From NCBI GenBank assembly GCA_031291715.1, contig JARLIN010000362.1:1-47240 (forward strand): DNA of 47,240 bases, read 5' to 3'. This stretch comes from Rhodopila sp. (GTDB lineage: Bacteria > Pseudomonadota > Alphaproteobacteria > Acetobacterales > Acetobacteraceae). The translations under genes and the position numbers were made by a program. How positions within the stretch are numbered: position 1 is the first letter of the stretch; each line of letters begins with the position of its first letter. Shown one piece after another: positions 1 to 47,240 of this stretch. The notes below the pieces were generated by a model. The model made no database searches. It saw nothing but the letters and a program-made list of their open reading frames with translations, and was not told where the DNA came from.

Positions 1-1176
1 ATCCCGAGGGCTGCCGGAATCGTGGGTCACGATCGCTTCCGCCGGGTCGATCACCCGAATGAACTCCGACATGACGCGATATGGCGTCATCGGGGTTTCG
101 GAACTATTCAGCTTGGCGTGCCAACGGGCGAGCCATGCATCCCGTTCGGCCGCAAGCTCCGCGGCGGGAGATCGATTGAGTAGCTTTCCGCCCAGCCGGT
201 CTTTGACCGCCGCGATCAAATCGATCAGCGTGAGCTTGGCGTCTCCCAGTAGGGCGACTTCGGTCTGGTATGACTTATGGAGGTCGCGCGGGTCATTCGT
301 CGCGTGAATAATCGCGACGTTACGGGGCAATGCTGGTGTCGTCAGTGGATGTTTGGTGAAGCCACAGCCGATTCCGAATATCAGATCCGCCTTTGTATGG
401 AGGAACAGCCTACCTGGTCCGTTGAATGTGTTTCCACCCGAGCCAAGTGCCAAAGGGTGATTTTCAGGAAAGGCACTCTTGCCGTCCACTGTCGTCATGA
501 CCGGCGCTTGAAGCAGATCCGCCAGTTCGGTGAGTTCGTCAGACGCCTCTGCGTAGAGGACGCCTTGTCCAGCGAGGATCATCGGATGCGATGCGGCGAG
601 CAGCAGTTTGGCCGCTTCGTCAACATCCCGAGCATTGGGGGCAGAGATGGATGACGGGATTGGACGATAGGATTCCGCATCGCTCCCGGCATCCAGGTCC
701 ACGATGTCTCGTGGGACTTCAACCATAACAGGGCCGGGGCGGCCATTTTTAAGCGCGCTGAAAGCACGCCGCATAGCAGCGGTCGTAGCCTGCGGTACCA
801 CGATCTCCTCGGCTTGCTTCGTGACCGAAGCGTAGGTGCGACTGGATCGGAAGGTGGGGAACACCTGAGACTGATCGCGAGCATGTGCCAGCGGCAGGAA
901 GAGGACGGGGACACTGTCGGAGAACGTCGTGGCGATTCCCGGAAAGGCATTCTCGGAGCCGGGTCCATACTGCATCATGAAGACCCCGGGAGGCTTGCCG
1001 TTTGTCACCCGCGCGAACCCGTCGGCCATATCAACCCCGACCCGTTCCTGCCGGCAGATGATCGGGCGAATGCCGGCGGCGACCGCATTCTCGATCAGGG
1101 ACGTGGTCGGAAAGCAGAACAGGGTGGACACACCCTCCCGCTTGAGGATCTCAACGATGGCATCCGCGGTTCGCAT
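1..1176 (-). CDS. Thiamine-diphosphate-dependent enzyme, acetolactate-synthase-like (partial, 3' end outside window)
   Basis: An open frame of 392 codons runs from an ATG at 1176 to the window edge without a stop. The translation has the fold order of the IlvB/benzoylformate-decarboxylase superfamily. The N-terminal pyrimidine-binding domain carries the activating Glu in the motif CRQERVGVDMADGFAR (about residues 41-56), followed by a segment with VEVPRDIVD and a central domain containing PVMTTVDGKSAFPENHPLALG (family-typical). The C-terminal pyrophosphate-binding domain with the GDG...N motif must lie to the left. An AGGGGA ribosome site precedes the ATG by about 8 bases. Full family members are about 540-570 residues, so roughly 70% is present. 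The substrate cannot be read from this part; acetolactate synthase, a 2-oxoacid decarboxylase or a related lyase all remain possible. It lies 118 bp downstream of the last phage-type gene, on the same strand. Confidence 0.85.
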   Translation of the reverse strand, partial: MRTADAIVEILKREGVSTLFCFPTTSLIENAVAAGIRPIICRQERVGVDMADGFARVTNGKPPGVFMMQYGPGSENAFPGIATTFSDSVPVLFLPLAHARDQSQVFPTFRSSRTYASVTKQAEEIVVPQATTAAMRRAFSALKNGRPGPVMVEVPRDIVDLDAGSDAESYRPIPSSISAPNARDVDEAAKLLLAASHPMILAGQGVLYAEASDELTELADLLQAPVMTTVDGKSAFPENHPLALGSGGNTFNGPGRLFLHTKADLIFGIGCGFTKHPLTTPALPRNVAIIHATNDPRDLHKSYQTEVALLGDAKLTLIDLIAAVKDRLGGKLLNRSPAAELAAERDAWLARWHAKLNSSETPMTPYRVMSEFIRVIDPAEAIVTHDSGSPRD

Positions 1177-1294
1177 ATGACGTTCCCCTGTTCTTCATGG
1201 ACCAGTCGGTAACGTAGGCGGTGACATACGGAAGGGGAAGATTGCGGCGGCAAGACTGCCGCGACATGGAGAAGGCACGGGCTGTCGATAGGGT
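1177..1294. other. Gap between the phage module and the ThDP-enzyme gene; possible weak hairpin
   Basis: This 118-bp gap holds the AGGGGA ribosome site of the left gene. It also has an inverted repeat at 1244-1262 (7-bp stem with one G-T pair, 5-base loop). Read on the minus strand the hairpin follows the stop of the SGNH tail protein, so it could attenuate the late phage transcript, but no T-run follows it. No phage attachment core or direct repeat shared with the other end of the module was recognised by eye. Confidence 0.3.
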
Positions 1295-3376
1295 CTACAT
1301 GGCGGTGTCGGATAATGAAATTCCGGAGAACGTGGCCGACAGGGGGCAGTCTATACTCCAAGCGGGTCCCAGATCAGCGCTGGCATTCCAGCCGGTCGGC
1401 TTTGCAATTGCGGAAAAATTGTCGGTGACCGCGTTGCCCCGGCCGATTTGCACCGGACCGTATGGATAAAAGAGTTGGCACGCATTGGAGGAATTCTGGA
1501 GTGGCCTGCTTAGGACAATTTGTAAATGAACTGTATCGATGCGCTGGCAGGAGATCGCGGACACGATTGGGCCTGCATTGCCTGGGGCACCTCCGTCCAT
1601 CACTGAAAAGCCGATACCCGTCGCGGCCTGCAAGGGGACCTTTAAGTCGTTCCCACCGTCATGGGCAATGGTGACAATCAGCGTTGTATTCGATTGTCTA
1701 TACACATGGACGATCGAGGGGCCTCCTGCCTTCGGCAGGACGTCGGGAAGAGTATTGATCGAATCGGCATATCCGCCTGCGATGAGGGCGCGCGCGATGA
1801 TGGGACTTGCCAGCATGGCGAACCGTAGATTGTCGACACTGTCCCGATGTGCTGGATCGCCCCCGGTGGCGATGCCGGTTGTAGGATCCCAGGATGAACC
1901 ACGAGGATTGCTATCGCTGGTCTGCGGGTTGCCGACGATCACGTTATAAGCTGGATCAGATGCGATGGCTTGAACAGCCTGCCGATGCATCGTGACTCCG
2001 TCCGAAGTTCCGTAAGGTATAGCGTTCCACCAGACGAGCGGGATTTTGTGGCTCGTATCCCCCAGAATCGCTCGGAGCAAGGAAAGAAACCGAAGTGCCG
2101 CTGCCTGGAATGTGCTATGTTCACTGTATTGTCTGAGACTATCAGTTTCATTCCACGGCCAGACGATCGCGCAGATGTCTGAAAGATCCTCAGCCGGCAG
2201 GGCAGCCACCGCCTGCTGAACCGCCAATCCATCGGTGCCTAGCGACCAGCCAGATGGATTGGAGCCATCGCCCGGATCCATCACAAAGCTGCCTGGGTAT
2301 CCCGCGCTTGCCACCGCGTAGATCCCGTGACCGCTTTGCATGGTGTAACTGGCGGAGCCGCCCGTCGTAGCCACAACATTATACGCCAGGGCACCCAGAT
2401 ACCAGGCGATCCCGCGTGCCAGTAGGGCTGCGGCTCCATCATTCATGGCATAGTTAATGGCATTCGATTGGCCGTTAATGATGAGGTAGAGACCCTTTCG
2501 GGACCCTCGCACCCAGCGTCCAGCATAGGCAACGACCGCGGCAACGTCGCTGTCCGATAGCGCCCGGTTCCATTCGGCCGCTTCGTGAAACCAGCATTGG
2601 GCGGCACCGAAGGGGGTGCCATCATGTAACAGAATGACAGGTCCAGAAAGCGTGCCTGGCGGCCATGGGACCGACTGCGCGACCTGGATGTTATCAAGCC
2701 ATAGATCCGCCCCGGAAGCGGGCGAATAGCGGATGACTATCGAATGCGTGTGGCGTCGGCCCATACTCGAGTTGACAACGATCTGTCCTGTGCCGGGAAA
2801 CAGAACGAGCCGGTTTGTACCGTTACGGCTGTCCACTTGCAGGATGGCCCGGGAGCCGATCGTAAGCAATGTGATGGGGTTCGCGTCGATACTGGTGCCC
2901 TGTCGCCAATTGGGCCGGGACCAGACCAGATACCAGGTCCAACTTGACGTGGCGCTCATGGTAGATCCAGCCAATTGCCACCCGGAATTTGGATCAAGCG
3001 CTGGCTGCAGTAATCCAGGGGTTGTCACGGGATAGCCGACGCCGCCGAGCAGGCCTGAAAGATGCGGTGAGCCTTGCGGCGGGGTTAAACTTGTTGGGCT
3101 ATAAAAGGGAACCAGATTTTGACCGTTGCCGGACAAATCCATCAGAGCGCTTCCAGGCGCGTTCCAAACAGTCACCGGCGTATTCGCCGGCCCGAGCAGT
3201 CCTCCCGGTGAACTGGCGTCCCACCAACCTGTCGTCCCCGAGACAATCTGGTCAAGCGTCGAGGACGAACCTCCGGAGCTGGGCGTTACCACCTGCGACA
3301 GGAGTGGCGCATACAGAGCGAGCCGGTTATTTCCAACCCCCATCGCGTGCCCGGGCCGGATGAAAAGGAGGCTCAT
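1295..3376 (-). CDS. Tail-tip protein with LamG-like and SGNH/GDSL hydrolase domains
   Basis: 693 residues, last gene of the phage module. Residues about 1-60 are a short N-terminal segment of unknown fold. Residues about 60-290 look like a concanavalin/LamG-type beta-sandwich (GWWDASS near the start; SGPVILLHDG and FHEAAEWNRALSDSDVAAV near its end are typical). Residues about 300-550 form an SGNH hydrolase like the sialate O-acetylesterase family: block I LIINGQSNA with the presumed nucleophile Ser, WPWNETDS in the block III region, and GDPAHRDSVDNLRFA carrying the Asp and His of block V. The C-terminal 140 residues are beta-rich. Inference: an enzyme at the tail tip that removes acyl groups from surface polysaccharide during adsorption. 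The ATG at 3376 follows the previous stop by 3 bases and has AGGTG in the upstream gene as ribosome site. Confidence 0.75.
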   Translation of the reverse strand: MSLLFIRPGHAMGVGNNRLALYAPLLSQVVTPSSGGSSSTLDQIVSGTTGWWDASSPGGLLGPANTPVTVWNAPGSALMDLSGNGQNLVPFYSPTSLTPPQGSPHLSGLLGGVGYPVTTPGLLQPALDPNSGWQLAGSTMSATSSWTWYLVWSRPNWRQGTSIDANPITLLTIGSRAILQVDSRNGTNRLVLFPGTGQIVVNSSMGRRHTHSIVIRYSPASGADLWLDNIQVAQSVPWPPGTLSGPVILLHDGTPFGAAQCWFHEAAEWNRALSDSDVAAVVAYAGRWVRGSRKGLYLIINGQSNAINYAMNDGAAALLARGIAWYLGALAYNVVATTGGSASYTMQSGHGIYAVASAGYPGSFVMDPGDGSNPSGWSLGTDGLAVQQAVAALPAEDLSDICAIVWPWNETDSLRQYSEHSTFQAAALRFLSLLRAILGDTSHKIPLVWWNAIPYGTSDGVTMHRQAVQAIASDPAYNVIVGNPQTSDSNPRGSSWDPTTGIATGGDPAHRDSVDNLRFAMLASPIIARALIAGGYADSINTLPDVLPKAGGPSIVHVYRQSNTTLIVTIAHDGGNDLKVPLQAATGIGFSVMDGGAPGNAGPIVSAISCQRIDTVHLQIVLSRPLQNSSNACQLFYPYGPVQIGRGNAVTDNFSAIAKPTGWNASADLGPAWSIDCPLSATFSGISLSDTAM

Positions 3377-3379
3377 GTG

Positions 3380-5251
3380 CTATTGCACCTGGAATGGGCT
3401 CGGGCTGACCGTCTGCGCGCTACCATCCAGCCCTTCTGCCCAGGCGTACCAGCTGCCGGCTGTCGCCGGTGTGGGCACATATGAGCCCCAGAGATCTGTA
3501 TTGACGAGTATTGCGGCGGTCCAGGAAGACGGCGGCGTGGAGGCAGAGAGCGAGAAGCCAAACTGGATCGGCGCGTTCCCAGGGGAGACATGGGCGTTCA
3601 CTCCGATGGACCCGCTGGCATGAGTATAGGTGCCAGTCGGCCAGAGATTCCACGTGATCGAGGTGATTGACTGGGCGGCTGTCAGCGTCACCGCGGTAAC
3701 GGTAGCCGACGCCTGTCCTGCACCGGCGGTGTTAACCCCGATAACCGAGAAGTCGTAGCTTGTCGCCGCTTGCAGCCCGGATATGGTGTCTGATGTCCCG
3801 GTTATGCCCGTTACAGTCGAGGCCCAGCTTGATGAACCGGTTACCCGATATTGGACTGTAAAGCTCGTAGCTGCGTTCGCTCCCCTTTGAGATGGCCAGG
3901 TAAGCTGTATGGCCGTGCTCGATGTTGGGTTCGCTGCCAAACCACTGACCTGCGGCGGCACCGTCGTCTGGGTAGCGCTTGGAGTCACCACGGTCATTAT
4001 CGCTGAAGCAGCACCGACCCCCATCGTATTTTGGGCCTCTACAGCAATGTCGTAGCTCGTTCCGGGCTGGAGGGCCGTGACTTGGTAGGTTGTCGCGCTT
4101 ACAACGGGCGAACTGCTACTCCAGGATGTTGCGCCGGTTACGCGATATTGTATGACATAGGCCGATACAGCCCCGCCGCTGGACGGCGGCTGCCACGCGA
4201 CCGTGATTGACGTAGAAGTCGCGCCAGAACTCGAAAGTCCAGTTACCTGACCCGGCACCAAGGCAACTGTCGCGGCGCCCGGCATGGCCGCGAATGCAAT
4301 CGCACCACCGGAATAGACAGCACAAGACAGCGATGCGGACTGCCAGGGCAGCAGCGTGGAGCTACCATTTGAACTTACGAAGCCTGTGTCGAGTGTGATA
4401 TTTCCGGTGCTCGCATTGATGACCGTGCACTGGAAACCGCTGCCCATGTTATTGGTCAGCGGCGTTAGCGTAACAGGCTGGCTGCAGATGAGAATCCGGC
4501 CATTGTGTATCGTAGCATCAAGATTCGTATTGGTGGTAATCTCAACGACTGGGACCTTATAAGTTGGCAGCTTCTTCGCCATCCATACCCAGATCGCGCT
4601 AAAATCCTGGCTCGCCATGACATTGCTGCCTTGCGCGACCCAGATCGCGTCCGCGTCATTAACGGGGCCGGCAGTTTGCGCCTGATCGATTGTCACGCCA
4701 CCAAGAAAATTGGAATAAGTGACGGCACAATCTGATCCAGCATGACTTACCGCGACCAGATCCTGTGCGGCCACACCGGTAACGACCTGGAGTTCGCCGA
4801 TCCAACTCCCAGACGCGACATTGCCGGTAATCGTGGTGACCGCGGTTGACGAAATAACGCCACTCGAATCGATCGTGACATTCGGGCCGGCTGAAAACAA
4901 TCCACGCAGGAGGGAAGCCGGCATAAGCCTCGGGCTTCCCTGACTGGAGATCACGAGGTCGGATTCGACGGAAAGGCTGGATACCGCTGGAAATGCCGCG
5001 TGGTCCAGTCCGTCTGCCACCAGGGTCCCGTTCGACAGACTCAAGCCGAGCCCGGCATCAACCTGCTCAGGCCCTCCCGATCCAAGGCTCGTTCGACCGA
5101 TAAGGGAGGGCGATCCGACGATGATCTCAGGTTGTGTCGAAGCGAGAAGCGTTCCTACCGATGCGGCTTTGACCGTGCCACCCTGACTTATTGGCACTGA
5201 ATCCGCCGCTGATACGGAGCCGGCCGGAGGCAGTTGGGATATTGTTGGCAT
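3380..5251 (-). CDS. Tail fibre/tip protein with two fibronectin type III domains
   Basis: 623 residues. The first 50 residues (MPTISQLPPAGSVSAADSVP onward) resemble the N-terminus of the next upstream fibre gene (5293-8676), so both probably share an attachment domain. Two FN3 domains follow at roughly residues 335-425 and 435-525, each with a conserved YVIQYRVTG / FTVQYRVTG strand and an LQPGTSYDIAV / LQAATSYDFSV strand. The last 95 residues form another small beta domain rich in Trp and Gly. FN3 repeats in phage tails are thought to give weak carbohydrate binding or extended spacing. An ATG at 5251 with GAGAG six bases upstream fixes the start. No enzymatic motif was seen. Confidence 0.75.
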   Translation of the reverse strand: MPTISQLPPAGSVSAADSVPISQGGTVKAASVGTLLASTQPEIIVGSPSLIGRTSLGSGGPEQVDAGLGLSLSNGTLVADGLDHAAFPAVSSLSVESDLVISSQGSPRLMPASLLRGLFSAGPNVTIDSSGVISSTAVTTITGNVASGSWIGELQVVTGVAAQDLVAVSHAGSDCAVTYSNFLGGVTIDQAQTAGPVNDADAIWVAQGSNVMASQDFSAIWVWMAKKLPTYKVPVVEITTNTNLDATIHNGRILICSQPVTLTPLTNNMGSGFQCTVINASTGNITLDTGFVSSNGSSTLLPWQSASLSCAVYSGGAIAFAAMPGAATVALVPGQVTGLSSSGATSTSITVAWQPPSSGGAVSAYVIQYRVTGATSWSSSSPVVSATTYQVTALQPGTSYDIAVEAQNTMGVGAASAIMTVVTPSATQTTVPPQVSGLAANPTSSTAIQLTWPSQRGANAATSFTVQYRVTGSSSWASTVTGITGTSDTISGLQAATSYDFSVIGVNTAGAGQASATVTAVTLTAAQSITSITWNLWPTGTYTHASGSIGVNAHVSPGNAPIQFGFSLSASTPPSSWTAAILVNTDLWGSYVPTPATAGSWYAWAEGLDGSAQTVSPSPFQVQ

Positions 5252-5292
5252 TTATACTCTCAACCTGAAAATGCGAGGTCGTGACGGTGCGG

Positions 5293-8200
5293 CTATGCCG
5301 CAACGGCGGTGCCGCTGCACGAAGAGATCCAACGTTGACCGTCGAAGAACACTTCGACCCCGGTTCCTCCTCCCGCACCTTCGCCAGGCTTTCTTCCATT
5401 CGATGCGAACGCCTTCGCACCTGCAGTCATACCGGTGGGGAGTGTCGCGACGGCATAAGAGGGCAAGACCACGGGGCCGAGAAACCGCGGCGAAACGGCG
5501 TTCGTCCAAAAGACCTCGTGCCAAAACGAACCGCTGTCCGAAACAATATGATAGCGGTCATTGGCATGGAGGACGACTGTCCCGGACTCGATTCCGTCGC
5601 TGCCGCTGGGCACGATCCTAACTGTACACGTTCCGAGCACAGAGAACGTGTAACCTGTTCCGACGGCAACAGTGTTGGCCGGCGGCAAGGTGATTGAAAA
5701 GGATGACGTGCCAACAAGGAAGATGATGTGTCCCGAGGTGTAATTCGGCAGCGTCACGGAACTGGAATATACTTCTCCCCAACCAACTGAAATACCCTTT
5801 CCGACGGGGTAGGGCAGGGTGCCTTGGTTCCACCACAGCGTGTTTGTTGAGCTGTCATAAGCCAACCTGTTGCTGTTCGTGCTCTCGAATGCGATTGCCT
5901 GGCCGGCTGACATCTTGAGAACGGGTGCATTATTGATTTGCCGTGCATAACTCGTATCGATGATGGCGGTGGAAAAGGGGACGCCGACACCGAATACCGT
6001 CTTTGCACTACCGGATGACCCCGCGGCAAGGTACACGCCAATTATCGTGGACACCTCAACGGCTGGACCGGATGTATTGTGTTGGCCAATCACAATACTT
6101 TGGACTGTTCGGCTGTTGGCGTCGTCCAGGCCATTCCCAAACCAGTCCATCTCAACCGTGAGCGAGGCATTGGTCGCGCTCGACGGCCGGCCCGTTGTGT
6201 CACGGTATTCCAAGCAACCAGCCCAAAGTTGAGGCTGTGGCAGAAACTGCCCGTTGGAGCCAAGGGTGGTTGCCTGTCGAAGCGTCTGGATGTAGCGGCC
6301 AACATGTTGCGCGGCCGTCGCAGCTGTCGGGGTTTGCGTTCCGGCCCATATCAGGCGATCGAGGCCGCCCCAAACGTAATTGCCCGGACTGCTGTAGATA
6401 ATTGTGTCGGCACGGACGTTTGATATTACGGTGCCGGCTGAGCCACCACTATGGTTCACGATGTATGAAGACTGGGTGAGCGCGAAGTCGGTTGTCTGTG
6501 ATGCGCCCTGGGAGGTTGTGAGCCCGGAAGAAGTATTGCCCACGACAAATCCCGGTAAGACAAAGGCGACCGGTCCCCCTCCGGTTGGGATCGCCGCGGC
6601 AAGAGGCGTGCCGTCAGGCAATTGCGTCCCATCGACGACCCATTTAACCCGCTTGGTGAGCGCGATCCCCCATGTGCCAGGCTGTTGTAGGACCGTTGTG
6701 CCGTGAGGCACATAGATCACGGCTCCTGTCCCTGCTGCCTGATAGGCTGCTTTGAACGCGGCGGTATCATCTGTCACCCCATCCAGCTTCGCCCCATATG
6801 GCGGCATCGCAACATTTATGACTCCCGCCGAATTGGGATTCGCGTCGACATACGACTTGGTTGCCGCTTGCAATGGTGTCGTAGGCAAACCGGCAAGCGT
6901 GAGTGGACCGGTCAGCGTGCCGCCCGACTGAGATAATGCGGTTGCGACCTGCCCATCAACATATTGCTTCGTAGCCGCGTGTTGCGCGGTCGTCGGAACT
7001 GCGGCCAACGACAATAATCCCGTCAGCGATCCGCCCGTGATCGGTAGAGCCGTGCCGACTTGCGTGTCGACATATCGCTTTGTAGCGGCTTGTCCAGTAC
7101 TTGTTGGATCCGAGCTGAGAACAAGTGAACCGCTGAGGCTCCCACCGGTTCGGGGCAACGCGGTGAGCACCTGAGCATCAACATAATTCTTTGTCGCAGC
7201 CTGGGCGGACACAGTCGGATCAGACGCCAGGATCAAAGCCCCGCTGAGCGTGTCGCCACTCCGCGACACTCGGGTATCGGTATATTGCTTTGTGGCGGCC
7301 TGTGCCGGCACCACCGGATCGCCCGCCAACACAACGGGGCCGGTGAAGGTGGCGCCGGCTTTGGTGATCGCCGTCGCGAATTGATTGTCGATATATTGCT
7401 TGGTCGCCGCCTGCAGCGGAGCGGTTGGATCCGCCGCCAAATAAAGCGCGCCTGTCAGTGTGTCGCCAATGCGGGCGACGCGAAGATCGACATATTGCTT
7501 GGTGCTTGCCTGGAGCGGCACGGCAGGATCCGCCGCCAGGGCCAGGGCACCCGTCATCGATGCTCCGGATCGCGAGATAGAGCCCGCGACCTGGGAATCC
7601 ACATAATTCTTCGTCGCTGCCTGCCCGGCCAGAACAGGGTCGGCCGCCAGGATTAATGCACCGCTGAGGGTATCTCCGGTGCGCAGGACGCGTTGGTCGA
7701 CATACTGCTTTGTAGCGGCCTGCGCATTACTTGTCGGATCGGAAGCCAGAAAGAGGCCCCCTAGGAGCGTGCCGCCGGATTTCGGCAATGTCGCGGAGAC
7801 CTGTGTATCGACATAATTCTTTGTGGCCGCCTGCAGGGCCGACACAGGATCGGCAGCAAGGGCCAGAACACCAGACAAGGTATCGCCCGTCCGCGATACC
7901 TTGAGATCAGCATAGCGCTTCGTAGATGCGTGTAGAATGTTGGTCGGATCGGCGTTTAGGAGCAGAGATCCAGAAAGAGAGCCACCAACTATTGGTAGCA
8001 TGCTCGCGCCAATGGAGTCCGCATAGGCCTTCGTCGCGCTATCCAAAGGATGCTGCGGTGCAGCCGCCAGGGTTAGTACCCCCGACATAGACCCGCCGCT
8101 CAAAGGCAAAGCGGTGGATAGCTGCTGATCGACATAAGCCTTGTTCGTGGCTTGAGCTGAGGCCGTGGGAGTGCCGGATAGCGAAAGGCTTCCGGTCAGA

Positions 8201-8676
8201 GTGCCGCCTGACAATGGAAGCATGTTCGCGGTCAATTGCGACAGTGTTTGACCACTCGTCGCGCCCGTCGGCGTCACCAGACCTTGCGAAAGGTCGATAT
8301 TCGCCACTCCGGACATACCATTCATCAGTTGTCCGTAAGTCACCGCCACGTTCTTGCCGGCCTGAGATACGGGAATTAGGTCACCGCTCACTGGCACGGT
8401 CCCAGACGGCAAAGCTTGAACCACGAACGGCGTGGCAGTGGCAGATAGCGTGGAACCATTGAAGCTCAGGTTCTGGCCGACTGTGATAACTTGCGGCGTC
8501 CCAATTCCGGTGCCAGTCCCACCCAATAAGGTCCCCGCGGGTACTGTGAGCTGCGGTTGAACACCGTTCAAAACCTGAGTGCGTGTGATCTTGCGCGTGA
8601 TGCCGGCTTGGCTAACGATGAATTCGTCAGAATCAGATGCCGACGTCGCGGGGGCGAGCTGGTCAATTGTGGGCAT
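5293..8676 (-). CDS. Long tail fibre with 13 TKxYVD repeats and a pectate-lyase-like domain
   Basis: 1127 residues, the largest gene of the module. Residues 1-130 contain an adaptor-like domain that appears twice in degenerate form (MPTIDQLAPATSASDSDEF, then a second GDLIPVSQAGKNVAVTYGQL). Residues about 170-610 are 13 copies of a motif ending in TK-x-Y-V-D, spaced 33 or 37 residues apart, likely a trimeric fibre shaft. After it, GAKLDGVTDDTAAFKAAYQA is the classical start of the pectate-lyase-superfamily beta-helix found in many tail spikes. The C-terminus (ATLPTGMTAGAKAFASNGRK onward) resembles common tail-fibre tip segments. ATG at 8676, with GGAG about 10 bases upstream. Role inferred: receptor-binding fibre or spike. 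Confidence 0.85.
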   Translation of the reverse strand: MPTIDQLAPATSASDSDEFIVSQAGITRKITRTQVLNGVQPQLTVPAGTLLGGTGTGIGTPQVITVGQNLSFNGSTLSATATPFVVQALPSGTVPVSGDLIPVSQAGKNVAVTYGQLMNGMSGVANIDLSQGLVTPTGATSGQTLSQLTANMLPLSGGTLTGSLSLSGTPTASAQATNKAYVDQQLSTALPLSGGSMSGVLTLAAAPQHPLDSATKAYADSIGASMLPIVGGSLSGSLLLNADPTNILHASTKRYADLKVSRTGDTLSGVLALAADPVSALQAATKNYVDTQVSATLPKSGGTLLGGLFLASDPTSNAQAATKQYVDQRVLRTGDTLSGALILAADPVLAGQAATKNYVDSQVAGSISRSGASMTGALALAADPAVPLQASTKQYVDLRVARIGDTLTGALYLAADPTAPLQAATKQYIDNQFATAITKAGATFTGPVVLAGDPVVPAQAATKQYTDTRVSRSGDTLSGALILASDPTVSAQAATKNYVDAQVLTALPRTGGSLSGSLVLSSDPTSTGQAATKRYVDTQVGTALPITGGSLTGLLSLAAVPTTAQHAATKQYVDGQVATALSQSGGTLTGPLTLAGLPTTPLQAATKSYVDANPNSAGVINVAMPPYGAKLDGVTDDTAAFKAAYQAAGTGAVIYVPHGTTVLQQPGTWGIALTKRVKWVVDGTQLPDGTPLAAAIPTGGGPVAFVLPGFVVGNTSSGLTTSQGASQTTDFALTQSSYIVNHSGGSAGTVISNVRADTIIYSSPGNYVWGGLDRLIWAGTQTPTAATAAQHVGRYIQTLRQATTLGSNGQFLPQPQLWAGCLEYRDTTGRPSSATNASLTVEMDWFGNGLDDANSRTVQSIVIGQHNTSGPAVEVSTIIGVYLAAGSSGSAKTVFGVGVPFSTAIIDTSYARQINNAPVLKMSAGQAIAFESTNSNRLAYDSSTNTLWWNQGTLPYPVGKGISVGWGEVYSSSVTLPNYTSGHIIFLVGTSSFSITLPPANTVAVGTGYTFSVLGTCTVRIVPSGSDGIESGTVVLHANDRYHIVSDSGSFWHEVFWTNAVSPRFLGPVVLPSYAVATLPTGMTAGAKAFASNGRKPGEGAGGGTGVEVFFDGQRWISSCSGTAVAA
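6835..8165 (-). repeat. In-gene tandem repeats of the fibre shaft (13 units of about 99 or 111 bp)
   Basis: Within the long fibre gene the DNA repeats a diverged unit encoding DP-x(5)-QAATK-x-YVD followed by SGG or RTGDTLSG. Units of 33 residues (carrying R-x-GDTLSG) and 37 residues (carrying SGG or AGA) alternate strictly over seven consecutive copies in the middle, then the 37-residue type repeats three times near the C-terminal end of the shaft. Copies differ at many bases, so this is an old coding repeat under protein-level selection, not a simple sequence repeat. Confidence 0.85.
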
Positions 8677-8774
8677 GAATACGCGTTCTCCGGTCCCCGC
8701 GAGCGTGCGACGGGGCCTGATCCAAATGATGTCCGCGGGAGCTAGTGGATGAAGTCACGGTAGAGAAAACAGGA

Positions 8775-9260
8775 TTAACCGGCCGACAGCACAGGATTCC
8801 CATTTTGATCGGTCAACACGACGCCCGTCGCAGTCACGAGGGCGTTCGGTGGAACCGGCGGAATTGAGAGCAACAGAACCGGCAGAAGCACGCTTCTTGT
8901 CAGTGATCGTCCGTTGATTGTCGTTATAGTAAAAGTGATAGTGTAAATAGTGCCTGCCTGGCCTTCCGAAAGCCAGAGTATAATGCGACTACCGTCGGCC
9001 GTAGTGCTCTGAATTACGAGGTCACCGGGATTGGATGGTGACAGGCTGACATTCAGCGTCGCGATTCCGTCGCCATCATTTCCGACAATCGCTGGGCCTA
9101 TGTCCAATATATAGTCCAGGATATCCCCTGGATCTTTGGTTGGCCAATTCAGGGGCGGGGGCGCCGCGGCACTCGCACCCCGCGGGACGGGAATAAAGGA
9201 GTCAATTGTGACCAGGCGTGCATTGCTTGGCTTCCAGACGTGACTTACGGTCGTTGACAT
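8775..9260 (-). CDS. Phage fibre-tail adaptor protein (putative)
   Basis: 161 residues. The middle has the pattern of the small fibre-tail adaptor proteins of many proteobacterial phages: WPTKDPGDILDYILDIGPAI, then a beta-rich stretch with IILWLSEGQAGTIYTITFTI and TINGRSLTRSVLLPV. In those phages the protein follows baseplate genes and precedes the fibre, which matches its place here. Residues 135-161 are an extra beta hairpin ending in LTDQNGNPVLSAG. ATG at 9260. A 98-bp gap to the fibre gene contains nothing recognisable. The assignment rests on pattern memory of the family and on position. Confidence 0.65.
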   Translation of the reverse strand: MSTTVSHVWKPSNARLVTIDSFIPVPRGASAAAPPPLNWPTKDPGDILDYILDIGPAIVGNDGDGIATLNVSLSPSNPGDLVIQSTTADGSRIILWLSEGQAGTIYTITFTITTINGRSLTRSVLLPVLLLSIPPVPPNALVTATGVVLTDQNGNPVLSAG

Positions 9261-9397
9261 ATAGAACCCATCGAATTAGTCGAAATGCCTTCTGGAGTCG
9301 GCTGTCGAATCCCGATATCGAGGCGTTGGCCTGCAAGGACCGCGGTCTATCTCTCGCCTCCCGCGGGAGGACGCTCGCCGGGTCTCGGGGGAAGCGA
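9261..9397. other. 137-bp gap with a 14-bp perfect palindrome
   Basis: The gap between the glycine-rich tail protein and the adaptor gene contains a perfect GC-rich palindrome, CCTCCCGCGGGAGG, at 9357-9370. No T-run follows on either strand, so a Rho-independent terminator is not supported. No small ORF with a ribosome site was seen. Confidence 0.35.
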
Positions 9398-10651
9398 CTA
9401 CCACCTCACGACGACCAATCCACCGCCGCCCGCAGCCCCATCGAACGCGGTGTTGCCCGTTGCACCAGTCCCCGCGCCGGCCGCCCCGCCACCTGGGAAA
9501 CTGCCAATATTTCCGGTCGTTCCGCTGTTCTGGGTGCCCCCAATTGCGGAGGCTCCGCCCAAACCGCCCTGGTTCAATATCCCAGCCTGTCCCGCCGACC
9601 CCGCGAAGTTCACATCGCCGCCGACCCCGATCCCGGGAGGCGTGGCGCCGTTTCCGGGTGCCGAAGTCGTCGCCAGGTAATTGAGGCTTCCCCCAGTTGC
9701 GCTGACAAATTGGCCAAAACTTGAGATCCCGCCGGGGCCCGCGGCTGCGCCGCCGGTTGTTCCCGATGCTCCACCGGAACCAATTGTCACCGGCACCGAT
9801 TGTCCAGGGACCAGGCCCGTAACTAGCTTTCTTGCGTACCCGCCCCCTGAGCCGCCGCCGCTTGGCAATCCAGGAACAGAGGCATAGCTCCCCGACCCAC
9901 CGCCCCAGACCTCGACCTCAACCTGCGTCACGCCGGCTGGGACCATAAAGTTGCTGCTGCTGACAAAGCTTTGCACACCTGAGCCAAAGCCGGGCCGTAG
10001 CGCGGGCAATTTCCAAGTTAAAAATGGTGCGGTTGGAATGATACTGATATTCGCCGCCGTTACCGCCGTCTGCCCATATGATACGGTGATCTGGTACAGG
10101 CCTGTCCATCCACTGTCCGCCGCGGGAGTGGCCTGGCTACCTGTATTGCCTGGAAGTCCCGCCTTGAGCTGCAATTGGACACGCTGGGTGCGCACTGTGT
10201 TTTGAGCTGACCCAGAGTTCGATGGTCCGCTGAATGACTGAGCGGGATTGCTGGCGTTGTAATATGGAAGGACGACCGGAGCGCCATCGGCCTCCACGAA
10301 CGACGCCTGAACGATGTAATTTATCGATTGTCCAACACTGGACGGTGCGGTCAGGCCGAAGGTCGTGGTTCCGGTGTTAATGCCCATCTTGACGACTAAA
10401 TCGTTGCTGTCCGCTGGGATTGATCCGTAGGCCAGGACGTCAATTGGACCGATCTGGGTGATGCTCCCAGGGCCAATCACGACATTCATCGACGCGGGGT
10501 TCGTTGGCTGACAGGCAAGCCCGTCTGCAACCGTGCTTCCGCCAAGTACGGCCTGGGCAAGAAAGCCAAGGCCAATCATGGCGTTCTTATTGACCGACAG
10601 AAGATCTGTATCGAGCGGTATGCTACTTGGGTAAACGATATTGCGATCCAT
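9398..10651 (-). CDS. Glycine-rich tail/collar fibre protein
   Basis: 417 residues. The first half (about 1-230) is a beta-rich domain beginning MDRNIVYPSSIPLDTDLLSV and including the segment VVIGPGSITQIGPIDVLAYG, of a type seen in tail proteins located after gpI. The second half (about 245-417) is a glycine-rich domain with GGGSGGGYARKLVTGLVPGQ, VPVTIGSGGASG and a terminal GAAGGGGLVVVRW. This is the pattern of the glycine-rich tail-fibre tip domain that forms a polyglycine-helix sandwich in known adhesins. Role inferred: receptor-binding or accessory fibre. ATG at 10651. Confidence 0.75.
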   Translation of the reverse strand: MDRNIVYPSSIPLDTDLLSVNKNAMIGLGFLAQAVLGGSTVADGLACQPTNPASMNVVIGPGSITQIGPIDVLAYGSIPADSNDLVVKMGINTGTTTFGLTAPSSVGQSINYIVQASFVEADGAPVVLPYYNASNPAQSFSGPSNSGSAQNTVRTQRVQLQLKAGLPGNTGSQATPAADSGWTGLYQITVSYGQTAVTAANISIIPTAPFLTWKLPALRPGFGSGVQSFVSSSNFMVPAGVTQVEVEVWGGGSGSYASVPGLPSGGGSGGGYARKLVTGLVPGQSVPVTIGSGGASGTTGGAAAGPGGISSFGQFVSATGGSLNYLATTSAPGNGATPPGIGVGGDVNFAGSAGQAGILNQGGLGGASAIGGTQNSGTTGNIGSFPGGGAAGAGTGATGNTAFDGAAGGGGLVVVRW

Positions 10652-10682
10652 ACGGATTCGTCACCATTCAGTTGAAGTGTGA

Positions 10683-11366
10683 TTAAATGATCCGCAGCCA
10701 GGCAACGGTATTGACGGGCAAAAGGCCACGGAGTGTCGCTTGGATGTCCTCATCCGTTACATTGCCCGGCAGCAAAGAAAGATCAACGTAGCTGATAGCC
10801 CCTTCGCCATATGCTCCGCTGCCGGTCCCGTAACCCGCCAGCATGGCGACGCCGGGTGTCGGCGGGCGTGTCGCTGTGACAAAAAACTGAAATGGCAAAT
10901 CGAGACTCCCCCATCCGCCCGAGGCGCTATAGGCCAGCCTTGAGTCTGTCACCTCGTCAGTCCCTGACAATGTCCCATAGGAGCCGGTATCGGCACTATT
11001 GGCTGGTTCGAAGATGGAGGGCTGAACGCCAGTGATGCTTTGCAGGCCGAGTGTGACAGCTGAACGGGTTGCTCCTTCGCGGAGAAGGTTCGCCTGGATG
11101 CGGCTTCTAAAGGCGGAATCCCCTTCGCCAATCTTTCGAACGAGTTTCGGTCCGAAATAGTCGGCTGCTATCAAGTCCAGCCACTTGTCGGTCGCTGTCG
11201 TGATGCGTGTCTGCATCACCACGTAGCCGATAAGGCCATACAGCCAAACCCACGGAGTGGCGATACTTGTAAGAATGGCCTCTAGATTGGGGCTTTGGTC
11301 GGAAAACCAACGCTTCGGAAGGACCGATCGGAGGCGAAAGACGATATTGGCGAGGTCACCCGTCAT
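10683..11366 (-). CDS. Baseplate/tail protein I-like (gp48-like)
   Basis: 227 residues. It follows the gpJ-like gene with an 11-base overlap, the standard J-I order of P2- and Mu-type tails. The N-terminal half contains WLYGLIGYVVMQTRITTATDKW and DYFGPKLVRKIGEGDSAFRS, with FRSRIQANLLREGATR typical of proteins in this slot that wedge around the baseplate. The C-terminus (DEDIQATLRGLLPVNTVAWL) has a domain fold suited to lining a wedge. It lacks the classic P2 gpI motifs, so the name is positional. Translation is likely coupled to gpJ. Confidence 0.7.
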   Translation of the reverse strand: MTGDLANIVFRLRSVLPKRWFSDQSPNLEAILTSIATPWVWLYGLIGYVVMQTRITTATDKWLDLIAADYFGPKLVRKIGEGDSAFRSRIQANLLREGATRSAVTLGLQSITGVQPSIFEPANSADTGSYGTLSGTDEVTDSRLAYSASGGWGSLDLPFQFFVTATRPPTPGVAMLAGYGTGSGAYGEGAISYVDLSLLPGNVTDEDIQATLRGLLPVNTVAWLRII

Positions 11367-12492
11367 TGGGCGTTACCACCACTTGCCCAGCCTTGATCAC
11401 GGTTCGTGGGGGAGGCACGATATCCGAAGGAAGGCCATTCAACAGGATTCCGGTTATATTTTCGATGCCATGATCCGCTTGATAAGCAGCCTGAGCTACG
11501 CGCGTGATGGAGGCATTTCGGCCGATAGGCAATCCGTCAAGATATACCGCAACCCGTTCCTGGATCCTGGAGGCGGATTGAGCCGCGAGACCCGAGGCGG
11601 TCAACACCACTGTCAGCGAGACGCCAACCGTCAACACCTGTGGAGGTGAAACGGTGAACATCGTTCCGATCGGGCGCACTGCATCGACGGCACTCGCTAC
11701 GGACGCCAAAAGATCGGAGGATGGATAACCAGTGCCATCATCGACAATTACAAGAAAGGATCCGATCCGTGGCGTGCCGTCGGCTGCGGTATTCTCCTGT
11801 ATCGCGACGTCCAGACCCTGGCGAACATTTGCGATTGCATTCCGTACCGCTGCCAAGGTGGCTCGCGATCGGCTTGCCAGAAAATTTTGAAATCTGTTTC
11901 TAAATGCCTGATCGCCTTCGGCGTCGGCACCGTTAGAAAATGGATTCGCATTATTGACCAGATCGACGCCAGGCAAGGATGCCGCGATCACATTGACCAT
12001 GCCAGACAGCACATTCCCCACCGACCCGCCTGTTATGCAAGTCACTGGCAAATCGGCTGAAACCACGCCACTTGGCAGCACATAGGCCGAAGCTGCAGGT
12101 TGCCAAATCGACAGTGTCGGGTCTTCGGTTACAGAGAAGCTCAGAGATCCATCGGTGGTCTTGACGATCGTTCCCACCGGCAGGGTTGCTGGCAGGCTAG
12201 CCGCGAAGCGAGAAAATGTAACGATACCGGAGGATGGTGCCGCCGGAAGACGTGTCAGCCCGAAGTCCATCATCCATGAATCAAGATCCGGTCCCCTGGA
12301 GGTCGACGCTCGTGTTGCTTGCAAAACCTGCAAAACGAGCCACTGCAGCCAGAGCACGACAGATGCATTGGCTTCGAATATGGCACGGACGACCGAGCCT
12401 ACCGATACATCCACCAAATTCGTGGCGGAACTCTGCAGCGCCGCCCCCATGTCCTCGACAAGCTGGGAGAACGATTTTAGTGTTAGGTTCAT
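11356..12492 (-). CDS. Baseplate wedge protein J
   Basis: 378 residues. It matches the baseplate J family (P2 gpJ / Mu gp47 / T4 gp6): an N-terminal helix, then VDVSVGSVVRAIFEANASVV, the beta-sandwich stretch VTFSRFAASLPATLPVGTIV, the diagnostic GSVGNVLSGMVN, then GADAEGDQAFRNRFQNFLAS and a C-terminal domain with VVIVDDGTGYPSSDLL-like strands. These proteins form the wedge ring that couples the baseplate to the sheath. ATG at 12492, 6 bases after the stop of the W-like gene. Length is usual for the family. Confidence 0.92.
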   Translation of the reverse strand: MNLTLKSFSQLVEDMGAALQSSATNLVDVSVGSVVRAIFEANASVVLWLQWLVLQVLQATRASTSRGPDLDSWMMDFGLTRLPAAPSSGIVTFSRFAASLPATLPVGTIVKTTDGSLSFSVTEDPTLSIWQPAASAYVLPSGVVSADLPVTCITGGSVGNVLSGMVNVIAASLPGVDLVNNANPFSNGADAEGDQAFRNRFQNFLASRSRATLAAVRNAIANVRQGLDVAIQENTAADGTPRIGSFLVIVDDGTGYPSSDLLASVASAVDAVRPIGTMFTVSPPQVLTVGVSLTVVLTASGLAAQSASRIQERVAVYLDGLPIGRNASITRVAQAAYQADHGIENITGILLNGLPSDIVPPPRTVIKAGQVVVTPNDG

Positions 12493-12498
12493 ATATGA

Positions 12499-12870
12499 TC
12501 AGCTCGAAGTTACGTTAAGCTGTACCGGCAGATCGGATGACGGATCTGCATAGGTGATGTTGGCGACAACATATCCATCGGCCGCATCCACGACTCGTGC
12601 GGCGATTTGTGGCGCCGGTGCCGCGGGAACGGCGGGCTCTAATCCCAGTTGTGTCCGGATGACCGCTTCTATGTCCGCCGGGGTCGTGGGTGTCCCAACA
12701 AACTGCGCCAATCCGCCTCCGTAATCGAGACTCCAGAGATAGTCCCCGGAGTTTGTAAGCAGGCGCCTGCAAACACGTTGGCTGATCACATCGGAGCCGG
12801 ACACGAGGGCGAGATCGCCATAGCTGCCGACAACCAGGTCACCGCCCCATTCGTGGAAGATATCGTACAT
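12499..12870 (-). CDS. Baseplate protein W, gp25-like
   Basis: 123 residues from the ATG at 12870 (MYDIFHEWGGDLVVG). The frame is open further upstream, but that part runs antisense-like through the spike gene and is not coding. The sequence shows gp25-like features: QRVCRRLLTNSGDYLWSLDY with the conserved region for sheath contact, then GGGLAQFVGTP and a C-terminal beta domain DLPVQLNVTSS. gp25/W proteins initiate sheath polymerisation in contractile tails. Only 2 bases separate it from the spike gene stop, consistent with coupled translation. Confidence 0.85.
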   Translation of the reverse strand: MYDIFHEWGGDLVVGSYGDLALVSGSDVISQRVCRRLLTNSGDYLWSLDYGGGLAQFVGTPTTPADIEAVIRTQLGLEPAVPAAPAPQIAARVVDAADGYVVANITYADPSSDLPVQLNVTSS

Positions 12871-12872
12871 TA

Positions 12873-13394
12873 TCACTGGTCCAGTGGAGAGGGCATGCCA
12901 GTCGTCGCGTTCGGGGGCACCGCGTGGATGTGCGAGTTGTAGTGAGTCCGGAGGCCCGAAAGAGGTCCACCGCGGTCGTACACTTCGCCATCGACATGCA
13001 GGTCTCCGTTCACACGAATGGTTCCATCGTTGCAGAGTTTTAGAGAGCTGCCCGTTTCGTGCACGAGCCAAAACTCGCCGCCCGGCACCACCGGTGGCCT
13101 TTGTTTGTTTGAGAAACTGCGCCCAATAATGATCCCCTGCTCGACATCACCCTCCTGAGGCACCAGAAGCACCTGATCGCCTGGGTTGGGCGGGCAGACC
13201 ATTCCCCAGCCGTCTCCAACCCACTGCGATAATACTGGAAGCCAACCCGATAATACGCCATCTGGTTGAATGAGGACGCGGGCGGTGGCGGTTTGAAAAT
13301 TGACCGAAGTTACCGTGCCAAATTTTATCTGCCCCGTCGATTGGTCCAAGCTTGACGCATGGGCCTTTATGGCGTTTGCCAACCTATCAATCAT
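12873..13394 (-). CDS. Baseplate spike protein V
   Basis: 173 residues. This is the gpV family (P2 gpV / Mu gp45): an N-terminal OB-fold (FGTVTSVNFQTATARVLIQP, PNPGDQVLLVPQEGDVEQGI) and a C-terminal beta-helical needle (GDLHVDGEVYDRGG). Near the end is SHIH, the HxH motif that binds an iron ion at the tip of membrane-piercing spikes. Length is slightly below P2 gpV (211). The presence of the HxH tip argues that the spike is intact. ATG at 13394. Confidence 0.9.
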   Translation of the reverse strand: MIDRLANAIKAHASSLDQSTGQIKFGTVTSVNFQTATARVLIQPDGVLSGWLPVLSQWVGDGWGMVCPPNPGDQVLLVPQEGDVEQGIIIGRSFSNKQRPPVVPGGEFWLVHETGSSLKLCNDGTIRVNGDLHVDGEVYDRGGPLSGLRTHYNSHIHAVPPNATTGMPSPLDQ

Positions 13395-13409
13395 ATTTCC
13401 CCAGGGTCA

Positions 13410-14447
13410 TCAGACATGGATTGCTCGTATATTCTGGGTCGAACCGGAAATCGAATTGTAATGGCGCTCTATTGCGTCTATCCGATACATGCCGTCGAAG
13501 GACGAGCCGGTGTCGTCCAACAAGATAGACATTCGCGGCGAGAGCGAGAGGTCCCATGGCATTTCGAGATGCAGTACCGTCGATAAGCGGACGAGTTCTG
13601 ATGCGTAACGTTCTGCCGTAAGTGTTGTCTGTTGTAATGTGAAATTCGAAGCTGAAAAGAGGAAGGGTTGACTGCCCGAGGTTTGGGGGGGCGGGACTGC
13701 CTCTGTGGTGTTCGTGTTGTTGTTGCTCTCGTAGGAGGTCATGTTCTGAGAGTTCCATGACTGAACCCGAGCTTTGACATCGGAATTGATTGCCAGGGCG
13801 CGTTCGATCCGCATGGCCTGGACGTTCTGAGGTGCGATCCGCACCGGCACGGCAAGCGCGTCTGTCGAGGGCTGGAAGAACAGAGTGGTGCCCTCGACAA
13901 AGACATCAAAGCTGTTTTCACGTGCGAGCTGTACAACCAGGTCCCAATCGGACCGGAGGCGAGAAAACTGACCGAGAGACAGCCGTGTGTAGCCGTCACC
14001 GTAGTACCGGCCAACATTGCCTGACGTTGGCGTTACGACCGCGCTAAGGCCGTGGTGCTGCGCTATGGCGGATACGACTTCGGACGCGGACTGATTTACG
14101 ACGTCCTCCTGTCGATACGCGTCGATCAGCGAAGATGATAGGTCCCGCCCCTCGATCGAAACCGTTCGGTGTATCGGATCAACGATCACCGTATCGACCA
14201 TTCCGGTAATCATACTTTGTGAGGTTGGTTCGTATGTGGCCAAGACGCTAACCTCGACATATGCCGAGGAGACCGAGGCCCAGAATGGGATATCGCTCAG
14301 CGGTGCCGGTCCCATGGCAAAAGTGAGGGCATAGGAGTCGGACGAGAAGCAATTGGATAATGTCACGGTTGCATGGAGCAATCCCTGGATTTGGATGCCA
14401 TTGATGGCAATCGAAATCTCCATCCCGCCCATCGCCGCGCCCACCAT
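13410..14447 (-). CDS. Baseplate hub / late control gene D-like protein
   Basis: 345 residues. It has the features of P2 gpD / Mu gp44 hub proteins: an N-terminal beta-barrel with ISIAINGIQIQGLLHATVTL, then ITGMVDTVIVDPIHRTVSIE, SLIDAYRQEDVVNQSASEVV and an ARENSFDVFVEGTTLFF strand. The hub trimer caps the tube and holds the spike, which is the next gene. The start is ambiguous: ATG at 14447 or the Met at residue 9 (MEISIAING). It begins directly after the stop of the LysM-like gene. Confidence 0.8.
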   Translation of the reverse strand: MVGAAMGGMEISIAINGIQIQGLLHATVTLSNCFSSDSYALTFAMGPAPLSDIPFWASVSSAYVEVSVLATYEPTSQSMITGMVDTVIVDPIHRTVSIEGRDLSSSLIDAYRQEDVVNQSASEVVSAIAQHHGLSAVVTPTSGNVGRYYGDGYTRLSLGQFSRLRSDWDLVVQLARENSFDVFVEGTTLFFQPSTDALAVPVRIAPQNVQAMRIERALAINSDVKARVQSWNSQNMTSYESNNNTNTTEAVPPPQTSGSQPFLFSASNFTLQQTTLTAERYASELVRLSTVLHLEMPWDLSLSPRMSILLDDTGSSFDGMYRIDAIERHYNSISGSTQNIRAIHV

Positions 14448-14633
14448 CTACTGAGGTCCGATACCATCCGAAAAGACCGAGGCGAACGGCGGAATAGCGA
14501 TCTGGTTCTGGCCGGCCAGAAAAGGATCCGTTAAATTATTAGCTCTAGCAATGTTTATCCATTGCAAGGCGCTTCCGAGTCTTGTCGCGGCGACTTCAAA
14601 CAGATTTCCGCCGATTATGGTAGTTGTCTGCAA
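14448..14633 (-). CDS. Small LysM-like tail protein (tail protein X position)
   Basis: 61 residues starting at a TTG (14633) one base after the stop of the previous gene. The start is supported by AGGGG six bases upstream. The sequence GGNLFEVAATRLGSALQWIN followed by ARANNLTDPFLAGQNQIAIP is a LysM-type fold: entry motif, two helices, then a final strand. Its place between the N-like protein and the D-like hub is that of tail protein X (P2 gpX), which binds the hub during baseplate assembly. Confidence 0.7.
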   Translation of the reverse strand: MQTTTIIGGNLFEVAATRLGSALQWINIARANNLTDPFLAGQNQIAIPPFASVFSDGIGPQ

Positions 14634-14634
14634 C

Positions 14635-15369
14635 TCAGTCCCCTGTAGAGCTTAGATTGATGCCGATCCGGCCTACATAGGCGGCGGCGCTGACTGCCGC
14701 GGCCAATGATCCGGCGCAGACCACTTTGGCGGCAAACGACTGGCTGTAGTTAGAGGCGCTGGCATCTGAATCCATCGGGGCAATTAGGGCCACAGACTGT
14801 TCTGATATCTGCCCATTGATTTCGGCCAGGGTGGCGCCTACCACGGCGACCGACTGCATCTGATCCGAAGTACCCGCTGTAAAAGCGTTATTGCTACGGA
14901 GCGAGGTCTGTAGCGAGGTGAGATCGACTGACGATCCCGACGCGGCAGACATCGCGTTACTTAGGTCAGCAGATACCAACGCTGCGATGGCAGAGCTTTG
15001 TGGCGCAGTGATGCCTGCCTGATTAACGACAATGCAGCTAACCCGATATGGTATCCACCACGGGCTGCGGTATTCTGCCAGGAAGCTCTTCACGACAACC
15101 CGGTGTCTGAAAGACACCCATGTCAGCCAAACGGTTTCTCCCGAGAGGCGAAGATTGTTGATGGCTCGCGCGCGTGCCTCGGCGTTCGGTCCTGAAAACG
15201 TCCCTTGGAAGCTGATTTCGCCGTCATCCGGACCGAGGCGCTCCACGACTCGTCTGCCGTTGGAAAGCTTGTGAACCGCCAGTCGATGACGGCCCCCAAA
15301 GCGGACCGAGGGCGGTATCTCGAAATCCTGGAGATTGATTGTACCGATCTGAATAGGAGAATCCCGCAC
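14635..15369 (-). CDS. Baseplate-associated tail protein (N/gp43-like position)
   Basis: 244 residues from a GTG at 15369. The N-terminal 120 residues are a beta-rich domain (LQDFEIPPSVRFGGRHRLAV, DDGEISFQGTFSGPNAEARA, WLTWVSFRHRVVVKSFLAEY) like that of proteins located between tape measure and hub, similar in layout to the N-terminal domain of DNA-circularisation/gpN proteins. The C-terminal half is rich in Ala and Ser and predicted helical. In Mu order this position is gp43. Function beyond a hub or adaptor role is not visible. Confidence 0.55.
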   Translation of the reverse strand: MRDSPIQIGTINLQDFEIPPSVRFGGRHRLAVHKLSNGRRVVERLGPDDGEISFQGTFSGPNAEARARAINNLRLSGETVWLTWVSFRHRVVVKSFLAEYRSPWWIPYRVSCIVVNQAGITAPQSSAIAALVSADLSNAMSAASGSSVDLTSLQTSLRSNNAFTAGTSDQMQSVAVVGATLAEINGQISEQSVALIAPMDSDASASNYSQSFAAKVVCAGSLAAAVSAAAYVGRIGINLSSTGD

Positions 15370-15412
15370 GGCTCAGGTCGCTTCCATGAATGGGTAGCAG
15401 GCTTCGGATAGC

Positions 15413-16291
15413 TTAGAAGGGGGAGACCCGGCCTCGGGGCAAAGTCGCTCTGGGATCGACCCCGGTCATACCGGTCGCCGGCTTTCCCAAAGCACGCTCC
15501 AAATGCTGGATGGCCCACCTTCCCAGCGCCGAACCGTCGATATGCAATGTCGAAATGCGTTGCCTATCTCGCTGCGAGCGATCATCGCCGTCGTAAGTAT
15601 CCCGCTCAAGCGAGGCCAACTGATAGAGGTCGGCCAAGCCCTCTCCGGCGGTAGCCCGTTCGCCATGTGGGGGTGATCCCATCCAATAAGCTGTGGCAGC
15701 AGTATCTTGGGCAGCAGGGCCCGGCGGGAGAGAAAATTCGGATTCAGTGACGCTTTGTCTGACCAGTACTGGACGATTTGTTACGACTGGCGGCGGTGCT
15801 CTCAAGCCCGCCTGGAAAACCTGGGCATCTCGGACTGTTCGCAGGTGTCGCTGGACCGCGACGGACATCTGATATGGTTTTCCTGCTGGCATCGCAGACA
15901 TTTGAAAAACGCGGTCGCGCCCTCTTGTACCTGCTGGAGCCGGCTCCACTTTCCACTGCGGGGCCCGACGACCTGGCTGGGAGGCCCGCAGTGATCCAGG
16001 CTGGAGAAACTTGATGGCGGCCGGGACGATAGAAGGGTGCATCATACCGTTCCGTGCCGGATAAGGCAGCGATGGAAGACGACTTGCATGCAGGGTCGTC
16101 CCCCACGCCTGGGGCAAGACGGGGGCTCTGCCGAGGCCACCATCGAGATAATCGGCAACAGGTCTGCGTGCGCGCAACGGGATGGCTGGCGGCGCCGTAA
16201 AATGTCTTGGAAATTGCAGGATCCGTTGAAGGGCGAGGAACCAGGGGATCCGTCTGGAATTCACCATGGCGTGGCTACCGTCCAACAACAT
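15413..16291 (-). CDS. Short protein in the tape-measure position
   Basis: 292 residues, ATG at 16291 with GAGG five bases upstream, 30 bases after the stop of the frameshifted chaperone. In contractile phages the tape measure is encoded here and is normally 600-1000 or more residues of helical sequence with hydrophobic segments. This protein is instead rich in Pro, Arg and Ala (TAPPAIPLRARRPVADYLDG, GRRAPQWKVEPAPAGTRGRD) with only a short helical part near the C-terminus (DGSALGRWAIQHLERALGKP). It may be a very short or degenerate tape measure, or a minor tail protein left after loss of the true one. Confidence 0.5.
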   Translation of the reverse strand: MLLDGSHAMVNSRRIPWFLALQRILQFPRHFTAPPAIPLRARRPVADYLDGGLGRAPVLPQAWGTTLHASRLPSLPYPARNGMMHPSIVPAAIKFLQPGSLRASQPGRRAPQWKVEPAPAGTRGRDRVFQMSAMPAGKPYQMSVAVQRHLRTVRDAQVFQAGLRAPPPVVTNRPVLVRQSVTESEFSLPPGPAAQDTAATAYWMGSPPHGERATAGEGLADLYQLASLERDTYDGDDRSQRDRQRISTLHIDGSALGRWAIQHLERALGKPATGMTGVDPRATLPRGRVSPF

Positions 16292-16321
16292 GCCATCCTC
16301 GGGGCAGGGACGTCCTGAACA

Positions 16322-16845
16322 CTATCGCGCACTGCCAGAAGGTCTTGCCCAGTCGAACACAGACCAGTCAAAGAGGTGCCCTTCCAAGGTGCCAAGGGCG
16401 ATGACATAGGCCGACCTCTCGATGGTCGACAGCGAAAATGCAACGTCGAATGGCACCCCGTTCCGAACAAGATAGAGGCAATCGATCAGGACGGGGTGCC
16501 GGGCGAGTTTCCCAGATGTGGCTTGGGATCGGGGGTGTCGTGCTCGTCCTTGAACGTATCAGCGATTGCCGCCAACCCTTCGTCCCCAAGCCGATCAATC
16601 AAGCTCTCGATTTGGGGCTCGGTCGCGGGTGAGGGGACGGGAACGCCATCTATCTCTAACACAGAGAATGCCAGGCCGGCCATGGATAGCCAGGGTTCGT
16701 TTTGGGCCAGGACCGGACCGGCGGCTTTGAAGAGCCTGAGTGTGTCAAGCGCCGTCAGCCGCCGCAGTGAGAGTCGCCGCCCCTTCGCGTCAATTGCGGT
16801 ATAGGATTTTGCGGCTTCCTGTACGATAGATTGCGAGGGCGTCAT
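16322..16845 (-). CDS. Tail assembly chaperone GT fusion made by -1 frameshift
   Basis: The first 113 codons are shared with the chaperone gene. At the slippery site 16507-16513 a -1 shift would move translation into a frame that is open for 61 further codons and ends with TAG at 16324-16322, giving about 174 residues. The extension has no start codon or ribosome site of its own but reads as good protein: LYLVRNGVPFDVAFSLSTIE and IALGTLEGHLFDWSVFDW. These resemble the T part of other phage tail chaperones, with the usual helix and a final Trp-rich stretch. In lambda the G and GT products bind tube protein and tape measure respectively. The frame arithmetic and the downstream stem support real frameshifting. 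Confidence 0.8.
16452..16513 (-). promoter_or_regulatory. Programmed -1 ribosomal frameshift signal
   Basis: Read on the minus strand, the heptamer G GGA AAC (16513-16507) sits in the zero frame as X XXY YYZ. It is followed by a 6-base spacer and a stem whose arms are GGCACCCCGT (16500-16491) and ACGGGGTGCC (16461-16452), ten perfect pairs around a 29-base loop. Two more C-G pairs form past a single A bulge. The zero-frame stop TGA (16488-16486) lies inside the loop. The layout matches that of known -1 frameshift signals; lambda uses GGGAAAG at the equivalent place. Confidence 0.85.
16486..16845 (-). CDS. Tail assembly chaperone (G-like, zero-frame product)
   Basis: 119 residues. The ATG at 16845 shares one base with the stop of the tube gene. 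The sequence starts with a small region including IDAKGRRLSLRRLTALDTLR, then helices around AGPVLAQNEPWLSMAGLAFS and ATEPQIESLIDRLGDEGLAA, the all-helical profile of Mu gp41-type tail chaperones. Such proteins coat the tape measure before tube polymerisation. The last 6 residues (SPGTPS) follow the slippery codons and differ from the frameshifted product. Position between tube and tape-measure genes is diagnostic. Confidence 0.8.
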   Translation of the reverse strand: MTPSQSIVQEAAKSYTAIDAKGRRLSLRRLTALDTLRLFKAAGPVLAQNEPWLSMAGLAFSVLEIDGVPVPSPATEPQIESLIDRLGDEGLAAIADTFKDEHDTPDPKPHLGNSPGTPS

Positions 16846-17273
16846 CAGATGCGCCGCTTTCTCGTTGCGAAGAATTCCAGCTTCTGCTTCACACTGGAGT
16901 CGCCCTTCCAGGTGCCAGCACTGGCGAGCTTGAACACCACCCCGTCAAACTGATACGTCGAAACCGAACTATCGGTCTCGGTGATATATTGGTACATCGT
17001 GCCGGGCTGGGTGCCGGCGCCGTTATAAAAATCCTGCTCAATCGACGAGATAAAGTCATCGAGCCCGGACGTGCCTCGTTCTACTTCGAAACTTCCTTCC
17101 CAGCCTTTTGGAAGTTCCGCGCCAAGCTGCGTTCCATCAAGCCGGCTGATACGTACCGGACTTGTAAGCTGCCGGCTCTCGAAGCCTGTAACATGGCTGA
17201 TGTCGACGCGCCCGTTTGGACCCATCACGACAAGCTGGGTGTCCCGGCCGATTGAGAATGTTGTTAGTCCCAC
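16845..17273 (-). CDS. Tail tube protein
   Basis: 142 residues from a GTG at 17273 with AGGAG eight bases upstream; an ATG in that spacer is out of frame. The pattern SHVTGFESRQLTSPVRISRL, GWEGSFEVERGTSGLDDFIS, and the final strand VKQKLEFFATRKRRI agree with the tube (M/FII-like) proteins of contractile phages, which stack as hexamers inside the sheath. It directly follows the sheath gene, as in P2 and Mu. Confidence 0.85.
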   Translation of the reverse strand: MGLTTFSIGRDTQLVVMGPNGRVDISHVTGFESRQLTSPVRISRLDGTQLGAELPKGWEGSFEVERGTSGLDDFISSIEQDFYNGAGTQPGTMYQYITETDSSVSTYQFDGVVFKLASAGTWKGDSSVKQKLEFFATRKRRI

Positions 17274-17284
17274 TGCGTCATCTC

Positions 17285-18847
17285 CTAGTTAACCTGGCCC
17301 GTGGGTAGCGTCTGCCGAGATACCTGGACCGTCTGGCCTCCCTCGACGTTCACGATGAATCGCTCGTTAATCGCCTGGTACTGGACCTGGGCGTCTGATT
17401 GGACGTAGCCCAGACCGGTGCGGGAAGGCGGGTTATTCGAGGTATCACAGATGACGCTGAAAGGTAGAGAGCCCGTTGAGCTGCCGAGCAGGCCCTGTGC
17501 GAGCATATTGTTCAAGAATGACAGCTGGGTTGATCTGATCCTACGGAACAGGTCGTTGTTGATGACCTGCCCTACATATTGACCCATACCCGCGGCTAGC
17601 GTCTCGGCGATATAATTCGTCAACCGGGTATAGTTGTCTCCGTCCGTGGCCGCATTCGACGAGGTGTTATGACCGCCTCGCACGCCCCAAAACGAGCCCG
17701 CCGGCTGAGGATTACAGATCACATCAATGCCCGCACCCAGCAGCGCGCCCAAATCAGCGGTTGAATAGGCGGTATTTTGGCCGGAACCGGGGGTGCCGGT
17801 CCGCTGGCTCCCGATTATGCCGTATATCTGCTTATTGAGGCTGGATTGTTCGGGTGAGAGGTTGGCCAGGCGGCCTGCCGCGAAGCCCTGGGGTGACACA
17901 AGGCGGACGGTGTTGTTCGCTTGGTCGGCCCACCACAGCCAATCACCAAACATGAGCTTCGCCGAGTAACTATCCAGTCCCGCCGCGGCCTTTGTGGAGA
18001 CGGCATTCGTGATCGTATCGCCGGCCGGGGTTGTGAGGACCATATAAATGCCCTCCTGCAGCCCAAAGCCCGCCTGCGTGGTCCATGTCGTCGCGTCGTC
18101 GCAGTCGGCGAGCATCCCGAGACCGCAGCCCTGGCCCCGCAAAGCATACATCCCATCGCGGGTCGGTGCGTCGGCGCCAATCAACTGGGCGCTGCCAACC
18201 AACGACGCTCCATCCGCCCCAGCGGCGGACGATCCCAAGGTAAGGGAGAAGGACGCTGGGGACGCCGTAGTGCCGCCTGGGCTAGCGACGATAAGAAGAG
18301 ATGGACCGCGCTGTGGCCCCATGCCAGCATTAACCGCGGCGGCTAAGCCGTTCCAAAACGCCGCGCCATTGCCGGCCAGTCCATCATAGACCTCGGGCTC
18401 GAACCCGGGCAGCAGGACCGACAACTTCCATGTATTGGGCTTCGATCCCGACCCGAGCGTGAGGGTAATGTTATTGCCCAACGACCCGGTGTACATCGCC
18501 GTGAAGCTCGCGTTTGAGCCCGGGACCACGGTGTATGCGGCGGCGTCCGTGCCATCGGTCACGCGTACGCAGCGGAAATTCTGGGCACCCTGCTGAACAG
18601 CAGTCGCGACCTGGGTTCCGAGATCGTACTTGCGGGGGACGATCGAGCCAAATAGCTGAGCATAATCAGCCATCGATCCAATGATCGTCGGTTCGTTGAC
18701 GGGGCCCCATGAGGCAGTGCCCACCACGCCGACGACGTTCGTGGGGACCCCGTTCAGGACCAGATTTTGTGGTGGAACGATCTGCACATACAGATCGGGC
18801 ACGATCAGCGAGGTTGTGTTGACGCTGCCTTGCTGTGCGATTGGCAC
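17285..18847 (-). CDS. Contractile tail sheath protein
   Basis: 520 residues from a GTG at 18847 with AAAGG upstream. The protein has sheath-family features: an N-terminal segment for intersubunit linking, VVGVVGTASWGPVNEPTIIG followed by YAQLFGS near residues 40-70, a variable surface domain, and a conserved C-terminal region with DVICNPQPAGSFWGVRGGHN, ATDGDNYTRLTNYIAETLAA, DTSNNPPSRTGLGYVQSDAQ and the final AINERFIVNVEGG strand. Length is close to P2 FI and Mu L (396-495). It shows that the particle has a contractile (myovirus-type) tail. No truncation seen. Confidence 0.95.
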   Translation of the reverse strand: MPIAQQGSVNTTSLIVPDLYVQIVPPQNLVLNGVPTNVVGVVGTASWGPVNEPTIIGSMADYAQLFGSIVPRKYDLGTQVATAVQQGAQNFRCVRVTDGTDAAAYTVVPGSNASFTAMYTGSLGNNITLTLGSGSKPNTWKLSVLLPGFEPEVYDGLAGNGAAFWNGLAAAVNAGMGPQRGPSLLIVASPGGTTASPASFSLTLGSSAAGADGASLVGSAQLIGADAPTRDGMYALRGQGCGLGMLADCDDATTWTTQAGFGLQEGIYMVLTTPAGDTITNAVSTKAAAGLDSYSAKLMFGDWLWWADQANNTVRLVSPQGFAAGRLANLSPEQSSLNKQIYGIIGSQRTGTPGSGQNTAYSTADLGALLGAGIDVICNPQPAGSFWGVRGGHNTSSNAATDGDNYTRLTNYIAETLAAGMGQYVGQVINNDLFRRIRSTQLSFLNNMLAQGLLGSSTGSLPFSVICDTSNNPPSRTGLGYVQSDAQVQYQAINERFIVNVEGGQTVQVSRQTLPTGQVN

Positions 18848-18852
18848 GTGGT

Positions 18853-19002
18853 CTAACCTTTCGACGGGTTGGGCGGCGCGACCTTGGTGACGAATCTCTT
18901 GTATTCCGTACTGAGGATATCGCGGATCTTCTCCGCATCCGCGATGATATCACCTCGAACAAAATTAAGAAAAGGTTTCGTAACCACTAGGTGGTGTGTC
19001 AT
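18853..19002 (-). CDS. Small protein before the sheath gene
   Basis: 49 residues. ATG at 19002-19000, TAG at 18855-18853, between the tail terminator and sheath genes. Sequence MTHHLVVTKPFLNFVRGDII followed by ADAEKIRDILSTEYKRFVTK is a tidy small domain with a VTKPF...RGD-I-D turn and a basic end that I have seen in many alphaproteobacterial phages at this position. It takes the place of the small Mu gp38 protein but does not share its motifs. Ends six bases before the sheath GTG. The function is unknown. Confidence 0.75.
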   Translation of the reverse strand: MTHHLVVTKPFLNFVRGDIIADAEKIRDILSTEYKRFVTKVAPPNPSKG

Positions 19003-19011
19003 GGTGAAGAC

Positions 19012-19821
19012 CTAACCATATGTAATATTGCCGTTTATATCGGAGGCGCCGAATATCATTGAAGGCTGCTGAATGGTTGTTACCGTCGGATATTCAACCA
19101 GGTAGACCAGATCCCTTCGATAGAGCAGGGCGTTCTGGGCTTGATCGTAACTGGCGGTGTTCCGGTAGATCATGCGGGCGTTGGTGCCATCCGGCAGGGG
19201 CAGAAAGCCGGTCTGGTCGATTGCTGAATCGATCGCGGCTGCCACGGAATCCCGTATTGGCGGGGTTGGGCACCAACATATGATCCGTAGATCCTTTTCC
19301 TGGCGGCGGCTCTCAAAGGAGGTGGCATTGTCGCAGACAGCCCTGACCGTGATGGCGCTGGCACCAGGTACCGTGATGGTTGACCCCTGGACACTCGCCA
19401 AACGATCGGTCTGGATCAGATGCTGAATGTTGGCGGCGATCAGACCGGTTGTATCGCCATCTTGAATCCGATATGTGTAGGCGGCCCCGTCGATCAACGC
19501 TCCCACGACATCGCCCGGCACGGGGTTACCCGCGATGGTGATGGCTGGGCCTGTGGCACTCGCCGTTACGCCTGGCTGCACCGATGTGGTGTGCCATGCC
19601 GGCAGATATCGGGTTGTCGTTCGTCCAGAATCATTGTCGGCGACGACGGTGACGTTCACCACCCCGGCACTCAGGTCGGTATTCAGCGTGGCCGCGTTTG
19701 GCCATCCGCGATACACGCGGCAGAGAACCCCAATGATGCTTGATTGCGAAGGGCCCGCCGGATAGAGGATGGACGTGATGCTATTCGCCACCGCCTGCTC
19801 GACGTCTGAAATGTCCGCCAT
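19012..19821 (-). CDS. Tail terminator/completion-like protein
   Basis: 269 residues, ATG at 19821 immediately after the stop of the upstream gene. It starts with MADISDVEQAVANSITSILY, has a long beta-rich middle (PAITIAGNPVPGDVVGALID, PGASAITVRAVCDNATSFES) and ends with LLYRRDLVYLVEYPTVTTIQ, a strand that in tail terminators faces the sheath ring. The gene sits between the head-tail stopper and the sheath, where gp37-type proteins of Mu lie. No catalytic residues were seen. The assignment rests on position and fold pattern. Confidence 0.55.
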   Translation of the reverse strand: MADISDVEQAVANSITSILYPAGPSQSSIIGVLCRVYRGWPNAATLNTDLSAGVVNVTVVADNDSGRTTTRYLPAWHTTSVQPGVTASATGPAITIAGNPVPGDVVGALIDGAAYTYRIQDGDTTGLIAANIQHLIQTDRLASVQGSTITVPGASAITVRAVCDNATSFESRRQEKDLRIICWCPTPPIRDSVAAAIDSAIDQTGFLPLPDGTNARMIYRNTASYDQAQNALLYRRDLVYLVEYPTVTTIQQPSMIFGASDINGNITYG

Positions 19822-20466
19822 TCAGGTTGTTGCCATCTTGGCACTGAGTCTCCAACCCAGATCGGTCAATTCAGATCCGGCGATGACCGCCGTTCGACCC
19901 AGATCGTCGTTGATAAGATCCCCAGGTGACAGGGTGATACCGGCCGGCGCGGGAACCAGAACATTCCAATAGGGAACCGTCTGATCGGCTGGTAAATTTA
20001 CGACTGGCGCGCTTGATTTATTTTCGCCAAGTACGCTAGCCGGCCACCCTTCCATCAATGTCAGTGAACTATTCGACGTGTATCCACCATAGGAATTTGT
20101 AGCTGTACCTGTCTGCATGTTGGGCCGAGCGACCGATATGGTGCGATTGGTTCCGACGCACAGTACCGGTAAGAGAGGTACTTGTGATGCCACGAAGTAT
20201 ATACCCGTCTCTAAAACGAGGTAGTCGCCCGGCCGTGTGTAGCTGGCGTCGAATATCCCATGCCACAGCACCTCCCCATAAACATTCGTGCGTCCATCGT
20301 TGCCCTTCGCGGATACAAATGTCGCGGGTAGCCTGAGAAATCGGTTCTGCTTGTCCAGCGGGCGAAACGGCCCCTTGGGACGAAACGCGTCCGCGGACTG
20401 TCCTATGTGACGGGCTGATAATCCTAAGCCCAAATACAGGCGATCATGGAGCTTACGACCGTTCAT
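19822..20466 (-). CDS. Head-tail joining protein (putative stopper)
   Basis: 214 residues starting at ATG 20466. The sequence LGLSARHIGQSADAFRPKGP, KQNRFLRLPATFVSAKGNDG and VLWHGIFDASYTRPGDYLVL followed by ETGIYFVASQVPLLPVLCV has the barrel-like beta pattern of head-tail stoppers. I recognise similar unnamed proteins in alphaproteobacterial myophage clusters between connector and terminator. Adjacent genes are only 3 bases (upstream) and 0 bases (downstream) away, so the operon continues. No alternative function suggested itself. Confidence 0.5.
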   Translation of the reverse strand: MNGRKLHDRLYLGLGLSARHIGQSADAFRPKGPFRPLDKQNRFLRLPATFVSAKGNDGRTNVYGEVLWHGIFDASYTRPGDYLVLETGIYFVASQVPLLPVLCVGTNRTISVARPNMQTGTATNSYGGYTSNSSLTLMEGWPASVLGENKSSAPVVNLPADQTVPYWNVLVPAPAGITLSPGDLINDDLGRTAVIAGSELTDLGWRLSAKMATT

Positions 20467-20469
20467 CGT

Positions 20470-20850
20470 TCACACAATCAACGTTGCTGTGCCGGCTGAA
20501 AGGGCAGGGCCTGCTGTGATGCCAAGAAAGCCGCAGAGCCTTCGTCTCCATTCGTCGAAAAGACGGAGCCTGTCGGCCAATTCGTCCTTGTTCCTTGTCC
20601 ACATGGATGCCTGATCCGTGTCAAGGTTGTCGGATGCGGCCGGAACCGCCACCTCGAGCGTGGTGAGTGTTCCCAGATACCGGCGGGCAACAGCGATTTC
20701 GGAGGCTGAAAGATTGGTAAGGCGAAACTCGAGTAGCCCATAGGCCTGGAAGAAGCGCCACGACTGCATCCCCGAAGGTGCCGCCCCGTAGGCTGGATAT
20801 CCGCAAAAGCGACGGATATCCACCTTTTCGGCGTCTGATAATGGGTTCAA
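20470..20850 (-). CDS. Head-tail connector/adaptor protein (putative)
   Basis: 126 residues from a TTG at 20850 that overlaps the stop of the previous gene by 4 bases. Mostly helical: LSDAEKVDIRRFCGYPAYGA, LTNLSASEIAVARRYLGTLT, and KDELADRLRLFDEWRRRLCG. This resembles the small helical adaptor proteins (gp6/gp15-like) that dock under the portal. Its place after capsid and decoration genes fits. A TTG start with translational coupling is inferred; no other in-frame start exists close by. Confidence 0.55.
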   Translation of the reverse strand: MNPLSDAEKVDIRRFCGYPAYGAAPSGMQSWRFFQAYGLLEFRLTNLSASEIAVARRYLGTLTTLEVAVPAASDNLDTDQASMWTRNKDELADRLRLFDEWRRRLCGFLGITAGPALSAGTATLIV

Positions 20851-21155
20851 ACGATTGATCCGTCACCGCGGCTGAATAAAACCGTCCCCGATCCAGACGG
20901 TGTGATCGCGGCCGCGTAGGTGATAAGGCTGTTGACCGAAAGGATAAGCCGACTGCTCGCCAGTATCGGCATGTCTGCCGAGGAAGCCGTAACGGTTGGA
21001 TCTGAACCGAACTTGATATACGCCAAGGCGTTCGATGTGTTGGTGACCACGAGCGAATCACCGCCGCCAGAGAGCGGCACATTCGCTGAGACGTTGCCCG
21101 CCGATACGCTTACCGTACCAGTCGGGCGGAATGGGCTTACCGAGCCGAGCGGCAT
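20847..21155 (-). CDS. Small beta-rich head protein (decoration-like)
   Basis: 102 residues starting at ATG 21155. Rich in Ser, Val, Ala and Gly with alternating beta strands (NVSANVPLSGGGDSLVVTNT, SNALAYIKFGSDPTVTASSA). It ends in SGSGTVLFSRGDGSIV. Located 24 bases after the capsid stop, the usual place of capsid cement or head-fibre proteins. No sequence family is recognised. Confidence 0.5.
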   Translation of the reverse strand: MPLGSVSPFRPTGTVSVSAGNVSANVPLSGGGDSLVVTNTSNALAYIKFGSDPTVTASSADMPILASSRLILSVNSLITYAAAITPSGSGTVLFSRGDGSIV

Positions 21156-21179
21156 GACGATCCTGCTCTTATGCCGCGA

Positions 21180-22502
21180 TTAGCCGATGTGTTCCACAAT
21201 GACGGCGCGCTTGTAGGCGGCGTTGGTTGCGGTTGGGACGGTCGTCGGGTTCGTGGTGGTGTCCGACGGTGCGCAGAATCCGCCAATCCAGTACCAGGAT
21301 TGCGCGATGATCTGCTGAAGGCGATCGATTGCCTCGCGCGTGACCATGGCAATCCCATCCACCATCGTGATGATGGAATCGGCTGGCGCGACGTCCGTAG
21401 CGGCGATCCCCGCGAAGTCACCCTCGATCAGGGCTCCCTGTCCGCAAATCACCGGCCGGCGGACCATCAGGCCAGCCAACGTGGGATGCGTCTGGACGAA
21501 TGCCTCTGTCGTCGGAACAAACCGAAGGCCCAGGAAATCATTCGTCATGCCCTTCTTGAAGACCTGGTTGGCCGAAGTCGCACCCTGAAACAGCTGCTTG
21601 AAGTCGGGGTCTGCGAAGAGTTGCCGGGACGAAACCGGATCAAGATAGCAGTTATACGCGCCGTCTATTTCAGGAACCGCGTTCAGCCGCAGTTTGGCAA
21701 CCGCATCAAGAAGGTTGGACATCGTCAGCGTATCGGATGCGGTAATCAAGGACGTATTGCCGCGCTGGGACGGGCGCACGATCGTGGAGCCGTTCGCAGC
21801 CGTCACCGTGTTGCCGGCGGCGCCGTCGGATACCGAGACGTTGCCGGAAAGAGTGAGCGTGCCCGACATGCCATTGGGCGCGGTGGACACGTTGGTAGAA
21901 TCCACGGCGACGGCGACAAGCGTGTAAGCATTGGATCCGATGGTCACGGTCATTGGCGTCGTGCTGCTGACAGGCTGCTGGATGCCGTTGACGAAGACGA
22001 CCTGGAACCCCCGCACGTCATCCACGGTAATGGTTGGGGCGGCGCTCGAAAGGCTGGTACGAACGCGGGTATTGCCACCCAGATACGCGCCGAACAGCGC
22101 GTTCCGTCCCAGTTCATCCAGACTTCGCGCCGCCTGCTCGCCGTTCACGTAGGCATTCTGGAGAAACTGGGAGGCTATCGCGACCCGCTCGATGACGACG
22201 TTGAGGTCTGTCGTCGCAGCATAAAGATTGATCGTCAGCGTGTACTGCTCGACCCCCCAGTTGGTGGGCGTTAGCCCATTATCGAGGTTCGTATTCGTTG
22301 CCGGTGCCAGCGGCGTGGTCACGGAAGGCTTCAGGCCGGCGCGAGTCTTGGTCAGGGTTTCACCAATGCCAACCGCGACGTTCACGCGGTCGGCACAGGC
22401 CCTGTAGCCCAACCGTGACCGCAGTGCTTGTGAAAATTCGCGCTCAAGAAAGCCCTGTTGGATAATCGGCTGAAGGGAGGCAGGAAAGTTTTGAATACCC
22501 AT
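21180..22502 (-). CDS. Major capsid protein
   Basis: 440 residues from the ATG at 22502, which has AGGA seven bases upstream; a TTG one codon earlier is less likely. N-terminal GFLEREFSQALRSRLGYRAC and AVGIGETLTKTRAGLKPSV, then GVEQYTLTINLYAATTDLNV, are typical of HK97-fold capsids with an N-arm and E-loop. The spine helix IASQFLQNAYVNGEQAARSL follows. Residues about 150-250 are a beta-rich insertion with Ig-like strands (TVTIGSNAYTLVAVAVDSTN). The A-domain part contains NCYLDPVSSRQLFADPDFKQ and AMVTREAIDRLQQIIAQSWY. No protease gene is nearby, and a scaffold-like gene precedes it. Confidence 0.85.
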   Translation of the reverse strand: MGIQNFPASLQPIIQQGFLEREFSQALRSRLGYRACADRVNVAVGIGETLTKTRAGLKPSVTTPLAPATNTNLDNGLTPTNWGVEQYTLTINLYAATTDLNVVIERVAIASQFLQNAYVNGEQAARSLDELGRNALFGAYLGGNTRVRTSLSSAAPTITVDDVRGFQVVFVNGIQQPVSSTTPMTVTIGSNAYTLVAVAVDSTNVSTAPNGMSGTLTLSGNVSVSDGAAGNTVTAANGSTIVRPSQRGNTSLITASDTLTMSNLLDAVAKLRLNAVPEIDGAYNCYLDPVSSRQLFADPDFKQLFQGATSANQVFKKGMTNDFLGLRFVPTTEAFVQTHPTLAGLMVRRPVICGQGALIEGDFAGIAATDVAPADSIITMVDGIAMVTREAIDRLQQIIAQSWYWIGGFCAPSDTTTNPTTVPTATNAAYKRAVIVEHIG

Positions 22503-22556
22503 CAATGGTCCTATCTGAAATCCGAGACTGCTTTCGCCCGTAGCGAGCGATCAGGA

Positions 22557-22961
22557 TTAGTATTTTGTTATGGCATTTCGAGCGGCGGCGTACTCCTCAT
22601 CGGTCATCTCCAGTGCGGTCTTTTGGCGCACTGGCTGTGATGCGGGTGCGACAGCGGCGCTCGATGAGGACGCCGCGGAAAACAACCACGGCTTCTGCCG
22701 GCGGAGATCTTCCATCATCTTGCGGCCACCAACGACTTTGTCTTCACCGTCCAGGCGAACAGCCGAGAGCTCGATCAGCTTCAGGCCATCGAGATCGACC
22801 ATTCCCGCCCTGACGGCCTCGGTGCGCAAATTCGCAACGACAAGACGGGATTGAAAGTCACTGCGTAGCCTGGCGAGCTCATCCGGGGCTTTATCAGGCT
22901 GGTCGCCAGGATCGCCGCCTTCCACCGATGCAGGTTGCGCGTCAATTAAGCCATCATCCAT
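22557..22961 (-). CDS. Scaffolding-like phage protein
   Basis: 134 residues from ATG 22961 (MDDGLIDAQPASVEGGDPGD); a TTG start 8 codons earlier (22985) would overlap the portal stop. Acidic N-terminus, then a helical core RLRSDFQSRLVVANLRTEAV and AGMVDLDGLKLIELSAVRL, a Ser/Ala-rich linker and a charged C-terminus EMTDEEYAAARNAITKY. Size, composition and place between portal and capsid suit a scaffolding protein that is removed after assembly. No protease motif was found. Confidence 0.6.
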   Translation of the reverse strand: MDDGLIDAQPASVEGGDPGDQPDKAPDELARLRSDFQSRLVVANLRTEAVRAGMVDLDGLKLIELSAVRLDGEDKVVGGRKMMEDLRRQKPWLFSAASSSSAAVAPASQPVRQKTALEMTDEEYAAARNAITKY

Positions 22962-22968
22962 TTCAATC

Positions 22969-24375
22969 TCACGCTGCTTCTTCAAGGGTTGTCGAGGTCA
23001 GGCCGTCTTCGACGTATTCTATGTCGTAACAAGCGGCGATCGCCTTGAGGGCGGTTTCGCGGCTGATGCAGCCGGCTGCCACGAGGGACGTTAAAGACTG
23101 GACATCCTTTTGGCGGTCGTCTGCCGTGGTCGGATACCAGCGCGGCCACTTGAGGCTCAGCGGCGCGGCTGGATCCAGGGATTGAACCTCTTTGCCGAGC
23201 ACAACGAGTGCATAAGTCTGGGAAGCGCGGACAATGAGACGGGCCAGCTGTAACAGGCCAGCCTCGCCGTAACTGGTCCGCAGATTATCCGCGAGCCAGA
23301 TCAGCCCCTGATTCAACAATTCCAGCGCCCGGCCGGATTGTGCGGCGTTTATCCGCTCAGGGTTGGCCCGATTGCCATGGATGCTCTCCAGCGCCAGCTC
23401 ACGCAGGGTGCGGACATATTCAATGACCGCGGCCGATGCCGTTCCGCCGATCTCAAGAAGCCGCGCGTCGCCTTTCTCGGAGACAATGAGCGCGTTACCG
23501 GCGCCCTTCACGAGTTCGCCGTCCGGAAGGGCCGGGTCCTTCAGCAGCAGGGTTGGGTCACTGCTATATTTCAGGCCACGGCCAACCTGACTGAGCTGAT
23601 AGTCGATTTCGACCTGGGTATGCATCGCGGCGGCAAACGTAGATGCGCCGTCGGAACTGTCGCCGGTCGTGGAGGGGCCAGGCAGGTTCCTGATCCACAC
23701 AATCGGGACGGCACCAAGTTTGTGGGAGACCGAGCGGACGGTATCGACGACGGCCGGAAGCGACTGTCCGACAGGAGTCGGTTCAAACCAGGTTTCGCTT
23801 TCCATGTCCCAGCACCGCGCGAACCAGTATTGGCCATCGGGATCGTCGATCTCGTAGCCATTCTTCAGAAGATCGGCACCAGAGACCTTGTATCGTTCAT
23901 CGACGCGGGCCAGCGTGTCCGGGGCGGTGGGGTCCCAGGTAGGGGTGAGATACATCGTGTCCAGGACGTCAACAAAGATCCGCCCACGAAGCACGCGTAG
24001 CAGCAAAGCGACGGAGCCGGTCGCACCCCTCATCGCCGCCTGAGTCATCGTGAGATTCAGGCGCGTCTCTTTGACGATATTGGCGAACGTGTTCCGTACC
24101 GTACGGTCAGAACTATCGATCGTCGGGAAATGGCCCTCGCTGAACAATAGGGCGACGCTGTCTTCCACGACGATTCGACATAATGGGTATCTGACACTCG
24201 GCCGGCGCTGCCGCAGCGGGATGTATTCTCCGGCCTCGCTTCTCTCCTCATGAAAATGATATGGCAGGACGTTGTAAATCGTCCCATCCAATACGCGGTT
24301 CAGAATCGTTAGCGTCCGGACCCGGTCGGGGTAGTCGGTGTCACGCGGGACCAGATCGCACAGTGTGTCAAACAT
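22969..24375 (-). CDS. Portal protein (SPP1 gp6-like)
   Basis: 468 residues, ATG at 24375 with GGAG five bases upstream. Family pattern: RQRRPSVRYPLCRIVVEDSV early, an EGHFPTIDSS region, then the wing and stem part with TFAAAMHTQVEIDYQLSQVG, a KDPALPDGELVKGAGNALIV loop, and the helical crown near LARLIVRASQTYALVVLGKE. Portals form the dodecameric DNA gate bound by terminase. Follows terL by 30 bases. No truncation; length close to SPP1 gp6 (503). Confidence 0.85.
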   Translation of the reverse strand: MFDTLCDLVPRDTDYPDRVRTLTILNRVLDGTIYNVLPYHFHEERSEAGEYIPLRQRRPSVRYPLCRIVVEDSVALLFSEGHFPTIDSSDRTVRNTFANIVKETRLNLTMTQAAMRGATGSVALLLRVLRGRIFVDVLDTMYLTPTWDPTAPDTLARVDERYKVSGADLLKNGYEIDDPDGQYWFARCWDMESETWFEPTPVGQSLPAVVDTVRSVSHKLGAVPIVWIRNLPGPSTTGDSSDGASTFAAAMHTQVEIDYQLSQVGRGLKYSSDPTLLLKDPALPDGELVKGAGNALIVSEKGDARLLEIGGTASAAVIEYVRTLRELALESIHGNRANPERINAAQSGRALELLNQGLIWLADNLRTSYGEAGLLQLARLIVRASQTYALVVLGKEVQSLDPAAPLSLKWPRWYPTTADDRQKDVQSLTSLVAAGCISRETALKAIAACYDIEYVEDGLTSTTLEEAA

Positions 24376-24405
24376 GAAACTCCAAACTTCGACTTGGGCG
24401 GGTCG

Positions 24406-25803
24406 TCAGCGACTAAGTATTGACAAACCTATTGAGCTTGGCGGACGAGGGCGCGTGGTCAGGGTGGTAAAGGCGCGCACGAGGGCATCGACTTGATCAT
24501 CCTTCTTGCCCCATGGAAAATCACGCATTTCATCCAGCAATGTTCGATTCCATTCGGCCCGGGCTATCGAAACGTTGCCCGCTTCCACCTGGGATGCGAG
24601 TGGCATGGCCCGGGTGGCCTTCGATCCGGTTTCGCGTGAGGAAATCACATGGAAGCCAGATAGTTGCCGCGTAAGATAGGACATTTGGCTTTTGCCCGCC
24701 TGCCCAGGGTCTTCGGGAATGGCCACGATGACCTTCGTGCCATCCTTATGCGCGGTATTTACAATCAGCTCTTCGACCTGGTGCGGTGTGCCCCGAATGC
24801 GGGCAACGTCGAGAATGAGGTATCGACCGGTATCTCCTCGTGATAGTTTGACCCCAACGGTCCAATCTGGATCGTTCCGCCCGGTGTTTCCTGTTGCGGC
24901 CAAGTCCCATGCGCGTACCGTGGCCTCAAACGCCGTGTCGGATTCAACAACCATGATACGATCGACGGAAAATAGCCTGCCGCCTGTAGGCAGCGGTGTC
25001 TGCTGAAACAGGGCGGACCATGCCCGTTCGCCGATCAGGTCGCGCTTGCGTATCAACGCATTACGGTCTTCCCATTCCGGCCATAAAGGTGTCCCAACCG
25101 GTCGGCCCAGAGGATCGCCGGCTTCTGCCAACGCGGGAAGGCGCACGACACGCCATTCCGCTTTCGCTTGTTGCAGGAGCTGTCCACCGAGATCGTCAGG
25201 GTGCCAGCGTGTCATAATCAGCACTACCCGGCCGCCCGGTTTCAGGCGCGTCGTGATGTCCGACCTGAACCATTCCCAAATGTGGTCACGCTGCCGAGCG
25301 CTTTCGGCGTCGGCTTGCGACTTGACTGGATCGTCGATGATCACGAGATCCGCTCGGCGCCCGGATATAGCCCCGCGGACCCCGACCGACAGGTATTCCG
25401 CGCCGGTGCTGGTGTTCCATGAATCTGTGGCCCGCACATCTCGTGCTATGCTGAAGCCTAGGTAATGTTGCTTATCGTGGATGAGTCCGCGAACGCGGCG
25501 ACTGAAATGTTCCGCTAACCTAAGGGAATGCGAGGCGCTGATCACCGACGATCGCGGGTGTTGGCTAAACCACCATGCTGGAAAAATAACGGAGGCGTAG
25601 GTTGACTTCGCGGAGCCTGGCGGCATCAGAATCATCAATCTGTCGTATTGGCCGATCGATAGGTTCTCCAGCTCGGATATCAGATATAGATGATGGGCAG
25701 CCGGACGATAACCAGTATCCCTAAGCGCTTCTTCTGCCCAGGCCCGAAGCGTGCCGCGGAGTCGACTTCTTAGATAAAGGGTCTGTTCGATAGGATCACT
25801 GTC
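24406..25803 (-). CDS. terL: Terminase large subunit (5' end in a broken frame)
   Basis: The frame is open from a TAA at 25809-25807 and reads as terminase from its first codons (DSDPIEQTLYLRSRL, GYRPAAHHLYLISELENLSI), yet has no ATG or GTG start there. The ATPase carries Walker A PPGSAKST and Walker B DLVIIDDP; the nuclease region has RAWDLAATG and KKDDQVDALVRAF. This is the TIGR01630 type of large terminase. A TTG at 25638 would give 410 residues but drops the conserved segment before Walker A and is unlikely to be the true start. An upstream 34-codon frame (25906-25802) ends in AAA TGA C at the junction; joined by +1 the product would have about 499 residues, normal for the family. Confidence 0.85.
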   Translation of the reverse strand, partial: DSDPIEQTLYLRSRLRGTLRAWAEEALRDTGYRPAAHHLYLISELENLSIGQYDRLMILMPPGSAKSTYASVIFPAWWFSQHPRSSVISASHSLRLAEHFSRRVRGLIHDKQHYLGFSIARDVRATDSWNTSTGAEYLSVGVRGAISGRRADLVIIDDPVKSQADAESARQRDHIWEWFRSDITTRLKPGGRVVLIMTRWHPDDLGGQLLQQAKAEWRVVRLPALAEAGDPLGRPVGTPLWPEWEDRNALIRKRDLIGERAWSALFQQTPLPTGGRLFSVDRIMVVESDTAFEATVRAWDLAATGNTGRNDPDWTVGVKLSRGDTGRYLILDVARIRGTPHQVEELIVNTAHKDGTKVIVAIPEDPGQAGKSQMSYLTRQLSGFHVISSRETGSKATRAMPLASQVEAGNVSIARAEWNRTLLDEMRDFPWGKKDDQVDALVRAFTTLTTRPRPPSSIGLSILSR

Positions 25804-25906
25804 ATTTTAGGAAAAACTGAAATTTCGACATCTCCGCGTGCAATATCCATGGAGATGCATGTTTCGAAGGAATAGGGATGGCAGTTGCTGTCACATCCCC
25901 GACCAT
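25802..25906 (-). CDS. Candidate 5' portion of terL in another frame (34 codons)
   Basis: ATG at 25906 with AAGG eight bases upstream, open for 34 codons (MVGDVTATAIPIPSKHASPW then ILHAEMSKFQFFLK), stopping at TGA followed by C. The terminase frame begins at the next codon if one base is skipped. Loss of one A from the run of four A's at this place, or a +1 translational step, would fuse the two. It may instead be a chance frame; the sequence shows no family motif. Confidence 0.35.
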   Translation of the reverse strand: MVGDVTATAIPIPSKHASPWILHAEMSKFQFFLK

Positions 25907-25914
25907 ATCAAGAA

Positions 25915-25946
25915 CCTTAGTATATTTTGGGGTGTTTGGTCAAGCC
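25915..25946 (-). promoter_or_regulatory. Possible promoter of the phage module
   Basis: On the minus strand an A/T-rich island has CTTGACC (TTGACC at 25943-25938) and TATACTAA (25924-25917) just ahead of the ATG at 25906. The spacing of TTGACC to TATACT is 13, or 15 to TACTAA, short for a vegetative sigma factor, so at most a weak or non-standard promoter. It is the only promoter-like segment between tgt and terL. Confidence 0.25.
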
Positions 25947-26088
25947 TTTTTTCCTATTTATGTCGCGTGCGACCGGCACTCGACGCGCCATGCTCCCCCA
26001 CATGTGGATGCCTTTTACGGCCGGTCGGCGCGTGCGCGCCTGACATATGGCCTTGTCAGACCGGGTTGCTCCGCCTTACGCACCGCCG

Positions 26089-27234
26089 ATGAACATCACG
26101 CCGACCATGACCGCTGGGTTCCGTTTCCAGACACTCGCTACGGATGGCCCGGCCCGCACCGGCATTTTGCATACCGCCCATGGCCCCCTTGAGACGCCTG
26201 CGTTCATGGCCGTCGGTACGGCTGGGACGGTCAAGGCGATGACAGCCGATGCGGTCCGGGCGACCGGCTGCCAGTGCGTCCTCGGTAACACCTACCATCT
26301 CATGTTGCGCCCCGGAGCGGAGCGAATTGCCGCCCTAGGCGGCCTTCACCGCTTCATGGATTGGCCAGGCCCGATCCTGACTGATTCCGGAGGCTTCCAG
26401 ATCATGTCACTGGCGGCTCTGAGGAAGATCGACCGTGACGGCGTGACTTTCCAATCTCATATCGACGGCAGCCGCCATCGCCTGACGCCTGCCATCTGCA
26501 TGGAGCTGCAGAGGCTGTTCGACACGACGATCAGCATGGTGCTGGACGAATGCACCCCATTCCCAGCGACCTATGAGGCGGCGGAGTCATCGATGGAGAT
26601 GTCGATGCGCTGGGCCCGGTCATCCAGGGAGGCGTTCTGTCAGCGACCGGGATACGGTCTGTTTGGTATCGTCCAGGGAAGTACATACGCGGATCTGCGT
26701 CTGCGTTCAGTTCGCGCCCTGAAAGATATAGGTTTCGATGGATATGCCGTCGGCGGGCTGGCGGTCGGGGAGGGGCAGCCGGCCATGCTGGCAACGCTCG
26801 ACGTGACGGTACCTCATCTGCCCGAAGATGCGCCACGGTATTTGATGGGTGTGGGAACACCAGACGACATTCTCTGTGCAGTCGAACGTGGCATCGATAT
26901 GTTCGACTGCGTGATCCCGACCAGGGCGGGCCGCACCGCTCGGGCGTACACGGCAAGCGGTGTCTACAATTTGCGGAATGCCCGCTTCGCGGATGATCCG
27001 GCGCCGCTTGATCCGGAATGCGAATGCCCGGCTTGTTCCAGGCATAGCCGGGCCTACCTCCATCATCTCTTTCGGGCTGGAGAAATGCTTGGGCCGATGC
27101 TCCTCACCTGGCACAATCTGGCCTACTACCAATCTCTCATGCGGGGCATTCGTCGCGCGATCCAGGTTGGCGAACTTTCCGACTACGCCGCCCGAGTGCG
27201 CGCCGGCTGGAAAATGCAGGAGGTTTCCCGATGA
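26089..27234 (+). CDS. tgt: Queuine/preQ1 tRNA-guanine transglycosylase
   Basis: 381 residues from the ATG at 26089; an ATG at 26047 in the same frame would add 14 residues without family support, and none of the starts has a clear ribosome site. The enzyme exchanges guanine-34 of tRNAs for Asp, Asn, His and Tyr for preQ1, the entry step of queuosine into tRNA. Visible motifs: [19 protein letters not shown], the active-site [32 protein letters not shown], the nucleophile region [13 protein letters not shown], and zinc ligands in [10 protein letters not shown] plus the His of [11 protein letters not shown]. It overlaps queF by 4 bases. queA, which often lies next to it, is not in the window; the phage module begins about 140-180 bp upstream. 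Confidence 0.95.
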
Positions 27235-27698
27235 CTGAAACGCCGTCCTACGGGCACCTTACGCTGCTCGGTCACCCTGCCTCGCAGCCGGGCAATCCCG
27301 ACGATGCCCAATTGGAGCGGGTGGCTAACCCTGCGCCCGGCAAGCATTACATCGTGCGTCTGACATGCCCGGAGTTCACGTCTCTCTGTCCGCTGACCGG
27401 TCAGCCTGATTTCGCCTATCTGATGATAGACTATATTCCTAATGGATGGATCGTCGAGAGCAAGTCCTTCAAGTTGCTTATGGCGTCCTATCGAAATCAT
27501 GGGGCCTTCCATGAAGCGTGTACAATGGAGATCGCCGGCAAACTGGTCGCCCTCCTGGATCCCGTGTGGCTGCGTATAGGGGCCTATTGGTATCCACGCG
27601 GCGGCATCCCAATCGACGTGTTCTGGCAAACCGGAGCCGCGCCGGCGGATGTCTGGGTGCCCGCGCAGGAGGTTCCCCATTATCGAGGGCGCGGTTAA
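27231..27698 (+). CDS. queF: NADPH-dependent 7-cyano-7-deazaguanine reductase
   Basis: 155 residues. It reduces the nitrile of preQ0 to the aminomethyl group of preQ1, the substrate of Tgt. The family hallmarks are present: catalytic Cys in [18 protein letters not shown], the QueF motif [20 protein letters not shown] with Glu and His residues, and the C-terminal [13 protein letters not shown]. Short single-domain (type I, about 150 residues) form. The ATG overlaps the tgt stop in ATGA, so translation is probably coupled. No unusual features. Confidence 0.97.
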
Positions 27699-27732
27699 GT
27701 CACCGCCGACTCTCAGTTAAGGTTGCAGGCCA

Positions 27733-28839
27733 ATGACAGGGGTCCCTCCCATCCCGCCCCCTGGCGGCCATACGCCCAAGAACCGCCAGGCTGATCTTCG
27801 AAGCCGGATACGAGACCATGCGTTGCGAATCGGCTTCGATGCGGTCGGATTTTGTCGGGCAGATCTCGCCCCGGACGTTCGAGAACGACTGACCCATTTC
27901 CTCCAGGCTGGTTATCATGGTGACATGGGGTGGCTTGCAGCCCGGGCGGAGCAACGAAGCCATCCACAGTCCCTGTGGCCAGATGCCCGAAGTGTGGTTG
28001 TCCTCGGCCTGTCCTATGCACCCGCGGATGATCCCCTCGCGGTGATCGCGCAACGGAGCAGGGGGTCGATATCGGTCTATGCCCGCAACCGCGACTACCA
28101 CGACGTGATCAAGGGCAGGCTGAAACATTTGGGCCAGTTCTTGGTGTCACGCTTCGCATGCCAAGTGAAGGTCTTCGTGGACACGGCCCCGGTTATGGAA
28201 AAGCCATTGGCGCAGAGCAGCGGACTCGGGTGGCAGGGTAAGCATACCAATCTCGTTTCGCGCTCCCACGGCTCCTGGCTGCTGCTCGGAGAAATCTACA
28301 CAACCCTGGAACTGGAGCCGGATGACACGTCGGCCGATCATTGTGGCTCGTGTTCGCGGTGCCTTGACGTGTGCCCCACGAACGCATTCCCAGCACCCTA
28401 TCAGCTCGATGCGACACGCTGCATCTCGTACCTCACCATCGAGCACAAAGGACCCATCCCTCACGACCTCCGATCGGCGATCGGCAACCGAATCTACGGC
28501 TGCGATGATTGCCTGTCGGTCTGTCCGTGGAACAAGTTCGCGCGGCCGACGTCCCATGAACAGCTTATTGGTCGAAACGATCTAACCGCGCCTCACCTCG
28601 CGGAACTGGCCGCATTGGACGACCAGCAGTTCCGGACGGTCTTCTCCGGCTCTCCGATCAAGCGGATAGGACGCAATCGTTTCGTCCGGAATGTACTCAC
28701 CGCGATCGGCAATTCGAACGACCCAACGCTGCTTCCTGCGGCCGAGTCATTACGGAACGATCCAGATCCGGTTGTAGCCGAGGCCGCTGCGTGGGCGGCG
28801 GCACAACTCACGGTGGCGTCGCGTCAGCCCTCCTCATGA
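27733..28839 (+). CDS. queG: Epoxyqueuosine reductase
   Basis: 368 residues. QueG reduces epoxyqueuosine in tRNA to queuosine using cobalamin and two [4Fe-4S] clusters. Two ferredoxin-like clusters are visible: [12 protein letters not shown] (about residues 213-224) and [11 protein letters not shown] (about 257-267). The cobalamin-binding N-terminal half includes [14 protein letters not shown] and [20 protein letters not shown], with [20 protein letters not shown]. The last 60 residues form HEAT-like helices. It lies 34 bp after queF, completing a tgt-queF-queG operon. The 3' end overlaps the convergent rsmI by 16 bases. Confidence 0.96.
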
Positions 28840-29717
28840 ATTTGCAGCGCGCGCGCGTACACAATCTTGCGTGGCAGCCCCGTGGCCGCGCTTACCAGCG
28901 CCGCGGCATCCTTCACCGTTTGTGTCGCCAAGGCCGCACGTAGCCGTCCGTCGAGGTCTTCCGGATCATCGGTCTCAGGTGGTCCAACCAGCAGTGTGAT
29001 CTCGCCGCGTGCCGGTTCTTGCGTAAACAATGCGGCGAGTTCACTCACTTTTCCGCGTTCCACGGTTTCGAAGCGTTTTGTCAGCTCTCGTGCGACCGCG
29101 GCGGCGCGATCCCCGAAGACATCCTGCAGATCAGAGAGCGTTTCAAGCAGCCGATGAGGCGCCTCATGCCACACCAGGGTCGCCGAAAGCCCCGCACGTT
29201 CAGCCGCCCGCAAGCCGCTGAACGCCGCCCGTCGGGCCGCCTGTTTGGATGGCGGAAACCCAAGAAAGATAAAAGGCAACGGCGGTAATCCGGACAGAAT
29301 GAGCGCGGTTACCGCGGCATTCGGTCCTGGAATAGCCGTCACGGGCAGCCCGGCGGCTATTGCCGCCCTGACCAGCCGGTACCCCGGGTCCGAGACCAGA
29401 GGTGTCCCGGCGTCGGAAACCAAAGCGATCGTCTGGTTGGCCCTTAACCTTTGAAGGACCGACTCGATCCTGGCATCCTCATTGTGTTCATGCAGGGTTT
29501 CGGTCCGGGTGTGGATATCCATGGCCGCGAGCAGCCGCCCGGTTCGACGGGTGTCTTCGCACAGGATCAGGTCACACGCCCCCAGGACGGTTGGTGCGCG
29601 CACCGATATGTCCCCCAGGTTGCCGATTGGCGTAGAAACCAGCACAAGGCCATGAAGCGGGGTGGGCTGGCCGTCTCGCGTGTCATCGGGAGACGCAGCC
29701 GATGCGGCAACGGGCAT
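28824..29717 (-). CDS. rsmI: 16S rRNA (cytidine-1402-2'-O)-methyltransferase
   Basis: 297 residues. It methylates the 2'-hydroxyl of C1402 in the ribosomal P site with SAM. Motifs of the tetrapyrrole-methylase fold: [65 protein letters not shown] and a C-terminal [13 protein letters not shown] at 29717. The first 24 residues precede the conserved domain. Its start codon lies 16 bases inside the divergent lipoprotein gene, so its promoter must overlap that gene. Confidence 0.96.
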
Positions 29718-30964
29718 TCCTTCTCCTTATCTGTGCCCTGACATTCTCGGGCTGTGGTGAGCAATTCTCCGGACGGTACGGCGGAGGGTACCAATCTGGA
29801 TCGAACGCTCCGACCTCGCTAGGCCCGAATGCGTCCGGGCCGGGTCGAACACAGCAAACGGCTGCAATTCTCCTGCCGGTGACGGGGCCTCGTGCGGAGC
29901 TTGGTAAGGTTCTCTTGCAGGGGGCTCAGCTTGCCCTGCCGGACGGAAGCGGTCTGACGTTGGATGTTCTCGATACGGGTGGAACGGCTGCCGGAGCCGC
30001 CACAGCGGCCCACGCCGCCGTCACAAACGGCGACAGCTTGATCCTTGGTCCGCTGACATCGGCGGAAACTGCCGCTGTCGCGCCGATCGCCCGTGGTGCC
30101 GGCATCCCCGTATTGGCATTCACCAATGACGCGACGCAATCCCAGCCTGGCATCTGGCCTCTTGGCATCTCACCGGATCAGCAAATCCGGCGCTTGGTCG
30201 TGGCGGCCCAGGCCCAGGGAAAGACACAGTTCGCGGCCCTGTTGCCCGATTCCGATTTTGGCCGGGCGATGGCCACGGCACTCGCGAACGCGACCCAGGC
30301 CGCTGGTCTGCAACCGCCAAACGTGAGGATGCATCCGCCAGGCATGGCGGCGATCACCGCAGCTGCGCGCGATGTGTCGGACTACGCCGATCGGCGGGGA
30401 CCGATCGATGCGAAGGTCAAGGCGGCAAGGGCTCTAGGAACCGCGGATGGCCGTCGTGAGGCGCAGGAGCTTGCAAAGACACCGATCCCGCCGCCGTCAT
30501 TTAACGTCCTGCTTCTCGCGGATACAGGTGACGCCCTACAGGAAATCGCCGCGGTCCTGCCATATTACGATGTCGATCGTTCGGTGGTTCAAATCATCGG
30601 ACCCGCGTTGTGGGCTGATCCGGCGAGTGGGTCCGGCGCCGTTCACGGCGCGTGGTATGCGGCGCCCGACAGTACCACGCGGAGCAATCTCGAACGCGAC
30701 TACGCCGCCAAGTATGGTGCACCTCCGCCGCCGCTGGCGGACCTGGCCTTCGATTCAGCGTCGATCGCGAAGGTCATTCTCGGCCCGAGAGGCAGCGATA
30801 TCGCTGTCCTGACGCAGCCGGGTGGGTTCGTGGGAACCGACGGCTGGTTCGCGCTTCTGTCCGACGGTCAGGTGAGGCGGGGATTGGCGGTATACAGAAT
30901 CGAACGTGGCGGCCCCGAATTGATCGATCCAGCACCGCAGTCCGCGGGGACGCCGGGGTCGTAG
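29702..30964 (+). CDS. Lipoprotein penicillin-binding-protein activator (LppC/LpoA-like)
   Basis: 420 residues. [18 protein letters not shown] is a lipoprotein signal with the Cys at residue 18, which fixes the start at 29702. A bilobed periplasmic-binding fold follows: AAILLPVTGPRAELGKVLLQ, NGDSLILGPLTSAETAAVAP, GIPVLAFTNDATQSQPGIWP and QGKTQFAALLPDSDFGRAMA. In alphaproteobacteria this LppC-family gene usually stands next to rsmI, as here, though on the opposite strand. It is thought to regulate peptidoglycan synthases; direct activity in this group is not established. yraN and gshB, frequent neighbours, are absent downstream. Confidence 0.85.
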   Translation: MRQRAFLLLICALTFSGCGEQFSGRYGGGYQSGSNAPTSLGPNASGPGRTQQTAAILLPVTGPRAELGKVLLQGAQLALPDGSGLTLDVLDTGGTAAGAATAAHAAVTNGDSLILGPLTSAETAAVAPIARGAGIPVLAFTNDATQSQPGIWPLGISPDQQIRRLVVAAQAQGKTQFAALLPDSDFGRAMATALANATQAAGLQPPNVRMHPPGMAAITAAARDVSDYADRRGPIDAKVKAARALGTADGRREAQELAKTPIPPPSFNVLLLADTGDALQEIAAVLPYYDVDRSVVQIIGPALWADPASGSGAVHGAWYAAPDSTTRSNLERDYAAKYGAPPPPLADLAFDSASIAKVILGPRGSDIAVLTQPGGFVGTDGWFALLSDGQVRRGLAVYRIERGGPELIDPAPQSAGTPGS

Positions 30965-31043
30965 GTCCCTGGGGCCGCGTCCGCGTCGCAGATTTTGATA
31001 CCGGGCCACGCTGACACCGACTCTCCGCCGGTTTCCTCCGCGT

Positions 31044-31140
31044 CGTGCCCGGACTGGATCCGGGCACCCGTTGCACCTCGGTAAGTGGTTACTCATCAAT
31101 GAGTTGGTCCGGCACGGATGGTCGGATCAGGCCCGGCCAT
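31044..31140. repeat. Two-part alphaproteobacterial palindromic repeat (REP-like)
   Basis: GTGCCCGGA and TCCGGGCAC form a perfect 9-bp stem with a 5-base loop at 31044-31066. ATGGTCGG and CCGGCCAT form an 8-bp stem with one wobble and a 7-base loop at 31118-31140. The pair, with the characteristic GTGCCCGGA...TCCGGGCAC core, has the form of a widely dispersed intergenic repeat seen across alphaproteobacterial genomes. About 50 bases lie between the two hairpins. Confidence 0.65.
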
Positions 31141-31206
31141 GGCGACCATGGGACAGCGGTCGGCGTGTCAGTTTTTGTGCGAGCTGGTATGAGAGCGCGA
31201 TCGTCC

Positions 31207-31223
31207 GAGGTTGAATCAACCTC
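31207..31223. repeat. Perfect 17-bp palindrome
   Basis: GAGGTTGA-A-TCAACCTC: two 8-base arms around a single central A, too tight a loop for an RNA hairpin, so more like a protein-binding site than a terminator. It lies 69 bases beyond the trpS stop. No regulated gene begins here. Confidence 0.35.
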
Positions 31224-31291
31224 AGACGTGAATCGCCCGCATTAAGCAAATGAACTGCGGCGTGATTGGTTCGACCTGAAGCAATCAGCGT

Positions 31292-32299
31292 CTAGCCACG
31301 GCGAAGACCGACGAACCCAACCAAGCGCTCAGCCTCGCTGACGATGGGGTCGGCGATGGCGGCTGCCCGTTCGGCCCCGGATCGGAGCAGATCGATAAGT
31401 GCCCCCTGGTCGCTCAACAGCCGGCTCGTTTCGGCGGTGATCGGCGCCAGCTTCTCCACCAGCAGGTCCGTCAAGGCGTTTTTGAACGGACCGAACCCTT
31501 GCCCGCCATGCTCCTTCAGCACCGAGGCATGGTCCGTATCTGTCAGTGCCGCGTAGATTCCGACAAGGTTCCGCGCCTCCGGCCGATCGGCCAGGCCATC
31601 CACCTCGGACGGTAAAGGCATCGGGTCTGTCTTGGCGCGCCGGATCTTGAGTGCGATCGTATCGGCGTCATCGTTCAGGTTGATGCGGCTCTGATCCGAG
31701 GGATCCGATTTCGACATCTTCTTCGTGCCATCGCGCAGGCTCATGACACGTGCGGCGGGCCCAAGGATCACCGGCTCGATGTTCGGGAAGAACTCGACGC
31801 CGTAATCGTGGTTGAACTTCTGGGCGATATCGTTCGCAAGCTCCAGATGCTGGCGCTGATCGTCCCCGACCGGCACCCGCGTCGCGTGATAGGCGTGAAT
31901 GTCCGCGGCCATAAGGTTCGGGTAAACGTACAGGCCGGACGACGCGTTCTCCCGGTCCTTCCCGGCCTTGTCTTTGAACTGCGTCATGCGGTTGAGCCAG
32001 CCAAGCCGAGCGACGCAGTTGAAAATCCAGGCGAGCTGCGCATGAGCGCGAACCCCCGATTGCAGGAAAAGGATATGTTTCGCGGGATCGACGCCGCAGG
32101 CCAGCAAAACAGCTGCCATTTCCAGCGACTGTTGACGCAGCGCCGCCGGATCCTGCCAGACCGTGATGGCATGCAGATCTACCACGCACCAGATGCAGTC
32201 GTGGTCGTCCTGAAGCTTGATCCAGTTGCGGATCGCACCGAGGTAATTGCCGAGCGTCGGAATGCCGGACGGCTGAATGCCTGAGAAGACGCGCTGCAT
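31292..32299 (-). CDS. trpS: Tryptophan-tRNA ligase
   Basis: 335 residues from the ATG at 32299 ([20 protein letters not shown]). Class Ic synthetase that charges tRNA-Trp. The HIGH-equivalent is in the TLGNYLGA stretch and the KMSKS signature is in [12 protein letters not shown] at about residue 200. The frame stays open upstream through murJ, but that part is an out-of-frame shadow of murJ. It starts 5 bases after the murJ stop, so the two form an operon, as is common in alphaproteobacteria. Confidence 0.97.
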
Positions 32300-32304
32300 A
32301 CCGT

Positions 32305-33894
32305 TCAAGTCTCTGTCGTTGGGGCCGAACTGATGGCTGATCTGTCCTCGCCGCGCAAGCGACGGCGCGACATCATGCGCATGACGTCCCGAAGATCGTA
32401 GGCGCCCAGCAAGGACGCCGCGACGGCATAGGCCAATAACCCGGTGCCAACCAATCCGGCCAGCGACGCCATACGCAGCCATCCGTGTGGCGGCGTCTGA
32501 AACAGCAGGATCTGCACCCGCCATAACACCACGGCCATCGCCGCGGAGGCCCCGATCATGCCGATGCACCGCCTTTGGAGCTGGAGGTCCGGCACGAAAT
32601 GCCCACGCCGGCCTAGGACAACGGCCAGCCCGCCGACGTTGCAGATCGCGGCCAGGCTGGTGGCCAGCGCCGGCCCGATATGGGCGAGGGGCACCATGAA
32701 CGCGAGGTTGAGGACCAGATTCAACGCCACACTCGCAACGCCGATCTTGACCGGCATGCTTGTGTCGCCGCGTGCAAAGAAGGCGGGGGCGAGCACCTTC
32801 ACCAGCACGAAGGCCGGCAGCCCAAGCGCGTAAGCGGCCAGGGACTGCGACGACAGGCGCACGCTCTCCGCGTCGAACGCGCCACGCCCAAAAAGGGCGA
32901 GCATGATCGGGTGGGCGCAGACAATCAGTGCCAACGCGGCTGGCAGAGTGAGAAAAAGTCCATATTCGATCGCCCGGTTGAGCGTGCCGATGGCCGACGT
33001 GGCCTCGCCCGCGCGGACCTGCCGGGATAACAGCGGCAGTAGCGCCGTCCCGACTGCTGTTCCGATGACCCCCAGTGGCAATTGCTGCACGCGATCCGCG
33101 AAATAGAGCACTGACACGGTGCCGGGCGGCAGCAGGCTCGCGATGATCACGTCCACCGTCAGATTGAGCTGGGTCACACCCGCCCCGACAAGACCCGGTG
33201 CCATGCGGCGCATCAGCAGGCGCATCTGCGGCGTCAGCCTCGGGCGGGGGATTTTGAGTGCCATGCCGCCCCGCCGAACCGCCAGCATCAGCAGACCAAG
33301 CTGGGCGACGCCGGAAATGGTGACGCCCCAGGAAAGCGCATGGCCGACCGTTGGCACGTAGGGCGTCATCCAAAGCATGCAGGCGATCGAAACGACGTTG
33401 AACAGCACATACGACGCGGATGCGGCGGTGAATTTCTCCATCCCATTAAGAACGCCGGAAACCAACGCGGCGAGGCAGATCAGGACGAGGTAGGGAAAGG
33501 TAATTCGTGACAGGCTGACGGCCAGGGCGAACTTGCCGGGATCCTCCGCGAACCCCGGCGCGAGGACCACCATCAGTTCCGGCATGAAGATCTCGCCGAG
33601 GACCGTCATGATCCCAAGCCAGAAGGCCATCACCGCGAAGGCTTCCTGGGCGAACTGCTTCGCCGCCCCGACACCTTCCGTGTGCAGCAGCCCGGAAAAC
33701 GCGGGTATGAAGGCGGCGTTGAAGGCACCCTCGCCGAAAAGCCGCCGGAACAGGTTCGGGAGCTTCAGCGCGACAAAGAACGCATCGGCGATCGGCCCGG
33801 TGCCGATCAGCGCGGCGATCAGCATGTCCCGCGCGAAGCCCAGGATGCGGCTGACCAGCGTCCATCCACCGACTGTCAGGATGCCCTTCAGCAT
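32305..33894 (-). CDS. murJ: Lipid II flippase MurJ
   Basis: 529 residues with the multi-helix profile of the MviN/MurJ (MOP) family, about 14 membrane segments. N-terminal motif [20 protein letters not shown] and [20 protein letters not shown], then [13 protein letters not shown], are characteristic. It carries lipid II across the inner membrane for peptidoglycan synthesis. The positively charged tail after the last helix ([14 protein letters not shown]) is cytoplasmic. ATG at 33894; 27 bases after the gpsA stop. Usual length (about 510-530). Confidence 0.97.
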
Positions 33895-33921
33895 GTCTGC
33901 CGCGGTCCGGCCATGCGGTCC

Positions 33922-34884
33922 TTATTCATCCCGTTGCGGCCGTGACAAAAGCTCCACGATGGTCTGGGCAAGTGTTTTCTTGCCGGCCAGCAATTCCGCC
34001 ACGGCGCGGCAGACCGGCAACTCGACGTCTCCCGCACGCGCGACCAGGGCCGCGGCGGTGGGAACACCCTCGGTGACGGCCGAGCGGCTCGCGAGTATGG
34101 CGGAAAGGCTTTCGCCTTGGCCAAGAGCATAGCCCAGGCTGAAATTTCGACTGGAGGGACCGGTGCAGGTCAGCAGCAGATCGCCCAGACCGGACAGGCC
34201 CATGACCGTTTCCGCTCGCCCGCCGAGGGCTGTGGCCAAGCGGCGCAGTTCGCTCAGGCCGCGCGTCACCAGGGCCGCCCGCGCGTTTTCGCCCAGGCCG
34301 GCGCCGATGACCGCGCCCGCCGCGATCGCGATGACATTCTTGGCGGCGCCGCCGAGCTGCGCGCCGATCGGATCGTCGTTTCCATAGATCCGGAAGGTGT
34401 TGGTTCCCAGCATGCTGCGCACCTGTTCCCGAAGGCCGGCATCCGTGCTGGCAATGACCGAAGCGGCCGGGAGGCCCTTTGCCACCTCGTGCGCGAAGTT
34501 GGGGCCGGTCAAAACGGCGAGCCGGCGGGCAGGGGGGACGTCGCTGACCACTTCCAATGGTAGCATATGTGTCACCGCTTCGACGCCTTTGGCGCAGACG
34601 ACGATCGCGTCACTGGCCGGTTCCAGCCGTAGGAGCGAAGTACGGAGATGCTGCGTGGGAACGGTCCACAGTAGCAGATCGGCATTGCCGGGAATGTGGT
34701 CGCTGACGTCGAGTGGTTCCGGCAGACGAAATCCCGGCAGCCGACGGTTTTCCCGGTGGGCTTGGATGGCCGCCGCCGCCACGGCATCGCGCGCCACCAG
34801 GGTGACACGATGTCCCGCCCGAACGGCCTGAAGCGCCAGGGCTGTCCCCCAGGCGCCGGCACCGATTACCGCGAGCCTACTCAT
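33922..34884 (-). CDS. gpsA: Glycerol-3-phosphate dehydrogenase [NAD(P)+]
   Basis: 320 residues. It makes sn-glycerol 3-phosphate for phospholipids from dihydroxyacetone phosphate. The N-terminal Rossmann motif is GAGAWGTALALQAVRAGHRV. Further signatures: CAKGVEAVTHMLP, GPNFAHEVAKGLPAA, the catalytic Lys of GAAKNVIAIAAGAVIGAGLG and ARAALVTRGLSELRRLATAL. The C-terminal domain ends ELLSRPQRDE. The ATG overlaps the end of rlmJ by 8 bases, so gpsA is third in a tsaD-rlmJ-gpsA operon. Confidence 0.97.
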   Translation of the reverse strand: MSRLAVIGAGAWGTALALQAVRAGHRVTLVARDAVAAAAIQAHRENRRLPGFRLPEPLDVSDHIPGNADLLLWTVPTQHLRTSLLRLEPASDAIVVCAKGVEAVTHMLPLEVVSDVPPARRLAVLTGPNFAHEVAKGLPAASVIASTDAGLREQVRSMLGTNTFRIYGNDDPIGAQLGGAAKNVIAIAAGAVIGAGLGENARAALVTRGLSELRRLATALGGRAETVMGLSGLGDLLLTCTGPSSRNFSLGYALGQGESLSAILASRSAVTEGVPTAAALVARAGDVELPVCRAVAELLAGKKTLAQTIVELLSRPQRDE

Positions 34885-35695
34885 CCGCCAACCTGATCAC
34901 GGCCGTTCCAGCCCCAATTTCGTTATCGCCTACTCCGTCCAGAACCGCGTTTGCTATCAAGTGCGCCTGATCCTCGAATTGGTATGGTGGATTGATCACC
35001 GCCAGACCGCATCCATTGAGCCGATCGGGATTGGTCGTTTCCCTGAGATAAAGCTCAACTGCCAAGACGTCGCGTATACCGGACGATACCAGGCTGCCGT
35101 GAAAGCTTCGGACCGCGGCCATCTGCTTGATCGGATACCAGGCGGCGAAGATGCCGTGGCTGAACCGGCCATGAGCGCGCCGCAAGCCATCCGCGAGGGT
35201 GAAGAACTCGTTCCGGTCTTCAAATGGGGGATCGATGAAAACGAGCCCTCGCTTTTCCCTGGGGGGCAGCAGGGCGCCCAACGCTTCCCATCCGGATCGC
35301 TCGTGAACTTCCACACGCGGGTCGCGCCTGAAATGGCGCCGAAGGGTCGCTGCGTCTTCCGGATGAAGTTCGCAGCAGGCCAGGCGGTCGTTTCCACGTA
35401 ACACCGCGCCGATCAAGGCGGGCGAACCAGGATAGAGGCCAAGCTGCTCCACCAGGCCGAGATAGCGCCTCAACGACGGCGACGGGTGCTGAAGCAGACG
35501 ACGAATCCCCGTATCCGCCTCGGCCGTCCGTCGCGCTTCCTCCGCATCGAGGTCGTAGCGACCCGCACCCGCATGTGTATCCAGGACGAAATACGGTGCC
35601 GCCTTCCGTGCGAACGAGTCGAGCAGAGCGACCAGCAAGGCGTGCTTGAAGCAGTCGGCGAAATTGCCGGCATGATACGCATGGCGGTAGTTCAT
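34877..35695 (-). CDS. rlmJ: 23S rRNA (adenine-2030-N6)-methyltransferase
   Basis: 272 residues. It methylates A2030 of 23S rRNA. The N-terminal signature MNYRHAYHAGNFADCFKHAL and the second family motif FVLDTHAGAGRYDL are present, with the catalytic DPPF in GLVFIDPPFEDRNEFFTLAD and a late NPPY-like stretch. ATG at 35695 overlaps the tsaD stop in ATGA. Sits in the same operon as tsaD and gpsA. Confidence 0.95.
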   Translation of the reverse strand: MNYRHAYHAGNFADCFKHALLVALLDSFARKAAPYFVLDTHAGAGRYDLDAEEARRTAEADTGIRRLLQHPSPSLRRYLGLVEQLGLYPGSPALIGAVLRGNDRLACCELHPEDAATLRRHFRRDPRVEVHERSGWEALGALLPPREKRGLVFIDPPFEDRNEFFTLADGLRRAHGRFSHGIFAAWYPIKQMAAVRSFHGSLVSSGIRDVLAVELYLRETTNPDRLNGCGLAVINPPYQFEDQAHLIANAVLDGVGDNEIGAGTAVIRLADE

Positions 35696-36744
35696 TCCGG
35701 CAGCGCGTCCAGCGCCTCAAGCGGCCACCGGGGACGGGCACCGGTATCCAGGCTGTCGTTCCAGCCGCGTCGCAGCCGTTCGACGCCGGCCCACGCAACC
35801 ATCACCGCGTTGTCGGAGCACAGCCTGACCGGGGGCGCGACCATCCGGAAGCCCCGGGACTCGGCCGCCGCGGTCAGGCCCGCCCGAACGGACGCATTCG
35901 ACGCCACCCCACCGGCGACGACCAGCAGGTTGGCCTCCGGAAAACGGTCCCGCATCATGTCCATCGCATGGGCCGCCCGATCGGCGAGCACCTCGACCAC
36001 GGCCCGCTGGAAACTCGCCGCGATGTCCGCACGCTGCTCGCGCGTCAGTTCCGGACCTATCCGGAGAACGGTCTGCGCCACCGCCGTCTTCAGCCCGGAG
36101 AAACTCAGGTCGCAACCCGGCCGCCGCAGCATTGGGCGCGGAAACGGATGCCGAGACGGGTCGCCTTCTTTCGCCAGTTTCTCCAAAGCCGGTCCACCCG
36201 GCCAATCGAGCGCCAACAGTTTAGCGACCTTATCGAAGGCTTCGCCGGCCGCGTCGTCGACCGTTCCTCCCAGCCGCTCATGTTTCCCGACACCGGTCAC
36301 GGCGATGCATTGGGAATGGCCGCCGGAGAGCAAGAACAACAGATACGGAAACGGCGCCCCACCCGGCGTCAACCCGGGAAGACGCGCGGTAAGGGCATGC
36401 GCTTCCAGGTGGTTCACGGCGACGAACGGCAGGTTATTGGCGATGGCGACGCCCTTGCCGAATTGGCAACCCACGATCAGCCCTCCTATCAGGCCAGGAC
36501 CGGAGGTGGCCGCGACTCCGCCCAGGTCCTGGAACGTAACGCCAGCCTTGGTCATGGTCTGACGAACCTGATCCGACAGATACCGAAGGTGCGTCCTCGC
36601 GGCGATCTCCGGTACCACGCCGCCAAACGGCGCATGCTCCGCAAGCTGGCTAAGCACCGCTTCGGCCAGAATTCTTCCTTCGCCGTCAACGACCGCAGCG
36701 GCTGTCTCATCACAAGAGGTCTCGATACCCAGAACCGGCTTCAT
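35692..36744 (-). CDS. tsaD: tRNA N6-threonylcarbamoyladenosine transferase subunit
   Basis: 350 residues from ATG 36744 (MKPVLGIETSCDETAAAVVD). The frame is open further upstream, but that segment lacks family similarity and crosses the hemD promoter region. TsaD transfers the threonylcarbamoyl group to A37 of ANN-decoding tRNAs, with TsaB and TsaE. The metal-binding HLEAH motif and the ASKHA-fold motif FLLSGGHSQCIAV are visible, as are CDLSFSGLKTAVAQ and the C-terminal VRLCSDNAVMVAWAG. No insertion or truncation. Confidence 0.97.
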   Translation of the reverse strand: MKPVLGIETSCDETAAAVVDGEGRILAEAVLSQLAEHAPFGGVVPEIAARTHLRYLSDQVRQTMTKAGVTFQDLGGVAATSGPGLIGGLIVGCQFGKGVAIANNLPFVAVNHLEAHALTARLPGLTPGGAPFPYLLFLLSGGHSQCIAVTGVGKHERLGGTVDDAAGEAFDKVAKLLALDWPGGPALEKLAKEGDPSRHPFPRPMLRRPGCDLSFSGLKTAVAQTVLRIGPELTREQRADIAASFQRAVVEVLADRAAHAMDMMRDRFPEANLLVVAGGVASNASVRAGLTAAAESRGFRMVAPPVRLCSDNAVMVAWAGVERLRRGWNDSLDTGARPRWPLEALDALPE

Positions 36745-36889
36745 CGCACCTTTCCAGCCGGTGTCCTGGCCCCAGGTACACGGCAATCTGTAGTCCGTCT
36801 TGGTGACGACGCGTCGAGATGTGGGATAACGACGCGCTCGGCTCGCGCCACACATCATCGACCGGAGGCTCTTTGACAAGAGAGGCTTT
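36745..36889. other. Divergent control region between tsaD and hemD
   Basis: 145 bp between divergent starts. It contains a perfect 10-bp palindrome CGACGCGTCG at 36807-36816 and the AGAGG ribosome site of hemD. No clear -35/-10 pair was recognised, and translations in all frames show no remnant of hemC, which commonly lies here in related genomes. Confidence 0.35.
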
Positions 36890-37582
36890 TTGATTCGCGT
36901 TCTGATCACAAGACCGGAGCCTGGCGCCACCCAAACCGCCGGCCGCCTCAGGGCACTTGGTTTTTTTCCCGTGATCGCGCCCTTGCTGTCGATCGCTGCG
37001 AGGGACGTCCGTGCCCCCGATGATGTGGCGGCGACGCTGCTCACCAGTCGGAATGCGGTTGCCGCATGCCCCCCGTCGTTGCGTGACCGTCCCATCTTCG
37101 CCGTCGGGACTGCGACCGCGGCCTGTGCTGCCGAGGCGGGATTCAGCCGGGTGTTCAACGCGGATGGCGATGCCTCGGCGCTGGCGAACCTGGTCGCGGA
37201 CACCCTGTCCCCCGGGGACGGCAGTCTTCTCCTGCCGACAGGCCAAGGTCAGGGGACCGAACTGGCCACGTCGCTCAGGCGGCGAGGCTTTCGCGTCGTG
37301 CGCCGTGTGGCGTATCAGGCTGTAGGCGTCTCCGCCTTGCCAGAAGTTGCTGCGACCCATTTGCGGCAGCACCAATTGGCGGCAGCGCTGTTCTTCTCCG
37401 CGGAAACGGCGCGGCTTTTCGTCCGCCTCGTCCAAGCGGACGGGCTCGCCGAAGCCGTATGCGATGTCGAAGCGGTGTCTATCAGCGAGCGGACGGCCGT
37501 GGCATTAAGACCTCTCACTTGGCGCCGCGTCAGCGTCGCCGCGAAGCCAAACCAGGATGCGATGCTGGCGCTGCTGAAATGA
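36890..37582 (+). CDS. hemD: Uroporphyrinogen-III synthase
   Basis: 230 residues from a TTG at 36890, with AGAGG five bases upstream; no ATG is available near the conserved N-terminus (RVLITRPEPGATQTAGRLRA). It closes hydroxymethylbilane to uroporphyrinogen III with inversion of ring D. Two-domain fold visible: ALGFFPVIAPLLSIAARDV, LLTSRNAVAACPPSLRDRP, FAVGTATAACAAEAGF, then LLPTGQGQGTELATSLRRRG, AALFFSAETARLF and AVSISERTAVALRPLTWRRV. The family is weakly conserved, but all these segments are in order. Overlaps the next gene by 4 bases. hemC is not next to it. Confidence 0.9.
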   Translation: MIRVLITRPEPGATQTAGRLRALGFFPVIAPLLSIAARDVRAPDDVAATLLTSRNAVAACPPSLRDRPIFAVGTATAACAAEAGFSRVFNADGDASALANLVADTLSPGDGSLLLPTGQGQGTELATSLRRRGFRVVRRVAYQAVGVSALPEVAATHLRQHQLAAALFFSAETARLFVRLVQADGLAEAVCDVEAVSISERTAVALRPLTWRRVSVAAKPNQDAMLALLK

Positions 37583-38532
37583 CCGAACAACCCCCCTTGC
37601 CATCGCCGGACGAAACGCCCGACCCCGTTGTCGTGGCGCCAAAAACGCCCCGACGTGACCTTGTTCCATGGCTTTATGGTCTGGGCTTCCTGGTACTCGC
37701 CGCCGCGATCGTCTATCTGTGGCAATACCCGAGCATGCCAGGCGAAACCGGGAGCGTTACGTCGGCGATGAACGCCAGCCAACAGCGCCTCGCGGATATG
37801 GACTCCCGCCTGAACCGGCTAGAGCAGCGGCCGGCCACCGTTACGGCCGCCGACCTGGCAAAGATAGCCGCGCGGGTCGACACGCTGGAAGGCCGGGTGG
37901 CGGACCAAACGCAATCTGCCAGCCGGTTGGATACTTTGTCGGGCAGGATCGAGTCGTTGGCCGGTCGCGGCCAGACCGGTCTCGACGCCACCAAACAGCA
38001 GCTTGATGCGCTGACGAACCGGGTCGCGGCGCTGGAGGCAAACGCGGGCGATCTGGACAGTGTTACAAAGCGGCTTAACCGTATCGCCAGGCTCCAGGAA
38101 GCTGCCTTCGCACTTCAGGTCGGCCGGCCCGTCGGTGACTTGCCGAACGCACCTGAAGCCCTGTCGCGGTACGCACATGCCGCGCCCCCTACCGAGGCGC
38201 AGCTTCGCCTTCGTTTTCCGCAGGCCGAACGGGCCGCCCTCGCCGCGAAGCAGCCCGACACAGGCGATGCGCCATTCATTGGACGAGTCTGGGAACAGGC
38301 GCAGGGTCTGGTGACCATTCGCCGGGGCGACGATGTCTTGGTGGGCAATCCATCCGCCATCGCCTTGGGCAAAGCCAAGGCCGCACTCGAGGCAGGTGAC
38401 CTCGCGGGTGCGGTAGACGCTGTCGCGACCATGAAAGGACCGCCGGGGCAGGCCATGGCCGAATGGCTGGCGGAGGCAAAGGGACTTCTGGGCGCGCGCG
38501 CCGCGCTCGCCGACATGGCTGATCAGGCGTGA
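37579..38532 (+). CDS. Mic60/mitofilin-like membrane protein (COG4223 type)
   Basis: 317 residues from ATG 37579, overlapping the hemD stop. A Pro-rich cytoplasmic head of about 30 residues, one transmembrane segment (WLYGLGFLVLAAAIVYLW, about 32-49), then a long coiled coil with heptads (LADMDSRLNRLEQRP, LAKIAARVDTLEGRVADQ) and a C-terminal helical domain. Alphaproteobacterial Mic60 homologues of this form shape the inner membrane and commonly lie between hemD and hemY, as here. The C-terminal mitofilin signature is weak, as in most bacterial members. Confidence 0.85.
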   Translation: MTEQPPLPSPDETPDPVVVAPKTPRRDLVPWLYGLGFLVLAAAIVYLWQYPSMPGETGSVTSAMNASQQRLADMDSRLNRLEQRPATVTAADLAKIAARVDTLEGRVADQTQSASRLDTLSGRIESLAGRGQTGLDATKQQLDALTNRVAALEANAGDLDSVTKRLNRIARLQEAAFALQVGRPVGDLPNAPEALSRYAHAAPPTEAQLRLRFPQAERAALAAKQPDTGDAPFIGRVWEQAQGLVTIRRGDDVLVGNPSAIALGKAKAALEAGDLAGAVDAVATMKGPPGQAMAEWLAEAKGLLGARAALADMADQA

Positions 38533-39812
38533 TGCGTAGGGTTCTCCTCTTCCTTCTGGCCAGTGCCGTCATCGTCGCCGCGGCTTGGCTGTTGGCCAGG
38601 ATTCCAGGGCACGTCGTCGCTTCCCTGGGCGCGTTCACCATCGAAACCTCGACTCCGGTCGCGATCCTGTTGCTGGTCGTGCTGTTGGCCGCGGCACTGC
38701 TCTTGCTCGGCATTATCCGCGGCGTACTGGCCATTCCCCGCGCGGGTGCCGGCTGGCGGCGTCGCCATCGCCTTGCCCTGGGGCAAAGAGCCGTCACGCG
38801 CGTGCTCGTCGCCCTGGCCGCGGGCGAGCAGGGGGCCGCCCGCAAGGAGGCTCGCCGTGCGCGGCATCTGCTCGGCGATTCCCCGCAAACCTTGCTGCTG
38901 GTGGCCGAGGCAGGCCGTTTGTCCGGGCGGGAGGATGAGGCGGAGGAAGCTTTTCGGGCCCTCACAAAACAAGAGGATGCCGGCTTCCTGGGCCTGCGTG
39001 GTCTGCTGCGCCAGGCGATCGATCGTCGTGACTGGCCCGAGGCACAGGCGATCGCGAAGCAAGCCGAAGCGGCGCATCCTGGCACCATCTGGCTCCGCCA
39101 GCAGCGGGCTGAACTGGCATTGCAGACGGAAAACTGGGCCGAAGCACTCGAACTGATCGGTCCGGACGCTCGGCGCGTGACGTACTGCATCGCGGCGGCA
39201 GATGCCGAACCCGACTCCGCCCGTGCTCTCAGTTTCGCCAAACAGGCATGGAAGCAAGACCCCGCTTTCCCGCCAGCGGTTCTTGCCTACGCAAGCCGGC
39301 TGCGGGCAGCGGGATATGAAAAACGTGCGCAATCATGCATCGCGGAGGCCTGGAAGCGAGCCCCCCACCCGGACCTCGCGGCTTTCGCTCTCGCACAGGA
39401 ACCGGACAAGCTGGCGCGCGTGCAGGCGGCCAAGCGTCTGATCGCGAATAACCCGGCCCATCCCGAAAGCCGACTCCTGCTCGCGCAGGTCGCGCTCGAT
39501 GCCGGATTGACGGGTGAAGCGCGCCACCAGGCCGAGATCGCAACGGCCGAGGGGGTGAAGCAGCGTCGCCTGTGCCTGCTGATCGCCGAAATCGAGGAAC
39601 AGGAGCGTGGCGACACCGAAGCCGGCCGGCTTGCTCAGCGGGACGCGCTGCGTCGGGCAGCGACCGCTGAACCTGACCCCCATTGGCAATGCACGAACTG
39701 CCATGCCGACCATGCCGCGTGGCAACCTAAATGCGACGCCTGCGGCGGCGTCGGAACAGTGCAGTGGCTAAGCGGTGTGCGAACGTCTGGTCTACCTGTC
39801 ATCGCTGGATGA
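38532..39812 (+). CDS. hemY: HemY-like TPR membrane protein with C-terminal zinc ribbon
   Basis: 426 residues from ATG 38532, sharing TGATG with the previous stop; a GTG one codon earlier is possible. Two transmembrane segments at the N-terminus (VLLFLLASAVIVAAAWLLA, VAILLLVVLLAAALLLLG), then TPR-like helices: LVALAAGEQGAARKEARRAR, AEEAFRALTKQEDAGFLGLR, RDWPEAQAIAKQAEAAHPGT. The C-terminal end is WQCTNCHADHAAWQPKCDAC, a CxxC...CxxC metal-knuckle like that of the LapB rubredoxin. HemY in this arrangement is linked by neighbourhood to haem synthesis, but it is not the haem-synthesis protoporphyrinogen oxidase that shares the symbol. Confidence 0.88.
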   Translation: MRRVLLFLLASAVIVAAAWLLARIPGHVVASLGAFTIETSTPVAILLLVVLLAAALLLLGIIRGVLAIPRAGAGWRRRHRLALGQRAVTRVLVALAAGEQGAARKEARRARHLLGDSPQTLLLVAEAGRLSGREDEAEEAFRALTKQEDAGFLGLRGLLRQAIDRRDWPEAQAIAKQAEAAHPGTIWLRQQRAELALQTENWAEALELIGPDARRVTYCIAAADAEPDSARALSFAKQAWKQDPAFPPAVLAYASRLRAAGYEKRAQSCIAEAWKRAPHPDLAAFALAQEPDKLARVQAAKRLIANNPAHPESRLLLAQVALDAGLTGEARHQAEIATAEGVKQRRLCLLIAEIEEQERGDTEAGRLAQRDALRRAATAEPDPHWQCTNCHADHAAWQPKCDACGGVGTVQWLSGVRTSGLPVIAG

Positions 39813-39820
39813 TCGATGTG

Positions 39821-40408
39821 TCAATGCTGGGCAAACAGGCGGGTCGGACGAAGGCGTGCATCCTGGGCGGACGGGGCGCCTGAGCCGCAGGATGCGACAT
39901 TGAGATAGGGCGCGGGATCAACCGGGCGTCCGTTGACGATCATGCCGAAATACAAATGTGGGCCATAGGTTAGGCCGGAGCGGCCAACGGTGGCGATCCT
40001 CTCGCCCCCATAGATCGTCTTGTGGCCCTCTGCCAGCATCGGCGCGATCAGGCCAAGATGGCTGTATACGCCGACAAACCCATCATGCTGGATCAGGACC
40101 TCCAGCCCACCAACCCCATGTCGCTGAATACGAATGACCAATCCAGGTGCGACGGCCGCGACCGGGGTGCCGATGGGAGCCGGAATGTCGATCCCGTTGT
40201 GAAAGCTCCCGGCGAGCGGCTTGCCGGGAAGAGCACGAGGTCCGAATGGCGACGACACGCAGGCCGGTGTGACCGGGACGAGCATTTGTAGTTTCGCTGA
40301 CCCTTGAGCCGTAGCGGCGTCCAGGCCCGATGAAGCCAACGCGAAGGCGACGCCAAAAATCGCTGTTGCCCACCACCTACAGGGGCGATGATTTGCTGAC
40401 GTCGTCAA
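39821..40408 (-). CDS. M23-family (LytM-like) periplasmic protein with altered zinc site
   Basis: 195 residues from a TTG at 40408; the only upstream in-frame codons back to a stop lack any other start. A signal peptide covers about residues 1-34 (basic RPCRWW, then a hydrophobic stretch ending ATAQG). The LytM domain shows SSPFGPRALPGKP, the metal motif FHNGIDIPAP with His and Asp, VGVYSHLG, and GPHLYFGMIVNGRPVDPAPY. Active M23 enzymes have GPHLHFE, where the second His binds zinc; here it is Tyr (TAT). The domain may thus be inactive and act as a regulator or binding protein, as seen for EnvC and NlpD. The 146-bp gap to glnD shows nothing. Confidence 0.82.
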   Translation of the reverse strand: MTTSANHRPCRWWATAIFGVAFALASSGLDAATAQGSAKLQMLVPVTPACVSSPFGPRALPGKPLAGSFHNGIDIPAPIGTPVAAVAPGLVIRIQRHGVGGLEVLIQHDGFVGVYSHLGLIAPMLAEGHKTIYGGERIATVGRSGLTYGPHLYFGMIVNGRPVDPAPYLNVASCGSGAPSAQDARLRPTRLFAQH

Positions 40409-40554
40409 TGCCTGGGCGTCCTTTTCCTGTCCGGTCCTGGCTTGAACGGAGCGGAACGCGCCCCGGCTTTCGAATCAGGATCCTGTGCGACGCGGAAGGC
40501 CGGCGGGCCGTCCTGGTCATAGCGCTTATGGACGTTCGACGCGGACCGGCGATT

Positions 40555-43371
40555 TTAACCCGTCACGGCTCGCCTGAGTTTCCGCACCGGCAGCGCGGCC
40601 ACAGGAGGAGTCACATCGTCGGGATTGGTCAGGGCCTGTAGCAACGCTTTCCGAAGCTGCCCAAGTTTCCGCTCATTTTCAATCTTCAGGCCAAACACAT
40701 CTTTCACATAGAACACGTCCACGGCGCGCACGCCGTAGGTTGTCACATGTGCCGATGCGATCTGCAGTCCCTGCTCATTGATCGCGGCGGTCACATCGTG
40801 CAGCAAGCCGGGGCGATCTCGTCCATTCAATTCAAGCACCGTGTGCGTGTTCGAAGCACGATTATCGATGACGACGCGGGGCGGCACATGGATTGCCTGC
40901 ATGCGGCGGCCGAGCAGGACTTTCGAAACACGCCGAATTTCACTCGCCAGTCTCAGCCTGCCTGACAGGGCCTGCTCGATCAGGACCGACAGCCGCGCGA
41001 GACGATGCGGTGCGTCAAAGGCGCCGCCTGCCGTATCCTGGATCCAAAACGTATCCAGTGCCATGCCGTTGGTCATGGTGTGGATACGCGCATCGACAAT
41101 CGAGGCGCCTGCGACTGCGAGCGCACCGGATATCTTACTGAACAGCCCGGCATAGTCCGCGCAATAGACCGTCACCTCGGTGACGGCCCGCGCCGGCAGC
41201 GGTTGCGTATCGACGGTCAGCGGGGACTTGCGATGCTCCGCGTCGCGAATAAGCCTTGCATGGCGCGCGTGGGTCTCGGGATCGAACGACAACCAATAGC
41301 TGGCATATCCGAGAGAGGTGAAATGTTCGATCTCTTCCGTGGTCCAGTCGGTCAGCAGCGAAGCCACAGCCTGTTTCGCACGTGCGACGCGCACGTCGCG
41401 TTCGGCCGTCGCCAGTCCGCCCGCCAGCACTTCCGCGACACGTGAGTATAGCTCACGAAGCAGCGTCGCCTTCCAGCCATTCCAGACTTTGCTCGAAACA
41501 GCGCGCATGTCGGCGACCGTCAGGATCAGCAACAGGCGAAGGCGTTCGGGTGACTGGATAGTGTCCGCGAGGTCGAGGATCGTCTTTGGATCATCGATGT
41601 CGCGCTTGAAGGCAGTCGCGCTCATGAGCAGATGGTGCAAGACGAGCCAGGAGACCGTTTCGGTCTCTTCGTCGGTCAGACCCAAAGCCGGCCCGACCTC
41701 CAAGGCAACTTCGGCGCCGAGCGCCGAGTGATCGCCGCCTCGGCCCTTGGCGATATCGTGCAGTAACATCGCGAGATAGAGCGAGCGACGCGATTGGACG
41801 TGGTCCACCAGCTCCGACGCGATAGGGGCGATCTCGGCAAGCTCTCCGCGCTCCATCACGTTGAGGACGCGGATGGCCTCGATCGTATGCTCATCGACGG
41901 TGAAGATATGATACGTATCGAACTGCATCTGCCCGACGATGCGAGCCCAATCCGGCAGGTAGCGGCCAAGAAATCCCGTTTCGTTCAGAATGCCAAGCCA
42001 CTGGGCGCCATCCGGATTGTGACCGCCGGGGCGGTGAGGGTCCGGCTCCTTGCCGCACAGCAAATCCATGAAGATCGCTGCCGCTTTCAGATCGCCGCGT
42101 AACGAAACCGCTCGGCGCTCATTCTGGATGAATGACCGAATCGCGAGCGGGTGAAGCTCCAGACCTCGATCGCGCGCAACCTGCAAAATGCGCAGCATCT
42201 GGATCGGTTCAGCATCGAAATCCCGTCCGCTCATCGGGAGGAGCTTGCCTTCGGCGAGGACGAACCCGGCCGACAGCAGCGCATCGTCGGTTTCAGCTTC
42301 GAGCGCGGGGGGGCCGAGTGCGGACCGCAGAATCGCGGGCTCCAAAATCCGCGTGAGCCGGGCAATCTCCCGAGCGGTCAGGAAGTAATGGCGCATGAAG
42401 CGTTCGACGCCATCCTGGCGGCCATGACGCGTGTATCCCATCCGCGCGCCAACAACCGGCTGCAGATCGAATGTCAGCCGCTCCTCGGCTCGACCCGCCA
42501 CGTAGTGCAGATGGAACCGGACGGTCCAGAGGAACTCCCACGCCCGGCGTCCGTGGCGTGCTTCCTGCTGCGTCAGGATGCCGCCGAGATCGGCGAGCTC
42601 ACCCATGGTCTGGGTATCGAAGACGTAGCGGGCGATCCAGTAAAGGGTTTGCAGATCGCGCAGGCCGCCACGGCCTTCCTTGACATTCGGCTCGACGACA
42701 AAAGGGCTGTCGCCGTATCGCCGGTGGCGTAGCGCCCGTTCGGCCTGCTTCGCCGCGATATACTCGGCCGCGCCCGCTTCTTTGCAGGCGGTCCGGAACC
42801 GGCGGTGGAATTCCCCGAATAAAGTGGGGTTGCCGGTCAGGAATCTGGCATCGAGCAACGCGGTGCGAATAGTCGTGTCCTTGGCGCCTTCAACCAGGCA
42901 GTCCCCGATCGACCGTGTCGCGTGGCCGACCTTAAGCCCGAGGTCCCAGAGGAAGTACAGCATATACTCGACGACACGCAGCGTCTCTGGCGTCGGGTCC
43001 TCGGCGGTCAGAAACAAAAGGTCGATGTCGCTGAATGGCGCCAGGACCCCGCGGCCGTAGCCGCCGGTGGCTGCGATGCTCAGGTTCTCGACAGATCCAA
43101 GGTCGGCTGTGGTGGTGGCATGCTCGAACAGCGCAGAGACGACGCCGTCGATCAGTGCACCCAACAAGCGGGCGGCCTGGAGCCCGGTGATCTGCTCATG
43201 CTCGAACGCGTGCTGGACATAGGATTGGATGCGAGCCAAGTGGCGCCGGAACGCGCCAACGGCGGCGTCCCGGGAAACGGTGCCACTCTCCTCGGCGATG
43301 CCGGCGAGAGCATCCGAGAGCAGGGACGCCGCGGCTTCGGGGGCGCGCGGCAGGGGGATGGGAGTTAACAT
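40555..43371 (-). CDS. glnD: Bifunctional uridylyltransferase/uridylyl-removing enzyme
   Basis: 938 residues from ATG 43371 (MLTPIPLPRAPEAAASLL); a start 15 codons earlier would overlap mutS. GlnD uridylylates PII proteins when glutamine is low and removes the group when it is high. Domain order: nucleotidyltransferase with GGYGRGVLAPFSDIDLLFL (about residue 100), a middle helical part, the HD hydrolase with LLHDIAKGRGGDHSALGAEV (about residue 530), and two ACT domains, TEVTVYCADYAGLFSKISGA and VLELNGRDRPGLLHDVTAAI, that sense glutamine. It follows mutS by 13 bases. Length usual for alphaproteobacteria. Confidence 0.97.
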   Translation of the reverse strand: MLTPIPLPRAPEAAASLLSDALAGIAEESGTVSRDAAVGAFRRHLARIQSYVQHAFEHEQITGLQAARLLGALIDGVVSALFEHATTTADLGSVENLSIAATGGYGRGVLAPFSDIDLLFLTAEDPTPETLRVVEYMLYFLWDLGLKVGHATRSIGDCLVEGAKDTTIRTALLDARFLTGNPTLFGEFHRRFRTACKEAGAAEYIAAKQAERALRHRRYGDSPFVVEPNVKEGRGGLRDLQTLYWIARYVFDTQTMGELADLGGILTQQEARHGRRAWEFLWTVRFHLHYVAGRAEERLTFDLQPVVGARMGYTRHGRQDGVERFMRHYFLTAREIARLTRILEPAILRSALGPPALEAETDDALLSAGFVLAEGKLLPMSGRDFDAEPIQMLRILQVARDRGLELHPLAIRSFIQNERRAVSLRGDLKAAAIFMDLLCGKEPDPHRPGGHNPDGAQWLGILNETGFLGRYLPDWARIVGQMQFDTYHIFTVDEHTIEAIRVLNVMERGELAEIAPIASELVDHVQSRRSLYLAMLLHDIAKGRGGDHSALGAEVALEVGPALGLTDEETETVSWLVLHHLLMSATAFKRDIDDPKTILDLADTIQSPERLRLLLILTVADMRAVSSKVWNGWKATLLRELYSRVAEVLAGGLATAERDVRVARAKQAVASLLTDWTTEEIEHFTSLGYASYWLSFDPETHARHARLIRDAEHRKSPLTVDTQPLPARAVTEVTVYCADYAGLFSKISGALAVAGASIVDARIHTMTNGMALDTFWIQDTAGGAFDAPHRLARLSVLIEQALSGRLRLASEIRRVSKVLLGRRMQAIHVPPRVVIDNRASNTHTVLELNGRDRPGLLHDVTAAINEQGLQIASAHVTTYGVRAVDVFYVKDVFGLKIENERKLGQLRKALLQALTNPDDVTPPVAALPVRKLRRAVTG

Positions 43372-43384
43372 CGCATTGATCGTA

Positions 43385-46027
43385 CTATGTGGCCCTATCC
43401 GCGCAACCCGGCACAAGTGTTTTCAGACGATATAAGGCGTCGAGTGCCTGTTTGGGCGACATAATATCGGGGTTTATCTCGTTCAGAGCGTCGCATAGGG
43501 GCGAAAGATCGTCTGTGATCGGTGCCGGCGCCTCCTGGACCGCGGTCGCCGCGAACAGTGGCAGGGCCTGAAGCGAGGCTGATTTGCCGAGCGGACCGCC
43601 GTGCTTTTCCATCGCTGCCATCAGGGATGCGGCGCGGCGGACCACCGACGCCGGGACGCCGGCCAGCTCCGCGACATGCACGCCCCAGGACCGTCCCGCG
43701 GCCCCTTCGGCGACTTCGTGCAGGAACACCACACTACCTTTCCATTCCTTGACCCGCATCGTGTGCGGTTTCAGCCGCGGCAGGCGATCCGCCAGTTCCG
43801 CAAGTTCGTGGAAATGTGTGGCGAAAATGGTGCGGCAGCGTATGGCCGAGTGTAAAGCCTCCAGCACCGCCCACGCGATAGCCAGTCCGTCGAGGGTGGA
43901 CGTGCCGCGGCCGATCTCATCCACCACGACAAGCGATTTCGGTCCCGCCTGGTGCAGGATCGCGGCGGTTTCCGTCATCTCGACCATGAACGTCGATCGT
44001 CCGCGCGCAAGGTCATCGGCCGCGCCGACGCGGCTGAACAACCGGTCCACGACCCCGAGAACGGCGGTTTCGGCGGGAAGCGGCAATCCGGCCTGCGCGA
44101 GTACCACGAACAGCGCGTTCTGTCGCAGGAACGTTGATTTTCCGGCCATGTTCGGCCCGGTTAGCAGCATGACGCGCTGATCGGGCGAAAGATCGCAGCG
44201 GTTCGGCACGAAGGCTGCGTGGCTCGCGAGGGCGCTTTCCACCACGGGGTGGCGTCCAGCTTCGATGCGGAATTCATCGGTCGTGGTCAGGGTTGGCCGC
44301 ACCCAGGTTCCGCTCTCCGCGAGTTTCGCTGCGGATTGAGTCACATCAAGGAAGGCAAGCGCCTCCGCGCAGCGAGCCAGTTCGTCGGCATGGGCGAGGA
44401 CCCCACGCACGAGATGGCCGAACACGAGGCGCTCCCGCGCCGTCGCTTGTTCGGCGGCTTCCCGAATGCGCTGATCCAGTTCGGAAAGCTCCGGCGTAGT
44501 AAATCGCGCGCCATTGGCCATGCCCTGGCGCAAGGTTAGTTCGGGAAAGCCACGCAGCTTTTCCACCGCGATTGCCGGCGCCTCAATGATATAGCCGAGT
44601 TGTGCGTGGTGCTTGATCTTCAGGCTCGCGACCCCGAAGCGCTGCGCGAAATCGAGTTGCAGCTTGGCGATCACCTGCCGGCTTTCGTCGCGCAGCGTCC
44701 GATGTGCGTCCAATTCCCCATCGAAACCGGGCCGGATCGCGCCGCCATCGTCCAGGCGCGCAGGCACCGGGTCCGCCAGCGCCCGTGCCAGTTCCTCGGC
44801 CAAAGCCGAACCGGAAGGTATCGCCGCCCGTGCATCACTGAGGGCCTGCGGCAGGGGAGGTTGAAGGATCTCGGCGGCACTGAACGCGGCGTTCAATCCA
44901 TCGCGTATCGCGGCGAGATCCCGCGGCGTGCCCCGATTCAATGACAGGCGGCCCAACGCCCGCGCCATGTCAGGCGCCGTTCGCAGGGTCGCTCGCATCC
45001 GGTTCGTCGCATCGGGATTGGCGATGCACCAGGTCCAGGCGTCCTGACGGGCAAAGATCGCGGGTTGCTCTGTCAGTGGCGCGGAAAGCCACATCGCCAG
45101 CAGGCGTGCGCCGGCCGCGGTCAGGGTGCGCTGAACCGCCGCCAGCAATGTGTGCTGGGTTCCGCCATCCCTGGACCTTAGTATTTCCAGGCTCGCGCGC
45201 GTCGCGGCGTCCATCAGCAGGGCGCCGGATTGTCCTTGGGGCTCCGGACGGCCAAGCCGGGGCAGGGCACCCGATTGTGTGCTGCGAATATAGTCCACCG
45301 CCATCGCGGCGGCGACGGCCTCGCCATCGCTGAAGGTGCCGAATGCATCCAGGCTGACCGTTCCGAACGCCTCGGCCAGCCGTCGCCGCGCGATCAGTGG
45401 CGTCGATGGCACCGTCTCGGGCGAGCGGTGAGCGGACCATTCGCCCAGATCAAGCGACTGAGGTGCCAGAATCTCCACCGGTTCCAACCGGCCAAGCAGG
45501 GCCGGAAGTTCCGACGTCGCCAGCGCGGCGGTTTCGAACAGGCCGGTCGAGACATCGACCCAGGCCGCGCCAAGCCCATCCTTATCCCATGCCAAGGTCA
45601 TGAGCAGGTTCGGGCGCCCGGCCTCCAGCAGCGATTCTTCCGTGATGGTGCCCGGCGTGATGATCCGGACGACCTCCCGCTTGATCGGGAGCTTTCCGGT
45701 GCGGGCCTTCGGGTCCTCCATCTGCTCGACGATGGCAACCCGAAAGCCCCGCCGGATCAGGCGCGCGAGGTAGACCTCGGCGGCGTGGTGCGGAACGCCG
45801 CACATCGGGATCGGCGCCCCCGCGTGCTCTCCGCGGTGGGACAGCGCGATATCCAGCGCCGCGGCGGCGGCTTCGGCGTCAGCGAAGAACAACTCGTAGA
45901 AGTCGCCCATGCGGAAGAACAGCAGTGCGTCGGGCTGATCGGCTTTCGCCGCGAACCATTGCGCCATGGCCGGCGTCGCGCCCGCGGCCGAGGGCACCTT
46001 GGCCAGGCTGTGAGAAACAGTATCCAC
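43385..46027 (-). CDS. mutS: DNA mismatch repair protein MutS
   Basis: 880 residues from a GTG at 46027. The mismatch-recognition Phe-x-Glu is in FRMGDFYELFFADAEAAAAA (about residues 38-57). Further on are ERLVFGHLVRGVLAHADELA in the clamp and core region, Walker A in LTGPNMAGKSTFLRQNALFV, and Walker B in LVVVDEIGRGTSTLDGLAIA. Domain layout I-V is complete. GTG start with only a weak GGA upstream; 7 bases after the mnmG stop, and probably coupled. No truncation. Confidence 0.97.
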   Translation of the reverse strand: MDTVSHSLAKVPSAAGATPAMAQWFAAKADQPDALLFFRMGDFYELFFADAEAAAAALDIALSHRGEHAGAPIPMCGVPHHAAEVYLARLIRRGFRVAIVEQMEDPKARTGKLPIKREVVRIITPGTITEESLLEAGRPNLLMTLAWDKDGLGAAWVDVSTGLFETAALATSELPALLGRLEPVEILAPQSLDLGEWSAHRSPETVPSTPLIARRRLAEAFGTVSLDAFGTFSDGEAVAAAMAVDYIRSTQSGALPRLGRPEPQGQSGALLMDAATRASLEILRSRDGGTQHTLLAAVQRTLTAAGARLLAMWLSAPLTEQPAIFARQDAWTWCIANPDATNRMRATLRTAPDMARALGRLSLNRGTPRDLAAIRDGLNAAFSAAEILQPPLPQALSDARAAIPSGSALAEELARALADPVPARLDDGGAIRPGFDGELDAHRTLRDESRQVIAKLQLDFAQRFGVASLKIKHHAQLGYIIEAPAIAVEKLRGFPELTLRQGMANGARFTTPELSELDQRIREAAEQATARERLVFGHLVRGVLAHADELARCAEALAFLDVTQSAAKLAESGTWVRPTLTTTDEFRIEAGRHPVVESALASHAAFVPNRCDLSPDQRVMLLTGPNMAGKSTFLRQNALFVVLAQAGLPLPAETAVLGVVDRLFSRVGAADDLARGRSTFMVEMTETAAILHQAGPKSLVVVDEIGRGTSTLDGLAIAWAVLEALHSAIRCRTIFATHFHELAELADRLPRLKPHTMRVKEWKGSVVFLHEVAEGAAGRSWGVHVAELAGVPASVVRRAASLMAAMEKHGGPLGKSASLQALPLFAATAVQEAPAPITDDLSPLCDALNEINPDIMSPKQALDALYRLKTLVPGCADRAT

Positions 46028-46034
46028 CGTTCCG

Positions 46035-47240
46035 TTACGCCTCGGCGGTGGCGGGTTGGGCCGCCTCGTGCTTGCGGACGAAGGATGCGATCGATGCCAG
46101 TGCGGCTGGCGTCATGCCCTGGATGCGGGCGGCCGCACCAAGCGACTCCGGGCGGGTGTGGTTCAGCTTTTCGCGGATTTCCGTCGAAAGACCGCCAATA
46201 TCCTCGAAACTGATACCGGTCAGACCCACGCTATCCTCCCGCCGGCTCAGCCGAACTTCGGCCTGTTGCCGATGCAGATAGCCCGCGTAGCGCGCGTCGG
46301 TGCGGAGTTGTTCCGTGGTCCTATCCGGCAATGCCGCGAGCCACGGAAACGCCGCGCACAACCGGTCCCAGGCGACGGCTTCGTTCCCCGCCAGATCCAT
46401 GACCGACCGCCAGCGCCCATCGGCGGCAGGGACGATCCCGAGTCGATCCATCGCGGCCGCCGGCAACCCTTCTTCGCGCGCGCGGTCCATCGCGTCCCGA
46501 AGGGCATTCCGGTGTGCAATGAATGCAACCTCCCGCGCCCGGCCCACGCAGCCCCAGTCGATCCCTTTCCCGGTCAGCCGGAGGTCGGCATTGTCCGCCC
46601 GCAGACTCAGCCGGAATTCCGCGCGCGACGTGAACATCCGATAGGGCTCGGCGACACCCTGGGTCGTGAGGTCGTCCACCATGACTCCCAGGTACGATTC
46701 GGTCCGGTCGAGCCACACTGCTGCCTGGCCACCGGCCATGCGACCGGCATTGATCCCCGCCAGAAGACCCTGAGCGGCGGCTTCCTCATAGCCCGTTGTC
46801 CCGTTGATCTGACCCGCGAGGAACAGCCCGGGCATCGCCCGCAGTTCCAACCCACGCGTCAGGGCACGGGGATCGACGTAATCGTATTCGACGGCATAGC
46901 CCGGCCGGATCATGCGTGCGTGTTCCAGGCCTGGTATCGTTCTCAGGATCGCGTGCTGCACATCTTCGGGCAGACTGGTGGAAATGCCGTTCGGATAGAC
47001 CGTGAAGTCGTCCAGGCCTTCGGGTTCCAGGAAGATATTGTGGTGTTCCTTGCTGGCGAACCGAACGATCTTGTCCTCGATCGACGGACAATACCGTGGC
47101 CCTCTCCCTGCGATCTGGCCCGAATAAACGGCCGAACGATGGATATTCGCCCGGATCACGTCATGGGTTGCCTGCGTCGTCCCGGTGACGCGGCATTCAA
47201 TCTGGCGGTTCAGCAGACGGTCCGTCAGCGTGCTGAAGGG
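46035..47240 (-). CDS. mnmG: tRNA uridine-5-carboxymethylaminomethyl modification enzyme MnmG (5' end outside window)
   Basis: 401 codons run from the right edge to the stop at 46035. The frame begins [20 protein letters not shown] and continues into [29 protein letters not shown], the most conserved stretch of MnmG. MnmG with MnmE adds the cmnm5 group to U34 of tRNAs. The FAD-binding GxGxxG N-terminus (about 220 residues) lies outside. Later markers: [20 protein letters not shown] and [20 protein letters not shown], and a C-terminal helical region ending with [20 protein letters not shown]. Usually followed by rsmG; here mutS follows after 7 bases. Confidence 0.95.

Follow-up and report, generated by a model that had tools for sequence, protein, structure and literature searches.

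A putative programmed -1 ribosomal frameshift in the tail assembly chaperone gene of a phage family of Acetobacteraceae

The analyses described here indicate that a stretch of 47,240 nucleotides from Rhodopila sp. (contig JARLIN010000362.1, hereafter the window) almost certainly contains a programmed -1 ribosomal frameshift by which a tail assembly chaperone would be made in two forms. This reading, which the first-pass annotation had proposed, is supported by a conserved signal, a covarying stem, constraint at the level of the RNA, and the lack of a separate start, and from these features, which are read directly in the sequences, we infer the slippage itself and its efficiency. The kind is already known from G and GT of phage lambda; what is new is an unannotated family in Acetobacteraceae phages with a covarying 3' stem and, as the sequences suggest, lineages in which the hairpin appears to have been swapped, the slip site moved, or frameshifting perhaps given up, with both protein domains retained.

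According to the proposed mechanism, most ribosomes would stay in frame on GGA AAC and terminate at TGA, resulting in the 119-aa short form. The hairpin formed by GGCACCCCGT and ACGGGGTGCC, 6 nt downstream, would hold the ribosome with tRNA-Gly on GGA and tRNA-Asn on AAC, and in a minority of cases a tandem slip one base back would move tRNA-Gly to GGG and tRNA-Asn to AAA. The slipped ribosomes would then translate 61 further codons, and the resulting long form of 174 aa would end in a small C-terminal domain of three helices. If lambda G/GT is taken as the model, coating of the tape measure protein would fall to the part that both forms share, and recruitment of tube subunits to the extension.

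Features of the predicted frameshift element and of neighbouring tail genes in the window
Feature	Position	Strand	Remarks
Tail sheath protein	17285..18847	-	PHROG 23 tail sheath, E 4.5e-51
Probable tail tube protein, 142 aa	16845..17273	-	PHROG 12993 (function unknown); from position after sheath only
Short product, putative tail assembly chaperone (G-like)	16486..16845	-	zero frame, 119 aa; putative identity
Slippery heptamer G_GGA_AAC (GGGAAAC)	16507..16513	-	zero-frame phase X_XXY_YYZ; position kept in 308/319 distinct loci
Spacer TCGCCC	16501..16506	-	6 nt
Putative stimulatory stem, 5' arm GGCACCCCGT	16491..16500	-	
Putative stimulatory stem, 3' arm ACGGGGTGCC	16452..16461	-	
Zero-frame stop TGA	16486..16488	-	within stem loop
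-1 frame extension (T-like domain)	16322..16507	-	61 codons + TAG
292-aa ORF in tape-measure position	15413..16291	-	unusually short, no family match
Mu N-position protein (DNA circularisation/hub)	14635..15369	-	PHROG 21362 (function unknown); position as Mu N

The candidate signal in the window

The 119-aa ORF (16845-16486) ends with ...CAT CTG GGA AAC TCG CCC GGC ACC CCG TCC TGA, and the phase of the heptamer, the 6-base spacer, the 10-bp stem and the stop within its loop were all found at the minus-strand bases at which the first-pass annotation had placed them. The translation likewise agrees that the -1 frame stays open for 61 codons to the TAG ending at 16322, and the predicted long product is therefore 113 + 61 = 174 aa. 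The arms GGCACCCCGT and ACGGGGTGCC are perfectly complementary over 10 bp and enclose a loop of 29 nt. The element folds with a minimum free energy (MFE) of -30.9 kcal/mol (z = -2.96), and one of 200 dinucleotide shuffles was as stable. When the whole window was scanned on both strands and in any phase, a perfect 10-bp stem at 5-9 nt was found for one of the 80 X3Y3Z heptamers (Y = A or T), namely the GGGAAAC at 16513-16507, while the chance expectation for a heptamer with such a stem was 0.017 per window (mean of 60 Markov resamples). An Rfam scan of 15400-17300 resulted in one match, which was below threshold. An upstream Shine-Dalgarno (SD) stimulator was not seen in the ~35 nt 5' of the window heptamer; among the relatives described below, SD-like words 7-17 nt 5' of the heptamer are present in 77 of the 219 loci with GGGAAAC against a local background of 14%, a modest enrichment that is uncorrected for kinship.

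Conservation among relatives and the exceptional loci

Two sets of relatives were compared with the window. With the chaperone as the query, 53 viral loci and 77 of 200 genomes of the order, its own genome included, were matched, and the first set consisted of 83 loci, namely the 53 viral loci and 30 loci fetched from genomes of the order, the window itself (L062) among the 30. The heptamer was kept in phase in 80 of these 83 loci (79 with complete sequence and the truncated L039). For the wider search, an alignment of 45 extensions as well as single divergent extensions served as queries, and the profile scan resulted in at least 319 distinct loci, the window included, which were defined by exact 220-nt windows and are not independent because close relatives remain among them. 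An X_XXY_YYZ heptamer was located exactly 6 nt before the extension domain in 308 of the 319 loci, and its type was GGGAAAC in 219, AAAAAAC in 61, AAAAAAG in 15, AAAAAAA in 12, and AAAAAAT in 1. An alignment of related prophages, suggested earlier as a check, thus revealed everything that had been looked for in it: a conserved heptamer, a conserved spacer, and compensatory changes in the stem. Of 395 genomes of the order, 163 contained the extension, that of the window included; in a class-wide sample of 385 genomes, it was found in two, the window's own and one with the same family code. The closest named matches were Rhodopila (Acetobacteraceae) assemblies. A search of phage records at E 0.01 detected no record with the extension, and the only phage records that matched the chaperone at E 0.01 were phiKX1 and phiKX2. 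One contig (IMGVR_UViG_2883785368_000001) contains two chaperone-extension loci, L309 and L313, ~4.2 kb apart, whose slip sites are AAAAAAC and AAAAAAT and which have the alternative stem GGACGTTG/CAACGTCC in common.

The earliest start-type codon of the open -1 frame in the window is a GTG inside NGVPF, 57 nt past the first base of the heptamer, and, judging from this position, translation from it would begin too late to make the extension domain. Among the 308 loci with a heptamer, a start-type codon in the extension frame (from 75 nt upstream to 12 nt inside the domain) was present in 13, and an SD-like word before such a start was present in 0 of 308. This agrees with the earlier claim that the extension has no start of its own. 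An overlapping -1 ORF that lacks its own initiation site and is conserved as protein, by which the lambda-type G/GT arrangement is recognized, is therefore what was found here.

The 11 of 319 loci without a heptamer at -6 nt were each inspected individually. In L465 and L534, GGGAAAC is displaced upstream, with an inserted stretch before the extension domain, and the local, G+C-rich hairpin 3' of the heptamer is a different one (folding energies of -36.7 and -30.6 kcal/mol, respectively); the stimulator seems to have been replaced in these two loci. L497 has AAAAAAA beside a frame-jumping chaperone ORF with apparent indels, L460 has CCCTTTG 15 nt earlier, and L494 has AAAGAAG followed by a stop. 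In L324, L448, and L306, GGGGGAA is followed by a stop, so that the zero frame ends with GGG GAA TAG and contains no X_XXY_YYZ heptamer, and in L324, AAGGAGG is present 13 nt upstream and the stem is an alternative one; a -1 shift in these three loci is possibly assisted by the G-run or by the stop.

The remaining three loci, L060 (=L284), L061 (=L490), and L090, have no slip site. The extension of L061 starts in an ATGA overlap, that of L090 starts with an ATG preceded by GGAG, and in L060 an in-frame TAG is followed one codon later by an ATG, where no SD was seen and read-through of the stop would fit equally well. Reassignment of the amber codon in L060 was considered and rejected, as reading through TAG lengthened some ORFs with no clear case. 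Relatives in which the extension has its own ATG had been named beforehand as an argument against frameshifting. Such relatives do exist (3 of 319), but all three are without the heptamer, and because of this they look like lineages that have replaced frameshifting rather than evidence against frameshifting elsewhere. According to the paper describing PRFect (PMC10885494), some phages do without frameshifting and have two genes, a short one and a fused one. The apparent own-start architecture of L061 and L090, and perhaps of L060, is what speaks for the possibility that the extension is in general a separate gene with its own start and that the heptamer is incidental. However, with start-type codons in 13 of the 308 heptamer loci, none of them preceded by an SD-like word, and with the first such codon of the window located inside the domain, we consider this possibility very unlikely.

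The stem as an RNA element

The RHP and GVP motifs are both conserved in the extension, and the stem could accordingly reflect conservation of RHP...GVP in the protein instead of a frameshift stimulator. However, synonymous sites are frozen in the codons of the stem and free in comparison codons. The 3' arm of the GGGAAAC loci is past the stop of the zero frame, and its Gly codon is GGG in 218 of 219 loci and its Val codon GTG in 219 of 219; the stem codon CAC is found in 214 of 219. In contrast, the comparison codons vary, GGG being used for Gly-39 in 41 and GTG for Val-22 in 64 of the 219 loci. A mismatch in the stem, due to CCA (13) or CCG (7) as the Pro codon of the 5' arm, is present in 20 of the 219. 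When, among the helices that begin 4-9 nt 3' of the heptamer, the best one was compared with those of synonymous recodings, it was better at p<=0.05 in 215 of 219 loci with GGGAAAC, 37 of 61 with AAAAAAC, 4 of 12 with AAAAAAA, and 1 of 15 with AAAAAAG. In an MFE version of this test, performed on an earlier set from which 45 of 200 GGGAAAC elements were sampled, the element was better than its recodings in 98% of the 45 GGGAAAC, 76% of 41 AAAAAAC, 40% of 5 AAAAAAA, and 31% of 13 AAAAAAG elements. Some AAAAAAG loci do fold, for instance L391, which folds strongly in a shifted register.

Covariation was analyzed with 97 candidate rows from the earlier set. These comprised each of the 66 elements that are not GGGAAAC, together with 31 of the 184 that are. 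Five rows were dropped: L175, whose stem is in a shifted register, and L284, L319, L090, and L329, which lack a heptamer at -6. The 92 gap-free aligned elements had a covariation score of 0.196 versus 0.091 +/- 0.008 in shuffles, none of 500 of which scored as high, although such shuffles ignore relatedness and close relatives inflate scores of this type. All six slid registers scored lower. Cells with changes on both sides numbered 53 versus 18.1 in the shuffles, while the number of stem pairs changed on both sides, 6, was not beyond the shuffles (73 of 500 were as high). Replacement of both arms together was observed as GGAACCCCG/CGGGGTTCC in L365, L397, and L398, as GGACGTTG/CAACGTCC in L309 and L313, and, with one mismatch, as GGGACGCC/GGGGTCCC in L393. 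RNAalifold predicted no pairs for a mixed alignment of the same elements, perhaps because many of the AAAAAAG rows have no stem in this register. The frozen synonymous sites, the helix test, and the covariation, three tests of the sequences, all say yes to the stem being an element at the RNA level. Since the arms change together in other lineages, and, among the loci without a slip site, L060 and L061 have lost the stem (3 and 5 of 10 pairs, respectively) and L090 retains a remnant of it (7 of 10), protein conservation as the sole reason for the stem is very improbable.

The loss of the stem with AAAAAAG is strong in the raw counts of the helix test (1/15 vs 215/219). In the tree, the contrasts between heptamer and stem loss numbered 3 that were supported and independent and 7 on all branches, and, because only three are supported, we offer it as a hypothesis that stem loss goes with AAAAAAG. 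The eleven exception rows were kept in the tree, where the upstream part of three of them (L490, L497, and L534) was read in the wrong frame, and were excluded from the contrasts.

The frame change could also take place during transcription, if stuttering of RNA polymerase made the long form. The A6-A7 runs in 89 of the 308 loci could in principle promote this; however, the site in the window and in 218 other loci is GGGAAAC, which has no run longer than 3, and both the stem at a fixed distance of 6 nt and the heptamer in the ribosomal phase fit a ribosome, so that transcriptional slippage is extremely unlikely. Lastly, a sequencing error or decay of a gene that is a single ORF when intact has nothing specific in its favor apart from the apparent indels in the chaperone ORF of L497, and its probability is negligible, given that 308 of the 319 distinct loci share the exact base of the frame change, always at the heptamer, in named assemblies, other genomes, and viral contigs alike. 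An independent start, a stem due to protein only, transcriptional slippage, and sequencing error were thus all rejected in favor of the -1 ribosomal frameshift.

Chaperone identity, known systems and implications

The 119-aa ORF matched PHROG 20383, a family of unknown function, with an E of 3.7e-19. When an AlphaFold model of its N-domain (residues 1-113, pLDDT 84.3) was compared with the PDB, the HK97 tail assembly chaperone 2OB9 was at ranks 1-2 among the best 50 of 295 matches with E<=10, with an E of 0.13-0.16 that is not significant alone. In BFVD, the best match of the N-domain was a phage protein without a name (E 7e-7); tail assembly chaperones were at ranks 5 and 17 (E 0.003 and 0.03), and ranks 4 and 11 were taken by baseplate-hub proteins. 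From the gene order and the top-ranked, weak structural match to HK97 we infer that the product probably has the role of a tail chaperone. Comparison by hhalign gave no sequence homology to lambda G or lambda T (probabilities of 0.8% and 0.2%, respectively), and profile comparison with Mu gp41 gave a probability of 12% and no clear homology. The Pfam family Gp41_Mu was matched by 1 of 65 family members (E 0.042); nine other families gave comparably weak matches, and the best of all ten was the unrelated Hydant_A_N (3 members, E 0.0088).

For the extension, the 45 members had no Pfam match with E<0.05 and no PHROG match at E 0.01, and its profile matched nothing in the PDB better than E 0.26. 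The model of the extension is a confidently predicted three-helix unit (pLDDT 89.7), for which there was no structural match at E 0.001; its best match in BFVD was an uncharacterised phage protein of 49 aa (E 0.17, TM 0.67/0.82). Komagataeibacter phage phiKX1 (LC644975; L092, 15869-16410) has an AAAAAAC element with 10 of 10 stem pairs, and its record contains PhiKX1_580 and PhiKX1_590 (59 aa, hypothetical), the latter starting at an ATG inside the extension. Therefore, with the extension annotated as a separate, truncated gene, the predicted frameshift was missed in this record. Because the extension has no Pfam or PHROG match and is mis-called in phiKX1, the long form would easily be missed by annotation.

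The order of genes in the window is sheath, tube-position gene, 119-aa ORF, -1 extension, 292-aa ORF, hub-position gene, and baseplate genes including baseplate J. In phiKX1, a 742-aa ORF is located two genes downstream. Among 307 loci with enough downstream DNA, 194 had a recognisable hub-like gene, and in 9 of these 194 (L083, L084, L086, L087, L202, L123, L137, L139, and L167) this gene follows within 150 nt of the extension with no tape-measure ORF between them; a gene map of one region without a tape-measure ORF was that of L539. Elsewhere in the window, 5293-8676 encodes a 1127-aa tail fibre, assigned to tail fibre families by PHROG, in which many similar repeats of ~40 residues were recognized by eye.

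The window family resembles lambda G/GT in the predicted -1 shift on GGGAAA-Z near the end of the first ORF, in an extension that comes from the -1 frame, and probably in its position before the tape-measure slot. The slip site of lambda is reported to be G_GGA_AAG (PMC7618472), and the G/GT kind is reported to be conserved despite low sequence similarity (PMC5009743). In contrast to lambda, the Z base of the window heptamer is C instead of G, there is no sequence similarity to lambda G/T, a conserved covarying stem is located 6 nt downstream, and the module is that of a contractile tail. The contractile-tail order of tube, chaperone, tape measure, N, and P is, by position, shared with Mu and its gp41, whereas the shift in the corresponding gene of Mu is -2 and is noted as verified in the Mu record. 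HK97 2OB9 is alike as the top match of the predicted fold, but a TM of 0.41-0.47 and an identity of 15% make this likeness only suggestive. For chaperone genes that precede the tape measure in Caulobacter phages, slip sites of AAAAAAC in phiCbK and GGGAAAC in Colossus have been described (PMC3556154). These are the two commonest in the window family, and the likeness is by slip site alone; phiCbK is a siphophage, and the excerpted text of that paper mentions no stem for either phage. In the open-licence literature, we found neither the window family nor any tail-chaperone frameshift with a covarying stem described.

It is conceivable, although we hold it to be rather doubtful, that it is the dosage of the long form that selection keeps constant and that the means of reaching it, whether heptamer, stem, slip site, or a separate T-like protein, are interchangeable. 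If so, lineages with weaker heptamers might keep the stem, and lineages with AAAAAAG, the shiftiest heptamer in bacteria, might mostly lose it, an interpretation that we put forward only tentatively. The other lineages might, with the same reservation, have arrived at this dose by replacing the hairpin, by moving or replacing the slip site (GGGGGAA-stop, CCCTTTG), or by abandoning frameshifting. If this is true, the separate T-like protein would mean that covalent fusion of G and T is not always needed. For the relatives without a visible tape-measure ORF, it may be asked to what the chaperone would bind. The family of 319 distinct loci, in which there are several types of heptamer, hairpins that have been rebuilt, and three loci that appear to be split, is a natural experiment, in which it may be asked how the strength of the heptamer is traded against the stimulator, and whether two separate proteins can take the place of a fused chaperone.
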